Positions 1-64,000 of a stretch of DNA of 64,000 nucleotides are shown here, piece after piece; the first letter of the stretch is position 1; each line of letters starts with the position of its first letter. The DNA is from Powellomyces hirtus (lineage: Eukaryota > Chytridiomycota > Chytridiomycetes > Spizellomycetales > Powellomycetaceae). The notes beneath the pieces were generated by a model. It was not told the DNA's origin. It made no database searches and saw nothing but the letters and a program-made list of their open reading frames with translations. The translations under genes and the position numbers were made by a program. The stretch spans positions 372,001-436,000 of the forward strand of contig JAHLKG010000022.1 in assembly GCA_025526995.1 (NCBI GenBank), given 5' to 3'.

Positions 1-284
1 CCATCATACCGGTAATGCTAAAAGTTGAATTGGATCACGTGTAGTCACGTGATTGCAGAAAAAGTAGATTAGAATGCTTGAAGCGAAATATTACCGATAA
101 GACTTAAGACATAAAATACATTCACATACATTACATCTCCGTGCATCTGACAATGCTACACCGTCAACTGCATCACAGAAGAGCTTTGTAAACCCCCTAC
201 AAAGGCAATACAAGCAGGCTGCATCAAATTCGACCAATCCTCTGCATTTCCAATAAAGTACTGGAAACGCCGATATCTCCAATA
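1..284 (+). repeat. Copia-B LTR, 3' part
   Basis: This matches the last ~285 bp of the Copia-B LTR. It has two CACGTG boxes at 36-41 and 46-51 and ends at the family terminus (here CCAATA). It is followed by gypsy sequence instead of the usual primer-binding site. Its beginning lies outside the window. Confidence 0.85.
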
Positions 285-1244
285 GTGGCGCCCCCGTTCT
301 CACGTTTGATGGTTTCCTTGGTGTACCTGAGCCGGCTGGACTGCGGCGTACTGATGTCTTCTCCCGTTGAAGGTCACCCTCACAAGGTCATCCGCATAGC
401 CTTGAATCTTGTAGCATAACAGGGCTTTGTTCTGTAGCTCAGTGATCGGGATCTTGGCGCCATTATTCCTCATGATTGTGGTGTAGCAGCGGTCTCGAAT
501 GTGCTGGCCGACATGGTTGGTCAAGAATCCGATCAAGAAGTAGTCACGCTCTTGCCTTGGGGTCAGTCGCTCCTTGTCGTCAAGCGTTGCAATCTGGGCC
601 CGAAGGGTATTGAACTTGGCAATGTAATCTGATATGCTATTAGTGAAAACCAGCCGCTTCATCTTTGCCTCCGCGGTGTTTTGTTAGTTGGCGGGATAGA
701 AGTGGATGCGGAGGATCCTTGTGAACTCTTCCAATGTCGTGGGCAGGTCGGCGGCATCCCTGAGCATTTGCCACCACTTGTCAGCAGTCTCTTTGAGGTA
801 CCCTGAGATGGGATTGACGTCCCAGTGGTCCGTCCTGAAGTCGGTTGTCTCAAGGTAGCGTGTATGGACCTTCAAGAGCTCGTTGACCTTAGACACCATT
901 TCTTAGCTGTTTCCTTTGCTGTTGAAGGGTGTCAGCTGCTTGCAAAAGTTCTTGCGGCGTTCCTTTTTGGCTTGCATTTGTGCTTGGGTTTCTTCCGCCA
1001 GGATAATGGTGACGTGTGGTGTTGCGGTTGTCAGTTGGACTTGAGCTGGGAACCTCGAAAGGAGAGCGGTAAAATGTGCTTCTCCCATTGCGATCTGCTC
1101 CTGCAGTAGCCATTGGGTCTTCGCCAATTGTGCAGCAAACATTATGACGGGGTTGTTGGTCGGTGTGTCAACTTTGGGTTCTCCCACTGCCTGGCTTTCT
1201 CCTGCCATTGAGCTGTTCCTGGTGCTACGTGCCATTGTTGTCAT
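285..1244 (-). pseudogene. Ty3/gypsy gag fragment, copy 1
   Basis: One reading frame runs from the ATG at 1244-1242 down to a TGA at 302-300 and is broken by two in-frame TAA codons (902-900 and 683-681). The middle part has the retrotransposon-gag pattern: a KWW core, a spaced F...F..HFYP segment, then an SISDYIAKFNTLR stretch and an ERDYFLIGFL segment. This is the capsid-like protein that would package element RNA. No CCHC zinc knuckle, protease or pol is present, because the fragment stops at the Copia-B LTR boundary at 284. Both stops recur in the second unit, so they predate the tandem duplication. The gypsy assignment rests on the gag pattern and the adjacent LTR and PBS. Confidence 0.75.
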
Positions 1245-1263
1245 CTATGGGGTGGTGCTACCA
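1244..1263 (-). promoter_or_regulatory. gypsy primer-binding site
   Basis: On the minus strand TGGTAGCACC follows the LTR end directly. It would pair with a tRNA 3' end reading GGUGCUACCA, close to initiator tRNA-Met acceptor ends. The same sequence occurs in the second unit at 3274-3293. Confidence 0.6.
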
Positions 1264-1538
1264 TGTAATAATACTAGGTCCGTTGCTAGAGTCTAGTCTT
1301 CTATTCGGGAATTCCCTCTGTCTAATTCTACTGTAAGATCTTTAAATCTTGAAGACGCCCTCGTCAGAGTATTCCTACTTTTCTTCTGGACCGCGGAGCG
1401 GTCCCGATCACGTGATGGCCATCTGTGGCCATCCCTAAGGTCTAATAGCCTTCGGGATGCTGATGCTAGCATCTTTCTCGTGCGGGGCTCTTCCCAACAC
1501 GTGTCTAGGCTTAGGCTGGCCAGCCACGCCTCATTACA
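1264..1538 (-). repeat. gypsy LTR (275 bp), copy 1
   Basis: On the minus strand it begins TGTAATGAGG and ends TATTATTACA, giving a perfect TGTAAT/ATTACA terminal inverted repeat. The gypsy PBS and gag follow. A TCACGTGA palindrome lies near 1408. A diverged relative at 41726-41943 stops at the same TTACA boundary, which supports this edge. Confidence 0.8.
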
Positions 1539-1630
1539 AAAATGGGCACAGAGTATAAATAAGAGAGTATTTTCCGCTTTTGTTTAAAAAATAGACACAC
1601 ACACCACTGGGTTTGAACCAGACTTAGTAT
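1539..1630. other. A/T-rich spacer with a TATAAATA motif
   Basis: No coding sequence is seen between the gypsy LTR and the shortened Copia-B LTR. TATAAATA lies at 1554-1561. A copy is present at 3569-3660. Confidence 0.4.
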
Positions 1631-1894
1631 CATTGGAATGTTGAGCCTTGTGTACTCAATGTTAGTCCTTAGTAGCTTAGAACGCTCAACAAGCAAAACA
1701 TTTCCAATAACACTTGAGACATAAAATACATTCACATACATTACATCTCTGTGCATCAGACAAAGCTACATTGTCATCTGCATCACAGAAGAGCTCTGTA
1801 AACCCCTTACAAAGGCAATACAAGCAGGCTGCCTCGAATTTGTCCAATCCTTTGCATTTCTGATAAAGTACTGAAAACGCCAATATCTCCGATA
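1631..1894 (+). repeat. shortened Copia-B LTR
   Basis: It has both ends of the Copia-B LTR but lacks about 100 bp in the middle, including both CACGTG boxes. The join runs from GTCCTTAG directly into TAGCTTAGAACG. Confidence 0.8.
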
Positions 1895-1949
1895 AATATT
1901 TACCACTTGTTGCTTTCCACTACCTAAACTTAATCATTTTGCATGGTAG

Positions 1950-2314
1950 CATTGGAATGCTGAGCCTTGCGTACTCAACGTTAGTCCTTACATTAGATCC
2001 TAACTAGGAATCCCCAGCTAGAATGCATGACCATCATACCGGTAATGCTAAAAGTTGAATTGGATCACGTGTAGTCACGTGATTGCAGAAAAAGTAGATT
2101 AGAATGCTTGAAGCGAAATATTACCGATAAGACTTAAGACATAAAATACATTCACATACATTACATCTCCGTGCATCTGACAATGCTACACCGTCAACTG
2201 CATCACAGAAGAGCTTTGTAAACCCCCTACAAAGGCAATACAAGCAGGCTGCATCAAATTCGACCAATCCTCTGCATTTCCAATAAAGTACTGGAAACGC
2301 CAATATCTCCAATA
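1950..2314 (+). repeat. Copia-B LTR
   Basis: This is a full-length Copia-B LTR, from CATTGGAATG to CTCCAATA. Gypsy gag sequence follows it, not a PBS. Confidence 0.85.
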
Positions 2315-3274
2315 GTGGCGACCCCGTTCTCACGTTTGATGGTTTCCTTGGTGTACCTGAGCCGGCTGGACTGCGGCGTACTGATGTCTTCTCCCGTTGA
2401 AGGTCACCCTCACAAGGTCATCCGCATAGCCTTGAATCTTGTAGCATAACAGGGCTTTGTTCTGTAGCTCAGTGATCGGGATCTTGGCGCCATTATTCCT
2501 CATGATTGTGGTGTAGCAGCGGTCTCGAATGTGCTGGCCGACATGGTTGGTCAAGAATCCGATCAAGAAGTAGTCACGCTCTTGCCTTGGGGTCAGTCGC
2601 TCCTTGTCGTCAAGCGTTGCAATCTGGGCCCGAAGGGTATTGAACTTGGCAATGTACTTTGATATGCTATTAGTGAAAACCAGCCGCTTCATCTTTGCCT
2701 CCGCGGTGTTTTGTTAGTTGGCGGGATAGAAGTGGATGTGGAGGATCCTTGTGAACTCTTCCAATGTCGTGGGCAGGTCGGCGGCATCCCTGAGCATTTG
2801 CCACCACTTGTCAGCAGTCTCTTTGAGGTACCCTGAGATGGGATTGACGTCCCAGTGGTCCGTCCTGAAGTCGGTTGTCTCAAGGTAGCGTGTATGGACC
2901 TTCAAGAGCTCGTTGACCTTAGACACCATTTCTTAGCTGTTTCCTTTGCTGTTGAAGGGTGTCAGCTGCTTGCAAAAGTTCTTGCGGCGTTCCTTTTTGG
3001 CTTGCATTTGTGCTTGGGTTTCTTCCGCCAGGATAATGGTGACGTGTGGTGTTGCGGTTGTCAGTTGGACTTGAGCTGGGAACCTCGAAAGGAGAGCGGT
3101 AAAATGTGCTTCTCCCATTGCGATCTGCTCCTGCAGTAGCCATTGGGTCTTCGCCAATTGTGCAGCAAACATTATGACGGGGTTGTTGGTCGGTGTGTCA
3201 ACTTTGGGTTCTCCCACTGCCTGGCTTTCTCCTGCCATTGAGCTGTTCCTGGTGCTACGTGCCATTGTTGTCAT
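2315..3274 (-). pseudogene. Ty3/gypsy gag fragment, copy 2
   Basis: This is the second tandem copy of the gag fragment at 285-1244. It has the same two in-frame TAA stops and only a few substitutions (for example RILRIHF reads RILHIHF here). Frame and truncation point are unchanged. Confidence 0.75.
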
Positions 3275-3293
3275 CTATGGGGTGGTGCTACCA

Positions 3294-3568
3294 TGTAATA
3301 ATACTAGGTCCGTTGCTAGAGTCTAGTCTTCTATTCGGGAATTCCCTCTGTCTAATTCTACTGTAAGATCTTTAAATCTTGAAGACGCCCTCGTCAGAGT
3401 ATTCCTACTTTTCTTCTGGACCGCGGAGCGGTCCCGATCATGTGATGGCCATCTGTGGCCATCCCTAAGGTCTAATAGCCTTCGGGATGCTGATGCTAGC
3501 ATCTTTCTCGTGCGGGGCTCTTCCCAACGCGTGTCTAGGCTTAGGCTGGCCAGCCACGCCTCATTACA
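3294..3568 (-). repeat. gypsy LTR, copy 2
   Basis: This is the tandem copy of the LTR at 1264-1538, with the same TGTAAT/ATTACA ends. The CACGTG of copy 1 reads CATGTG here. Confidence 0.8.
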
Positions 3569-3660
3569 AAAATGGGCACAGAGTATAAATAAGAGAGTAT
3601 TTTCCGCTTTTGTTTAAAAAATAGACACACACACCACTGGGTTTGAACCAGACTTAGTAT

Positions 3661-3923
3661 CATTGGAATGTTGAGCCTTGCGTACTCAATGTTAGTCTTA
3701 GTAGCTTAGAACGCTCAACAAGCAAAACATTTCCAATAACACTTGAGACATAAAATACATTCACATACATTACATCTCTGTGCATCAGACAAAGCTACAT
3801 TGTCATCTGCATCACAGAAGAGCTCTGTAAACCCCTTACAAAGGCAATACAAGCAGGCTGCCTCGAATTTGTCCAATCCTTTGCATTTCTGATAAAGGAC
3901 TGAAAACGCCAATATCTCCGATA
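3661..3923 (+). repeat. shortened Copia-B LTR, copy 2
   Basis: This is the tandem copy of 1631-1894, with the same central deletion. Confidence 0.8.
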
Positions 3924-3978
3924 AATATTTACCACTTGTTGCTTTCCACTACCTAAACTTAATCATTTTGCATGGTAG

Positions 3979-4345
3979 CATTGGAATGCTGAGCCTTGCG
4001 TACTCAACGTTAGTCCTTACATTAGATCCTAACTAGGAATCCCCAGCTAGAATGCATGACCATCATACCGGTAACGCTAAGAGCTGAATTGGATCACGTG
4101 TGATCACGTGATTGGAAAAAAAGTAGATTAGAACGCTCAACAAGCAAGACATTACCGATAAGACTTAAGACATAAAAAAATACGTGGACATACATTACAT
4201 CTCTGTGCATCTGACAATGCTACACCGTCAACTGCATCACAGAAGAGCTCTGTAAACCCTTTACTAAGTATACTGGAGGCTGCCTTGAATGCATCCAATC
4301 CTCTGCATATCTGATAAAGTACTGGAAACGCCGATATGTCCAATA
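3979..4345 (+). repeat. Copia-B LTR, 5' LTR of the relic at 4346-5497
   Basis: Full-length LTR with paired CACGTG boxes (around 4096-4112). It ends in CCAATA and is followed directly by a PBS, so it is a true 5' LTR. Confidence 0.85.
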
Positions 4346-4360
4346 GGTTATGAGCCCTGA
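4346..4360 (+). promoter_or_regulatory. half-tRNA-iMet primer-binding site (Copia-B)
   Basis: GGTTATGAGCCCTGA follows the LTR directly. It is complementary to the anticodon stem-loop of initiator tRNA-Met (CAGGGCUCAUAACC, with the CAU anticodon inside), not to the tRNA 3' end. The same site is used by Copia-A and Copia-C. Confidence 0.8.
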
Positions 4361-4459
4361 GACCAGTCGAATTCAAATCATTCTCCCTTTGTAAAATCTG
4401 AAAACTACTAGTCTTCCATCAAATTCAAGTGCCAAGAAAGTACCGTGCACATCGTCAAG

Positions 4460-5497
4460 ATGCTTACTGCAAGATCTCCCATTCACGGAGTGCAGACCCG
4501 CCAACAAGCCCATCAAGCCACACAAGAAGCCGAACAAGGTCCTGACGCTGAAGAAGACGTTAATATCAAGGCCTCAATCTACCATGATTCCCACGACGCA
4601 GATGCCGATGTGGATGAGATGAATCATGGAGATAGTCATGCAGAACCGGCAATAGAACTGACCGGACCGCAGACTGACAAAGTCATGCATCTTCTGCAGT
4701 GGTTCAAGATGGAAATGGATGAAAAGTTCGACCATCAGATCCACAAGTTGGAGAGGACTTTATTGACTAGCTCAAACCCTCTTGCTACATCACCTTCCCA
4801 TCAATACGAAAATGGAAATCCTCACATCGGCGGTCATAATCCACTTACTTCACAGATGAGAAGCCCAAAAGCAGGCCTTGAGTACCCTTTCCTACATCAA
4901 CACATTACTCACAGAGGGGTTGAAGCCCCAGTTGCCCCTCACTTTCGTCCCTCTTCCCTAACGGAGAGCACTACGACTACGAGCAGTTGAAAAAGCAAAG
5001 ACAGTGAAGCCCAGCGGACATCATTCAAATTCTTTGAATCAGCGATCAATGCAGTCATCACATTCGACAGAGCGGGAAATCTCTCAAAACTCATTGACTT
5101 TGTTGATCAAATCAATGTGGTCTTTCGCCTCAAATCTGTACTTGGAGAAGAACAACTCGCATTCATCTTCAGCAAGCTCTTTGGCAAGGCAAAGCAATGG
5201 TACCAAAACCACTGCAAGAAGGCTGAAGCAGGGAAACATAATCCCATCACAAATTGGCAGACTTTCAAGCAACCATTCCTTTGGCGTTACCAACCGACTG
5301 ATCACAAGGAAATCCTACTCACTCAGCTTGAAAGACTATGTTAAGGAAGCCATACCATTGCACAGTACAACGCCTCGTTCATGAAGATTACCAGCCAGCT
5401 CATCACGGACATTCCATTTCTGGTCTACAAATGGTCCTACCTTCAAGGAATGAACAAACATCAAGCGGAGCCTGTCAGAACCCAAAGTTTCAAATCT
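4460..5497 (+). pseudogene. Copia-B gag relic
   Basis: The frame opens at the ATG at 4460 (MLTARSPIHGVQTRQQ) and aligns with Copia-B Gag, the structural protein of the particle. It stops at a TGA at 4988-4990 where other copies have CAG. The Gag sequence then resumes in other frames: 5117-5344 gives the RLKSVLGEEQLAFIF and KQWYQNH region. It stops matching near 5497, before the zinc knuckle. There it meets an oppositely oriented Copia-B gag, so protease, integrase and RT are all missing. Confidence 0.8.
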
Positions 5498-5848
5498 TTT
5501 CTATTGATGGGAAGGTGATGTAGCAAAAGGATTTGACTTAGTCAAAAGAGTCTTCTCCAACTTCTCCATCTGATGGTCAAAGTTTTCATCCATTTCCATC
5601 TTGAACCTCTGCAGAAGATGCATGACAATGTCAGTTTGTGGTTTGGTCAGTTCTGTACCCGGTTCTGCATGAATTTCTCCAGGATTCATCTCATCCACCT
5701 CGGCATCTGTGTCGTGGGAATCATGGTAGATTGAGGCATGGATATTAACGTCTCCTTCAGCGTCAGAACCCCTTTCAGCTTCTTGTGTGGCTTGATGGGC
5801 TTGTTGGCGGGTCTGCACTCCTTGAATGGGAGATCTAGCAGTAGGCAT
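5497..5848 (-). pseudogene. Copia-B gag N-terminal relic, reverse orientation
   Basis: From the ATG at 5848-5846 the minus strand encodes the Copia-B Gag N-terminus (MPTARSPIQGVQTRQQ) for about 115 codons. It runs into the plus-strand relic near 5497. Together they form a tail-to-tail pair of gag stubs. The variant is closest to the copy at 36313-36903 (both have QEAERGSDAEG). Confidence 0.8.
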
Positions 5849-5962
5849 CTTGAAGGTGGGCTTGGTACTTTTTTGCCACTTGCATTGGACGGAAGACTGG
5901 TAGTTTCCAGGTTTTACGAAGGGAGACTGATTAGAATTCGACCAGTCTCAGAGCTCATGACC

Positions 5963-6329
5963 TATTGGAGATATCAGCGTTTCCAGTACTTTTTCGGAAA
6001 TGCAGAGGATTGGCCAAATTCGATGCAGCCTCCAGTAAACTTTGTAGAGGGGTGTTTACAGAGCTCTTCTGTGATGCAGATGACGGTGTATTGTTGTCAG
6101 ATGCACGGAAATGTAATGTATGTGAATGTATTTTGTGTCTTAAGTCTTATTGGTAATGTTTCGCTTGTCAAGTGTTCTAATCGACTTTTTCTCCAATCAC
6201 ATGACTACACGTGATCCAATTCAGCTCTTAGCGTTACCGGTATGACGGTCACTAGTTCTAGCCGGAGATTCCAAGTTAGGATCTAATGTAAGGACTAACG
6301 TTGAGTACGCAAGGCTCAACATTCCAATA
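5963..6329 (-). repeat. Copia-B LTR (5' LTR of the minus-strand relic)
   Basis: On the minus strand it runs TATTGGAATG...CCAATA and is followed by a slightly mutated half-tRNA PBS at 5948-5962. One CACGTG box is decayed to CACATG. Confidence 0.85.
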
Positions 6330-6571
6330 GTAGCATTGTCAGATGCACGGAGATGTAATGTATGTGAAAGTATTTTATGTCTTAAGTCTTATCAGTAATG
6401 CTTCGCTTGTCAAGCGTTCTAGTCTACTTTTTCTTTAATCACGTGCTCCCACGTGATCCAATTCAGCTCTTAGCGTTACCGGTATGGTGGTCACGTGTTC
6501 TAGGCGAAGATTCCAAGTTAGGATCCAGAGTAAGGACTAATGTTGAGTACACAAGGCTCAACATTCAAATA
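6330..6571 (-). repeat. Copia-B LTR, truncated 3' LTR
   Basis: This is the first ~240 bp of an LTR on the minus strand, abutting the LTR at 5963-6329. On its other side a G-rich tract (minus strand CAGGGGGTG, 6572-6580) is a likely polypurine tract. This makes it the 3' LTR of the pol-bearing copy that follows. Confidence 0.8.
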
Positions 6572-8057
6572 CACCCCCTGTCCAAGCAGTCGATCTGCGG
6601 TGAAGGGATTTTACTCATTTGGGAGCTTTGTCATGGACGCTTTTGTCATTGGTGTGATGGTGTTGTTGTAGTGCTTGATGCACATGTTTTTGTGATGGTA
6701 CTTGAATGCCAGGGCCGGTAAGGGGTTTGTTAGGGAATCAGCAACCATTTCAGTGGTGGGTAAGTACTCCAGGTGAATCTCCTTGCTGATGTGATCACAA
6801 ATGAAGGGATGTCGGATGTCCATGTGCTTGGTACGGGTGTGATGCACGGGGTTCATTGCCAACAAGATGCATGAATGATCGTCTTTGTAGATTGTTGTGA
6901 GTCGAGCTTTTTCATCAAGTTATTTGGGGATTTGAAGTTCTAACAGAAGTGAGCAAAGCCAGATTTTTTACTGAGTGGCAAAGGAAAGGGCCATGTATTC
7001 AGCTGTGGTACATGGGAGAGCAACGGTGGTTAGCGCTTCAAAACCCACGTGACAGCGCCTGCATTTCCAATGTGGAAAAGGTAGCCAGTGATTGACCGTT
7101 GATCAATGATGTTATTTCCCCAATCAGCATCGCTATAGCCATGAAGGGTAACGTTGTTTCTGCCAATGCAGAGGCTGTAAGCGGATGTCCCTTGTAGATA
7201 GCAAAGAACGCGCTTTGCAACTTGCAGATGTTGAGGGAAAGGGTTGCTTGCAAAGCAAGAAAGCATACCGACAGCGACAGCGATGTCAGGGTGCAGACAC
7301 AACATCAGATACATGAGAGAACCAACGATTTCGCACTATTTTCATTCTTGCGGGTTAGATGAAGTCTTTGTATTTTTGACTTTGTAGGGTTCGAGCTGGG
7401 TCTGGTCCATCAGAGTATTGATTGGCTTGCAGTTTTGCATACAAAAGCGCTTGAGGATGTCATTTACATATGACTGTTGATCAAGGTAGATGACGTGCTG
7501 TGAGTAATCATGTCAAACTCCCATTTCAAGGTAGTGGTTGACCTCGCCTAGGTCTGTCATGTTGAACTTGTTGTGCAGGGATGTCTTGATTGACAAGATT
7601 TCCGATTCACTCTTTGCACAGATTAGGAGATTGTCGACATGGATGGAGATGTACCATGATGTGTCACTTCCCGGTAGAATTGGGATGTAAATGGTATCAT
7701 CATTTGCCAGGTGCTTGAATCCCAAGGAGGTCAGTTCCTTGTGAAGTAGGGAGTACCATTTGCGCGGGGCTTGTTTCAGACCGTAAAGGGCCATTTGGAG
7801 TTGAAGGATGGTCCTGGGTGGAAAGCCAGAGCCTTCAGGGGCATAGAGTAGGATGGTCTCGGTAACAATCCCATTTAGGAATGCGGTTACTACCTCCATT
7901 TGATGGCATTTCAAGCCTAGGCTGGCGGCAAAAGTGGGAAGGACGCGTTGGGTAGCCATCTGGGCAACCGGAGCATAGGTTTTGTTGTAGTCAATACCGT
8001 AGCGTTGTTTGCAGCCTTTCACAACAAGCCGGGCGTTGTAACGTTGAGGTTGACCAT
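6572..8057 (-). pseudogene. Copia-B reverse transcriptase and RNase H, degenerate
   Basis: Three minus-strand segments give the 3' half of a Ty1/copia pol: 8022-7513 (RT, with YGIDYNKTYAPVAQ, QMEVVTAFLNG and LYGLKQAPRKWY), 7314-7030 (HPDIAVAVGML and YSDADWG of RNase H) and 6865-6611 (TKHMDIRHPFICDHI and the MVADSLTNPLP tail). They are separated by a frameshift and in-frame stops, including a TGA just after LEMGV. The RT metal-binding motif, normally YVDD, reads HVDN, so a catalytic Asp is lost. This is the only Copia-B copy here that retains this region; the others lack about 1,435 bp (6572-8006). Confidence 0.85.
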
Positions 8058-8643
8058 TCAGTCTTGCTTAATCTTGAATACCCATCTGGTGTGGATGGGC
8101 TGTTGATTGTGCGGTACGGATTTGGGGTTGCTGACTTCCCATGTTTCATTGGTATGAAGGGACTTCAATTTGGCATTTATGGCCTTGGTCCACTTTGGCA
8201 CGTCGTTGGATGGAAGCGCTTGTTTGTAGGTTTGGGGTTCTTCAGTACTTGCAGCCAAAAGAGCAATTGCTCTCTTCTTGTTGATGTAATTTGCAAAGGC
8301 CATCAAGTGGTTGACATTTTCGATCGGTTCCCATGTATTTTCGTTGTCTTCAAATACCAACCATTTGCAGAGGAATTCAGCGCCTTCCGGGCCATCACGT
8401 GAGTCAAGAATCTCTTCAACTTTGTAAATCTTCAGGTGGGATGTAGTCTTCTGCGAGTTTGGGTGCTGAGATTTTGTAGAATGTTACATGGCAAGAAATG
8501 ACTATTTCTTGACGGTTGTCATCCCAACAGCGGTAAGCACCGTGAAATTTGTAACCAATGAATCTCATATGTGTGGCGCGCGGTGCCAACTGTGAGACTT
8601 GTTTTCTCTTGACAAAATGCACAAAGGCATTGGCCCAAATCAC
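8058..8643 (-). pseudogene. Copia-B integrase C-terminus, chromodomain and RT start
   Basis: The frame at 8643-8416 continues the integrase C-terminal region (RFIGYKFHGAYRCWDD). A shift then leads into a chromodomain-like stretch starting YKVEEILDSHD, continuing FLCKWLVFEDN.NTWEP.ENV, then the RT N-terminus (TNETWEV, TRWVFKIKQD). Chromodomains bind methylated histone tails and steer integration. The cage positions read Y, W and F. Both frameshifts recur at the same places in the other Copia-B copies, so they were inherited. Confidence 0.75.
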
Positions 8644-11186
8644 GTGAAGGTGAGAAAGTGAGAGCTCTTTGCCGTTAAGCTGTTTGTACAGTGAGATGTT
8701 TTATTGGACTTGTGGGGGAGACGATTCCATAAATAGACTGATGTAGCTGCTAACTCGCTCCAGAGTTGTTTTGGGATGCCGTATGAGTGTCCCAATAAAC
8801 GTATGGTGTTGAACAGGGTGAGGTTGAACCTTCCTGCTACACTGTTGGGCTGTGGGGAATCTGCAGCAGTGAGTTCGTGCAGGATGCCCTTTTTTGAAAT
8901 GAATTTTTTCAGATTGTGATGGACAAACTCCCTCTTTCCATTGGATTGGAGTCGGCTGACCTGTTTGTTGGTCTGATTTTTGATGAAGTTGATGAATTCA
9001 ATCAACTTTGCAGTAGCTTTGTCCTTTGCCGTCAAAAAGAAGATCCATGTGAGGTGTGAATAGTCATCAATCACAACAAGGGCATATTTCTCATTGCCAA
9101 CTGTGGGTATGTGCAGGCCGTCAAGGTTGAAATGTAGGAAATCGAGAGGGGTCTTGGACCGTGTCACTGTGCTGTTGAATGGTGAGCGCTTGTGCTTACC
9201 AAACTCGCAACCTTTGCAGACTTTGTTGGTCATTGGGAGCTTGAGTTGCTTCATCATATGGCCACCAGGATGGATCAAAGGGTGATGCCAGAGGGTTCCT
9301 TTGTTGACAAGAGTAGAGGGACCAAAAGAGGCTGTGGCTGTGGTTTGAATCGATGTATCGGATGCGTCTGTTGGTACATTGGACGCGTTCATCCATTTTG
9401 TCAATTCGGTAGATGTATTTTTCAACGCGTGTGTCAGTACATTGGACGTGTTTGTCCTTAAGCGAGTTTGAGTAGCGAAAGCCATTGGAGTTGGCGAGAT
9501 GTGATACATTCCTCGAACGAGAGGTATGGTGATGTCATTCGTAGTGCCATTGCAGTCTTGAATGATAGCGCTCTCATCTTCAAAGGTGACTCTCTTTCCA
9601 TCTTTGGTGAGTGCGGAGACTGAGATGAGAGTCTTGGCGAGTTTCGGAACGTAGAGAACATCAGTGAGAGGTACATCTCCATCCGGAAGCTTCAAGATAG
9701 CGTTCCCTTTCACTTCGGCATCGAGAAAGGCGTTGTTTCCAAATCTGACGCGCGTTGAGTGCTCTTCATAGGATTCGAGAATGGAAATGTCATTCGTCAT
9801 GTGCTGTGAGCAGCCCGAATCCAGGTAAGCCAGTGTAATGGCGTTATGTGCTTCTGCAATGTTGGCATTAGCAGCGGGTTTTAAGGCTTTGACTGCCTTG
9901 GCTTTGAGGGGACAATTGAATGGGGTATGTTCATTCGAATTGCATAACCAACAGGGGAAGTTCTGTCTCTTCTTCGAGTCTGTGGTCTTCTTCGCGTCGG
10001 TCTTCTTGTGACTTGAGCCGTCTTTCTTTGAAGGTTGGGCTTTGAGCGCAATGTTTTTGCTCTTCTTGGCAAATCGGTTATTTTGGTTACTCTCGTTACT
10101 TCCGTTATCCAGACGCTTGGCAGCTGCCATGAGGCCATGGAGATCCTTGAAACTTTGAGTTCTGACAAGCTCTGCATGATGTTCATTCATTCCGCAAAGA
10201 TAAAACCACTTGTAGGTTTCGAACGGCACCTTCAAGGGGATTTGACTTGTAATCTTCGTGAATGAGGTATTGTACTGCGAAATGGAATGACTTCCTTGTC
10301 GGAGTCTTTCAAGTTGAGTGAGCAAAGTTTCTTTGTGATCGGTTGGTTGGTAACGCAAGAGGAAGGGAGGCTTGAAGGATTCCCAATCCGTGATGGGCTC
10401 CACCATCCCTTGTTCGGCATCTTTCTGGTGATTACGATACCATTGTTTTGCTTCGCCAGAGAGCTTCGTGAAGATGAATGAGAGTTGTTCTTCTTCAGAT
10501 ACAAGTTTTAGGCGAAAGACTAGAGTAAGTTGATCAATGAAGTCGGCGAGTTTTGAGAGATTTCCTGTCCCGTCGAATGTAGTTACTGCATCGATCGCAG
10601 ATTTGAAGTACGCGAATGATGTACGTTGTGCGTCGCGATCATCGCTCTTTCTGCTGCTCGTAGTTGTTGTGTTTTCCGTTGGGGAAGACGGACGAAAGTG
10701 AGGGGCAACTGGGGCTTCAACTTCGCCGTGAGTAATGTGTTGATGTAGAAAAGGGTACTCAAGGCCCGCTTTTGGGCTTCTCATCAGTGAAACGGCCATA
10801 GGATGACCACCGATATGAGGCTTCTCGTACTTCTCGGGTTGTTGATGGGAAGTTGATGTAGCGAGAGGGTTTGAACTAGTCAATAAAGTCCTCTCCAACC
10901 TGTCCATCCGATGGTCAAGCTTTTCGTCGATTTCCATCTTGAACCTCTGCAGAATTTCCATGACAATGTCAGTCGGTACTTCGGACGGTACTATCGCCGA
11001 GTCTGCATGAATTTCTCCATGATTCATCTCATCCACATCAGCATCTGCGTCGTGGGAATCATGGTAGATCAAGGCATTGATATTAACGTCTTCTTCAGCA
11101 TCAGGACCTTGTTGGGCTTCTCGTGTGGCTTGACGGGCTTGTTGGCGGGTCTGCACTCCTTGAATGGGAGATCTTACAGTAGGCAT
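8640..11186 (-). CDS. Copia-B Gag-protease-integrase (848 codons open, enzymatically defective)
   Basis: The start is the ATG at 11186-11184. Order: Gag (~1-400, including KQWYRNH), CCHC knuckle CWLCNSNEHTPFNC near residue 411, protease DSG motif (YLDSGCSQHM) near 455, and the HHCC zinc module of integrase (LWHHPLIHPGGH ... CKGCEFGKHKR). The integrase core is recognisable but all three D,D-35-E positions are replaced: the HTD-type motif reads HFNLDG, the DNGGEF-type motif reads SNGKREF, and the NGVAER motif reads NSVAGR. The frame leaves the integrase sequence before its end, in a shift shared with the other copies. It can be translated but should not integrate; any spread would need an enzyme supplied in trans. 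Confidence 0.85.
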   Translation of the reverse strand: MPTVRSPIQGVQTRQQARQATREAQQGPDAEEDVNINALIYHDSHDADADVDEMNHGEIHADSAIVPSEVPTDIVMEILQRFKMEIDEKLDHRMDRLERTLLTSSNPLATSTSHQQPEKYEKPHIGGHPMAVSLMRSPKAGLEYPFLHQHITHGEVEAPVAPHFRPSSPTENTTTTSSRKSDDRDAQRTSFAYFKSAIDAVTTFDGTGNLSKLADFIDQLTLVFRLKLVSEEEQLSFIFTKLSGEAKQWYRNHQKDAEQGMVEPITDWESFKPPFLLRYQPTDHKETLLTQLERLRQGSHSISQYNTSFTKITSQIPLKVPFETYKWFYLCGMNEHHAELVRTQSFKDLHGLMAAAKRLDNGSNESNQNNRFAKKSKNIALKAQPSKKDGSSHKKTDAKKTTDSKKRQNFPCWLCNSNEHTPFNCPLKAKAVKALKPAANANIAEAHNAITLAYLDSGCSQHMTNDISILESYEEHSTRVRFGNNAFLDAEVKGNAILKLPDGDVPLTDVLYVPKLAKTLISVSALTKDGKRVTFEDESAIIQDCNGTTNDITIPLVRGMYHISPTPMAFATQTRLRTNTSNVLTHALKNTSTELTKWMNASNVPTDASDTSIQTTATASFGPSTLVNKGTLWHHPLIHPGGHMMKQLKLPMTNKVCKGCEFGKHKRSPFNSTVTRSKTPLDFLHFNLDGLHIPTVGNEKYALVVIDDYSHLTWIFFLTAKDKATAKLIEFINFIKNQTNKQVSRLQSNGKREFVHHNLKKFISKKGILHELTAADSPQPNSVAGRFNLTLFNTIRLLGHSYGIPKQLWSELAATSVYLWNRLPHKSNKTSHCTNSLTAKSSHFLTFT

Positions 11187-11286
11187 CTTGACGGTGTGCT
11201 CGGTACTTTCTTGGCACTTGAATTTCGACGGAAGACTTGTAGTTTACAGGTTTTACGAAGGGAGAATGATTCGAATTCGACCAGTC

Positions 11287-11301
11287 TCAGGGCTCATAAC
11301 C
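11287..11301 (-). promoter_or_regulatory. half-tRNA-iMet primer-binding site (Copia-B)
   Basis: On the minus strand GGTTATGAGCCCTGA follows the LTR end TCTCTAACA directly. Confidence 0.8.
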
Positions 11302-11672
11302 TGTTAGAGATATCGGCACTTCCAGTACTTTATCGGAATTGCAGAGGATTGGCCGAATTCGATGTGGCCTCCAGTATACTTCGTAAGGGGGGGGGGGGTT
11401 ACAGAGCTCTTCTGTGATGCAGTTGATGATGTAGCGTTGTCAGATGCACGGAGATGTAATGTATGTGAATGTATTTTATGTCTTAAAGTCTTATCGGTAA
11501 TGTCTCGCTTCGAGCGTTCTAATCTACCTTTTCTTCAATCACGTGATCCCACGTGATCCAATTCAGCTCTTAGCATTACCGGTATGGCGGTCACGCGTTC
11601 TAGTCGGAGAATCCAAGTAAGGATCTAATGTAAGGACCAAACGTTGAGTACGCAAGTCTCAACATTCCAATA
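11302..11672 (-). repeat. Copia-B LTR shared by two tandem copies
   Basis: It is the 5' LTR of the copy at 6330-11301 and also the 3' LTR of the copy at 11673-37356. It has paired CACGTG boxes near 11542-11560 and a run of 12 G at 11387-11398. An LTR-internal-LTR-internal-LTR array of this kind is expected from recombination between LTRs. Confidence 0.85.
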
Positions 11673-12309
11673 GTTTGCAGCCTTTCACAACAAGCCGGGC
11701 GTTGTAACGTTGAGGTTGACCATTCAGTCTTGCTTAATCTTGAATACCCATCTGGTGTGGATGGGCTGTTGATTGTGCGGTACGGATTTGGGGTTGCTGA
11801 CTTCCCATGTTTCATTGGTATGAAGGGACTTCAATTCGGCATTTATGGCCTTGGTCCACTTTGGCGCGTTGTTGGATGGAAGCGCTTGTTTGTAGGTTTG
11901 GGGTTCTCCAGTACTTGCAGCCAAAAGAGCATGTGCTCTCTTCTTGTTGATGTAATTTGCAAAGACCATCAAGTGGTTGACATTTTCGATCGGTTCCCAT
12001 GTATTTTCGTTGTCTTCGAATACCAACCATTTGCAGAGGAATTCAGCACCTTCCGGGCCGTCATGTGAGTCAAGAATCTCTTCAACTTTGTAAATCTTCA
12101 GGTGGGATGTAGTCTTCTGCGAGTTTGGGTGCTGAGATTTTGTAGAATGTTACACGGCAAGAAATGACTATTTCTTGACGGTTGTCATCCCAACAGCGGT
12201 AAGCACCGTGAAATTTGTAACCAATGAATCTCATATGTGTGGCACGTGGTGCCAACTGTGAGACTTGTTTTCTCTTGACAAAATGCACAAAGGCATTGGC
12301 CCAAATCAC
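11673..12309 (-). pseudogene. Copia-B integrase C-terminus, chromodomain and RT stub (deletion derivative)
   Basis: Its frames match the region 8058-8643: integrase tail 12309-12082 and chromodomain/RT start 12026-11724. The RT stops after the GCK codons and joins the LTR directly (minus strand GGCTGCAAAC|TATTGGAATG). RT, RNase H and the polypurine tract are therefore absent. The identical junction appears at 59276 and 62952. Confidence 0.8.
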
Positions 12310-14183
12310 GTGAAGGTGAGAAAGTGAAAGCTCTTTGCCGTTAAGCTGTTTGTACAGTGAGATGTTTTATTGGACTTGTGGAGGAGACGATTCCATAAAT
12401 AGACTGATGTAGCTGCTAACTCGCTCCAGAGTTGTTTTGGGATGCCGTATGAGTGTCCCAATAAACGTATGGTGTTGAACAGGGTGAGGTTGAACCTTCC
12501 TGCTACACTGTTGGGCTGTGGGGAATCTGCAGCAGTGAGTTCGGGCAGGATGCCCTTTTTTGAAATGAATTTTTTCAGATTGTGATGGACAAACTCCCTC
12601 TTTCCATTGGATTGGAGTCGGCTGACCTGTTTGTTGGTCTGATTTTTGATGAAGTTGATGAATTCAATCAACTTTGCAGTAGCTTTGTCCTTTGCCGTCA
12701 AAAAGAAGATCCATGTGAGGTGTGAATAGTCATCAATCACAACAAGGGCATATTTCTCATTGCCAACTGTGGGTATGTGCAGGCCGTCAAGGTTGAAATG
12801 TAGAAAATCGAGTGGGGTCTTGGACCGTGTCACTGTGCCGTTGAATGGTGAGCGCTTGTGCTTACCAAACTCGCAACCTTTGCAGACTTTGTTGGTCATT
12901 GGGAGCTTGAGCTGCTTCATCATATGGCCACCAGGATGGATCAAAGGGTGATGCCAGAGGGTTCCTTTGTTGACAAAAGTAGAGGGACCAAAAGAGGCTG
13001 GGGCTGTGGTTTGAATCGATGTATTGGACGCGTGTGATGGTACAGTAGACGCGTTCATCCATTTTGTCAATTCGGTAGATGTATTTTTCGACGCGTGTGT
13101 CAGTACATTGGACGCGTTTGTCCTTAAGCGAGTTTGAGAAGCAAAAGCCATTGGAGTTGGCGAGATGTGATACATTCCTTGAACGAGAGGTATGGTGATG
13201 TCATTCATAGTGCCATTGCAGTCTTGGATGACGGCGCTCTCATCTTCAAAGGTGACTCTCTGTCCATCTTTGGCGAATGCGGAGACCGAGATGAGAGTTT
13301 TGGCGAGTTTCGGAATGTGGAGAACATCAGTGAGAGGTACATCTCCATCTGGAAGCTTCAAGATAGCATTCCCTTTTGCTTTGGCATCGAGAAAGGCGTT
13401 ATTTCCAAATCTGATGCGCGTTGAGTGCTCTTTGTAGGATTCAAGAACGGAAATGTCATTTGTCATGTGCTGTGAGCAGCCCAAATCCAGGTAAGCCAGT
13501 GTAATGGCGTTATGTGCTTCTGCAATGTTGGCATTAGCAGCGGGTTTTAAGGCTTCGACTGCCTTGGCTTTGAGGGGACAATTGAATGGGGTATGTTCAT
13601 TCGAATTGCATAACCAACAGGGGAAGATCTGTCTCTTCTTCAAGTCTGTGGTCTTCTTTGCGTCGGTCTTCTTGTGACTTGAGCTATCTTTCTTTAAAGG
13701 TTGGGCTTTGAGCGCGATGTTTTTGCTCTTCTTGGCGAAACAGTTGTTTTGGTTACTCTTGTTACTTCCATTGTCCAAACGTTTGGCAGCTGCTTGTAGG
13801 CCTTCAAGATCTTTGAAACTTTGTGTTCTGATGAGCTCCGCATGATATTCGTTCATGCCTCAAAGGTAGAACCATTTGTAGACTAGAAACGGGATATCTG
13901 AGACAAACTGACTGGTAATCTTCGTGAACAAGGTATTGTACTGCAAGATGGTGTGGCTTCCTTGTTGTAGTCTTTCTAGTTGAGTGAGTAGGACTTCCTT
14001 GTGATCGGTCAGTTGATAACGCCGGAGGAATGGTCGCTTGAAAGTTTGCCAATTTGTGATGGGGTCAGCATTCCCCTTTTCAGCTTCTTTCAGGTGGTTC
14101 CATACCATTGTTTTGCGCTACCAGAGAGCTTGGTGAAGATGAATGCAAGCTGTTCTTCTCCAGGTACAGATTTGAGACGAAAG
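12306..14183 (-). pseudogene. Copia-B gag-protease-integrase, copy split by the Copia-A block
   Basis: The 516-codon frame 13856-12306 covers the end of Gag, the CCHC knuckle (CWLCNSNEHTPFNC), protease and integrase. The protease motif is YLDLGCSQHM, so the Ser after the catalytic Asp is lost. A TGA interrupts Gag just upstream of 13856 (YL*GMNEYH), and a frameshift lies near 14108. The Gag sequence breaks at 14183, at the Copia-A insertion, and resumes at 36232-36903. The integrase lacks the catalytic acidic residues, as in the other copies. Confidence 0.85.
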
Positions 14184-14487
14184 TGTTGGAATCTACCTGT
14201 GGGCGCCTCTGGGAGGACTTAGAGCACACGGGACATGTGGGAGGACATCCACTTGTGTCTAGAATGGTCTGGACTGGTCCAGAATGGTCTAGAACGATCC
14301 AGAATAGCTGGAGAGGGCCTGGGAAGGCCTAGAACACGTCTGGAGCGCTGATAGAAGCGCCAAGAAAAGGCAAAAAGACACCCTGTGATTGGGAAGCACC
14401 TTCAGACCCTCTGCAAGTCTTGACAACAACCTAGCAACCTATCTGGTATGCTGAGTTCCTGTTTGTAGATGTCAAGACGTCTCAACA
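14184..14487 (+). repeat. Copia-A short LTR (304 bp)
   Basis: It has standard Copia-A ends (TGTTGGAATC...GTCTCAACA) but lacks 196 internal bp. The deleted part is bounded by a 7-bp direct repeat, TTGGGAA. It contains the CCAATATAATAA stretch, the best TATA/CCAAT candidate of the full LTR. Confidence 0.95.
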
Positions 14488-14502
14488 GGTTATGAGCCCT
14501 GA
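14488..14502 (+). promoter_or_regulatory. half-tRNA-iMet primer-binding site (Copia-A)
   Basis: GGTTATGAGCCCTGA lies directly after the 5' LTR and is complementary to the initiator tRNA-Met anticodon stem-loop. Equivalent Copia-A sites are at 24074-24088 (-), 24678-24692 (+), 30455-30469 (+) and 47338-47352 (-). Confidence 0.85.
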
Positions 14503-14766
14503 CACAGCTGTCTGAACATTACTGACTCCACCTCTATCCCTATCTGGGAAACACGTCACTGTGCCTATCACTGGTGCTGCTGAGGACTTGGAGAACTGTT
14601 TGAGCACTCGAGAAGCCTAGATAGCAGGCATAGGACACCTGCGTCTGACCATCAAACGAGCTATTGTCTGGACTGGACTGGACTGGAGTGGATTTTCTGG
14701 AGCAGGTTCTGACCACTTGCGGTTGAACACCGGGACTATCCCATTTTGCCACACTCTTTGCACAAG

Positions 14767-17700
14767 ATGGCTGGCGACTCTGACAGCCGAGTGTCCATTG
14801 AGAGGTTCACTGGGGAGAACTTTCACCTTTGGAAGTTGAAAATGAAGATGCTGTTGATTGAGAAGGGACTTTGGGATGCCATTGACATCAAGGACGGCTC
14901 AGGAACTGCCAAGGCCACCAACACAGCATCAGACGACTGGATACGTCGAGATGAGAGAGCTCTGGCTCTGCTGATCATGTCTTTGAATGATGAGCAATTG
15001 ATGCATGTTCATGAGGCTGAATCCGCCCTTGAAGCATGGGAAAAGCTGAGGGAGGTGCATGAGAAGAAGGGGGTTGCCAACAGACACTTCCTGAGACGTC
15101 GGTTCCTCACTGTGACAATGGACCCAACTGATTCCATGACCATCCACATCAACAAGATCAAGAGGATGACCCAGGAACTTGCAGCCATCGGAGCTCCCGT
15201 TTCTGAGGAGGACCATGTGTTCTCCTTGCTCTCTTCCCTTCCAGAAGCCTTTGACACCCTTGTGATGACTCTGGAGTCGACCAGTGAGAAGCTGGACTTG
15301 GCTTTTGTGACATCCAGGCTGTTGCAGGAGGAAATGAGGCGTGCAGATGGAAAGAAGAACTCTGGAAAGGCAGCAAAAGCCTTCTTCACACAAGCTGACA
15401 CCAAAGGGAATGCTCAGAAGACCAACAAGGCTGGGGGAAAGCCAGATTGGAAGAAGGAGGCAGTCTGTCACTACTGCAACAAGAAGGGCCACATCAAGAA
15501 GGAATGCCACAAGAGGGCAGCAGACGAGAAGAAGGGCCTAAACCAGGCCAACTCAACTCAACAGACGCCTGGAGGCTTTGCTTTCACCACCATTGGAACT
15601 CAGATGCCATCCCTGACATCCAACACTTGGATTTTGGACTCAGGAGCCTCTCAGCACATGACTGGCCGCAGAGAGCTGTTTGGGGACTATGAGAAGATGT
15701 CTCCTGTCGCCATTGAGATGGCAGACAATCACACATTGGAAGCTGTGGGGCATGGAACGCTTCACACATGGGTGATCAACACAGAGGGGAAGACAGTGCC
15801 CCTGCAAATCCAGAACTGCTGGCACGTCCCCAAGATGACCAAGAACCTCCTATCACTGGCTCGCCTTGCCAAAGCTGGAGCTTGTTTTGAAGTGGGACCA
15901 CAGGCTGCTCGGATCATTGCAAAGGATGGGATGGCTTTCCTTGCCAAAGAGAACCAATTTGTCTACACATTCGAGACAACACATGGGCAGGCAAATGCTG
16001 GGATTGCCCACAATGTTGGAAGGGACACAACAAGTCAGGACTTGTCCCTATGGCATCAGAGACTCGGCCATTTGAACGTTGCAGACATTGGAAGGCTCAC
16101 CAAGCTTGCCAAGGGCGTTCAAACTAGTGGGAGCTTGAGCATTTGTGACACTTGTGCACTCAGCAAAGCAAGCAGAGCGCCATTCCCCAAGGCACAGGCC
16201 TCCAGAGCATCAGAGAAGCTGGGATTGATCCACACAGATGTCTGGGGACCAGTTGAACCACCCACGATCACTGGATATCGCTATTTTGTCACATTCATTG
16301 ATGACAAGACAAGATATTTCCATGTTTGCCTTATGAAGACCAAGGGAGAAGTTGCTAGGCACTATCAGGAGCTGGAAGCAGCACTTGTCCCCCTACATGG
16401 AAAGCAGATCAAAGCTGTCAGATCCGACCCAGGAGGCGAGTACATGAGCAACTTGCTAAGGGACCACTTCAAGGAGAAGGGCACACAGCATCAGAGGAGT
16501 TCAGTAAATACTCCACAGCAAAATGGTGTTGCTGAACGAGCCAACCGTACCCTTGTGGAGATGGGGAGATGTTTGTTGAAGCAGTCAGGCTTGGACAAGC
16601 GTTTCTGGGGAGAAGCAATCATGACAGCAGTCTATCTGAGGAACAGATCTCCCACTGTTGCATGCCCCAAGACGCCTTATGAGATGTTCCATGGTATCCC
16701 ACCATCTCTGGGACATTTGAGGACGTTTGGATGCATTGCCTATGCCTACATTCAACCCAACAAGCGCCAGAAGCTGGATGATGCTGCTGTCAAGTGCATC
16801 ATGCTGGGGTATAGCTCCCACAGCAAGGAATACCGGCTTATGGACATACAGACTAAGAAGATCCTGTTCTCCAGAAGTGTCAAATTCGATGAGAAGAGCT
16901 TCATTCCATCCCTCCAGTCTGCTCAGACGCCCCAAGTGCCTGCTGAGAGCCTGGAAGTGGGAATTGGGCCCGAAATGAAGCTGCAGGATGTCAGTGACGA
17001 GCTGCAGGATGTCAGTAACGACTCTGAGGACACAGACATGTCAGAGGGAGAGGAGAATGTGAGGGAACGGACCCCTGAGCCGTACTCTGACTATGAGAGT
17101 GCTGCAGAGCCTTCTCCAACCCCCAAAAGACTCAGGAAGCTGCCAGGAGAGTGGTGGAAGGCTTCAAGCAATGCTGCAAACGTTGCTGCAGTTGCCTATG
17201 CTGTCTCCTTTGTCTCAAACGAGCCCACAAGCTACAAGGAGAGCCAGACCATGCCAGATGCTTCACAATGGCGTCAGGCTGCTCAGGAAGAGATGGATGC
17301 TCTTGCCAAGAATGGGACATGGCAACTTGTGGATCTGCCAACGGGCAGAAAAGCTATTGGATGCAAGTGGGTCTTCAAACGAAAGCTGAAGGACACAGGA
17401 GAGCTTGACAGATACAAGGCAAGACTTGTTGCCAAGGGATTCTCTCAGAGAGAGGGATTGGACTATCAGGAGACGTTTGCTCCTGTTGCCAAGTTTGGTC
17501 CCATGAGACTGCTGTTCTCCATCATTGCCACAGATGACTTGGAGGCACATCAGATGGACGTGAAGACAGCATTCTTGCAAGGGGATCTGGACTATGTGAT
17601 CTACATGCGCCAACCGGAGGGCTTTGAGGATTCCAAGCATCCAGGACGGGTCTGCAAGCTTGGGAGACCCCTCTACGGCCTCAAGCAATCAGCAAGGCGC

Positions 17701-18798
17701 TTCAACCACAAGATAGACCACAAACTGAAGTCTATGGGCTTTGTGCAGTCGACTGCAGAGCCTTGCATGTACTACAGGAGTCAGAATGGGACAACAGAGT
17801 ACATTCTGATCTATGTGGACGACCTCATTGTGGCCTCATCAAGCAAGGAACAGCTGGGGGATGTCAAGAAGGAGCTGAGGCGAGCTTTTGAGATGACAGA
17901 CCTTGGAGAGCTGAATTACTTCCTTGGGATTCACATCAGACGGAGCAGAAGCACCCGCACCATCTGGTTGTCTCAGAAGAAGTATGTTGAAGAGGTCGTT
18001 TCGAAATTCAACATGGGAGATGCCAAGGTTCATGCCACGCCTATGGAACATGGACTGCACCTCAGAAACAACATGGCACCTCAGAATGAGACGGAGGAGC
18101 TGGAGATGAGCTCTGTGCCATACAGGAATGCAGTGGGCAGTTTGATCTATGCCATGCTAGGAACACGCCCTGACATTGCTGCTGCAGTTGGAATTGTGTC
18201 CAAGTACCTTGCAAAGCCTGGAAAGGAGCATTGGAGTGCTGCCAAGCGGATCATCAGATACCTGAAGGGCACAAGCGAACTTGGAATCCTTCTGGGAGGC
18301 AAAGAGAATGTCTCTGAGCCTAGGAAGCTGGTTGGATACTCGGATTCCGACTATGCTGGATGTTTGGACACAAGGAGATCAACCACTGGATTCATCTTCA
18401 TGTTCAACGGGCCTATCACCTGGCAATCCAAGCGGCAGACCACTGTAGCTCTTTCAAGCACGGAAGCAGAGTACATGGCACTAGCCCAGTGCACCAAGGA
18501 AGCTGTTTGGCTTCGTCTGCTTGCAGGGGAGCTCGGATTCAAGCAGGATGGACCCACAATGCTCTTTGGGGACAACCAGGGTGCCATTGCTCTTGCTAAG
18601 AACCCGACATTGCATGCCAGCACCAAACACATTGAAGTGAGGTACCACTTTATCAGAGAAGCACTAGGACGCTTGGAGATTGCATTAGAGTATCTCTCGA
18701 CTCAGGACATGGTTGCAGACATCTTGACAAAACCACTGGCTAGGGATCAGTTCTTGAAACTGAGGGACGCCTGTGGGATCACAAAACATGTTTCGTGA
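14767..18798 (+). CDS. Copia-A Gag-Pol polyprotein, copy 1 (1,343 aa)
   Basis: This single intact frame encodes the proteins needed to copy and insert the element. The start is the ATG at 14767 (AAGATGG context). Domains: Gag with CCHC CHYCNKKGHIKKEC (234-247), protease LDSGASQHM (Asp291), integrase zinc module LWHQRLGHLN (~427), integrase core D491 (HTDVWGP), D554 (SDPGGEY) and E590 (GVAER) with correct D-35-E spacing, RT YVDD (1016-1019), and RNase H with YSDSDYAG and STEAEY (~1233). It has two LQDVS repeats in the integrase-RT linker where the other copies have three. It reads FGDNQG where the others read FEDNQG, near the third RNase H acidic site. The 5' LTR is the promoter-less short form. 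No chromodomain is present. Confidence 0.95.
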   Translation: MAGDSDSRVSIERFTGENFHLWKLKMKMLLIEKGLWDAIDIKDGSGTAKATNTASDDWIRRDERALALLIMSLNDEQLMHVHEAESALEAWEKLREVHEKKGVANRHFLRRRFLTVTMDPTDSMTIHINKIKRMTQELAAIGAPVSEEDHVFSLLSSLPEAFDTLVMTLESTSEKLDLAFVTSRLLQEEMRRADGKKNSGKAAKAFFTQADTKGNAQKTNKAGGKPDWKKEAVCHYCNKKGHIKKECHKRAADEKKGLNQANSTQQTPGGFAFTTIGTQMPSLTSNTWILDSGASQHMTGRRELFGDYEKMSPVAIEMADNHTLEAVGHGTLHTWVINTEGKTVPLQIQNCWHVPKMTKNLLSLARLAKAGACFEVGPQAARIIAKDGMAFLAKENQFVYTFETTHGQANAGIAHNVGRDTTSQDLSLWHQRLGHLNVADIGRLTKLAKGVQTSGSLSICDTCALSKASRAPFPKAQASRASEKLGLIHTDVWGPVEPPTITGYRYFVTFIDDKTRYFHVCLMKTKGEVARHYQELEAALVPLHGKQIKAVRSDPGGEYMSNLLRDHFKEKGTQHQRSSVNTPQQNGVAERANRTLVEMGRCLLKQSGLDKRFWGEAIMTAVYLRNRSPTVACPKTPYEMFHGIPPSLGHLRTFGCIAYAYIQPNKRQKLDDAAVKCIMLGYSSHSKEYRLMDIQTKKILFSRSVKFDEKSFIPSLQSAQTPQVPAESLEVGIGPEMKLQDVSDELQDVSNDSEDTDMSEGEENVRERTPEPYSDYESAAEPSPTPKRLRKLPGEWWKASSNAANVAAVAYAVSFVSNEPTSYKESQTMPDASQWRQAAQEEMDALAKNGTWQLVDLPTGRKAIGCKWVFKRKLKDTGELDRYKARLVAKGFSQREGLDYQETFAPVAKFGPMRLLFSIIATDDLEAHQMDVKTAFLQGDLDYVIYMRQPEGFEDSKHPGRVCKLGRPLYGLKQSARRFNHKIDHKLKSMGFVQSTAEPCMYYRSQNGTTEYILIYVDDLIVASSSKEQLGDVKKELRRAFEMTDLGELNYFLGIHIRRSRSTRTIWLSQKKYVEEVVSKFNMGDAKVHATPMEHGLHLRNNMAPQNETEELEMSSVPYRNAVGSLIYAMLGTRPDIAAAVGIVSKYLAKPGKEHWSAAKRIIRYLKGTSELGILLGGKENVSEPRKLVGYSDSDYAGCLDTRRSTTGFIFMFNGPITWQSKRQTTVALSSTEAEYMALAQCTKEAVWLRLLAGELGFKQDGPTMLFGDNQGAIALAKNPTLHASTKHIEVRYHFIREALGRLEIALEYLSTQDMVADILTKPLARDQFLKLRDACGITKHVS

Positions 18799-18805
18799 GT
18801 GGGAG

Positions 18806-19305
18806 TGTTGGAATCTACCTGTGGGCGCCTCTGGGAGGACTTAGAGCACACGGGACATGTGGGAGGACATCCACTTGTGTCTAGAATGGTCTGGAATGGT
18901 CCAGAATGGTCTAGAACGATCCAGAATAGCTGGAGAGGGCCTGGGAAGGCCTAGAACACGTCTGGAGCGCTGATAGAAGCGCCAAGAAAAGGCAAAAAGA
19001 CACCCTGTGATTGGGAACAATACTAGGCCAGGCCAGGGCCGTCTTGGCCAAGCTAGGGCACAGTTAGATTGTCACTACACATGTACTATGATCCAAATTG
19101 TTATTAAAGGACGCCCTCTGGGCATCCCCAACCAATATAATAACAGTCCAACACACTCTACTTGTCTAGTACACTCTGCCAAACACTACAGGCGACCTTC
19201 CCTACCTTGGGAAGCACCTTCAGACCCTCTGCAAGTCTTGACAACAACCTAGCAACCTATCTGGTATGCTGAGTTCCTGTTTGTAGATGTCAAGACGTCT
19301 CAACA
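18806..19305 (+). repeat. Copia-A full LTR (500 bp)
   Basis: TGTTGGAATC...GTCTCAACA, preceded by a purine-rich tract (GAGTGGGAG) and the pol stop. It differs from the 5' LTR of the same copy in length and at GGAATGG/GGACTGG, so the two did not come from one insertion event. TATA-like AATATAATAA lies near 19134-19143. Confidence 0.95.
18881..18930 (+). promoter_or_regulatory. five 10-bp repeats in the Copia-A LTR
   Basis: Five consecutive 10-mers of the form CTAGAATGGT place GAA at an exact 10-bp pitch, one helical turn. Tandem GAA spacing resembles a degenerate heat-shock element, but the GAAnnTTC inverted core is imperfect. The array occurs in all Copia-A LTRs with single-base variation and survives in the short LTRs. 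Confidence 0.5.
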
Positions 19306-19306
19306 G

Positions 19307-19753
19307 CTAGGTTGTTGTCAAGACTTGCAGAGGGTCTGAAGGTGCTTCCCAAGGTAGGGAAGGTCGCCTGTAGTGTTTGGCAGAGTGTACTAGACAAGTA
19401 GAGTGTGTTGGACTGTTATTATATTGGTTGGGGATGCCCAGAGGGCGTCCTTTAATAACAATTTGGATCATAGTACATGTGTAGTGACAATCTAACTGTG
19501 CCCTAGCTTGGCCAAGACGGCCCTGGCCTGGCCTAGTATTGTTCCCAATCACAGGGTGTCTTTTTGCCTTTTCTTGGCGCTTCTATCAGCGCTCCAGACG
19601 TGTTCTAGGCCTTCCCAGGCCCTCTCCAGCTATTCTGGATCGTTCTAGACCATTCTGGACCAGTCCAGACCATTCTAGACACAAGTGGATGTCCTCCCAC
19701 ATGTCCCGTGTGCTCTAAGTCCTCCCAGAGGCGCCCACAGGTAGATTCCAACA
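19307..19753 (-). repeat. Copia-A LTR, truncated 3' LTR (minus)
   Basis: This minus-strand LTR lacks about 53 bp at its outer end. It follows the plus LTR (ending 19305) after a single G, so the two LTRs form an inverted repeat with a loop of about 54 bp. Confidence 0.9.
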
Positions 19754-19760
19754 CTCCCAC

Positions 19761-22700
19761 TCACGAAACATGTTTTGTGATCCCACAGGCGTCCCTCAGT
19801 TTCAAGAACTGATCCCTAGCCAGTGGTTTTGTCAAGATGTCTGCAACCATGTCCTGAGTCGAGAGATACTCTAATGCAATCTCCAAGCGTCCTAGTGCTT
19901 CTCTGATAAAGTGGTACCTCACTTCAATGTGTTTGGTGCTGGCATGCAATGTCGGGTTCTTAGCAAGAGCGATGGCACCCTGGTTGTCCTCAAAGAGCAT
20001 TGTGGGTCCATCCTGCTTGAATCCAAGCTCCCCTGCAAGCAGACGAAGCCAAACAGCTTCCTTGGTGCACTGGGCTAGTGCCATGTACTCTGCTTCCGTG
20101 CTTGAAAGAGCTACAGTGGTCTGCCGCTTGGATTGCCAGGTGATAGGCCCGTTGAACATGAAGATGAATCCAGTGGTTGATCTCCTTGTGTCCAAACATC
20201 CAGCATAGTCGGAATCCGAGTATCCAACCAGCTTCCTAGGCTCAGAGACATTCTCTTTGCCTCCCAGAAGGATTCCAAGTTCGCTTGTGCCCTTCAGGTA
20301 TCTGATGATCCGCTTGGCAGCACTCCAATGCTCCTTTCCAGGCTTTGCAAGGTACTTGGACACAATTCCAACTGCAGCAGCAATGTCAGGGCGTGTTCCT
20401 AGCATGGCATAGATCAAACTGCCCACTGCATTCCTGTATGGCACAGAGCTCATCTCCAGCTCCTCCGTCTCATTCTGAGGTGCCATGTTGTTTCTGAGGT
20501 GCAGTCCATGTTCCATAGGCGTGGCATGAACCTTGGCATCTCCCATGTTGAATTTCGAAACGACCTCTTCAACATACTTCTTCTGAGACAACCAGATGGT
20601 GCGGGTGCTTCTGCTCCGTCTGATGTGAATCCCAAGGAAGTAATTCAGCTCTCCAAGGTCTGTCATCTCAAAAGCTCGCCTCAGCTCCTTCTTGACATCC
20701 CCCAGCTGTTCCTTGCTTGATGAGGCCACAATGAGGTCGTCCACATAGATCAGAATGTACTCTGTTGTCCCATTCTGACTCCTGTAGTACATGCAAGGCT
20801 CTGCAGTCGACTGCACAAAGCCCATAGACTTCAGTTTGTGGTCTATCTTGTGGTTGAAGCGCCTTGCTGATTGCTTGAGGCCGTAGAGGGGTCTCCCAAG
20901 CTTGCAGACCCGTCCTGGATGCTTGGAATCCTCAAAGCCCTCCGGTTGGCGCATGTAGATCACATAGTCCAGATCCCCTTGCAAGAATGCTGTCTTCACG
21001 TCCATCTGATGTGCCTCCAAGTCATCTGTGGCAATGATGGAGAACAGCAGTCTCATGGGACCAAACTTGGCAACAGGAGCAAACGTCTCCTGATAGTCCA
21101 ATCCCTTTCTCTGAGAGAATCCCTTGGCAACAAGTCTTGCCTTGTATCTGTCAAGCTCTCCTGTGTCCTTCAGCTTTCGTTTGAAGACCCACTTGCATCC
21201 AATAGCTTTTCTGCCCGTTGGCAGATCCACAAGTTGCCATGTCCCATTCTTGGCAAGAGCATCCATCTCTTCCTGAGCAGCCTGACGCCATTGTGAAGCA
21301 TCTGGCATGGTCTGGCTCTCCTTGTAGCTTGTGGGCTCGTTTGAGACAAAGGAGACAGCATAGGCAACTGCAGCAACGTTTGCAGCGTTGCTTGAAGCCT
21401 TCCACCACTCTCCTGGCGGCTTCCTGAGTCTTTTGGGGGTTGGAGAAGGCTCTGCAGCACTCTCATAGTCAGAGGACGGCTCAGGGGTCCGTTCCCTCAT
21501 GTTCTCCTCTCCCTCTGACATGTCTGTGTCCTCAGAGTCGTTACTGACATCCTGCAGCTCGTCACTGACATCCTGCAGCTCGTCACTGACATCCTGCAGC
21601 TTCATTTCGGGCCCAATTCCCACTTCCAGGCTCTCAGCAGGCACTTGGGGCGTCTGAGCAGACTGGAGGGATGGAATGAAGCTCTTCTCATCGAATTTGA
21701 CACTTCTGGAGAACAGGATCTTCTTAGTCTGTATGTCCATAAGCCGGTATTCCTTGCTGTGGGAGCTATACCCCAGCATGATGCACTTGACAGCAGCATC
21801 ATCCAGCTTCTGGCGCTTGTTGGGTTGAATGTAGGCATAGGCAATGCATCCAAACGTCCTCAAATGTCCCAGAGATGGTGGGATACCAAGGAACATCTCA
21901 TAAGGCGTCTTGGGGCATGCAACAGTGGGAGATCTGTTCCTCAGATAGACTGCTGTCATGATTGCTTCTCCCCAGAAACGCTTGTCCAAGCCTGACTGCT
22001 TCAACAAACATCTCCCCATCTCCACAAGGGTACGGTTGGCTCGTTCAGCAACACCATTTTGCTGTGGAGTATTTACTGAACTCCTCTGATGCTGTGTGCC
22101 CTTCTCCTTGAAGTGGTCCCTTAGCAAGTTGCTCATGTACTCGCCTCCTGGGTCGGATCTGACAGCTTTGATCTGCTTTCCATGTAGGGGGACAAGTGCT
22201 GCTTCCAGCTCCTGATAGTGCCTAGCAACTTCTCCCTTGGTCTTCATAAGGCAAACATGGAAATATCTTGTCTTGTCATCAATGAATGTGACAAAATAGC
22301 GATATCCAGTGATCGTGGGTGGTTCAACTGGTCCCCAGACATCTGTGTGGATCAATCCCAGCTTCTCTGATGCTCTGGAGGCCTGTGCCTTGGGGAATGG
22401 CGCTCTGCTTGCTTTGCTGAGTGCACAAGTGTCACAAATGCTCAAGCTCCCACTAGTTTGAACGCCCTTGGCAAGCTTGGTGAGCCTTCCAATGTCTGCA
22501 ACGTTCAAATGGCCGAGTCTCTGATGCCATAGGGACAAGTCCTGACTTGTTGTGTCCCTTCCAACATTGTGGGCAATCCCAGCATTTGCCTGCCCATGTG
22601 TTGTCTCGAATGTGTAGACAAATTGGTTCTCTTTGGCAAGGAAAGCCATCCCATCCTTTGCAATGATCCGAGCAGCCTGTGGTCCCACTTCAAAACAAGC

Positions 22701-23813
22701 TCCAGCTTTGGCAAGGCGAGCCAGTGATAGGAGGTTCTTGGTCATCTTGGGGACGTGCCAGCAGTTCTGGATTTGCAGGGGCACTGTCTTCCCCTCTGTG
22801 TTGATCACCCATGTGTGAAGCGTTCCATGCCCCACAGCTTCCAATGTGTGATTGTCTGCCATCTCAATGGCGACAGGAGACATCTTCTCATAGTCCCCAA
22901 ACAGCTCTCTGCGGCCAGTCATGTGCTGAGAGGCTCCTGAGTCCAAAATCCAAGTGTTGGATGTCAGGGATGGCATCTGAGTTCCAATGGTGGTGAAAGC
23001 AAAGCCTCCAGGCGTCTGTTGAGTTGAGTTGGCCTGGTTTAGGCCCTTCTTCTCGTCTGCTGCCCTCTTGTGGCATTCCTTCTTGATGTGGCCCTTCTTG
23101 TTGCAGTAGTGACAGACTGCCTCCTTCTTCCAATCTGGCTTTCCCCCAGCCTTGTTGGTCTTCTGAGCATTCCCTTTGGTGTCAGCTTGTGTGAAGAAGG
23201 CTTTTGCTGCCTTTCCAGAGTTCTTCTTTCCATCTGCACGCCTCATTTCCTCCTGCAACAGCCTGGATGTCACAAAAGCCAAGTCCAGCTTCTCACTGGT
23301 CGACTCCAGAGTCATCACAAGGGTGTCAAAGGCTTCTGGAAGGGAAGAGAGCAAGGAGAACACATGGTCCTCCTCAGAAACGGGAGCTCCGATGGCTGCA
23401 AGTTCCTGGGTCATCCTCTTGATCTTGTTGATGTGGATGGTCATGGAATCAGTTGGGTCCATTGTCACAGTGAGGAACCGACGTCTCAGGAAGTGTCTGT
23501 TGGCAACCCCCTTCTTCTCATGCACCTCCCTCAGCTTTTCCCATGCTTCAAGGGCGGATTCAGCCTCATGAACATGCATCAATTGCTCATCATTCAAAGA
23601 CATGATCAGCAGAGCCAGAGCTCTCTCATCTCGACGTATCCAGTCGTCTGATGCTGTGTTGGTGGCCTTGGCAGTTCCTGAGCCGTCCTTGATGTCAATG
23701 GCATCCCAAAGTCCCTTCTCAATCAACAGCATCTTCATTTTCAACTTCCAAAGGTGAAAGTTCTCCCCAGTGAACCTCTCAATGGACACTCGGCTGTCAG
23801 AGTCGCCAGCCAT
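19761..23813 (-). CDS. Copia-A Gag-Pol polyprotein, copy 2 (1,350 aa)
   Basis: This intact frame on the minus strand starts at the ATG at 23813-23811 and ends about 8 bp from the LTR. It has the same domains as copy 1: CCHC CHYCNKKGHIKKEC, DSGASQHM protease, D,D-35-E integrase (HTDVWGP, SDPGGEY, GVAER), YVDD RT, and RNase H with STEAEY and FEDNQG. It has three LQDVS repeats in the linker. Its translation appears identical to copies 3 and 4. It is the inverted partner of copy 1, forming palindrome arms of about 5 kb. Confidence 0.95.
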   Translation of the reverse strand: MAGDSDSRVSIERFTGENFHLWKLKMKMLLIEKGLWDAIDIKDGSGTAKATNTASDDWIRRDERALALLIMSLNDEQLMHVHEAESALEAWEKLREVHEKKGVANRHFLRRRFLTVTMDPTDSMTIHINKIKRMTQELAAIGAPVSEEDHVFSLLSSLPEAFDTLVMTLESTSEKLDLAFVTSRLLQEEMRRADGKKNSGKAAKAFFTQADTKGNAQKTNKAGGKPDWKKEAVCHYCNKKGHIKKECHKRAADEKKGLNQANSTQQTPGGFAFTTIGTQMPSLTSNTWILDSGASQHMTGRRELFGDYEKMSPVAIEMADNHTLEAVGHGTLHTWVINTEGKTVPLQIQNCWHVPKMTKNLLSLARLAKAGACFEVGPQAARIIAKDGMAFLAKENQFVYTFETTHGQANAGIAHNVGRDTTSQDLSLWHQRLGHLNVADIGRLTKLAKGVQTSGSLSICDTCALSKASRAPFPKAQASRASEKLGLIHTDVWGPVEPPTITGYRYFVTFIDDKTRYFHVCLMKTKGEVARHYQELEAALVPLHGKQIKAVRSDPGGEYMSNLLRDHFKEKGTQHQRSSVNTPQQNGVAERANRTLVEMGRCLLKQSGLDKRFWGEAIMTAVYLRNRSPTVACPKTPYEMFLGIPPSLGHLRTFGCIAYAYIQPNKRQKLDDAAVKCIMLGYSSHSKEYRLMDIQTKKILFSRSVKFDEKSFIPSLQSAQTPQVPAESLEVGIGPEMKLQDVSDELQDVSDELQDVSNDSEDTDMSEGEENMRERTPEPSSDYESAAEPSPTPKRLRKPPGEWWKASSNAANVAAVAYAVSFVSNEPTSYKESQTMPDASQWRQAAQEEMDALAKNGTWQLVDLPTGRKAIGCKWVFKRKLKDTGELDRYKARLVAKGFSQRKGLDYQETFAPVAKFGPMRLLFSIIATDDLEAHQMDVKTAFLQGDLDYVIYMRQPEGFEDSKHPGRVCKLGRPLYGLKQSARRFNHKIDHKLKSMGFVQSTAEPCMYYRSQNGTTEYILIYVDDLIVASSSKEQLGDVKKELRRAFEMTDLGELNYFLGIHIRRSRSTRTIWLSQKKYVEEVVSKFNMGDAKVHATPMEHGLHLRNNMAPQNETEELEMSSVPYRNAVGSLIYAMLGTRPDIAAAVGIVSKYLAKPGKEHWSAAKRIIRYLKGTSELGILLGGKENVSEPRKLVGYSDSDYAGCLDTRRSTTGFIFMFNGPITWQSKRQTTVALSSTEAEYMALAQCTKEAVWLRLLAGELGFKQDGPTMLFEDNQGAIALAKNPTLHASTKHIEVRYHFIREALGRLEIALEYLSTQDMVADILTKPLARDQFLKLRDACGITKHVS

Positions 23814-24088
23814 CTTGTGCAAAGAGTGTGGCAAAATGGGATAGTCCCGGTGTTCAACCGCAAGTGGTCAGAACCTGCTCCAGAAAATCCACTCCAGTCC
23901 AGTCCAGTCCAGACAATAGCTCGTTTGATGGTCAGACGCAGGTGTCCTATGCCTGCTATCTAGGCTTCTCGAGTGCTCAAACAGTTCTCCAAGTCCTCAG
24001 CAGCACCAGTGATAGGCACAGTGACGTGTTTCCCAGATAGGGATAGAGGTGGAGTAATGTTCAGACAGCTGTGTCAGGGCTCATAACC

Positions 24089-24588
24089 TGTTGAGACGTC
24101 TTGACATCTACAAACAGGAACTCAGCATACCAGATAGGTTGCTAGGTTGTTGTCAAGACTTGCAGAGGGTCTGAAGGTGCTTCCCAAGGTAGGGAAGGTC
24201 GCCTGTAGTGTTTGGCAGAGTGTACTAGACAAGTAGAGTGTGTTGGACTGTTATTATATTGGTTGGGGATGCCCAGAGGGCGTCCTTTAATAACAATTTG
24301 GATCATAGTACATGTGTAGTGACAATCTAACTGTGCCCTAGCTTGGCCAAGACGGCCCTGGCCTGGCCTAGTATTGTTCCCAATCACAGGGTGTCTTTTT
24401 GCCTTTTCTTGGCGCTTCTATCAGCGCTCCAGACGTGTTCTAGGCCTTCCCAGGCCCTCTCCAGCTATTCTGGATCGTTCTAGACCATTCTGGACCAGTC
24501 CAGACCATTCTAGACACAAGTGGATGTCCTCCCACATGTCCCGTGTGCTCTAAGTCCTCCCAGAGGCGCCCACAGGTAGATTCCAACA
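24089..24588 (-). repeat. Copia-A full LTR (minus, 5' LTR of copy 2)
   Basis: 500 bp, with the PBS on the minus strand at 24088-24074. It is followed at 24589 by a plus-strand LTR tail with no spacer. Confidence 0.95.
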
Positions 24589-24677
24589 CCTTCAGACCCT
24601 CTGCAAGTCTTGACAACAACCTAGCAACCTATCTGGTATGCTGAGTTCCTGTTTGTAGATGTCAAGACGTCTCAACA
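24589..24677 (+). repeat. Copia-A LTR, last 89 bp (5' LTR stub of copy 3)
   Basis: Only the downstream end of the LTR remains (CCTTCAGACC...GTCTCAACA), followed by the PBS at 24678. Copy 3 therefore lacks its own upstream promoter region. Confidence 0.95.
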
Positions 24678-24956
24678 GGTTATGAGCCCTGACACAGCTG
24701 TCTGAACATTACTGACTCCACCTCTATCCCTATCTGGGAAACACGTCACTGTGCCTATCACTGGTGCTGCTGAGGACTTGGAGAACTGTTTGAGCACTCG
24801 AGAAGCCTAGATAGCAGGCATAGGACACCTGCGTCTGACCATCAAACGAGCTATTGTCTGGACTGGACTGGACTGGAGTGGATTTTCTGGAGCAGGTTCT
24901 GACCACTTGCGGTTGAACACCGGGACTATCCCATTTTGCCACACTCTTTGCACAAG

Positions 24957-27900
24957 ATGGCTGGCGACTCTGACAGCCGAGTGTCCATTGAGAGGTTCAC
25001 TGGGGAGAACTTTCACCTTTGGAAGTTGAAAATGAAGATGCTGTTGATTGAGAAGGGACTTTGGGATGCCATTGACATCAAGGACGGCTCAGGAACTGCC
25101 AAGGCCACCAACACAGCATCAGACGACTGGATACGTCGAGATGAGAGAGCTCTGGCTCTGCTGATCATGTCTTTGAATGATGAGCAATTGATGCATGTTC
25201 ATGAGGCTGAATCCGCCCTTGAAGCATGGGAAAAGCTGAGGGAGGTGCATGAGAAGAAGGGGGTTGCCAACAGACACTTCCTGAGACGTCGGTTCCTCAC
25301 TGTGACAATGGACCCAACTGATTCCATGACCATCCACATCAACAAGATCAAGAGGATGACCCAGGAACTTGCAGCCATCGGAGCTCCCGTTTCTGAGGAG
25401 GACCATGTGTTCTCCTTGCTCTCTTCCCTTCCAGAAGCCTTTGACACCCTTGTGATGACTCTGGAGTCGACCAGTGAGAAGCTGGACTTGGCTTTTGTGA
25501 CATCCAGGCTGTTGCAGGAGGAAATGAGGCGTGCAGATGGAAAGAAGAACTCTGGAAAGGCAGCAAAAGCCTTCTTCACACAAGCTGACACCAAAGGGAA
25601 TGCTCAGAAGACCAACAAGGCTGGGGGAAAGCCAGATTGGAAGAAGGAGGCAGTCTGTCACTACTGCAACAAGAAGGGCCACATCAAGAAGGAATGCCAC
25701 AAGAGGGCAGCAGACGAGAAGAAGGGCCTAAACCAGGCCAACTCAACTCAACAGACGCCTGGAGGCTTTGCTTTCACCACCATTGGAACTCAGATGCCAT
25801 CCCTGACATCCAACACTTGGATTTTGGACTCAGGAGCCTCTCAGCACATGACTGGCCGCAGAGAGCTGTTTGGGGACTATGAGAAGATGTCTCCTGTCGC
25901 CATTGAGATGGCAGACAATCACACATTGGAAGCTGTGGGGCATGGAACGCTTCACACATGGGTGATCAACACAGAGGGGAAGACAGTGCCCCTGCAAATC
26001 CAGAACTGCTGGCACGTCCCCAAGATGACCAAGAACCTCCTATCACTGGCTCGCCTTGCCAAAGCTGGAGCTTGTTTTGAAGTGGGACCACAGGCTGCTC
26101 GGATCATTGCAAAGGATGGGATGGCTTTCCTTGCCAAAGAGAACCAATTTGTCTACACATTCGAGACAACACATGGGCAGGCAAATGCTGGGATTGCCCA
26201 CAATGTTGGAAGGGACACAACAAGTCAGGACTTGTCCCTATGGCATCAGAGACTCGGCCATTTGAACGTTGCAGACATTGGAAGGCTCACCAAGCTTGCC
26301 AAGGGCGTTCAAACTAGTGGGAGCTTGAGCATTTGTGACACTTGTGCACTCAGCAAAGCAAGCAGAGCGCCATTCCCCAAGGCACAGGCCTCCAGAGCAT
26401 CAGAGAAGCTGGGATTGATCCACACAGATGTCTGGGGACCAGTTGAACCACCCACGATCACTGGATATCGCTATTTTGTCACATTCATTGATGACAAGAC
26501 AAGATATTTCCATGTTTGCCTTATGAAGACCAAGGGAGAAGTTGCTAGGCACTATCAGGAGCTGGAAGCAGCACTTGTCCCCCTACATGGAAAGCAGATC
26601 AAAGCTGTCAGATCCGACCCAGGAGGCGAGTACATGAGCAACTTGCTAAGGGACCACTTCAAGGAGAAGGGCACACAGCATCAGAGGAGTTCAGTAAATA
26701 CTCCACAGCAAAATGGTGTTGCTGAACGAGCCAACCGTACCCTTGTGGAGATGGGGAGATGTTTGTTGAAGCAGTCAGGCTTGGACAAGCGTTTCTGGGG
26801 AGAAGCAATCATGACAGCAGTCTATCTGAGGAACAGATCTCCCACTGTTGCATGCCCCAAGACGCCTTATGAGATGTTCCTTGGTATCCCACCATCTCTG
26901 GGACATTTGAGGACGTTTGGATGCATTGCCTATGCCTACATTCAACCCAACAAGCGCCAGAAGCTGGATGATGCTGCTGTCAAGTGCATCATGCTGGGGT
27001 ATAGCTCCCACAGCAAGGAATACCGGCTTATGGACATACAGACTAAGAAGATCCTGTTCTCCAGAAGTGTCAAATTCGATGAGAAGAGCTTCATTCCATC
27101 CCTCCAGTCTGCTCAGACGCCCCAAGTGCCTGCTGAGAGCCTGGAAGTGGGAATTGGGCCCGAAATGAAGCTGCAGGATGTCAGTGACGAGCTGCAGGAT
27201 GTCAGTGACGAGCTGCAGGATGTCAGTAACGACTCTGAGGACACAGACATGTCAGAGGGAGAGGAGAACATGAGGGAACGGACCCCTGAGCCGTCCTCTG
27301 ACTATGAGAGTGCTGCAGAGCCTTCTCCAACCCCCAAAAGACTCAGGAAGCCGCCAGGAGAGTGGTGGAAGGCTTCAAGCAACGCTGCAAACGTTGCTGC
27401 AGTTGCCTATGCTGTCTCCTTTGTCTCAAACGAGCCCACAAGCTACAAGGAGAGCCAGACCATGCCAGATGCTTCACAATGGCGTCAGGCTGCTCAGGAA
27501 GAGATGGATGCTCTTGCCAAGAATGGGACATGGCAACTTGTGGATCTGCCAACGGGCAGAAAAGCTATTGGATGCAAGTGGGTCTTCAAACGAAAGCTGA
27601 AGGACACAGGAGAGCTTGACAGATACAAGGCAAGACTTGTTGCCAAGGGATTCTCTCAGAGAAAGGGATTGGACTATCAGGAGACGTTTGCTCCTGTTGC
27701 CAAGTTTGGTCCCATGAGACTGCTGTTCTCCATCATTGCCACAGATGACTTGGAGGCACATCAGATGGACGTGAAGACAGCATTCTTGCAAGGGGATCTG
27801 GACTATGTGATCTACATGCGCCAACCGGAGGGCTTTGAGGATTCCAAGCATCCAGGACGGGTCTGCAAGCTTGGGAGACCCCTCTACGGCCTCAAGCAAT

Positions 27901-29009
27901 CAGCAAGGCGCTTCAACCACAAGATAGACCACAAACTGAAGTCTATGGGCTTTGTGCAGTCGACTGCAGAGCCTTGCATGTACTACAGGAGTCAGAATGG
28001 GACAACAGAGTACATTCTGATCTATGTGGACGACCTCATTGTGGCCTCATCAAGCAAGGAACAGCTGGGGGATGTCAAGAAGGAGCTGAGGCGAGCTTTT
28101 GAGATGACAGACCTTGGAGAGCTGAATTACTTCCTTGGGATTCACATCAGACGGAGCAGAAGCACCCGCACCATCTGGTTGTCTCAGAAGAAGTATGTTG
28201 AAGAGGTCGTTTCGAAATTCAACATGGGAGATGCCAAGGTTCATGCCACGCCTATGGAACATGGACTGCACCTCAGAAACAACATGGCACCTCAGAATGA
28301 GACGGAGGAGCTGGAGATGAGCTCTGTGCCATACAGGAATGCAGTGGGCAGTTTGATCTATGCCATGCTAGGAACACGCCCTGACATTGCTGCTGCAGTT
28401 GGAATTGTGTCCAAGTACCTTGCAAAGCCTGGAAAGGAGCATTGGAGTGCTGCCAAGCGGATCATCAGATACCTGAAGGGCACAAGCGAACTTGGAATCC
28501 TTCTGGGAGGCAAAGAGAATGTCTCTGAGCCTAGGAAGCTGGTTGGATACTCGGATTCCGACTATGCTGGATGTTTGGACACAAGGAGATCAACCACTGG
28601 ATTCATCTTCATGTTCAACGGGCCTATCACCTGGCAATCCAAGCGGCAGACCACTGTAGCTCTTTCAAGCACGGAAGCAGAGTACATGGCACTAGCCCAG
28701 TGCACCAAGGAAGCTGTTTGGCTTCGTCTGCTTGCAGGGGAGCTTGGATTCAAGCAGGATGGACCCACAATGCTCTTTGAGGACAACCAGGGTGCCATCG
28801 CTCTTGCTAAGAACCCGACATTGCATGCCAGCACCAAACACATTGAAGTGAGGTACCACTTTATCAGAGAAGCACTAGGACGCTTGGAGATTGCATTAGA
28901 GTATCTCTCGACTCAGGACATGGTTGCAGACATCTTGACAAAACCACTGGCTAGGGATCAGTTCTTGAAACTGAGGGACGCCTGTGGGATCACAAAACAT
29001 GTTTCGTGA
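24957..29009 (+). CDS. Copia-A Gag-Pol polyprotein, copy 3 (1,350 aa)
   Basis: This intact frame from the ATG at 24957 has all the catalytic motifs listed for copy 1, and FEDNQG in RNase H. The 21-bp LQDVS-encoding unit is present three times (27170-27230), against two in copy 1. Its translation looks identical to copy 4 at 30734, consistent with the 5,777-bp duplication. It is transcriptionally doubtful, because its 5' LTR is an 89-bp stub. Confidence 0.95.
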   Translation: MAGDSDSRVSIERFTGENFHLWKLKMKMLLIEKGLWDAIDIKDGSGTAKATNTASDDWIRRDERALALLIMSLNDEQLMHVHEAESALEAWEKLREVHEKKGVANRHFLRRRFLTVTMDPTDSMTIHINKIKRMTQELAAIGAPVSEEDHVFSLLSSLPEAFDTLVMTLESTSEKLDLAFVTSRLLQEEMRRADGKKNSGKAAKAFFTQADTKGNAQKTNKAGGKPDWKKEAVCHYCNKKGHIKKECHKRAADEKKGLNQANSTQQTPGGFAFTTIGTQMPSLTSNTWILDSGASQHMTGRRELFGDYEKMSPVAIEMADNHTLEAVGHGTLHTWVINTEGKTVPLQIQNCWHVPKMTKNLLSLARLAKAGACFEVGPQAARIIAKDGMAFLAKENQFVYTFETTHGQANAGIAHNVGRDTTSQDLSLWHQRLGHLNVADIGRLTKLAKGVQTSGSLSICDTCALSKASRAPFPKAQASRASEKLGLIHTDVWGPVEPPTITGYRYFVTFIDDKTRYFHVCLMKTKGEVARHYQELEAALVPLHGKQIKAVRSDPGGEYMSNLLRDHFKEKGTQHQRSSVNTPQQNGVAERANRTLVEMGRCLLKQSGLDKRFWGEAIMTAVYLRNRSPTVACPKTPYEMFLGIPPSLGHLRTFGCIAYAYIQPNKRQKLDDAAVKCIMLGYSSHSKEYRLMDIQTKKILFSRSVKFDEKSFIPSLQSAQTPQVPAESLEVGIGPEMKLQDVSDELQDVSDELQDVSNDSEDTDMSEGEENMRERTPEPSSDYESAAEPSPTPKRLRKPPGEWWKASSNAANVAAVAYAVSFVSNEPTSYKESQTMPDASQWRQAAQEEMDALAKNGTWQLVDLPTGRKAIGCKWVFKRKLKDTGELDRYKARLVAKGFSQRKGLDYQETFAPVAKFGPMRLLFSIIATDDLEAHQMDVKTAFLQGDLDYVIYMRQPEGFEDSKHPGRVCKLGRPLYGLKQSARRFNHKIDHKLKSMGFVQSTAEPCMYYRSQNGTTEYILIYVDDLIVASSSKEQLGDVKKELRRAFEMTDLGELNYFLGIHIRRSRSTRTIWLSQKKYVEEVVSKFNMGDAKVHATPMEHGLHLRNNMAPQNETEELEMSSVPYRNAVGSLIYAMLGTRPDIAAAVGIVSKYLAKPGKEHWSAAKRIIRYLKGTSELGILLGGKENVSEPRKLVGYSDSDYAGCLDTRRSTTGFIFMFNGPITWQSKRQTTVALSSTEAEYMALAQCTKEAVWLRLLAGELGFKQDGPTMLFEDNQGAIALAKNPTLHASTKHIEVRYHFIREALGRLEIALEYLSTQDMVADILTKPLARDQFLKLRDACGITKHVS

Positions 29010-29016
29010 GTGGGAG

Positions 29017-29516
29017 TGTTGGAATCTACCTGTGGGCGCCTCTGGGAGGACTTAGAGCACACGGGACATGTGGGAGGACATCCACTTGTGTCTAGAATGG
29101 TCTGGACTGGTCCAGAATGGTCTAGAACGATCCAGAATAGCTGGAGAGGGCCTGGGAAGGCCTAGAACACGTCTGGAGCGCTGATAGAAGCGCCAAGAAA
29201 AGGCAAAAAGACACCCTGTGATTGGGAACAATACTAGGCCAGGCCAGGGCCGTCTTGGCCAAGCTAGGGCACAGTTAGATTGTCACTACACATGTACTAT
29301 GATCCAAATTGTTATTAAAGGACGCCCTCTGGGCATCCCCAACCAATATAATAACAGTCCAACACACTCTACTTGTCTAGTACACTCTGCCAAACACTAC
29401 AGGCGACCTTCCCTACCTTGGGAAGCACCTTCAGACCCTCTGCAAGTCTTGACAACAACCTAGCAACCTATCTGGTATGCTGAGTTCCTGTTTGTAGATG
29501 TCAAGACGTCTCAACA
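29017..29516 (+). repeat. Copia-A full LTR (3' LTR of copy 3)
   Basis: 500 bp with the family ends. It is followed not by a target site but by internal pol sequence, entered at GACATTGCTGCTGC. Confidence 0.95.
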
Positions 29517-30150
29517 GACATTGCTGCTGCAGTTGGAATTGTGTCCAAGTACCTTGCAAAGCCTGGAAAGGAGCATTGGAGTGCTGCCAAGCGGATCATC
29601 AGATACCTGAAGGGCACAAGCGAACTTGGAATCCTTCTGGGAGGCAAAGAGAATGTCTCTGAGCCTAGGAAGCTGGTTGGATACTCGGATTCCGACTATG
29701 CTGGATGTTTGGACACAAGGAGATCAACCACTGGATTCATCTTCATGTTCAACGGGCCTATCACCTGGCAATCCAAGCGGCAGACCACTGTAGCTCTTTC
29801 AAGCACGGAAGCAGAGTACATGGCACTAGCCCAGTGCACCAAGGAAGCTGTTTGGCTTCGTCTGCTTGCAGGGGAGCTTGGATTCAAGCAGGATGGACCC
29901 ACAATGCTCTTTGAGGACAACCAGGGTGCCATCGCTCTTGCTAAGAACCCGACATTGCATGCCAGCACCAAACACATTGAAGTGAGGTACCACTTTATCA
30001 GAGAAGCACTAGGACGCTTGGAGATTGCATTAGAGTATCTCTCGACTCAGGACATGGTTGCAGACATCTTGACAAAACCACTGGCTAGGGATCAGTTCTT
30101 GAAACTGAGGGACGCCTGTGGGATCACAAAACATGTTTCGTGAGTGGGAG
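29517..30150 (+). pseudogene. Copia-A 3' pol fragment (RT end and RNase H) between two LTRs
   Basis: About 630 bp equal the last ~208 codons of Copia-A pol. They include YSDSDYAG, STEAEYMAL, FEDNQGAI and the TKHIEVRYHFIREA tail, then the normal stop and polypurine tract. It begins abruptly after the full LTR (CTCAACA|GACATTGC) and runs into a short LTR. It has no proper start and no active RT, so it looks like a recombination product. A copy is at 35294-35927. Confidence 0.9.
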
Positions 30151-30454
30151 TGTTGGAATCTACCTGTGGGCGCCTCTGGGAGGACTTAGAGCACACGGGA
30201 CATGTGGGAGGACATCCACTTGTGTCTAGAATGGTCTGGACTGGTCCAGAATGGTCTAGAACGATCCAGAATAGCTGGAGAGGGCCTGGGAAGGCCTAGA
30301 ACACGTCTGGAGCGCTGATAGAAGCGCCAAGAAAAGGCAAAAAGACACCCTGTGATTGGGAAGCACCTTCAGACCCTCTGCAAGTCTTGACAACAACCTA
30401 GCAACCTATCTGGTATGCTGAGTTCCTGTTTGTAGATGTCAAGACGTCTCAACA
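30151..30454 (+). repeat. Copia-A short LTR (304 bp), second occurrence
   Basis: It has the same 196-bp internal deletion as 14184-14487. It acts as the 5' LTR of copy 4, with the PBS at 30455. Confidence 0.95.
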
Positions 30455-30733
30455 GGTTATGAGCCCTGACACAGCTGTCTGAACATTACTGACTCCACCT
30501 CTATCCCTATCTGGGAAACACGTCACTGTGCCTATCACTGGTGCTGCTGAGGACTTGGAGAACTGTTTGAGCACTCGAGAAGCCTAGATAGCAGGCATAG
30601 GACACCTGCGTCTGACCATCAAACGAGCTATTGTCTGGACTGGACTGGACTGGAGTGGATTTTCTGGAGCAGGTTCTGACCACTTGCGGTTGAACACCGG
30701 GACTATCCCATTTTGCCACACTCTTTGCACAAG

Positions 30734-33700
30734 ATGGCTGGCGACTCTGACAGCCGAGTGTCCATTGAGAGGTTCACTGGGGAGAACTTTCACCTTTGGA
30801 AGTTGAAAATGAAGATGCTGTTGATTGAGAAGGGACTTTGGGATGCCATTGACATCAAGGACGGCTCAGGAACTGCCAAGGCCACCAACACAGCATCAGA
30901 CGACTGGATACGTCGAGATGAGAGAGCTCTGGCTCTGCTGATCATGTCTTTGAATGATGAGCAATTGATGCATGTTCATGAGGCTGAATCCGCCCTTGAA
31001 GCATGGGAAAAGCTGAGGGAGGTGCATGAGAAGAAGGGGGTTGCCAACAGACACTTCCTGAGACGTCGGTTCCTCACTGTGACAATGGACCCAACTGATT
31101 CCATGACCATCCACATCAACAAGATCAAGAGGATGACCCAGGAACTTGCAGCCATCGGAGCTCCCGTTTCTGAGGAGGACCATGTGTTCTCCTTGCTCTC
31201 TTCCCTTCCAGAAGCCTTTGACACCCTTGTGATGACTCTGGAGTCGACCAGTGAGAAGCTGGACTTGGCTTTTGTGACATCCAGGCTGTTGCAGGAGGAA
31301 ATGAGGCGTGCAGATGGAAAGAAGAACTCTGGAAAGGCAGCAAAAGCCTTCTTCACACAAGCTGACACCAAAGGGAATGCTCAGAAGACCAACAAGGCTG
31401 GGGGAAAGCCAGATTGGAAGAAGGAGGCAGTCTGTCACTACTGCAACAAGAAGGGCCACATCAAGAAGGAATGCCACAAGAGGGCAGCAGACGAGAAGAA
31501 GGGCCTAAACCAGGCCAACTCAACTCAACAGACGCCTGGAGGCTTTGCTTTCACCACCATTGGAACTCAGATGCCATCCCTGACATCCAACACTTGGATT
31601 TTGGACTCAGGAGCCTCTCAGCACATGACTGGCCGCAGAGAGCTGTTTGGGGACTATGAGAAGATGTCTCCTGTCGCCATTGAGATGGCAGACAATCACA
31701 CATTGGAAGCTGTGGGGCATGGAACGCTTCACACATGGGTGATCAACACAGAGGGGAAGACAGTGCCCCTGCAAATCCAGAACTGCTGGCACGTCCCCAA
31801 GATGACCAAGAACCTCCTATCACTGGCTCGCCTTGCCAAAGCTGGAGCTTGTTTTGAAGTGGGACCACAGGCTGCTCGGATCATTGCAAAGGATGGGATG
31901 GCTTTCCTTGCCAAAGAGAACCAATTTGTCTACACATTCGAGACAACACATGGGCAGGCAAATGCTGGGATTGCCCACAATGTTGGAAGGGACACAACAA
32001 GTCAGGACTTGTCCCTATGGCATCAGAGACTCGGCCATTTGAACGTTGCAGACATTGGAAGGCTCACCAAGCTTGCCAAGGGCGTTCAAACTAGTGGGAG
32101 CTTGAGCATTTGTGACACTTGTGCACTCAGCAAAGCAAGCAGAGCGCCATTCCCCAAGGCACAGGCCTCCAGAGCATCAGAGAAGCTGGGATTGATCCAC
32201 ACAGATGTCTGGGGACCAGTTGAACCACCCACGATCACTGGATATCGCTATTTTGTCACATTCATTGATGACAAGACAAGATATTTCCATGTTTGCCTTA
32301 TGAAGACCAAGGGAGAAGTTGCTAGGCACTATCAGGAGCTGGAAGCAGCACTTGTCCCCCTACATGGAAAGCAGATCAAAGCTGTCAGATCCGACCCAGG
32401 AGGCGAGTACATGAGCAACTTGCTAAGGGACCACTTCAAGGAGAAGGGCACACAGCATCAGAGGAGTTCAGTAAATACTCCACAGCAAAATGGTGTTGCT
32501 GAACGAGCCAACCGTACCCTTGTGGAGATGGGGAGATGTTTGTTGAAGCAGTCAGGCTTGGACAAGCGTTTCTGGGGAGAAGCAATCATGACAGCAGTCT
32601 ATCTGAGGAACAGATCTCCCACTGTTGCATGCCCCAAGACGCCTTATGAGATGTTCCTTGGTATCCCACCATCTCTGGGACATTTGAGGACGTTTGGATG
32701 CATTGCCTATGCCTACATTCAACCCAACAAGCGCCAGAAGCTGGATGATGCTGCTGTCAAGTGCATCATGCTGGGGTATAGCTCCCACAGCAAGGAATAC
32801 CGGCTTATGGACATACAGACTAAGAAGATCCTGTTCTCCAGAAGTGTCAAATTCGATGAGAAGAGCTTCATTCCATCCCTCCAGTCTGCTCAGACGCCCC
32901 AAGTGCCTGCTGAGAGCCTGGAAGTGGGAATTGGGCCCGAAATGAAGCTGCAGGATGTCAGTGACGAGCTGCAGGATGTCAGTGACGAGCTGCAGGATGT
33001 CAGTAACGACTCTGAGGACACAGACATGTCAGAGGGAGAGGAGAACATGAGGGAACGGACCCCTGAGCCGTCCTCTGACTATGAGAGTGCTGCAGAGCCT
33101 TCTCCAACCCCCAAAAGACTCAGGAAGCCGCCAGGAGAGTGGTGGAAGGCTTCAAGCAACGCTGCAAACGTTGCTGCAGTTGCCTATGCTGTCTCCTTTG
33201 TCTCAAACGAGCCCACAAGCTACAAGGAGAGCCAGACCATGCCAGATGCTTCACAATGGCGTCAGGCTGCTCAGGAAGAGATGGATGCTCTTGCCAAGAA
33301 TGGGACATGGCAACTTGTGGATCTGCCAACGGGCAGAAAAGCTATTGGATGCAAGTGGGTCTTCAAACGAAAGCTGAAGGACACAGGAGAGCTTGACAGA
33401 TACAAGGCAAGACTTGTTGCCAAGGGATTCTCTCAGAGAAAGGGATTGGACTATCAGGAGACGTTTGCTCCTGTTGCCAAGTTTGGTCCCATGAGACTGC
33501 TGTTCTCCATCATTGCCACAGATGACTTGGAGGCACATCAGATGGACGTGAAGACAGCATTCTTGCAAGGGGATCTGGACTATGTGATCTACATGCGCCA
33601 ACCGGAGGGCTTTGAGGATTCCAAGCATCCAGGACGGGTCTGCAAGCTTGGGAGACCCCTCTACGGCCTCAAGCAATCAGCAAGGCGCTTCAACCACAAG

Positions 33701-34786
33701 ATAGACCACAAACTGAAGTCTATGGGCTTTGTGCAGTCGACTGCAGAGCCTTGCATGTACTACAGGAGTCAGAATGGGACAACAGAGTACATTCTGATCT
33801 ATGTGGACGACCTCATTGTGGCCTCATCAAGCAAGGAACAGCTGGGGGATGTCAAGAAGGAGCTGAGGCGAGCTTTTGAGATGACAGACCTTGGAGAGCT
33901 GAATTACTTCCTTGGGATTCACATCAGACGGAGCAGAAGCACCCGCACCATCTGGTTGTCTCAGAAGAAGTATGTTGAAGAGGTCGTTTCGAAATTCAAC
34001 ATGGGAGATGCCAAGGTTCATGCCACGCCTATGGAACATGGACTGCACCTCAGAAACAACATGGCACCTCAGAATGAGACGGAGGAGCTGGAGATGAGCT
34101 CTGTGCCATACAGGAATGCAGTGGGCAGTTTGATCTATGCCATGCTAGGAACACGCCCTGACATTGCTGCTGCAGTTGGAATTGTGTCCAAGTACCTTGC
34201 AAAGCCTGGAAAGGAGCATTGGAGTGCTGCCAAGCGGATCATCAGATACCTGAAGGGCACAAGCGAACTTGGAATCCTTCTGGGAGGCAAAGAGAATGTC
34301 TCTGAGCCTAGGAAGCTGGTTGGATACTCGGATTCCGACTATGCTGGATGTTTGGACACAAGGAGATCAACCACTGGATTCATCTTCATGTTCAACGGGC
34401 CTATCACCTGGCAATCCAAGCGGCAGACCACTGTAGCTCTTTCAAGCACGGAAGCAGAGTACATGGCACTAGCCCAGTGCACCAAGGAAGCTGTTTGGCT
34501 TCGTCTGCTTGCAGGGGAGCTTGGATTCAAGCAGGATGGACCCACAATGCTCTTTGAGGACAACCAGGGTGCCATCGCTCTTGCTAAGAACCCGACATTG
34601 CATGCCAGCACCAAACACATTGAAGTGAGGTACCACTTTATCAGAGAAGCACTAGGACGCTTGGAGATTGCATTAGAGTATCTCTCGACTCAGGACATGG
34701 TTGCAGACATCTTGACAAAACCACTGGCTAGGGATCAGTTCTTGAAACTGAGGGACGCCTGTGGGATCACAAAACATGTTTCGTGA
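30734..34786 (+). CDS. Copia-A Gag-Pol polyprotein, copy 4 (1,350 aa)
   Basis: This intact frame from the ATG at 30734 has the CCHC knuckle, DSGASQHM protease, D,D-35-E integrase, YVDD RT and complete RNase H motifs. It is the tandem twin of copy 3. Unlike copy 3 it is preceded by a 304-bp short LTR, which keeps the 10-bp GAA array but lacks the TATA/CCAAT candidate. Confidence 0.95.
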   Translation: MAGDSDSRVSIERFTGENFHLWKLKMKMLLIEKGLWDAIDIKDGSGTAKATNTASDDWIRRDERALALLIMSLNDEQLMHVHEAESALEAWEKLREVHEKKGVANRHFLRRRFLTVTMDPTDSMTIHINKIKRMTQELAAIGAPVSEEDHVFSLLSSLPEAFDTLVMTLESTSEKLDLAFVTSRLLQEEMRRADGKKNSGKAAKAFFTQADTKGNAQKTNKAGGKPDWKKEAVCHYCNKKGHIKKECHKRAADEKKGLNQANSTQQTPGGFAFTTIGTQMPSLTSNTWILDSGASQHMTGRRELFGDYEKMSPVAIEMADNHTLEAVGHGTLHTWVINTEGKTVPLQIQNCWHVPKMTKNLLSLARLAKAGACFEVGPQAARIIAKDGMAFLAKENQFVYTFETTHGQANAGIAHNVGRDTTSQDLSLWHQRLGHLNVADIGRLTKLAKGVQTSGSLSICDTCALSKASRAPFPKAQASRASEKLGLIHTDVWGPVEPPTITGYRYFVTFIDDKTRYFHVCLMKTKGEVARHYQELEAALVPLHGKQIKAVRSDPGGEYMSNLLRDHFKEKGTQHQRSSVNTPQQNGVAERANRTLVEMGRCLLKQSGLDKRFWGEAIMTAVYLRNRSPTVACPKTPYEMFLGIPPSLGHLRTFGCIAYAYIQPNKRQKLDDAAVKCIMLGYSSHSKEYRLMDIQTKKILFSRSVKFDEKSFIPSLQSAQTPQVPAESLEVGIGPEMKLQDVSDELQDVSDELQDVSNDSEDTDMSEGEENMRERTPEPSSDYESAAEPSPTPKRLRKPPGEWWKASSNAANVAAVAYAVSFVSNEPTSYKESQTMPDASQWRQAAQEEMDALAKNGTWQLVDLPTGRKAIGCKWVFKRKLKDTGELDRYKARLVAKGFSQRKGLDYQETFAPVAKFGPMRLLFSIIATDDLEAHQMDVKTAFLQGDLDYVIYMRQPEGFEDSKHPGRVCKLGRPLYGLKQSARRFNHKIDHKLKSMGFVQSTAEPCMYYRSQNGTTEYILIYVDDLIVASSSKEQLGDVKKELRRAFEMTDLGELNYFLGIHIRRSRSTRTIWLSQKKYVEEVVSKFNMGDAKVHATPMEHGLHLRNNMAPQNETEELEMSSVPYRNAVGSLIYAMLGTRPDIAAAVGIVSKYLAKPGKEHWSAAKRIIRYLKGTSELGILLGGKENVSEPRKLVGYSDSDYAGCLDTRRSTTGFIFMFNGPITWQSKRQTTVALSSTEAEYMALAQCTKEAVWLRLLAGELGFKQDGPTMLFEDNQGAIALAKNPTLHASTKHIEVRYHFIREALGRLEIALEYLSTQDMVADILTKPLARDQFLKLRDACGITKHVS

Positions 34787-34793
34787 GTGGGAG

Positions 34794-35293
34794 TGTTGGA
34801 ATCTACCTGTGGGCGCCTCTGGGAGGACTTAGAGCACACGGGACATGTGGGAGGACATCCACTTGTGTCTAGAATGGTCTGGACTGGTCCAGAATGGTCT
34901 AGAACGATCCAGAATAGCTGGAGAGGGCCTGGGAAGGCCTAGAACACGTCTGGAGCGCTGATAGAAGCGCCAAGAAAAGGCAAAAAGACACCCTGTGATT
35001 GGGAACAATACTAGGCCAGGCCAGGGCCGTCTTGGCCAAGCTAGGGCACAGTTAGATTGTCACTACACATGTACTATGATCCAAATTGTTATTAAAGGAC
35101 GCCCTCTGGGCATCCCCAACCAATATAATAACAGTCCAACACACTCTACTTGTCTAGTACACTCTGCCAAACACTACAGGCGACCTTCCCTACCTTGGGA
35201 AGCACCTTCAGACCCTCTGCAAGTCTTGACAACAACCTAGCAACCTATCTGGTATGCTGAGTTCCTGTTTGTAGATGTCAAGACGTCTCAACA
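34794..35293 (+). repeat. Copia-A full LTR (3' LTR of copy 4)
   Basis: 500 bp; tandem twin of 29017-29516, again followed by an RNase H fragment. Confidence 0.95.
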
Positions 35294-35927
35294 GACATTG
35301 CTGCTGCAGTTGGAATTGTGTCCAAGTACCTTGCAAAGCCTGGAAAGGAGCATTGGAGTGCTGCCAAGCGGATCATCAGATACCTGAAGGGCACAAGCGA
35401 ACTTGGAATCCTTCTGGGAGGCAAAGAGAATGTCTCTGAGCCTAGGAAGCTGGTTGGATACTCGGATTCCGACTATGCTGGATGTTTGGACACAAGGAGA
35501 TCAACCACTGGATTCATCTTCATGTTCAACGGGCCTATCACCTGGCAATCCAAGCGGCAGACCACTGTAGCTCTTTCAAGCACGGAAGCAGAGTACATGG
35601 CACTAGCCCAGTGCACCAAGGAAGCTGTTTGGCTTCGTCTGCTTGCAGGGGAGCTTGGATTCAAGCAGGATGGACCCACAATGCTCTTTGAGGACAACCA
35701 GGGTGCCATCGCTCTTGCTAAGAACCCGACATTGCATGCCAGCACCAAACACATTGAAGTGAGGTACCACTTTATCAGAGAAGCACTAGGACGCTTGGAG
35801 ATTGCATTAGAGTATCTCTCGACTCAGGACATGGTTGCAGACATCTTGACAAAACCACTGGCTAGGGATCAGTTCTTGAAACTGAGGGACGCCTGTGGGA
35901 TCACAAAACATGTTTCGTGAGTGGGAG
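35294..35927 (+). pseudogene. Copia-A 3' pol fragment, second copy
   Basis: Tandem twin of 29517-30150: the last ~208 codons of pol, with the RNase H motifs and stop, lying between a full and a short LTR. Confidence 0.9.
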
Positions 35928-36231
35928 TGTTGGAATCTACCTGTGGGCGCCTCTGGGAGGACTTAGAGCACACGGGACATGTGGGAGGACATCCACTTGT
36001 GTCTAGAATGGTCTGGACTGGTCCAGAATGGTCTAGAACGATCCAGAATAGCTGGAGAGGGCCTGGGAAGGCCTAGAACACGTCTGGAGCGCTGATAGAA
36101 GCGCCAAGAAAAGGCAAAAAGACACCCTGTGATTGGGAAGCACCTTCAGACCCTCTGCAAGTCTTGACAACAACCTAGCAACCTATCTGGTATGCTGAGT
36201 TCCTGTTTGTAGATGTCAAGACGTCTCAACA
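35928..36231 (+). repeat. Copia-A short LTR (304 bp), right end of block
   Basis: It appears identical to 14184-14487. It is followed by GAAAG (36232-36236), which matches the sequence left of the block. Confidence 0.95.
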
Positions 36232-36903
36232 GAAAGACCACTTCAATTTGATCAGTGAAGTCGACGAGTTTTGAGAGATTTCCCGTTCCATCGAATGTGA
36301 TGACTGCATTGATCACTGATTGAAAAAATGTGAATGATGTGCACTGGGCTTCACGGTCTTTGCTCTTTCGGCTGCTCGTAGTTGTTGTGCTCTCCGTTGG
36401 GGAAGACGGATGAAAGTGAGGGGCAACTGGGGCTTCAACTTTGTGTGAGTGATGTGTTGATGTAGGAAAGGGTACTCAAGGCCTGCTTTTGGGCTTCTCA
36501 TCAGTGAAACGGCCATAGTATGACCACGAATATGAGGTCTTTCGTACTTTTCGGGTTGTTGATGGGAGGTTGATGTAGCGAGAGGGTTTGAACTAGTCAA
36601 TAAAGTCTTCTCCAACTTCTCCATCTGATGGTCAAAGTTTTCATCCATTTCCATCTTGAACCTCTGCAGAAGATGCATGACAATGTCAGTTTGTGGTTTG
36701 GTCAGTTCTGTACCCGGTTCTGCATGAATTTCTCCAGGATTCATCTCATCCACCTCGGCATCTGTGTCGTGGGAATCATGGTAGATTGAGGCATTGATAT
36801 TAACCTCTCCTTCAGCGTCAGAACCCCTTTCAGCTTCTTGTGTGGCTTGATGGGCTTGTTGGCGAGTCTGCACTCCTTGAATGGGAGATCTAGCAGTAGG
36901 CAT
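36232..36903 (-). pseudogene. Copia-B gag, 5' portion of the split copy
   Basis: From the ATG at 36903-36901 (MPTARSPIQGVQTRQQ) this encodes the Gag N-terminus. It is open to 36313, where it shifts frame after AERAKTVKPS near the place where intact copies read RKSDDRDAQ. It continues in sequence, out of frame, to 36232. The rest of the gene lies at 14183-12306, beyond the Copia-A block. Confidence 0.85.
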
Positions 36904-36987
36904 CTTGAAGGTGTGCTTGGTACTTTTTTGCCACTTGCATTGGACGGAAGACTGGTACAAATTCAACCTGTCTCAGGGCAAAGAACC

Positions 36988-37356
36988 TGCTGGAGATATC
37001 AGTGTTTCCAGTACTTTATTGGAAATGCGGAGGATTGGCCAAATTCAATGACACTCTGCTTGTACCTCCTTTGTAAAGGGGGGTTACAGAGCTCTTCTGT
37101 GATGCAGATGACGGTGCAGCATTGTCAGATGCACAGAGATGTAATGTATGGGAAAGATTTATTATTTCTCACGTCTTATCAATAATGTGTTGCTTGTCAA
37201 GTAGTCTCATCTACTTTCACTGCAATCACATTATTCAATTCAGGTCTGACATCAGAATTACCAGCATAATGGTCATGTGTTCCTAACAGAGATTCCAAGG
37301 CAGGATCTAATGTAAGGTCTAACGTTGAGGCTGCAGAGCTCAACATTAGTCCAACA
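36988..37356 (-). repeat. Copia-B LTR (5' LTR of the split copy)
   Basis: On the minus strand it begins TGTTGGACTAATGTTGAG. This keeps the TGTTGGA start that is TATTGGA in most other copies, and so fixes the true LTR start. The adjacent PBS is decayed (GGTTCTTTGCCCTGA). The CACGTG pair is lost. Confidence 0.8.
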
Positions 37357-37379
37357 GAATTTCCCCTGTCAGTGAGGCA

Positions 37380-37695
37380 ATTCAAACAAACATATACAGT
37401 TCATATGCCCTTTCAAGACCAAGGCTTTCAAAGCCATGGAAGCTCCTGCTAATGTCAAATTTGCTGAAGCACACAATGCCATTTCACTGGCATACGTGAA
37501 TCTGGGCTGCTCCCAGCACATGACAAAAGATATTTACATTCTCAAATCCTACACAGTACACTCTGTATGTGTCAGATTTGAAAACACTCCGTTTCTGCAT
37601 GCCAGAGCAAAGCATTGCCCCCTTGAAGCTCTTGGATGGAGATGTTCCCCTCATCAATATTCTCCATGTTCGCAAATTCACAAAGACCCTCATCG
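37380..37695 (+). pseudogene. Copia-B knuckle-protease fragment, diverged
   Basis: The plus strand matches Copia-B from just after the zinc knuckle through the protease (AEAHNAISLAYVNLGCSQHM) to the DVPL..VL segment. The DSG motif reads NLG, so the protease is dead. It is far more diverged than the other copies and ends where a Copia-D LTR begins at 37696. Confidence 0.7.
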
Positions 37696-38116
37696 TGTTG
37701 AATAGATATAATCAGGAAGCTCTGCAATGTGTTGATTGTGTGTGAAAACTATCTTGTTATTATTATGGGGAGAGGCCAGGAATCACTGGCCTTTTATTGG
37801 AGACTATCTGTACACCGCCAAGGATGCCAAGTCCCTTGGCATGGCTGTGCTTGGTCTTGGCGTACCCTGGCTGAGCAGTGCCAAGCATTGCTGAGTCCTC
37901 CGTGGGCGCGCTGAGACTGTTCTGAGCATTGCCAAGATCCTTGGCAGAGACTCTGCTTCAACAACACAGCCTCAGAATGTAACCTGCCACAACTTGGTCA
38001 GCTGTGGCTCTATCTAACTCAAACAAGGCCCGTTGGCTTCCACACAACCCCAGCTATTCAATGCCTTCCACAGTCTGGGGATTGGGCACCTACAGGCAGA
38101 GATACAGACTCCAACA
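37696..38116 (-). repeat. probable Copia-D 3' LTR
   Basis: It is bounded by TGTTGAATAG on the left and CTCCAACA|CTCCCACTCAG on the right, the latter being an LTR start and polypurine tract as read on the minus strand. The left edge is uncertain, since a second TGTTG occurs at about 37730. No second Copia-D LTR is in the window. Confidence 0.5.
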
Positions 38117-41100
38117 CTCCCACTCAGACAACAGACTTGATTCCCAGCCCCAGCTTCTCACACAGCTTTGCGAACTGGGGGCTGGGCAATGGCTTGGTGA
38201 GCATATCAGCTGCCATGTCCTTTGTGGGGCAATATTACAGGTCCACATGTTGATTGGCAATGGCTTCACAGATGAAGTGGTGCCTGATGTCGATGTGCTT
38301 GGTCCTGGCATGGCTTGCGGGCTTCCTGGCAAGCACAATGCAGCCGTGATTGTCCTCATAGATTTTGCAAGGCGAACCCTGGGGATAGCCTAGCTCATTC
38401 AGCAGCTGCCTGAGCCAAATTGCCTCTTGGCAGGCCTGAGTGAGGGCCATGTGCTCTGCCTCAGTGCTGGACAGAGCCACAGTGGGCTAGTGCTTGCTTT
38501 GCCAGCCTACAGGGCCTCCAAACTTGAAGACAAATCCAGTGGTGGAGCACCTGGAGTCTGGGTGTCCAGCCCAGTCCGAGTCAAAGTACCCTTCCAGGTC
38601 TGGGGCCATGCTGAAGGATCCTCCCAGCTCGAGAACAATATCCAGGGTGCCTGACACATAACGCAGAATGCGCTTTACACCTTGCCAGTGTCCAGTCCCA
38701 GGGTTGGCCATGAACTGGCCCAAACTGCCCACAGAGGCTGCAAGAACGAGCCTAGTGCCAAGCATGCCATAGATCAGGGTGCCAACAGCACTCTGGTAGG
38801 GTGTGCTTGCCATCTGGGCCCTCTCCTCAGCGCTTTGGGGCTCCATGGCCTTGGTCACGCGAGTGGCGGTCTCCATTGGTGTGCTTCCTGGTTTGCAGGT
38901 GTCCATGCCACAGTTGGCAAGCATCTTCTGGAAATAGTGCTTCTGAGAGAGTCACAGGCAATGGCTGGGGCGATCCCTGATAATCGCGACTCCAAGAAAC
39001 AGGCCAAGAGCGCTCATTTCTGTGATTTTGAACTGCTTGGAGAACTCAGTCTTGATGTGGTTGATCTGCACCATGGATTTGGCTGTCAGAATCATGTCGT
39101 TCACATAGATCAGCAGATAGAGGGCATTCTTGCGGTCTTGAGCATGTAAGGTGAAGATGCAATTGTCAGCATTGCTCTGCACAAAGGCCAGCTGCTTGAA
39201 GCGGGCATCAAGAAGCTGATTCCAGTTTCAGGATGACTGCTTGAAACCGTACAGGCTGCGACAAAGTCTGCAAAGCAGATCCTCCTACTCAGCAATGACA
39301 AAGCCCTCAGGCCACTCCATATAAATCTCTTCCTCAATGTTGGTGTTTAGGAATGCTGTCACAGCATGCATCTGCTCAAGTTCAATGTCTCCAATGGCTG
39401 CAATAGCCAGAACCATCCTGACAGAGCCGAACTTGGCCACAGGGGCAAAGGTCTTGCCATCATCAACTCCCTCTTGTTGAGAGAAGCCTTCGGCAACGAG
39501 GCAGGCCTTGTAGCACTGGGGCGAGCCCTCTGCTCCTCTCTTGATCTTGAAAACCTACTTGCACTTGATGGGCTGACAGCCTGCAGGCAAGGGAACAGGA
39601 TCCCAGGTGTGGTTGACATGCAGGCTGTCGAGTTCGGTTTGAGGTGTTTGCTCCCACTGCCTTGCATCAGGGGCTTTGAGAGCCGCCTTGAGGAAGGCAG
39701 GTTCGTCCTTTCCAGGTGCAATAGCCCCAGCCAGCAGGCCAGTTGCCTCAGCCAGCAGACCAGTCCCTGACTTCCAGTGGGCTGCCGGATGTGGGTTGAG
39801 CTCCGTTCAGGTTCTTTGGAGGCCTTAGGCTTCATGGGAGCGGATGGGATTGCTCCCACAGGGCTGTGCTGGTGCTCCTGAGCATCCTCAAAGTCCACTC
39901 CTTGCTCAGAGCCACCATCCAGCTTGTCTCCGTGCTCAGATGCATCCTCTGGCACCTTTTCTTGCTGAGAAAAGTCATCTTCAGCAACTGACAGCTCATC
40001 TGCCATGTCAGTGGGAGCCTGGACAGCATGATCCGCCTTCCCATGAACTCCAGCAAGGGACTCCTCATCAAAGCGGATGTCTCTGCTCTCAATAAGCTTG
40101 CCAGCAGCCTTGTCCCAGAGTCGATAGCCCTTTGTAGTCTGGCTGTAGCCCAGAAAGATGCATCTTGTGGCGTTTAGACCAAGCTTGTGCTGGTTCTTCT
40201 CCAGAATGGAAGCATAGGCTGAGCAGCCAAAGATGCGAAGGTGCTGAATGTTTGCACAAGTGCCTGTCCGGATCTGCCAGGGTGTGGCCTTGTTATGGAG
40301 AGCTCAAGTGGGGCTTTGGTTCCTCAGGTATGCAGCTGTCATGAGTGCTTCACCCCAGAACCTGCAGCTTGGAGCAGTAGACATCGGGCCATCTCAACAA
40401 GTGTCCTGTTCAAGTGCTCTGCAACACCATTCTGCTGAGTTGTGGCAACAGAACTGAGCTGGTGTCAGATGCCCAAGGACTGAGTGAAGTTTGAGAACGT
40501 CTTGGACAGGTATACTCCACCATGGTCAGACTGAAGGAGATTAAGAGAACGTCCTGTCTCTGTTGCAGCCGCTGCAGCAAAGATCTTGAGGTGGTGAAGT
40601 GTTTCTGCCTTGGTCTTGAGCAGATAGGAGAAGACCGCGCTGCTCTTGTCATCAATGAAGAGGACAGAAAAGCGAGCTCCTCCAATTGTGAGCGTCATCA
40701 TTGGCCCACAGGCATCTGAATGCACCAGTTCCAAGACTTCTGAAGCCCTGGATGAGCGCTCCTTGGGAAAGGGCAGCTTGGTGGCCTTGCCTAGAGCGCA
40801 GGTTAAGCAGAGTGCCGTTTCCATTGCCCCTACTGCTTCCATGCTCTGTACCAGGCCCTTCCTGGCCATGAGCTGGATGTTCTGACAGTTGAGATGCCCC
40901 AGGCGTCGATGCCAGGTCTCCAGAGTTGCTGCAGTTGTGCTGATGGCAACAGCATGGCACTGAGCAGCAGCATCCAGAGGTTGTCCCAGGGCAGAGAGCC
41001 CCTCCCGACGGTCGCAGCTGAGAGCAAGAGCACCCTTCTTGATCATGATTTTGCATCTTCCCCCCAACCAACTGGATGTTGGCTCCTGCTCCCTCCAGCT

Positions 41101-41225
41101 GAGCCACTGCCAGAAGGGTTCTCTCCAGTTTGGGCACAAGCCTGACATCCTTGAAGGTGCAGGTGGTCATCTTGCCATTAGGGAGAGCTGTCTGGATGGT
41201 TGCTTCGCCCCTCTCAGTCGCCTCC
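38117..41225 (-). pseudogene. Copia-D pol relic (protease end, integrase, RT, RNase H)
   Basis: Read from 41225 downward this is a decayed Ty1/copia pol related to Copia-A. Integrase at 41148-40465 has LETWHRRLGHLN, HSDACGP and QSDHGG. A linker and RT start lie at 40006-39359. RT at 39182-38952 has YVND in place of YVDD, so a catalytic Asp is lost. The RT end and RNase H lie at 38924-38487 (YFDSDWAGH) and 38480-38235 (STEAEHMAL, EDNHGCI). Several frameshifts and stops separate these. Gag and most of the protease are missing; the sequence is cut off at 41225 by another LTR. Confidence 0.85.
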
Positions 41226-41725
41226 TGTTGGAGTCTACCAGTGGGCGCCTGTGGGAGGACTTAGAGCACACATGACATGTGGGAGGACATCCATTTGTGT
41301 CTAGAATGGTCTGGAATGATCCAGAATGGTCTAGAACGATCCAGAATAGCTGGAGAGGGCCTGGGAAGGCCTAGAACACGTCTGGAGCGCTGATATAAGC
41401 GCCAAGAAAAGGCAAAAAGACACCCTGTGATTGGAAACAATACTCAGTCAGGCCAGGGCCGTCTTGGCCAAGCGAGGGCACACTTAGATTGTCACTACAC
41501 ATGTACTATGATCCAAATTGTTATAAAAGGACGCCCTCTGGGCATCCCCAACCAATATAATAACAGTCCAACACACTCTACTTGTCTAGTACACTCTGCC
41601 AAACACCACAGGCGACCTTCCCTACCTTGGGAAGCACCTTCAGACCCTCTGCAAGTCTTGACCACAACCTAGCAACCTATCTGGTATGCTGAGTTCCTGT
41701 TTGTGGATGTCAAGACGTCTCAACA
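41226..41725 (+). repeat. lone Copia-A-like LTR, diverged
   Basis: 500 bp with Copia-A ends (TGTTGGAGTC...GTCTCAACA) and scattered substitutions against the other LTRs. Neither side has a Copia-A PBS or polypurine tract. The flanks CCTCC and ATTCT do not match, so it is not a clean solo LTR with a target duplication. Confidence 0.9.
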
Positions 41726-41943
41726 ATTCTCTCTGTCTAATTCTACTGCAAGATCCCTAAGTCTTGATTATGCCCTCATTGGAGTTTTCCTACTTTTCTT
41801 CTGGACCGGGGGGAAGTCCCGGTCACGTGATGGCCATCTGTGGCCATCCCTGAAGCATAGTACCCTTTGGGGTGCTGACGCTAGCATTCATCTCACCCGG
41901 GGCCCTTCCTGACGCTTGTCTAGACTTAGGCTGGCAAATTACA
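41726..41943 (-). repeat. gypsy LTR fragment
   Basis: It matches the gypsy LTR at 1264-1538 from the CTCTGTCTAATTC segment to the terminal ATTACA, with scattered changes and a CACGTG retained near 41825. The first ~50 bp of the homologous LTR (1264-1313) are missing at the junction with the Copia-A-like LTR. Confidence 0.75.
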
Positions 41944-42359
41944 CCTCCCTGAGAATTGCAGCTGTCTCATAGACTTGAATCTCTTCGGCGGGGTGAAGCT
42001 TGCCTAAGCCAAGCGGCTGCAGGATAACAAATGTTGACATGGTTGCGAGAATTTAGTGCTGGTAAAACGGCCCTGGTGCAGGTCGCATCACAGTAGCCAC
42101 CCCCGGGTAGTTTCTGCCCTTCATTGTGCGCAAGTTTGCCAAAAAGTCTATTTCTCTCTTTGCCGTAACCCTAAATGAACCACGGGTGGTTTCTTCCATG
42201 CAAAATTCGATAAGTAACATCTGCTGCACTCCATAGGGGATGAGACGCTAACATCTGAATTGCCAAGGGTTCCCAGTCAGGACGAGCCTTCAAAAAGGCG
42301 CTGCCTGCCCGATTTTACACTCTCTCTTTCTTTCCTTTGTAGCTGAACAAACAACAACC
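41944..42359 (+). promoter_or_regulatory. upstream region of the host-like gene
   Basis: No coding sequence or known repeat was recognised. Just before the ATG is a CT-rich stretch (CTCTCTCTTTCTTTCCTTTGTAG, about 42320-42342) and then an A-rich leader (AACAAACAACAACC), a common fungal promoter and 5'-leader arrangement. Confidence 0.45.
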
Positions 42360-42513
42360 ATGGACCTTGACCACAACCACTGCCCGTCCCCAGACACCGC
42401 CACCACCACCACCACTACAGCCAACTTCCGTACCAGTCAACACCTGCCAACGGCAGCAGCAAAGCAGGTCCAGCTCGTTGGGGTGGGTGAAGTCTGATTG
42501 TTCCCATTGGTTG

Positions 42514-43013
42514 TGTTGAGACGTCTTGACATCTACAAACAGGAACTCAGCATACCAGATAGGTTGCTAGGTTGTTGTCAAGACTTGCAGAGGGTCTGAA
42601 GGTGCTTCCCAAGGTAGGGAAGGTCGCCTGTAGTGTTTGGCAGAGTGTACTAGACAAGTAGAGTGTGTTGGACTGTTATTATATTGGTTGGGGATGCCCA
42701 GAGGGCGTCCTTTAATAACAATTTGGATCATAGTACATGTGTAGTGACAATCTAACTGTGCCCTAGCTTGGCCAAGACGGCCCTGGCCTGGCCTAGTATT
42801 GTTCCCAATCACAGGGTGTCTTTTTGCCTTTTCTTGGCGCTTCTATCAGCGCTCCAGACGTGTTCTAGGCCTTCCCAGGCCCTCTCCAGCTATTCTGGAT
42901 CGTTCTAGACCATTCTGGACCATTCCAGACCATTCTAGACACAAGTGGATGTCCTCCCACATGTCCCGTGTGCTCTAAGTCCTCCCAGAGGCGCCCACAG
43001 GTAGATTCCAACA
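42514..43013 (-). repeat. Copia-A full LTR (3' LTR, copy 5)
   Basis: 500 bp, bounded outside by GGTTG and inside by the purine-rich tract next to the pol stop. Confidence 0.97.
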
Positions 43014-43020
43014 CTCCCAC

Positions 43021-46000
43021 TCACGAAACATGTTTTGTGATCCCACAGGCGTCCCTCAGTTTCAAGAACTGATCCCTAGCCAGTGGTTTTGTCAAGATGT
43101 CTGCAACCATGTCCTGAGTCGAGAGATACTCTAATGCAATCTCCAAGCGTCCTAGTGCTTCTCTGATAAAGTGGTACCTCACTTCAATGTGTTTGGTGCT
43201 GGCATGCAATGTCGGGTTCTTAGCAAGAGCGATGGCACCCTGGTTGTCCTCAAAGAGCATTGTGGGTCCATCCTGCTTGAATCCAAGCTCCCCTGCAAGC
43301 AGACGAAGCCAAACAGCTTCCTTGGTGCACTGGGCTAGTGCCATGTACTCTGCTTCCGTGCTTGAAAGAGCTACAGTGGTCTGCCGCTTGGATTGCCAGG
43401 TGATAGGCCCGTTGAACATGAAGATGAATCCAGTGGTTGATCTCCTTGTGTCCAAACATCCAGCATAGTCGGAATCCGAGTATCCAACCAGCTTCCTAGG
43501 CTCAGAGACATTCTCTTTGCCTCCCAGAAGGATTCCAAGTTCGCTTGTGCCCTTCAGGTATCTGATGATCCGCTTGGCAGCACTCCAATGCTCCTTTCCA
43601 GGCTTTGCAAGGTACTTGGACACAATTCCAACTGCAGCAGCAATGTCAGGGCGTGTTCCTAGCATGGCATAGATCAAACTGCCCACTGCATTCCTGTATG
43701 GCACAGAGCTCATCTCCAGCTCCTCCGTCTCATTCTGAGGTGCCATGTTGTTTCTGAGGTGCAGTCCATGTTCCATAGGCGTGGCATGAACCTTGGCATC
43801 TCCCATGTTGAATTTCGAAACGACCTCTTCAACATACTTCTTCTGAGACAACCAGATGGTGCGGGTGCTTCTGCTCCGTCTGATGTGAATCCCAAGGAAG
43901 TAATTCAGCTCTCCAAGGTCTGTCATCTCAAAAGCTCGCCTCAGCTCCTTCTTGACATCCCCCAGCTGTTCCTTGCTTGATGAGGCCACAATGAGGTCGT
44001 CCACATAGATCAGAATGTACTCTGTTGTCCCATTCTGACTCCTGTAGTACATGCAAGGCTCTGCAGTCGACTGCACAAAGCCCATAGACTTCAGTTTGTG
44101 GTCTATCTTGTGGTTGAAGCGCCTTGCTGATTGCTTGAGGCCGTAGAGGGGTCTCCCAAGCTTGCAGACCCGTCCTGGATGCTTGGAATCCTCAAAGCCC
44201 TCCGGTTGGCGCATGTAGATCACATAGTCCAGATCCCCTTGCAAGAATGCTGTCTTCACGTCCATCTGATGTGCCTCCAAGTCATCTGTGGCAATGATGG
44301 AGAACAGCAGTCTCATGGGACCAAACTTGGCAACAGGAGCAAACGTCTCCTGATAGTCCAATCCCTCTCTCTGAGAGAATCCCTTGGCAACAAGTCTTGC
44401 CTTGTATCTGTCAAGCTCTCCTGTGTCCTTCAGCTTTCGTTTGAAGACCCACTTGCATCCAATAGCTTTTCTGCCCGTTGGCAGATCCACAAGTTGCCAT
44501 GTCCCATTCTTGGCAAGAGCATCCATCTCTTCCTGAGCAGCCTGACGCCATTGTGAAGCATCTGGCATGGTCTGGCTCTCCTTGTAGCTTGTGGGCTCGT
44601 TTGAGACAAAGGAGACAGCATAGGCAACTGCAGCAACGTTTGCAGCGTTGCTTGAAGCCTTCCACCACTCTCCTGGCGGCTTCCTGAGTCTTTTGGGGGT
44701 TGGAGAAGGCTCTGCAGCACTCTCATAGTCAGAGGACGGCTCAGGGGTCCGTTCCCTCATGTTCTCCTCTCCCTCTGACATGTCTGTGTCCTCAGAGTCG
44801 TTACTGACATCCTGCAGCTCGTCACTGACATCCTGCAGCTCGTCACTGACATCCTGCAGCTTCATTTCGGGCCCAATTCCCACTTCCAGGCTCTCAGCAG
44901 GCACTTGGGGCGTCTGAGCAGACTGGAGGGATGGAATGAAGCTCTTCTCATCGAATTTGACACTTCTGGAGAACAGGATCTTCTTAGTCTGTATGTCCAT
45001 AAGCCGGTATTCCTTGCTGTGGGAGCTATACCCCAGCATGATGCACTTGACAGCAGCATCATCCAGCTTCTGGCGCTTGTTGGGTTGAATGTAGGCATAG
45101 GCAATGCATCCAAACGTCCTCAAATGTCCCAGAGATGGTGGGATACCAAGGAACATCTCATAAGGCGTCTTGGGGCATGCAACAGTGGGAGATCTGTTCC
45201 TCAGATAGACTGCTGTCATGATTGCTTCTCCCCAGAAACGCTTGTCCAAGCCTGACTGCTTCAACAAACATCTCCCCATCTCCACAAGGGTACGGTTGGC
45301 TCGTTCAGCAACACCATTTTGCTGTGGAGTATTTACTGAACTCCTCTGATGCTGTGTGCCCTTCTCCTTGAAGTGGTCCCTTAGCAAGTTGCTCATGTAC
45401 TCGCCTCCTGGGTCGGATCTGACAGCTTTGATCTGCTTTCCATGTAGGGGGACAAGTGCTGCTTCCAGCTCCTGATAGTGCCTAGCAACTTCTCCCTTGG
45501 TCTTCATAAGGCAAACATGGAAATATCTTGTCTTGTCATCAATGAATGTGACAAAATAGCGATATCCAGTGATCGTGGGTGGTTCAACTGGTCCCCAGAC
45601 ATCTGTGTGGATCAATCCCAGCTTCTCTGATGCTCTGAAGGCCTGTGCCTTGGGGAATGGCGCTCTGCTTGCTTTGCTGAGTGCACAAGTGTCACAAATG
45701 CTCAAGCTCCCACTAGTTTGAACGCCCTTGGCAAGCTTGGTGAGCCTTCCAATGTCTGCAACGTTCAAATGGCCGAGTCTCTGATGCCATAGGGACAAGT
45801 CCTGACTTGTTGTGTCCCTTCCAACATTGTGGGCAATCCCAGCATTTGCCTGCCCATGTGTTGTCTCGAATGTGTAGACAAATTGGTTCTCTTTGGCAAG
45901 GAAAGCCATCCCATCCTTTGCAATGATCCGAGCAGCCTGTGGTCCCACTTCAAAACAAGCTCCAGCTTTGGCAAGGCGAGCCAGTGATAGGAGGTTCTTG

Positions 46001-47073
46001 GTCATCTTGGGGACGTGCCAGCAGTTCTGGATTTGCAGGGGCACTGTCTTCCCCTCTGTGTTGATCACCCATGTGTGAAGCGTTCCATGCCCCACAGCTT
46101 CCAATGTGTGATTGTCTGCCATCTCAATGGCGACAGGAGACATCTTCTCATAGTCCCCAAACAGCTCTCTGCGGCCAGTCATGTGCTGAGAGGCTCCTGA
46201 GTCCAAAATCCAAGTGTTGGATGTCAGGGATGGCATCTGAGTTCCAATGGTGGTGAAAGCAAAGCCTCCAGGCGTCTGTTGAGTTGAGTTGGCCTGGTTT
46301 AGGCCCTTCTTCTCGTCTGCTGCCCTCTTGTGGCATTCCTTCTTGATGTGGCCCTTCTTGTTGCAGTAGTGACAGACTGCCTCCTTCTTCCAATCTGGCT
46401 TTCCCCCAGCCTTGTTGGTCTTCTGAGCATTCCCTTTGGTGTCAGCTTGTGTGAAGAAGGCTTTTGCTGCCTTTCCAGAGTTCTTCTTTCCATCTGCACG
46501 CCTCATTTCCTCCTGCAACAGCCTGGATGTCACAAAAGCCAAGTCCAGCTTCTCACTGGTCGACTCCAGAGTCATCACAAGGGTGTCAAAGGCTTCTGGA
46601 AGGGAAGAGAGCAAGGAGAACACATGGTCCTCCTCAGAAACGGGAGCTCTGATGGCTGCAAGTTCCTGGGTCATCCTCTTGATCTTGTTGATGTGGATGG
46701 TCATGGAATCAGTTGGGTCCATTGTCACAGTGAGGAACCGACGTCTCAGGAAGTGTCTGTTGGCAACCCCCTTCTTCTCATGCACCTCCCTCAGCTTTTC
46801 CCATGCTTCAAGGGCGGATTCAGCCTCATGAACATGCATCAATTGCTCATCATTCAAAGACATGATCAGCAGAGCCAGAGCTCTCTCATCTCGACGTATC
46901 CAGTCGTCTGATGCTGTGTTGGTGGCCTTGGCAGTTCCTGAGCCGTCCTTGATGTCAATGGCATCCCAAAGTCCCTTCTCAATCAACAGCATCTTCATTT
47001 TCAACTTCCAAAGGTGAAAGTTCTCCCCAGTGAACCTCTCAATGGACACTCGGCTGTCAGAGTCGCCAGCCAT
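43021..47073 (-). CDS. Copia-A Gag-Pol polyprotein, copy 5 (1,350 aa)
   Basis: This intact frame on the minus strand starts at the ATG at 47073-47071. All motifs are present: CCHC knuckle, DSGASQHM, HTDVWGP/SDPGGEY/GVAER integrase triad, YVDD, and RNase H STEAEY and FEDNQG. Three LQDVS repeats are in the linker. It differs from copies 2-4 at a few residues (for example AAIRAPVS for AAIGAPVS, AQAFRAS for AQASRAS, SQREGL for SQRKGL). With two full LTRs and no lesion seen, it could supply integrase and RT to defective elements. Confidence 0.97.
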   Translation of the reverse strand: MAGDSDSRVSIERFTGENFHLWKLKMKMLLIEKGLWDAIDIKDGSGTAKATNTASDDWIRRDERALALLIMSLNDEQLMHVHEAESALEAWEKLREVHEKKGVANRHFLRRRFLTVTMDPTDSMTIHINKIKRMTQELAAIRAPVSEEDHVFSLLSSLPEAFDTLVMTLESTSEKLDLAFVTSRLLQEEMRRADGKKNSGKAAKAFFTQADTKGNAQKTNKAGGKPDWKKEAVCHYCNKKGHIKKECHKRAADEKKGLNQANSTQQTPGGFAFTTIGTQMPSLTSNTWILDSGASQHMTGRRELFGDYEKMSPVAIEMADNHTLEAVGHGTLHTWVINTEGKTVPLQIQNCWHVPKMTKNLLSLARLAKAGACFEVGPQAARIIAKDGMAFLAKENQFVYTFETTHGQANAGIAHNVGRDTTSQDLSLWHQRLGHLNVADIGRLTKLAKGVQTSGSLSICDTCALSKASRAPFPKAQAFRASEKLGLIHTDVWGPVEPPTITGYRYFVTFIDDKTRYFHVCLMKTKGEVARHYQELEAALVPLHGKQIKAVRSDPGGEYMSNLLRDHFKEKGTQHQRSSVNTPQQNGVAERANRTLVEMGRCLLKQSGLDKRFWGEAIMTAVYLRNRSPTVACPKTPYEMFLGIPPSLGHLRTFGCIAYAYIQPNKRQKLDDAAVKCIMLGYSSHSKEYRLMDIQTKKILFSRSVKFDEKSFIPSLQSAQTPQVPAESLEVGIGPEMKLQDVSDELQDVSDELQDVSNDSEDTDMSEGEENMRERTPEPSSDYESAAEPSPTPKRLRKPPGEWWKASSNAANVAAVAYAVSFVSNEPTSYKESQTMPDASQWRQAAQEEMDALAKNGTWQLVDLPTGRKAIGCKWVFKRKLKDTGELDRYKARLVAKGFSQREGLDYQETFAPVAKFGPMRLLFSIIATDDLEAHQMDVKTAFLQGDLDYVIYMRQPEGFEDSKHPGRVCKLGRPLYGLKQSARRFNHKIDHKLKSMGFVQSTAEPCMYYRSQNGTTEYILIYVDDLIVASSSKEQLGDVKKELRRAFEMTDLGELNYFLGIHIRRSRSTRTIWLSQKKYVEEVVSKFNMGDAKVHATPMEHGLHLRNNMAPQNETEELEMSSVPYRNAVGSLIYAMLGTRPDIAAAVGIVSKYLAKPGKEHWSAAKRIIRYLKGTSELGILLGGKENVSEPRKLVGYSDSDYAGCLDTRRSTTGFIFMFNGPITWQSKRQTTVALSSTEAEYMALAQCTKEAVWLRLLAGELGFKQDGPTMLFEDNQGAIALAKNPTLHASTKHIEVRYHFIREALGRLEIALEYLSTQDMVADILTKPLARDQFLKLRDACGITKHVS

Positions 47074-47352
47074 CTTGTGCAAAGAGTGTGGCAAAATGGG
47101 ATAGTCCCGGTGTTCAACCGCAAGTGGTCAGAACCTGCTCCAGAAAATCCACTCCAGTCCAGTCCAGTCCAGACAATAGCTCGTTTGATGGTCAGACGCA
47201 GGTGTCCTATGCCTGCTATCTAGGCTTCTCGAGTGCTCAAACAGTTCTCCAAGTCCTCAGCAGCACCAGTGATAGGCACAGTGACGTGTTTCCCAGATAG
47301 GGATAGAGGTGGAGTCAGTAATGTTCAGACAGCTGTGTCAGGGCTCATAACC

Positions 47353-47852
47353 TGTTGAGACGTCTTGACATCTACAAACAGGAACTCAGCATACCAGATA
47401 GGTTGCTAGGTTGTTGTCAAGACTTGCAGAGGGTCTGAAGGTGCTTCCCAAGGTAGGGAAGGTCGCCTGTAGTGTTTGGCAGAGTGTACTAGACAAGTAG
47501 AGTGTGTTGGACTGTTATTATATTGGTTGGGGATGCCCAGAGGGCGTCCTTTAATAACAATTTGGATCATAGTACATGTGTAGTGACAATCTAACTGTGC
47601 CCTAGCTTGGCCAAGACGGCCCTGGCCTGGCCTAGTATTGTTCCCAATCACAGGGTGTCTTTTTGCCTTTTCTTGGCGCTTCTATCAGCGCTCCAGACGT
47701 GTTCTAGGCCTTCCCAGGCCCTCTCCAGCTATTCTGGATCGTTCTAGACCATTCTGGACCATTCCAGACCATTCTAGACACAAGTGGATGTCCTCCCACA
47801 TGTCCCGTGTGCTCTAAGTCCTCCCAGAGGCGCCCACAGGTAGATTCCAACA
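47353..47852 (-). repeat. Copia-A full LTR (5' LTR, copy 5)
   Basis: 500 bp, with the PBS at 47352-47338 and GGTTG at 47853-47857. It includes the TATA-like AATATAATAA and the five-fold 10-bp GAA array. Confidence 0.97.
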
Positions 47853-48392
47853 GGTTGTGGCAATCCTCTTATATTGTCTTGCAGGAGGAGCCCGTCCACT
47901 ACAATTTGACCCCGGAGGTGGCAAGATGTTTGTTGGGGCATGCCACCACATGATCTATTGGCCATGTGTCGTGGCTGTGGCAGACACAACAGTATGTTTC
48001 CTATGCTTACAAGGCGTCCCAATGTTGTTTGGTACTCACTTTCTCTTTCCCCTCCACTTTTTGTAGGACATTGGCCCTCTGGACCAGTTTGTGTGCGGCG
48101 CTGGGCAGTGCAGGAGGACACTCCACTTTGGTGCAATCCCCATCTGCTGTGTCCATGACGCCTGCCTCTCCGCTGTAGAGGACCTCCATTGGCTCCCCTG
48201 CGCGCACGTCAACTGCATGGCGCACATTCTCGCATAAGTCATCTTCTCCCTTTGATTGTACACTTACCTTACCAGCTGAACCGTTTCTTCTGCAGCAAAA
48301 TGAACATTGCCAATTTTATCCTGCTCCAATGTGGCATGGGGGAGCGCTGCCACCGGGCCAAATGCCTCTTCTCCTTCACCCGCATCAACTAG

Positions 48393-48660
48393 ATAGCTTC
48401 CCCCCTCCCTTTTTCTCCCCTTTCTTGTACATAATTTCGTCCTTTGCTGGCTTCGGGCCTGGCCTTTGGGCCAAACCAATGAAATTCACTACCAAAATCT
48501 CATTGCTGTGCTTCCCCAAGTCTTGTGACATCTTGTATGTAACCGCTGTGTCCAGCATCGCTCGACTTCCTTCTGGCTATGGTGCTCCTGGTTGATGCCC
48601 TTCATTACCCATCCCAGCTGGGGAAGACCGTCCAGCAATCCCCCTGCTGTTGTCCAACAA
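48393..48660. other. 3' flank of the host-like gene
   Basis: CT-rich sequence follows the inferred stop at 48392, then a TTGTACATAATTTCG stretch that could serve 3'-end formation. No convincing gene was seen. Confidence 0.35.
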
Positions 48661-49165
48661 TGCCAGCACCTCACCTTGTAGAGTACACTGTCTTGCAGTC
48701 TTCGGCTCATTGTCCAATGATCTTGACATCTCACCTAGTGAAATACACTGCCTTGCAGTCTTTGGCTCATCACCCCACAATCCCAGCATCTCACCCAGTG
48801 AGGTATATTGCCTTGCAGTCTTTGGCTCATTGCTGAGCAATGCCGTCATCTCACCAAGTGAGGTATACTGCCTTGCAGTCTTCGGCTCATTGCCCATTGA
48901 TCCTGGCATCTCACCTAGTAAGGTACACTGCCTCACAGTCTTTGGCCCATCATTTAACAATGCTGAATCTTGGCCAAAGCTCTTCTTTTCCCCTTTGTGT
49001 GGGTATGTACTGTGGCCATGGGCCCTGTAGGTCTTGCCCAGCGATCCCAGCATCTTGCCCAGTGAGGTATGCTGCCCAATGGTCTTTGGCCCATCAACAA
49101 CACTGACATCTTGCCCAGCAAGGTATGCTGCCCAGCAGTCTTCAGCCATCGTCCAACAATGCCGG
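48661..49165. repeat. 60-bp minisatellite
   Basis: Five imperfect 60-bp units occupy 48661-48960, each containing CATCTCACC.AGTGA and CTTGCAGTCTT.GGCTCAT. After a ~70-bp interruption, degenerate shorter units continue to about 49165. Since 60 is a multiple of three, both strands stay open. The minus strand reads a 20-residue repeat (NEPKTARQYTSLGEM...), but this is probably a consequence of the period and not evidence of a gene. Confidence 0.85.
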
Positions 49166-49234
49166 GATCTCGCACTATAATGTCCTCTATCTCAAGTAGC
49201 ACATCTCTTGTTAATTTACGGTACAGTCTGCTAT

Positions 49235-50250
49235 CTAGGTTCTCTTACATTGTCTGGCCACTAGCCTTTTGCTGTGGTGCCCTCCAGGGTGCTCCGTGAG
49301 CCATTCTTTCAGTGTGGTTGTTCCCTTCACGTGTGCATAAGGCTCCGACATGTTCTGGGTGTTGTGGTAACCTGTCCACTTGACTGTGAACTGCTCAGTG
49401 TTCCTGTGCCATCTTGCATTTAGGATCTTGTACCCACAGTAGATTTCCTGGCCGTCCTCGTCCTTCGTGGGCTCTGGCAGAGCAGTGACTTGTCTGTCCA
49501 GTGTACCATCTGGGTCATGGTAATGTTTCAGAATACTGACATGAAAGACTGGGTGCAAGCTGATAAACTCCTTGGGTAGTTCAAGCTTGTAAGTGTCACG
49601 ATGTGGACCCTTGCCGCGTACTGTGAATTGCTCAATCCATTGCTCAGTCAGCTCTTTGTTCCTTGTGGTGACGCTGGTGATTGTGATACCCTCCCTATGG
49701 AGTAGGATCTTGCCACCCTGTTGGTATGCTTCCGTGTCCTTCCTGCAGTCATAGTACTTTGCCTGCTGGTCCTGTGCATCTCAGCGCCGTTGCTGCACAA
49801 TGCGGTTCACACCGGCAAATTTCTCAATCCGCCACTCCACAGCTTTTCATGCCAATTGCCTTATTATCTCTCCGTTCAGTACCCAAGGGATGCGGCCTAG
49901 GTCAATCTCAAGTGGAGATAGTCCAGTCAATGTCTGCGGCCTTCGGTTTCAGTTGTACTCAAGTATGAGGAGGAAACGCTTCCAGTTGGAGCCAGCATAG
50001 TCAAGAAAGGGGCCCATGGTTCCTTTGATCATGTTGATGGCGTTCTCTGCCTTGCCATTGGCATGTTGGTGTCATGCTGACAAGAGTTCCTGGCTGATGT
50101 CGAGTGCCATCATGAGGTACCGCCAGAATTCCAATAACTATTAGGGGTCCCGATTGCTCACCATGGTGTGGGACAACCCCGTATGGCGAAATGCCTGTTC
50201 CAGAAAGAATTGAGCCATCTGCTGAGCAGTAGCGTGTGTGTTAATAGGTA
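49235..50250 (-). pseudogene. Ty3/gypsy chromovirus integrase and chromodomain relic
   Basis: Read downward from about 50250 the minus strand gives a gypsy integrase. It has a THTMVSNRDP-like segment (second Asp), HANGKAENAINMIKGT (the Glu position), then the C-terminal HPVFHVSILKHY motif (frame 49558-49235) and a chromodomain reading YKILNARWHRN..QFTVKWTGY. That is the normal chromovirus arrangement, with the chromodomain at the end of integrase. Several in-frame stops and no LTRs mark it as dead. It stops where a Copia-B LTR begins at 50259. Confidence 0.8.
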
Positions 50251-50258
50251 GAAGTATC

Positions 50259-50616
50259 TTTTGGAACGTTGAGCCTTGCATACTCAACGTTAGTCCTTAC
50301 ATTAGATCCTCACTTGGATTCTCTGACTAGAGCATGTGACCATGATACCGGTAATGCTTAGAGCTGAATTGGATCACGTGACTGGAGAAAAAGTAGATTA
50401 GAACACTTGACAAGCAAGACATTACCAATAAGACTTTGAGACATATTATACATTCACATACATTACATCTCCATGCATCAAGCAATGCTACGTTGTCATC
50501 TGCATCACAGAAGAGCTCTATAAACCCCCTACAAAGGCAATATAAGCAGGCTGTCTTAAATTCGCCCAGCCCTCTGCATTTCCGATAAAGTACTGGAAAT
50601 GGTGATATCTCCAACA
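50259..50616 (+). repeat. Copia-B LTR (5' LTR of the plus-strand array)
   Basis: It runs from TTTTGGAACG to CTCCAACA and is followed by the PBS GGTTATGAGCTCTGA at 50617-50631, with one mismatch to the family site. Only one CACGTG box remains. It is clearly more diverged than the LTRs at 59276 and 62952. Confidence 0.85.
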
Positions 50617-50731
50617 GGTTATGAGCTCTGAGACTGGTCAAATTTGAATCATTCACCCTTTGTAAAACCTGAAAAACTACCAATCTTCCGTCAAATGCAA
50701 GTGCCAAGAAAGTACCAAGCACACCGACAAG

Positions 50732-50979
50732 ATGCCTCCTGCAAGATCTCCCATTCAAGGAGTGCAACAAGCCCGTCAAGCCATACAAGAACCTGAACGG
50801 GGTCCTGACGCTGAAGGAGATGTTAATATCAATGCCTCAATCTACCATGATTCCCACGACACAGATGCTGATGTGGATGAGATGAATCATGGAGAAATTC
50901 ATGCAGACCTGGCAACAGAACCGTCCGGAATACCGACTGACATTGTCATGGAAATCCTGCGGAGGTTCAAGATGGAAAT
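50732..50979 (+). pseudogene. Copia-B gag start, split by Copia-C
   Basis: It opens at the ATG at 50732 (MPPARSPIQGVQQARQ) and matches Copia-B Gag for about 82 codons, to ...RRFKMEI. There Copia-C is inserted. The sequence resumes at 56348 after the GAAAT duplication. Compared with other copies, a short TRQ-type segment is missing near residue 11. Confidence 0.85.
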
Positions 50980-51236
50980 TGTTGTGCGTAGGTCCGGTTA
51001 AGGGGTAGTGCAACAGAGGAAAGCTAGCTTGACACTCTCAATGACAATGGAATGATTGTGTTGTTGTTAAGTGTAAACGATGGGTGAAAGAGATCTACGC
51101 TAAGAAGAAGAAAGGTGGCTGTGCAAGCTATCTAAGCATATGCGGTTAAATGAAGCACCAGTGCGCAGCAGAAGTGGCGTGGGGTCTTGGAGCGCTGTCA
51201 ATTCGACAGGTTTATCTCACAAGTCCAGTTTCAACA
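50980..51236 (-). repeat. Copia-C 3' LTR (257 bp)
   Basis: On the minus strand it runs TGTTGAAACT...GCACAACA. It differs from the 5' LTR at a few sites (for example the terminal CGCACAACA/CACCCAACA). Its plus strand contains an ATG at 51150 that is in frame with the RING gene. Confidence 0.95.
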
Positions 51237-51260
51237 CTCCCCCGACTTTTGAGACCAAAC

Positions 51261-51701
51261 ATGCCACAAAATGGTCGAGCTCCGAAGTGTCCCGTTTGTC
51301 TTTTTCGAGATGCCGAGTTCTGTGGGGACTGCGGGCACCTGCGGTGCTTCCAATGTTTGAAGTACATTTGGGTGACACCTGACAACGCCGCACGCAGATG
51401 TGTTATCTGCAGGTAAGGAAGGAGCTCCGTTGTGCTGGTTTCAGGGTACTGATATGTCGCATTGCACAGAAAGCGGTGGGTTAACCTCTTTGAAGGGGAA
51501 GTCACGAGAAGGCAGTGTGACAGGTGTTACGAAAACAAAGACTGTTGGACGCCGCACGCTTGTGGAGAAAATGACCCCTGTTTTCTGTGTGAGAGCTGTT
51601 CACAGGGTCTGCTGCATCGAAGTGGAGAAGAACGCTGCCCAAGATGCAACAAGTCGGATCGTCGATTGAGATGGTGGTTGCGGCGGGTGTATTTCAACTA
51701 G
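51261..51701 (+). CDS. RING-finger protein carried antisense in Copia-C (127 aa, one intron)
   Basis: Exons 51261-51412 and 51470-51701 flank a 57-nt intron with donor GTAAGG, branch TACTGAT and acceptor TGCACAG; the reading phase is kept. Residues 10-50 form a textbook C3HC4 RING: C10, C13, C24, H26, C29, C32, C47, C50. A second Cys-rich cluster follows (CDRC at 67-70, HAC at 80-82, CFLCESC at 88-94, CPRC at 107-110), then a basic Trp/Arg-rich tail. RING domains usually recruit E2 enzymes as ubiquitin ligases; activity here is inferred. The stop (51699-51701) is 18 bp from the converging pol stop, and the start is 24 bp from the LTR, so the gene fills the space exactly. An in-frame ATG at 51150 in the LTR could add 37 residues. 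No lesion is seen, unlike pol. Antisense placement protects the intron from removal during retrotransposition. Confidence 0.8.
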
Positions 51702-51719
51702 ACTTATGACGGGCGTATA

Positions 51720-54420
51720 TCAATGAGATTTGGCGTAGTCTGCTTTCGTTCGGAGTCCAGTTCGGTGTCGCAGATCATCAAGTAATGGGCGAGGTAGCGG
51801 TTTTGTCAGGGCGTCAGCAAGCATGAGCTTGGACTCAATGTACTGTAGGTGAATGCGCTCGTTACCAACAAGGTCTCGCAGGAAGTGATAACGGACATTG
51901 ATGTGTTTGGTTCATTGGTGAAGCGTCGGATTGGCAGCAAGCTTGATAGAGGCCTGATTGTCCTCATAGATGAGAACTGCTGTCTGCTCCGTTGCTGACA
52001 GTTCGGATAGGACACCCTGGATCCAGAGTGCTTCCTTTGCACATTCCGCGAGTGCAATGTATTCTGCTTCTGCTGTGGATAGCGCCGTTGATTTTTGACG
52101 TTGAGATTTCCATGAAATGGCAGCTCCATTGAGCATGAATACATAGCCAGAGGTTGAGCGACGCATGTCTGTACAGCGTGCGTCGTCGGCATCCGAATAT
52201 CTGACAATATCTCCCCCATCTTTGAAGACAAGAGAGAGATCACTGGTTGTGTTTGCGTACGCGCAAACTTTCTTTGCGGCCGTCATGTGTGCGGCCGTCG
52301 GTGCTGCCAGAAACTGAGATAAGCGGGAGACTGAGTAGGCCAGGTCGGGGCAAGTCCCTAACATCAGATACATTAGGGTTCCAATGATCGACTGATATTC
52401 CTTGATTCCTGATGCGTCGAGAGCGTCGGCTCCATCGTTCGCATTTAAATGTAGGTTTGGGTCCATCGGGATGTGATGCGGCTGCATGCCGTTAAGGTTA
52501 AACTTGACGATCATGTCTTTGATGTACTTCTGTTGGCCGACAGTGATGCAGCGCTTTGACCGGTCGCGCGTAATCTGAAGACCGAGAAGGAAGGAGATCT
52601 CCCCCATTTCCTCCATCTTAAAGCGTTCGGCAAGCGCAGACTTGAGAGCGAGCAGGTCATTGAGGTCTGATGTGAAAATCGTGAGATCATCCATGTAGAC
52701 GGCAACAATCAGAATCTTTGTGTTGTCAGTCCGCTTGATGTAAAGCGCGGTGTCGAATTCTGATACTGAACACCCAAGCTGTTGAAGGAAGGAGTCAAGA
52801 ACCTTGTTCCATAGGCGCGGCGATTGTTTAAGGCCGTAAAGAGACCGGCGTAGTTTGACGATGTCATCGGCAACGCCGGCTGGAAGCCGCATCCAGATCT
52901 CTACGTCGAGATATCCGTTGAGAAATGCGGTGATGACGTCCATCTGATGGACGTAAAGGTCGAGCTTAGCGGCAAGCGCAAGTAGCGCCCGCAAGGTGTT
53001 GAACTTGACGACGGGTGCATATGTTTTGTTGAAGTCAATGCCTTCACGCTGCGTGAAGCCTCGGGCGACGAGGCGAGCTTTGAACTTCTTGATGGAACCA
53101 TCGGCGTTGCGTTTGACTTTGAAGACCCATTTAGAATCAACAAGATGAGTGCCGGGCGGTGTTTGCGTGGTATCCGTGTCCCACGTCTTGTTAGTGCGGT
53201 GAGATGAGAGTTCGGCATCGATCGCTTGTTTCCACTCTTTTGCGTACGGCGAGTTGACTGCCGCCTGGTAAGTGGCGGGCTCGTCGATGTCAGTGCTGCA
53301 TGCGGCATGCAATTCGGCAATTACAGGTGTGCCGTCCTCTTCGATTCCGGTGAATCGCGTCAGGGCCTCTGAGTCCTTGACGTTGTCTAGGGGTTCCCAT
53401 GTTGGTTCATCGTAGCCAAGCCACTTGACCAGGAATTCCTCTCCCCCTTCGCCGTTGCGAGAGAGTAAGATGCGCTCAACCACATATTCGGGAGTGGTGT
53501 CGCTCTGAGCGACAGGGCTGATGTAATCAGCCTCGTTGATTGTGACGTCTTGTGCGTCGATGATCGAATCCGTCGATGCATCATAAAGGCGATAGTTGCT
53601 TTGTTTAGTGGGGTGATATCCCACTAGTCGGAACGGTCCGACAGCGCGAGCTCCGAGCTTGCGGTGTGTGCGACGGCGCACAGGTTGATGCATATAGGCC
53701 TCGCTCCAGATGGTGCGGAGGTTCAATACATCGGCAGGGGTCCCAAACCAACGTTGGTATGGGGTCTCTCCGTTGAGAGACGTTGATGGCGTCCGTTGAC
53801 GCAGATAGTTGACGGCCATAGCGAGTTCTCCCCAAACTTTGAAAGGAGCGGGGCTGTCATGAAGAATTGCTCGGACCTGGTCCATGAGCGTATGGTTGAA
53901 CCGTTCAGCAATGCCATTTTGCTGAGAGGAGTACGGGTGAGTAGGGTTTAACGTGATCCCATCGGAGAGCAGCTCAGCCTGTAGGGGATAGTATTCACCG
54001 CCGTTATCGCAGCGCAGCTCCTTGATCTTGGAGTCGAGATGACGTTCAGCGTACGCGCGATAGTTTTGCCAATAATCGATGCTTTGATCTTTGGTCTTGA
54101 GGAGGTAGATGACGGAATACCGTGTGTATTTGTCGATGAACGTGAGGATGTAGCGGGCGCCAGAGAGAGAGAGAAGACTGGCGCCCATGTCAAGGATGTC
54201 CGAATGTATGCGATCAAGAGGTTTGGTCGCAGGTCGAGGGTTTTGCCCATTGAAGGGCAGCCGGGTGGATTTACCGAGAGAGCAGCCGGAGCACAACGCG
54301 TGCTCCGGTTCGACGTTGTTTGGCAGATCGAGAGAATAGATCAGATTCGCAGCTTGGAGCGCTCGTTGTCCGATGTGCCCAAAGCGTTGGTGCCATAGTT
54401 TATAGACATTGCGGTCCTTT
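51720..54420 (-). pseudogene. Copia-C integrase-chromodomain-RT-RNase H
   Basis: The main frame 54296-51912 continues upstream to about 54420 with the integrase zinc module (KLWHQRFGHIG ... CSGCSLGK). Integrase keeps its triad: HSD, CDNGGEYY and NGIAER. At about 53480-53355 lies a chromodomain, starting EYVVERILLSRNG and continuing FLVKWLGYDEPTWEPLDN, with cage residues Y, W, Y. RT has YMDD (VYMDDLTIF), and RNase H has STAEAEYIAL and YEDNQASI. A TGA at 51914-51912 (after NPTLHQ) cuts the last ~64 codons, which continue in frame to the natural stop at 51722-51720. A frameshift near 54420 separates it from protease. Present lesions: one stop, one shift. Confidence 0.85.
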
Positions 54421-55348
54421 GTTTTGCAGCTTCGGTCGCAAAAGCAGCGGCGGTGGTCTTGACGTAGCCATTGATAAATGGCAGGTTTCCGTTGTGGCGG
54501 AGCGGCAGGATGACGTGGCCGTCCTTTGAAATAGAGGAACCTTTAGTTGAGAACGTAATCTCATAACCTTCCTGGTTCAAGGGCGATGTGGAAACCAAGT
54601 TGCGGCTTGCGTCGGGTACGTAGAGTACGTCGACGCAGACGATAGCTTCGTCTGTGTCGTTATTGCTGACGGTGAGCGTGCCTGCTTGACGAGCGATGAG
54701 GTTTTCGCCGTTTGCAACGCTGATTTGAACTGCCGGGATGGGTCGCAGGTCGGTGAGAAGGATAGTGTCCTTGATGACGTGATGCGTCGCGCAAGAGTCG
54801 AGAGCAATTGAGTGCAAGGATCTGTGGTTCGTTGCCAAAACGAGGTTTGCTTCGGCAGCGGGTCCTTGTTGATGTTGTTTGAGAAGCGCACGCGGGTTTC
54901 TCATTTGCGGGCAGTCCTTCATCCAATGACCAGTTTGTTTACAGAGGTGACAAGGAGACCCTGGGACTAAGCGGCGACGTTGTTGTTGATCCTTCCGTGG
55001 ATACGTTTTCCACAGTTTTCGATGCGCGTGTGCGTTGACGTTGGCGTTGGCGGCCGGGCCACCGTGCATCACATGAGCCTCAACGCGAGACTCGTTTTTG
55101 GGCGCGCGGCCACCCTGCTCTGAGGTAAGCTGTTCCTGACGAGTTGCAGCTTCCTGCATGACTTCTAGATCCAAGAGATCCTTTGAGATGATGGCAGAGT
55201 AGATGGGACGTTTGAGTCCCTTGACATAGCGGTGCTCGATCTCTCCTTTGTTCATGTCGGGGATCTGCATGACAAGCTTGTTGAACACATTGTTGTATGC
55301 AACGACCGACGTGGTTTGCGAGAGATCATCCAGCTTATCACGGATCAT
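54341..55348 (-). CDS. Copia-C Gag C-terminal half and protease
   Basis: This frame of 335 codons starts MIRDKLDDLSQ and continues the Gag domain begun in the upstream frame. It has a CCHC knuckle (CHLCKQTGHWMKDC) and a protease whose motif reads ALDSCATHHV (DSC where DSG is usual). It ends out of frame with integrase. It overlaps the upstream gag frame by 11 nt (ATGATCCGTGA). Because the split falls inside the Gag domain, a 1-nt deletion is more likely than programmed frameshifting, although the overlapping ATG could allow reinitiation. Confidence 0.75.
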   Translation of the reverse strand: MIRDKLDDLSQTTSVVAYNNVFNKLVMQIPDMNKGEIEHRYVKGLKRPIYSAIISKDLLDLEVMQEAATRQEQLTSEQGGRAPKNESRVEAHVMHGGPAANANVNAHAHRKLWKTYPRKDQQQRRRLVPGSPCHLCKQTGHWMKDCPQMRNPRALLKQHQQGPAAEANLVLATNHRSLHSIALDSCATHHVIKDTILLTDLRPIPAVQISVANGENLIARQAGTLTVSNNDTDEAIVCVDVLYVPDASRNLVSTSPLNQEGYEITFSTKGSSISKDGHVILPLRHNGNLPFINGYVKTTAAAFATEAAKQRTAMSINYGTNALGTSDNERSKLRI

Positions 55349-56009
55349 TGAACTGAATGCTGGTGGTGTGAACCTCAGACGTAGCGCTGTTTTGCAGAAG
55401 ATTCCACGTTTGGGGAGCGGTCCCCTGGCTTTCCTGAGTCCTCCACCAAATGTGAGCGGTGGATGTGAGTTTGCTCACCACCATCTTCGTTTCGGGAAGC
55501 GGCGGAAGGTATGCAACCTCAAAGAAGTCGTCTAGTTTTGCAATGAATTCGAGAAGCAGTTGCGGACTGCTCACATCGCCGTTGAAGTTAGGAACCTGCT
55601 TAAAAAGCTCCTTTGCAACGGGATTCATCGAGGACGAAGTGGGAGAAGAGTTCTCCGACGAACGAGAGTCTGGGCGGTCTTCTGGGAAGACTTGAGAGCT
55701 TGCAGCGGCGGCCGTCTGCATTTGCATCTGTGCAAAAGTGGAGATCATCTTCTTCATCATCTCTCGTTGTGACTCGGCGGCGAGTCGCGGCGATTCTAGC
55801 AGCATGCGTTCCTGCATTTTGGCGGTAATGCGTTGGGATTCCAACAGCGCCTTCTCCAAATACTCCTTAGTGACGACCGCATCGTCGGGTCGACCGGCTC
55901 GACCTCTGTCGTCCTTGCTGCGAGGACCCCCATCTGCAGAAGCCTGCACCGGCGCAGGCGCAGTGTTTGTTCCGGACCGGGTCCGAACGGGGCTACGGGA
56001 CAATGGCAT
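55338..56009 (-). CDS. Copia-C Gag N-terminal half
   Basis: It starts at the ATG at 56009-56007 (MPLSRSPVRTRSG). The N-terminus resembles Copia-B Gag (MPTARSPIQGVQTRQQ), suggesting common descent. It has an Arg/Glu-rich helical region, then a capsid-like segment (VPNFNGDVSSPQLLLEFIAKLDDFF, AHIWWRTQ). It stops at 55338 and the Gag sequence goes on in the next frame from 55348. Confidence 0.8.
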   Translation of the reverse strand: MPLSRSPVRTRSGTNTAPAPVQASADGGPRSKDDRGRAGRPDDAVVTKEYLEKALLESQRITAKMQERMLLESPRLAAESQREMMKKMISTFAQMQMQTAAAASSQVFPEDRPDSRSSENSSPTSSSMNPVAKELFKQVPNFNGDVSSPQLLLEFIAKLDDFFEVAYLPPLPETKMVVSKLTSTAHIWWRTQESQGTAPQTWNLLQNSATSEVHTTSIQFNDP

Positions 56010-56075
56010 GATTGAGTATTGAACAACGAGAAGAAGGATACAGGAAACTCGTCGTTTTAAGCGTTGAGCGGGCTA

Positions 56076-56090
56076 TCAGGGCTCATAACC
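56076..56090 (-). promoter_or_regulatory. half-tRNA-iMet primer-binding site (Copia-C)
   Basis: On the minus strand GGTTATGAGCCCTGA directly follows the LTR, identical to the sites of Copia-A and Copia-B. Confidence 0.85.
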
Positions 56091-56347
56091 TGTTGGGTGT
56101 AGGTCCGGTTAAGGGGTAGTGCAACAGAGGAAAGCTAGCTCGACACTCTCAATGACAATGGAATGATTGTGTTGTTGTTAAGTGTAAACGATGGGTGAAA
56201 GAGATCTACGCTAAGAAGAAGAAAGGTGGCTGTGCAAGTTATCTAAGCATACGCGGTTAAATGAAGCACCAGTGCGCAGCAGAAGTGGCGTGGGGTCTTG
56301 GAGCGCTGTCGATTTGACAGGTTTATCTCACAAGTCCAGTTTCAACA
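56091..56347 (-). repeat. Copia-C 5' LTR (257 bp)
   Basis: Same length as the 3' LTR, with few differences, followed by the second GAAAT copy at 56348-56352. Confidence 0.95.
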
Positions 56348-56352
56348 GAAAT

Positions 56353-58866
56353 CAACGAAAGGCTTGAACATTGGATGGACAGGTTGGAGAGGACTTTATT
56401 GACTAGTTCAAACCCTCCCGCTACATCAACTTCCCATCAACAACCCGAAAAGTACAAATGACCTCATATTGGTGGTCATACTATGGCCGTTTCACCGATG
56501 AGAAGCCCAAAAGCAGGCCTTGAGTACCCTTTCCTACATCAACACATCACTCACGGCGAAGTTGAAGCCCCAGTTGCCCCTCACTTTCGTCCGTCTTCCC
56601 CAACGGAAAGCACAACAACTACGAGCAGCAGAAAGAGCGATGATCGCGACGCACAACGTACATCATTCGCGTACTTCAAATCTGCGATCGATGCAGTAAC
56701 TACATTCGACGGGACAGGAAATCTCTCAAAACTCGCCAACTTCATTGATCAACTTACTCTAGTCTTTCGCCTAAAACTTGTATCTGAAGAAGAACAACTC
56801 TCATTCATCTTCACGAAGCTCTCTGGCGAAGCAAAACAATGGTATCGTAATCACCAGAAAGATGCCGAACAAGGGATGGTGGAGCCCATCACGGATTGGG
56901 AATCCTTCAAGCCTCCCTTCCTCTCGCGTTACCAACCAAGCGATCACGAGGAAACTTTGCTCACTCAACTTGAAAGACTCCGACAAGGAAGTCATTCCAT
57001 CTTGCAGTACAATACCTCATTCACGAAGATTACAAGTCAAATCCTCTTGAAGGTGCCGTTCGAAATCTACAAGTGGTTTTATCTTTGCGGAATGAATGAA
57101 CATCATGCAGAGCTTGTCAGAACTCAAAGTTTCAAGGATCTCCATGGCCTCATGGCAGCTGCCAAGCGTCTGGATAACGGAAGTAACGAGAGTAACCAAA
57201 ATAACCGATTCGCCAAGAAGAGCGAAAACATCGCGCTCGAAGCCCAACCTTCAAAGAAAGACGGCTCAAGTCACAAGAAGACCGACGCGAAGAAGACCAC
57301 AGACTCGAAGAAGAGACAGAACTTCCCCTGTTGGTTATGCAATTCAAATGAACATACCCCATTCAATTGTCCCCTCAAAGCCAAGGCAGTCAAAGCCTTA
57401 AAACCCGCTGCTAATGCCAACATTGCAGAAGCACATAACGCCATTACACTGGCTTACCTGGATTCGGGCTGCTCACAGCACATGACAAATGACATTTCCA
57501 TTCTCGAATCCTATGAAGAGCACTCAACGCGCGTCAGATTTGGAAACAACGCCTTTCTCGATGCCGAAGTGAAAGGGAACGCTATCTTGAAGCTTCCGGA
57601 TGGAGATGTACCTCTCACTGATGTTCTCTACGTTCCGAAACTCGCCAAGACTCTCATCTCAGTCTCCGCACTCACCAAAGATGGAAAGAGAGTCACCTTT
57701 GAAGATGAGAGCGCTATCATTCAAGACTGCAATGGCACTACGAATGACATCACCATACCTCTCGTTCGAGGAATGTATCACATCTCGCCAACTCCAATGG
57801 CTTTCGCTACTCAAACTCGCTTAAGGACAAACACGTCCAATGTACTGACACACGCGTTGAAAAATACATCTACCGAATTGACAAAATGGATGAACGCGTC
57901 CAATGTACCAACAGACGCATCCGATACATCGATTCAAACCACAGCCACAGCCTCTTTTGGTCCCTCTACTCTTGTCAACAAAGGAACCCTCTGGCATCAC
58001 CCTTTGATCCATCCTGGTGGCCATATGATGAAGCAACTCAAGCTCCCAATGACCAACAAAGTCTGCAAAGGTTGCGAGTTTGGTAAGCACAAGCGCTCAC
58101 CATTCAACGGCACAGTGACACGGTCCAAGACCCCTCTCGATTTCCTACATTTCAACCTTGACGGCCTGCACATACCCACAGTTGGCAATGAGAAATATGC
58201 CCTTGTTGTGATTGATGATTATTCACACCTCAAATGGATCTTCTTTTTGACGGCAAAGGACAAAGCTACTGCAAAGTTGATTGAATTCATCAACTTCATC
58301 AAAAATCAGACCAACAAACAGGTCAGCCGACTCCAATCCAATGGAAAGAGGGAGTTTGTCCATCACAATCTGAAAAAATTCATTTCAAAAAAGGGCATCC
58401 TGCACGAACTCACTGCTGCAGATTCCCCACAGCCCAACAGTGTAGCAGGAAGGTTCAACCTCACCCTGTTCAACACCATACGTTTATTGGGACACTCATA
58501 CGGCATCCCAAAACAACTCTGGAGCGAGTTAGCAGCTACATCAGTCTATTTATGGAATCGTCTCCCCCACAAGTCCAATAAAACATCTCACTGTACAAAC
58601 AGCTTAACGGCAAAGAGCTCTCACTTTCTCACCTTCACGTGGTTTGGGCCAATGCCTTTGTGCATTTTGTCAAGAGAAAACAAGTCTCACAGTTGGCACC
58701 ACGCGCCACACATATGAGATTCATTGGTTACAAATTTCACGGTGCTTACCGCTGTTGGGATGACAACCGTCAAGAAATAGTCATTTCTTGCCGTGTAACA
58801 TTCTACAAAATCTCAGCACCCAAACTCGCAGAAGACTACATCCCACCTGAAGATTTACAAAGTTGA
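56353..58866 (+). pseudogene. Copia-B gag-protease-integrase (first plus-strand copy, continued)
   Basis: This continues the gag begun at 50732. A TGA at 56459-56461 breaks Gag; the next 744-codon frame, 56483-58717, covers the rest of Gag, the knuckle CWLCNSNEHTPFNC, protease YLDSGCSQHM and the integrase core. The integrase tail lies in the neighbouring frame to 58866 (RFIGYKFHGAYRCWDD). The catalytic triad is absent in the same way as in the minus-strand copies (HFNLDG, SNGKREF, NSVAGR). The frameshift near 58590 is shared. Confidence 0.85.
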
Positions 58867-59275
58867 AGAGATTCTTGACTCACATGACGGCCCGGAAGGT
58901 GCTGAATTCCTCTGCAAATGGTTGGTATTCGAAGACAACAAAAATACATGGGAACCGATCGAAAATGTCAACCACTTGATGGTCTTTGCAAATTACATCA
59001 ACAAGAAGAGAGCAAATGCTCTTTTGGCTGCAAGTACTGGAGAACCCCAAACCTACAAACAAGCGCTTCCATCCAACAACGCGCCAAAGTGGACCAAGGC
59101 CATAAATGCCGAATTGAAGTCCCTTCATACCAATGAAACATGGGAAGTCAGCAACCCCAAATCCGTACCGCACAATCAACAGCCCATCCACACCAGATGG
59201 GTATTCAAGATTAAGCAAGACTGAATGGTCAACCTCAACGTTACAACGCCCGGCTTGTTGTGAAAGGCTGCAAAC
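58850..59275 (+). pseudogene. Copia-B chromodomain and RT stub
   Basis: From 58850 the frame reads IYKVEEILDSHD, then FLCKWLVFEDNKNTWEPIENV (a chromodomain), then the RT N-terminus to KIKQD at 59221. After a 1-nt shift (shared by the other copies) RT goes on as LNGQPQRYNARLVVKGCK and stops at the LTR border, 59275/59276. The rest of RT, RNase H and the polypurine tract are deleted. Confidence 0.8.
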
Positions 59276-59657
59276 TATTGGAATGTTGAGACTTGCGTAC
59301 TCAACGTTTGGTCCTTACATTAGATCCTTACTTGGATTCTCTGACTAGAACGCGTGACCGCCATACCGGTAATGCTAAGAGCTGAATTGGATCACGTGGG
59401 ATCACGTGATTGAAGAAAAGGTAGATTAGAACGCTCAAAGCGAGACATTACCGATAAGACTTTAAGACATAAAATACATTCACATACATTACATCTCCCT
59501 GCATCTGACAACGCTACATCATCAACTGCATCACAGAAGAGCTCTGTAACCCCCCCCCCCCCCCCCCCCCCCTTACGAAGTATACTGGAGGCCACATCGA
59601 ATTCGGCCAATCCTCTGCAATTCCGATAAAGTACTGGAAGTGCCGATATCTCTAACA
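59276..59657 (+). repeat. Copia-B LTR shared by tandem copies
   Basis: It runs from TATTGGAATG to CTCTAACA, with paired CACGTG boxes at 59393-59398 and 59403-59408 and a run of 23 C near 59550-59572. The PBS is at 59658-59672. It is the 3' LTR of the preceding copy and the 5' LTR of the next. Confidence 0.9.
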
Positions 59658-59772
59658 GGTTATGAGCCCTGAGACTGGTCGAATTCGAATCATTCTCCCT
59701 TCGTAAAACCTGTAAACTACAAGTCTTCCGTCGAAATTCAAGTGCCAAGAAAGTACCGAGCACACCGTCAAG

Positions 59773-62542
59773 ATGCCTACTGTAAGATCTCCCATTCAAG
59801 GAGTGCAGACCCGCCAACAAGCCCGTCAAGCCACACGAGAAGCCCAACGGGGTCCTGATGCTGAAGAAGACGTTAATATCGATGCCTCGATCTACCATGA
59901 TTCCCACGACGCAGATGCCGATGTGGATGAGATGAATCATGGAGAAATTCATGCAGACTCGGCGATAGTACCGTCCGAAGTACCGACTGACATTGTCATG
60001 GAAATTCTGCAGAGGTTCAAGATGGAAATCGACAAAAAGCTTGACCATCGGATGGACAGGTTGGAGAGGACTTTATTGACTAGTTCAAACTCTCTCGCTA
60101 CATTAACTTCCCATCAACAACCCGAGAAGTACGAGAAGCCTCATATCGGTGGTCATCCTATGGCCGTTTCACCGATGAGAAGCCCAAAAGCGGGCCTTGA
60201 GTACCCTTTTCTACATCAACACATTACTCACGGCGAAGTTGAAGCCCCAGTTGCCCCTCACTTTCGTCCGTCTTCCCCAACGGAAAGCACAACAACTACG
60301 AGCAGCAGAAAGAGCGATGATCGCGACGCACAATGTACATCATTCGCGTACTTCAAATCTGCGATCGATGCAGTAACTACATTCGACGGGACAGGAAATC
60401 TCTCAAAACTCGCCGACTTCATTGATCAACTTACTCTAGTCTTTCGCCTAAAACTTGTATCTGAAGAAGAACAACTCTCATTCATCTTCACGAAGCTCTC
60501 TGGCGAAGCAAAACAATGGTATCGTAATCACCAGAAAGATGCCGAACAAGGGATGGTGGAGCCCATCACGGATTGGGAATCCTTCAAGCCTCCCTTCCCC
60601 TGCGTTACCAACCAACCGATCACAAAGAAACTTTGCTCACTCAACTTGAAAGACTCCGACAAGGAAGTCATTCCATTTCGCAGTACAATACCTCATTCAC
60701 GAAGATTACAAGTCAAATCCCCTTGAAGGTGCCGTTCGAAATCTACAAGTGGTTTTATCTTTGCGGAATGAATGAACATCATGCAGAGCTTGTCAGAACT
60801 CAAAGTTTCAAGGATCTCCATGGCCTCATGGCAGCTGCCAAGCGTCTGGATAACGGAAGTAACGAGAGTAACCAAAATAACCGATTCGCCAAGAAGAGCG
60901 AAAACATCGCGCTCGAAGCCCAACCTTCAAAGAAAGACGGCTCAAGTCACAAGAAGACCGACGCGAAGAAGACCACAGACTCGAAGAAGAGACAGAACTT
61001 CCCCTGTTGGTTATGCAATTCGAATGAACATACCCCATTCAATTGTCCCCTCAAAGCCAAGGCAGTCAAAGCCTTAAAACCCGCTGCTAATGCCAACATT
61101 GCAGAAGCACATAACGCCATTACACTGGCTTACCTGGATTCGGGCTGCTCACAGCACATGACAAATGACATTTCCATTCTCGAATCCTATGAAGAGCACT
61201 CAACGCGCGTCAGATTTGGAAACAACGCCTTTCTCGATGCCAAAGTGAAAGGGAACGCTATCTTGAAGCTTCCGGATGGAGATGTACCTCTCACTGATGT
61301 TCTCTACGTTCCGAAACTCGCCAAGACTCTCATCTCAGTCTCCGCACTCACCAAAGATGGAAAGAGAGTCACCTTTGAAGATGAGAGCGCTATCATTCAA
61401 GACTGCAATGGCACTACGAATGACATCACCATACCTCTCGTTCGAGGAATGTATCACATCTCGCCAACTCCGATGGCTTTCGCTACTCAAACTCGCTTAA
61501 GGACAAACACGTCCAATGTACTGACACACGCGTTGAAAAATACATCTACCGAATTGACAAAATGGATGAACGCGTCCAATGTACCAACAGACGCATCCGA
61601 TACATCGATTCAAACCACAGCCACAGCCTCTTTTGGTCCCTCTACTCTTGTCAACAAAGGAACCCTCTGGCATCACCCTTTGATCCATCCTGGTGGCCAT
61701 ATGATGAAGCAACTCAAGCTCCCAATGACCAACAAAGTCTGCAAAGGTTGCGAGTTTGGTAAGCACAAGCGCTCACCATTCAACGGCACAGTGACACGGT
61801 CCAAGACCCCTCTCGATTTCCTACATTTCAACCTTGACGGCCTGCACATACCCACAGTTGGCAATGAGAAATATGCCCTTGTTGTGATTGATGATTATTC
61901 ACACCTCACATGGATCTTCTTTTTGACGGCAAAGGACAAAGCTACTGCAAAGTTGATTGAATTCATCAACTTCATCAAAAATCAGACCAACAAACAGGTC
62001 AGCCGACTCCAATCCAATGGAAAGAGGGAGTTTGTCCATCACAATCTGAAAAAATTCATTTCAAAAAAGGGCATCCTGCACGAACTCACTGCTGCAGATT
62101 CCCCACAGCCCAACAGTGTAGCAGGAAGGTTCAACCTCACCCTGTTCAACACCATACGTTTATTGGGACACTCATACGGCATCCCAAAACAACTCTGGAG
62201 CGAGTTAGCAGCTACATCAGTCTATTTATGGAATCGTCTCCCCCACAAGTCCAATAAAACATCTCACTGTACAAACAGCTTAACGGCAAAGAGCTCTCAC
62301 TTTCTCACCTTCACGTGGTTTGGGCCAATGCCTTTGTGCATTTTGTCAAGAGAAAACAAGTCTCACAGTTGGCACCACGCGCCACACATATGAGATTCAT
62401 TGGTTACAAATTTCACGGTGCTTACCGCTGTTGGGATGACAACCGTCAAGAAATAGTCATTTCTTGCCGTGTAACATTCTACAAAATCTCAGCACCCAAA
62501 CTCGCAGAAGACTACATCCCACCTGAAGATTTACAAAGTTGA
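59773..62542 (+). pseudogene. Copia-B gag-protease-integrase, second plus-strand copy
   Basis: It starts at the ATG at 59773 (MPTVRSPIQGVQTRQQ). A 1-nt deletion near 60597 ends the first frame at 60726; Gag resumes in the frame running to 62393 (knuckle, DSG protease, integrase core lacking D, D and E). The integrase tail follows in the next frame to 62542. Apart from the private deletion and a few substitutions it matches the copy at 56353-58866 closely. Confidence 0.85.
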
Positions 62543-62951
62543 AGAGATTCTTGACTCACATGACGGCCCGGAAGGTGCTGAATTCCTCTGCAAATGGTTG
62601 GTATTCGAAGACAACAAAAATACATGGGAACCGATCGAAAATGTCAACCACTTGATGGTCTTTGCAAATTACATCAACAAGAAGAGAGCAAATGCTCTTT
62701 TGGCTGCAAGTACTGGAGAACCCCAAACCTACAAACAAGCGCTTCCATCCAACAACGCGCCAAAGTGGACCAAGGCCATAAATGCCGAATTGAAGTCCCT
62801 TCATACCAATGAAACATGGGAAGTCAGCAACCCCAAATCCGTACCGCACAATCAACAGCCCATCCACACCAGATGGGTATTCAAGATTAAGCAAGACTGA
62901 ATGGTCAACCTCAACGTTACAACGCCCGGCTTGTTGTGAAAGGCTGCAAAC
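62526..62951 (+). pseudogene. Copia-B chromodomain and RT stub, second copy
   Basis: It has the same arrangement and the same frameshifts as 58850-59275, ending at the identical RT/LTR junction (GGCTGCAAAC|TATTGGAATG). Confidence 0.8.
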
Positions 62952-63324
62952 TATTGGAATGTTGAGACTTGCGTACTCAACGTTTGGTCCTTACATTAGA
63001 TCCTTACTTGGATTCTCTGACTAGAACGCGTGACCGCCATACCGGTAATGCTAAGAGCTGAATTGGATCACGTGGGATCACGTGATTGAAGAAAAGGTAG
63101 ATTAGAACGCTCAAAGCGAGACATTACCAATAAGACTTTAAGACATAAAATACATTCACATACATTACATCTCCCTGCATCTGACAACGCTACATCATCA
63201 ACTGCATCACAGAAGAGCTCTGTAACCCCCCCCCCCCCCTTACGAAGTATACTGGAGGCCACATCGAATTCGGCCAATCCTCTGCAATTCCGATAAAGTA
63301 CTGGAAGTGCCGATATCTCTAACA
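62952..63324 (+). repeat. Copia-B LTR, third in the array
   Basis: It matches 59276-59657 except mainly for a shorter C run (14 against 23). The distance between the LTR starts is 3,676 bp. The PBS follows at 63325-63339. Confidence 0.9.
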
Positions 63325-63439
63325 GGTTATGAGCCCTGAGACTGGTCGAATTCGAATCATTCTCCCTTCGTAAAACCTGTAAACTACAAGTCTTCCGTCG
63401 AAATTCAAGTGCCAAGAAAGTACCGAGCACACCGTCAAG

Positions 63440-64000
63440 ATGCCTACTGTAAGATCTCCCATTCAAGGAGTGCAGACCCGCCAACAAGCCCGTCAAGCCA
63501 CACGAGAAGCCCAACGGGGTCCTGATGCTGAAGAAGACGTTAATATCGATGCCTCGATCTACCATGATTCCCACGACGCAGATGCCGATGTGGATGAGAT
63601 GAATCATGGAGAAATTCATGCAGACTCGGCGATAGTACCGTCCGAAGTACCGACTGACATTGTCATGGAAATTCTGCAGAGGTTCAAGATGGAAATCGAC
63701 AAAAAGCTTGACCATCGGATGGACAGGTTGGAGAGGACTTTATTGACTAGTTCAAACTCTCTCGCTACATTAACTTCCCATCAACAACCCGAGAAGTACG
63801 AGAAGCCTCATATCGGTGGTCATCCTATGGCCGTTTCACCGATGAGAAGCCCAAAAGCGGGCCTTGAGTACCCTTTTCTACATCAACACATTACTCACGG
63901 CGAAGTTGAAGCCCCAGTTGCCCCTCACTTTCGTCCGTCTTCCCCAACGGAAAGCACAACAACTACGAGCAGCAGAAAGAGCGATGATCGCGACGCACAA
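63440..64000 (+). CDS. Copia-B gag, third plus-strand copy (cut by window end)
   Basis: It starts at the ATG at 63440 (MPTVRSPIQGVQTRQQ) and stays open for 187 codons, to the end of the window near RKSDDRDAQ. It matches the copy at 59773. The tandem array evidently continues beyond the window. Confidence 0.8.
   Translation, partial: MPTVRSPIQGVQTRQQARQATREAQRGPDAEEDVNIDASIYHDSHDADADVDEMNHGEIHADSAIVPSEVPTDIVMEILQRFKMEIDKKLDHRMDRLERTLLTSSNSLATLTSHQQPEKYEKPHIGGHPMAVSPMRSPKAGLEYPFLHQHITHGEVEAPVAPHFRPSSPTESTTTTSSRKSDDRDAQ

Follow-up and report, generated by a model that had tools for sequence, protein, structure and literature searches.

In the present study we describe a Copia-type retrotransposon family of the chytrid Powellomyces hirtus which carries, on the strand opposite to gag and pol, an intron-containing gene whose predicted protein holds the complete set of C3HC4 ligands of a RING domain. 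The copy analysed lies in a window of 64,000 nucleotides (contig JAHLKG010000022.1, positions 372,001 to 436,000), and the family numbers about 40 copies in the genome. The gene is not a product of chance: copy after copy retains the spliced frame, the splice sites and the zinc ligands. The analysis established the anatomy of the element, the linkage of the gene to it, the conservation of the intron, the constraint on the protein and the presence of a homologue. We consider it fairly probable that the gene was captured from the cell, is transcribed from the LTR and spliced, and encodes a ubiquitin ligase directed against a host factor that limits the element. We further propose, as a tentative possibility, that a ligase encoded by a captured, spliced antisense RING gene destroys a host factor of silencing or restriction, and that the genome still contains a relative of the gene that was captured.

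The features of the window copy are collected in Table 1. The LTRs and the target duplication lie outside the gene, as claimed in the first-pass annotation, which had also described gag and pol as broken while the RING frame and the splice sites are intact; the pol frame is indeed broken by a stop at 51909-51911, and gag is split as well. The likely primer-binding site resembles what we take to be the anticodon arm of the initiator methionine tRNA, presumably the priming tRNA. The DNA into which the element is inserted is itself repeated, with a further copy at 59438-60324.

Table 1. Features of the window element and of its antisense gene (positions are those of the window).
Feature	Positions	Strand	Details	Basis
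Whole element	50980-56347	-		LTRs and target duplication
Target-site duplication, left copy	50975..50979	.	GAAAT	sequence
3' LTR	50980..51236	-	257 bp
Putative polypurine tract adjoining the 3' LTR	51237..51246	-	GTCGGGGGAG on the element sense strand
RING gene exon 1	51261..51412	+	152 nt; start codon and all C3HC4 ligands (C10-C50); ends in phase 2
Intron	51413..51469	+	57 nt; GTAAGG...CTGAT...CAG; two in-frame stops
RING gene exon 2	51470..51701	+	second Cys-rich module (eight invariant Cys), conserved basic/aromatic C-terminal tail, stop
pol stop codon	51720..51722	-	18 bp from the converging RING stop	sequence
pol, main open piece	51912..54542	-	integrase, SH3-like, chromodomain, RVT_2 reverse transcriptase, partial RNase H
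Chromodomain	53352..53486	-	PF00385, E=1.2e-9, between integrase and reverse transcriptase	Pfam
Open piece with gag matches	54341..55474	-	Retrotrans_gag, CCHC knuckle, Pol_BBD	Pfam
N-terminal gag part	55338..56072	-	split from the rest in the window copy; no Pfam match	by position
Likely primer-binding site	56077..56090	-	GGTTATGAGCCCTG	sequence
5' LTR	56091..56347	-	257 bp, 7 differences from the other LTR
Target-site duplication, right copy	56348..56352	.	GAAAT	sequence

Among named proteins, one of Powellomyces hirtus matches the pol piece most closely, with 90% identity over the 451 residues scored. With Ty1/copia elements (Pseudoviridae) the element shares an integrase that precedes the reverse transcriptase, the RVT_2 and Pol_BBD models of Pfam and LTRs with 5-bp duplications. 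However, the element is not a plain copia: the Copia-type gag PF14223, present in a sibling Copia family, is absent from it and the Ty3-type models PF03732 and PF19259 match instead (Retrotrans_gag and Ty3_capsid), pol contains a chromodomain, and the antisense gene is an addition to the Ty1/copia plan. The sibling family is abundant (at least 106 copies, about 42% pol identity), and the one window copy of it examined, with 159 bp from the pol stop to the LTR, is too short there for such a gene.

The gene occupies 51261-51701 and encodes 127 amino acids in two exons, between the pol stop and the 3' LTR and on the strand opposite to gag-pol, which is the position of the antisense frames called aORF-3R. 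Its ATG lies 24 bp from the LTR edge. All eight RING ligands (C10, C13, C24, H26, C29, C32, C47 and C50) are present with canonical C3HC4 spacing, and further cysteines are found at positions 21, 67, 70, 76, 82, 88, 91, 94, 107 and 110. The two exons, the ligands and the distances of 24 bp and 18 bp first reported all match the window sequence; the span of 51237 to 51722 extends from the LTR edge through the stop codon of pol, and only the part given above is the gene proper.

Among the 35 well-aligned copies the intron is present in every one, with the donor GT and the acceptor CAG in 35/35 and a loose branch-like motif, counted without a chance control, in 33/35. Over all 41 stretches the donor is found in 39 and the acceptor in 40; the six broken or partial stretches dropped before the 35-copy analyses include L045 and one piece of L046, both without donor. 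The RNA that is copied during transposition has the sense orientation, so that the splice signals of the antisense gene are not recognised in it and the intron survives; its persistence agrees with the earlier view that it is kept through retrotransposition, as expected if only sense RNA is reverse transcribed. The first intron codon is an in-frame stop in all 35 copies; a stop just past the junction is partly dictated by the donor consensus and is not independent evidence. Genuine splicing is supported indirectly by the splice signals, by a homologue with matching intron position and by an intronless relic (both described below).

Two other readings of the frame were rejected. Stop-codon read-through might be considered because the 57 nt are divisible by three, yet the window copy holds two in-frame stops and the intron of the homologue measures 67 nt. 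Two separate ORFs are unlikely, as the exon junction is exact in the relic. The predicted unspliced product would be a RING of 51 residues ending at Arg51, and its use as an alternative product is a speculation. No promoter of the gene was identified, a scan with a bacterial consensus being uninformative here; one TTAAAT occurs 115 bp before the ATG and is not evidence of a promoter. If the gene is transcribed, the 3' LTR would be expected to hold an antisense promoter.

The genome searched comprises 29.3 Mb in 60 contigs, and since the searches score best candidates only, copy counts are lower bounds; two duplicate loci were dropped before all counts, and the truncated pieces C34:56924, C23:259246 and C39:44251 were left out of the copy count. 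At least 41 DNA matches to 51237-51722 were found with 80-100% identity, and in 35 the match covers 464 or more of the 486 bases. A search with the RT-RNase H part of pol gave, among the matches listed, 38 copies at 70% identity or more, and in 35 of these 38 the RING gene lies antisense directly downstream of pol, so that it is present, like an aORF-3R, in most copies of the family. The spacing from the pol match to the gene is exactly 193 bp in 26 of the 35. None of the three exceptions shows a complete 3' end: one (C13) is at a contig end, in another (C10) the pol match ends 16 residues short of the query end and is followed by other sequence, and the third (C32:121758), to judge from its coordinates, abuts the LTR of another copy. 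Thus, within this one genome, the gene stands where the first-pass annotation would have it in other copies and is, as claimed there, part of the transposed unit.

Flanks were examined for 20 of the about 40 copies, and both LTRs were found in 14 of them. Perfect 5-bp duplications surround seven of these 14 (L013, L014, L015, L019, L022, L023 and L024) as well as the window copy. A tandem array with shared LTRs is formed by L009, L010 and L011, and GTGGG flanks the pair L010/L011. LTRs and duplications therefore enclose eight single copies and one tandem pair. No matching duplication was seen around four paired-LTR copies (L017, L025, L026 and L027). The paired LTRs are identical in L010, L011 and L014, suggesting recent insertion. 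The opposite strand and the intron, and nothing more, would favour a nested host gene or a neighbour outside the element; this reading was rejected as having virtually no chance of being right, given the same position in the 35 of 38 listed pol copies and the LTRs and target duplications around several of them.

In 6 of the 20 copies with flanks both gag, at 590 codons, and pol, at 912 codons, are open, and the RING gene is intact in all six. Over the whole set 19 of the 41 stretches pass the intactness criterion and 22 fail it; 16 of the 19 encode 127 amino acids and two more start one codon later. The 35-copy set contains 16 internal stops, 11 of which are TGA at Arg6, Arg16, Arg101 or Arg116, all four encoded by CGA in the window copy, a pattern that would be expected from CpG decay.

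The comparison of dN/dS between copies, foreseen in the first-pass annotation, indicates that the protein is constrained: the ratio is 0.46 for RING vs 0.21 for pol over the same 378 pairs from 28 copies, the pairs not being independent, with near-equal dS in the matched pairs (0.179 and 0.169, respectively). A codon model on 21 sequences gave an omega of 0.63 (lnL -1700.2 vs -1705.8 for omega fixed at 1, at the best kappa tried), in a set which includes the altered C-terminal ends of L018, L027 and L035 and two starts one codon later; with all 35 copies, dead ones included, omega is 0.735. The RING protein is thus kept by selection but changes faster than pol. The RING omega is twice that of pol and four paired-LTR copies are without duplication; these points weigh against the explanation favoured here, as do the stretches that fail the intactness criterion, the Pfam scores below cut-off and the weak structure models (see below). 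A captured gene fragment carried along without function would suit the 22 failing stretches and the omega of 0.735; nevertheless, the gene is intact in 6/6 elements with open gag and pol, omega is below 1 in the intact set and the ligands are conserved, and we give passive carriage little credence.

The constraint was also compared between reading frames. The ratio is 0.53 in the gene frame and 0.82-0.94 in four others; the antisense mirror frame, which shares wobble positions, gives 0.56, a value expected of a mirror and not separable by the test. The sixteen zinc ligands are on average 98.8% conserved vs 87% for the other residues (Mann-Whitney p 6e-6, residues and copies not being independent), with 94-100% for the eight C3HC4 ligands over 35 copies. 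Since C21 (97%) and C76 (100%) are also conserved though not counted as ligands, conservation does not sharply separate ligands from other residues. Eight stretches outside the ligands were compared, and the C-terminal tail is the least variable of them. Non-coding antisense RNAs of LTR elements have been described (PMC7264820), and the useful product could in principle be the antisense RNA itself, acting through dsRNA, silencing or transcription control, with the open frame incidental. Against this very improbable reading stand the lower ratio in the gene frame than in four of the five others (the mirror frame excepted), the selective retention of the zinc ligands, and the sharing of all sixteen with a protein of 49% identity.

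That protein is encoded outside any recognised element at C1:350941-351352 (locus L048). The gene is intact, of 119 amino acids, and diverged from the window protein to the identity just given; its intron, 67 nt long, agrees with that of the element gene in position and phase. It is arranged head-to-head with an ORF that we take to encode a dynein-light-chain-like protein. No LTR or pol-piece match of the RING-carrying family was found in the regions fetched around it (3.1 kb) or around L049 (3 kb). A duplicate with 92.6% identity on C34 has a stop in exon 1, and fragments of the same type of gene occur on C17, C5 and C11. A damaged copy at C3:1068877 (L050) lacks the intron precisely and has an exact exon junction, which provides genomic evidence that the intron of the cellular gene is spliced; the end of another Copia pol is found about 1 kb away, and the relic is likewise antisense to it.

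Taken from the sequences, capture from the host by one Copia lineage appears to be the simplest reading, and the ancestor of the RING gene was probably a cellular gene with an intron, acquired in reverse orientation. The opposite direction, in which the cellular copies (C1, C34, C17, C5, C3 and C11) would be what is left of an older Copia subfamily after escape or exaptation, is rather unlikely in our judgement, though the fragmentary state of several copies and the relic near another Copia pol end, likewise antisense, agree with it. It fits less well with the absence of family LTR or pol matches from the 3 kb fetched around the two loci or with the presumed dynein-light-chain-like neighbour, and a spliced gene is more easily explained as cellular in origin. 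As no homologue was found among 5.8 billion proteins, of which only candidates sharing 5-residue words were scored, phylogeny cannot orient the transfer. A search of viral contigs with the RING profile and P0001 as queries gave no homologue either.

The identity of the protein as a RING was examined with profiles. The window copy reaches 15 bits for zf-C3HC4_4 vs a gathering cut-off of 30, and the nearest scores are also below the cut-offs (L048, zf-C3HC4, 19.4 vs 21; one copia copy, zf-RING_UBOX, 22.9 vs 25.2). The family profile, in contrast, matches RNF4 in the PDB with E=1.5e-5, in this case by way of a chain that is matched in two stretches, and at 0.007-0.008 for single RNF4 chains, 0.005 for COP1, 0.005 for a RIM2 zinc finger and 0.008 for TRIM2. 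The RING match first anticipated is therefore borne out by the family profile and not by single sequences in Pfam. R51, the residue after the last RING cysteine, is present in 35/35 copies, and V or I at position 12 in 34/35. We take R51 to be the 'linchpin' position of active ligases, and CP(V/I)C with an arginine after the last cysteine presumably marks active ligases and matters for E2 binding. In C3HC4 spacing, in these two features and in the profile match the protein resembles RING-type E3 ligases (RNF4, COP1, TRIM); it differs from them in that no full-length homologue was found among the proteins searched, that it stays below the Pfam cut-offs and that it carries a second, RING-like module with eight cysteines.

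This exon 2 module follows C-x2-C-x11-C-x(2-5)-C-x2-C-x2-C-x12-C-x2-C, the eight cysteines being invariant in ten sequences, and appears RING-like in spacing without belonging to a clear family; in Pfam it is matched best, though weakly, by zf-C3HC4_3 (0.012), and the leading matches in the PDB are proteins other than RINGs. Single-sequence AlphaFold models are weak and neither proves a RING fold: the mean pLDDT is 70 for the best of five exon 1 models (41-49 for the others), with three short strands and no helix, and 56 for exon 2. The gene appears to have been captured from the host and its product to serve as an accessory protein, probably a ubiquitin ligase.

The RING data and the pol data differ in their history. 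In a test on 12 sequences the pol tree is rejected by the RING data (AU 1.9e-5), and the RING tree is compatible with the pol data (0.13). From this one-sided result an exchange of 3' ends between elements is likely, and template switching is a plausible route.

We propose the following mechanism. An intron-containing cellular gene would have been taken up, reversed, into the stretch that separates pol from the 3' LTR. Its transcription would start at an antisense promoter within this LTR, the transcript would be spliced in the cell, and the mRNA would be translated into a two-module zinc protein. This protein may act as a ubiquitin ligase, marking for degradation a host factor which limits the element. 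By analogy with HBZ, self-regulation would be the main rival to such a role against the host. The protein would then act on the element itself, through turnover of Gag or integrase or by limiting copy number, as HBZ and APH-2 dampen HTLV; several HTLV antisense proteins repress their own 5' LTR or replication (PMC10186651), and the gene adjoins pol in the 35 of 38 listed copies. We regard such self-action as unlikely: RING evolves faster than pol at near-equal dS and rejects the pol tree, and in this respect resembles an accessory gene under changing pressure, which is no more than suggestive.

Antisense genes between pol and the 3' LTR, and spliced antisense genes in HTLV, are already known. 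The former (aORF-3R) have been described as Grande gene23, RIRE2, Retand TRP28, PvRetro13 and Boty brtn (PMC7264820, PMC11963269), which share with the gene described here position and orientation, presence in most copies of a family and an unknown function. Retand is called Gypsy (PMC11963269), and brtn of Botrytis Boty is assigned to BcGypsy1 (PMC8365987). The present system differs from the aORF-3R systems in its Copia-type pol, RING protein, intron and homologous gene outside the element. The remaining aORF-3R elements are not known to belong to Copia either. According to the 2020 review, sequences similar to such ORFs are lacking outside transposons, and the origin of most is unknown (PMC7264820). 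HBZ of HTLV-1 and APH-2/3/4 likewise derive from a spliced antisense gene driven from the 3' LTR (PMC10186651), an arrangement that we infer here; they belong, however, to infectious retroviruses for which promoter and splicing are reported, and HBZ is a bZIP protein, with no RING mentioned in the part consulted.

The main text of a survey of fungal LTR elements does not mention 'antisense', 'RING' or 'zinc finger' (PMC3248453). Searches of titles and beginnings of abstracts in open-licence PubMed Central gave no Copia element with an antisense, spliced antisense or RING gene, nor, in the open-licence literature covered, a Copia-type RING gene with a cellular relative. Two papers there name the host species, and to judge from their titles neither deals with its retroelements.

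The cellular relative with matching intron position and phase in the same genome makes capture testable, and the antisense placement accounts for the persistence of an intron in an element that passes through reverse transcription. If real, the RING ligase would give an accessory gene outside the viruses a defined activity that can be assayed. It would represent a retrotransposon counterpart of viral accessory ubiquitin ligases, and would suggest that retroelements counter host control with proteins of their own.

Among the other genomic copies of the element family, two are arranged in tandem on contig C3 (L010 and L011) and one on C22 (L009), each with a common LTR, and a single target duplication, GTGGG, encloses the C3 pair. 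A different Copia-type element, the sibling, lies in the window as a copy whose two LTRs are identical and whose gag-pol is open over 1368 codons; a pol search returned at least 106 genomic copies of its family, many of them grouped on few contigs. Downstream of the main insertion, a chromodomain-like stretch was noted by eye in an element-like neighbour.

The intronless RING relic L050 is flanked by a Copia pol end on one side and, as judged by eye, a Gypsy-like integrase on the other, and its whole RING part is single-copy among the genome matches found. The RING homologues at C1 and C34 (L048 and L049) each lie head-to-head with a dynein-light-chain-like frame. This frame has DNA matches at four places beyond C1, including C23:201487, C5:1516821 and C29:312759 in the host genome, these three being matches at the DNA level.

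The main element itself is a mosaic, in which a Copia-type pol is combined with a chromodomain and with gag matches of non-copia type, and the protein database search recovered the same domain set in at least one relative (P0105).

Coordinates of the elements, domains and repeats
Feature	Location	Strand	Basis or remark
L010 and L011, tandem, common LTR	G000:C3:1777500-1790412		copies fetched with flanks
L009, tandem, common LTR	C22:449477-457300		copy fetched with flanks
Sibling Copia element	window 42514-47700		348-bp LTRs, open gag-pol
Tandem repeat, 60-bp period	window 48650-49096		six diverged units listed
Chromodomain PF00385	window 53352-53486	-	Pfam match, E=1.2e-9, within Copia-type pol
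Gag piece	window 54341-55474	-	Pfam match to Retrotrans_gag and Ty3_capsid, not the copia gag model
Chromodomain-like stretch	window 58861-58990	+	by eye
L050, intronless RING relic	G000:C3:1067500-1070500, about 1375-1690 within it	-	genome search
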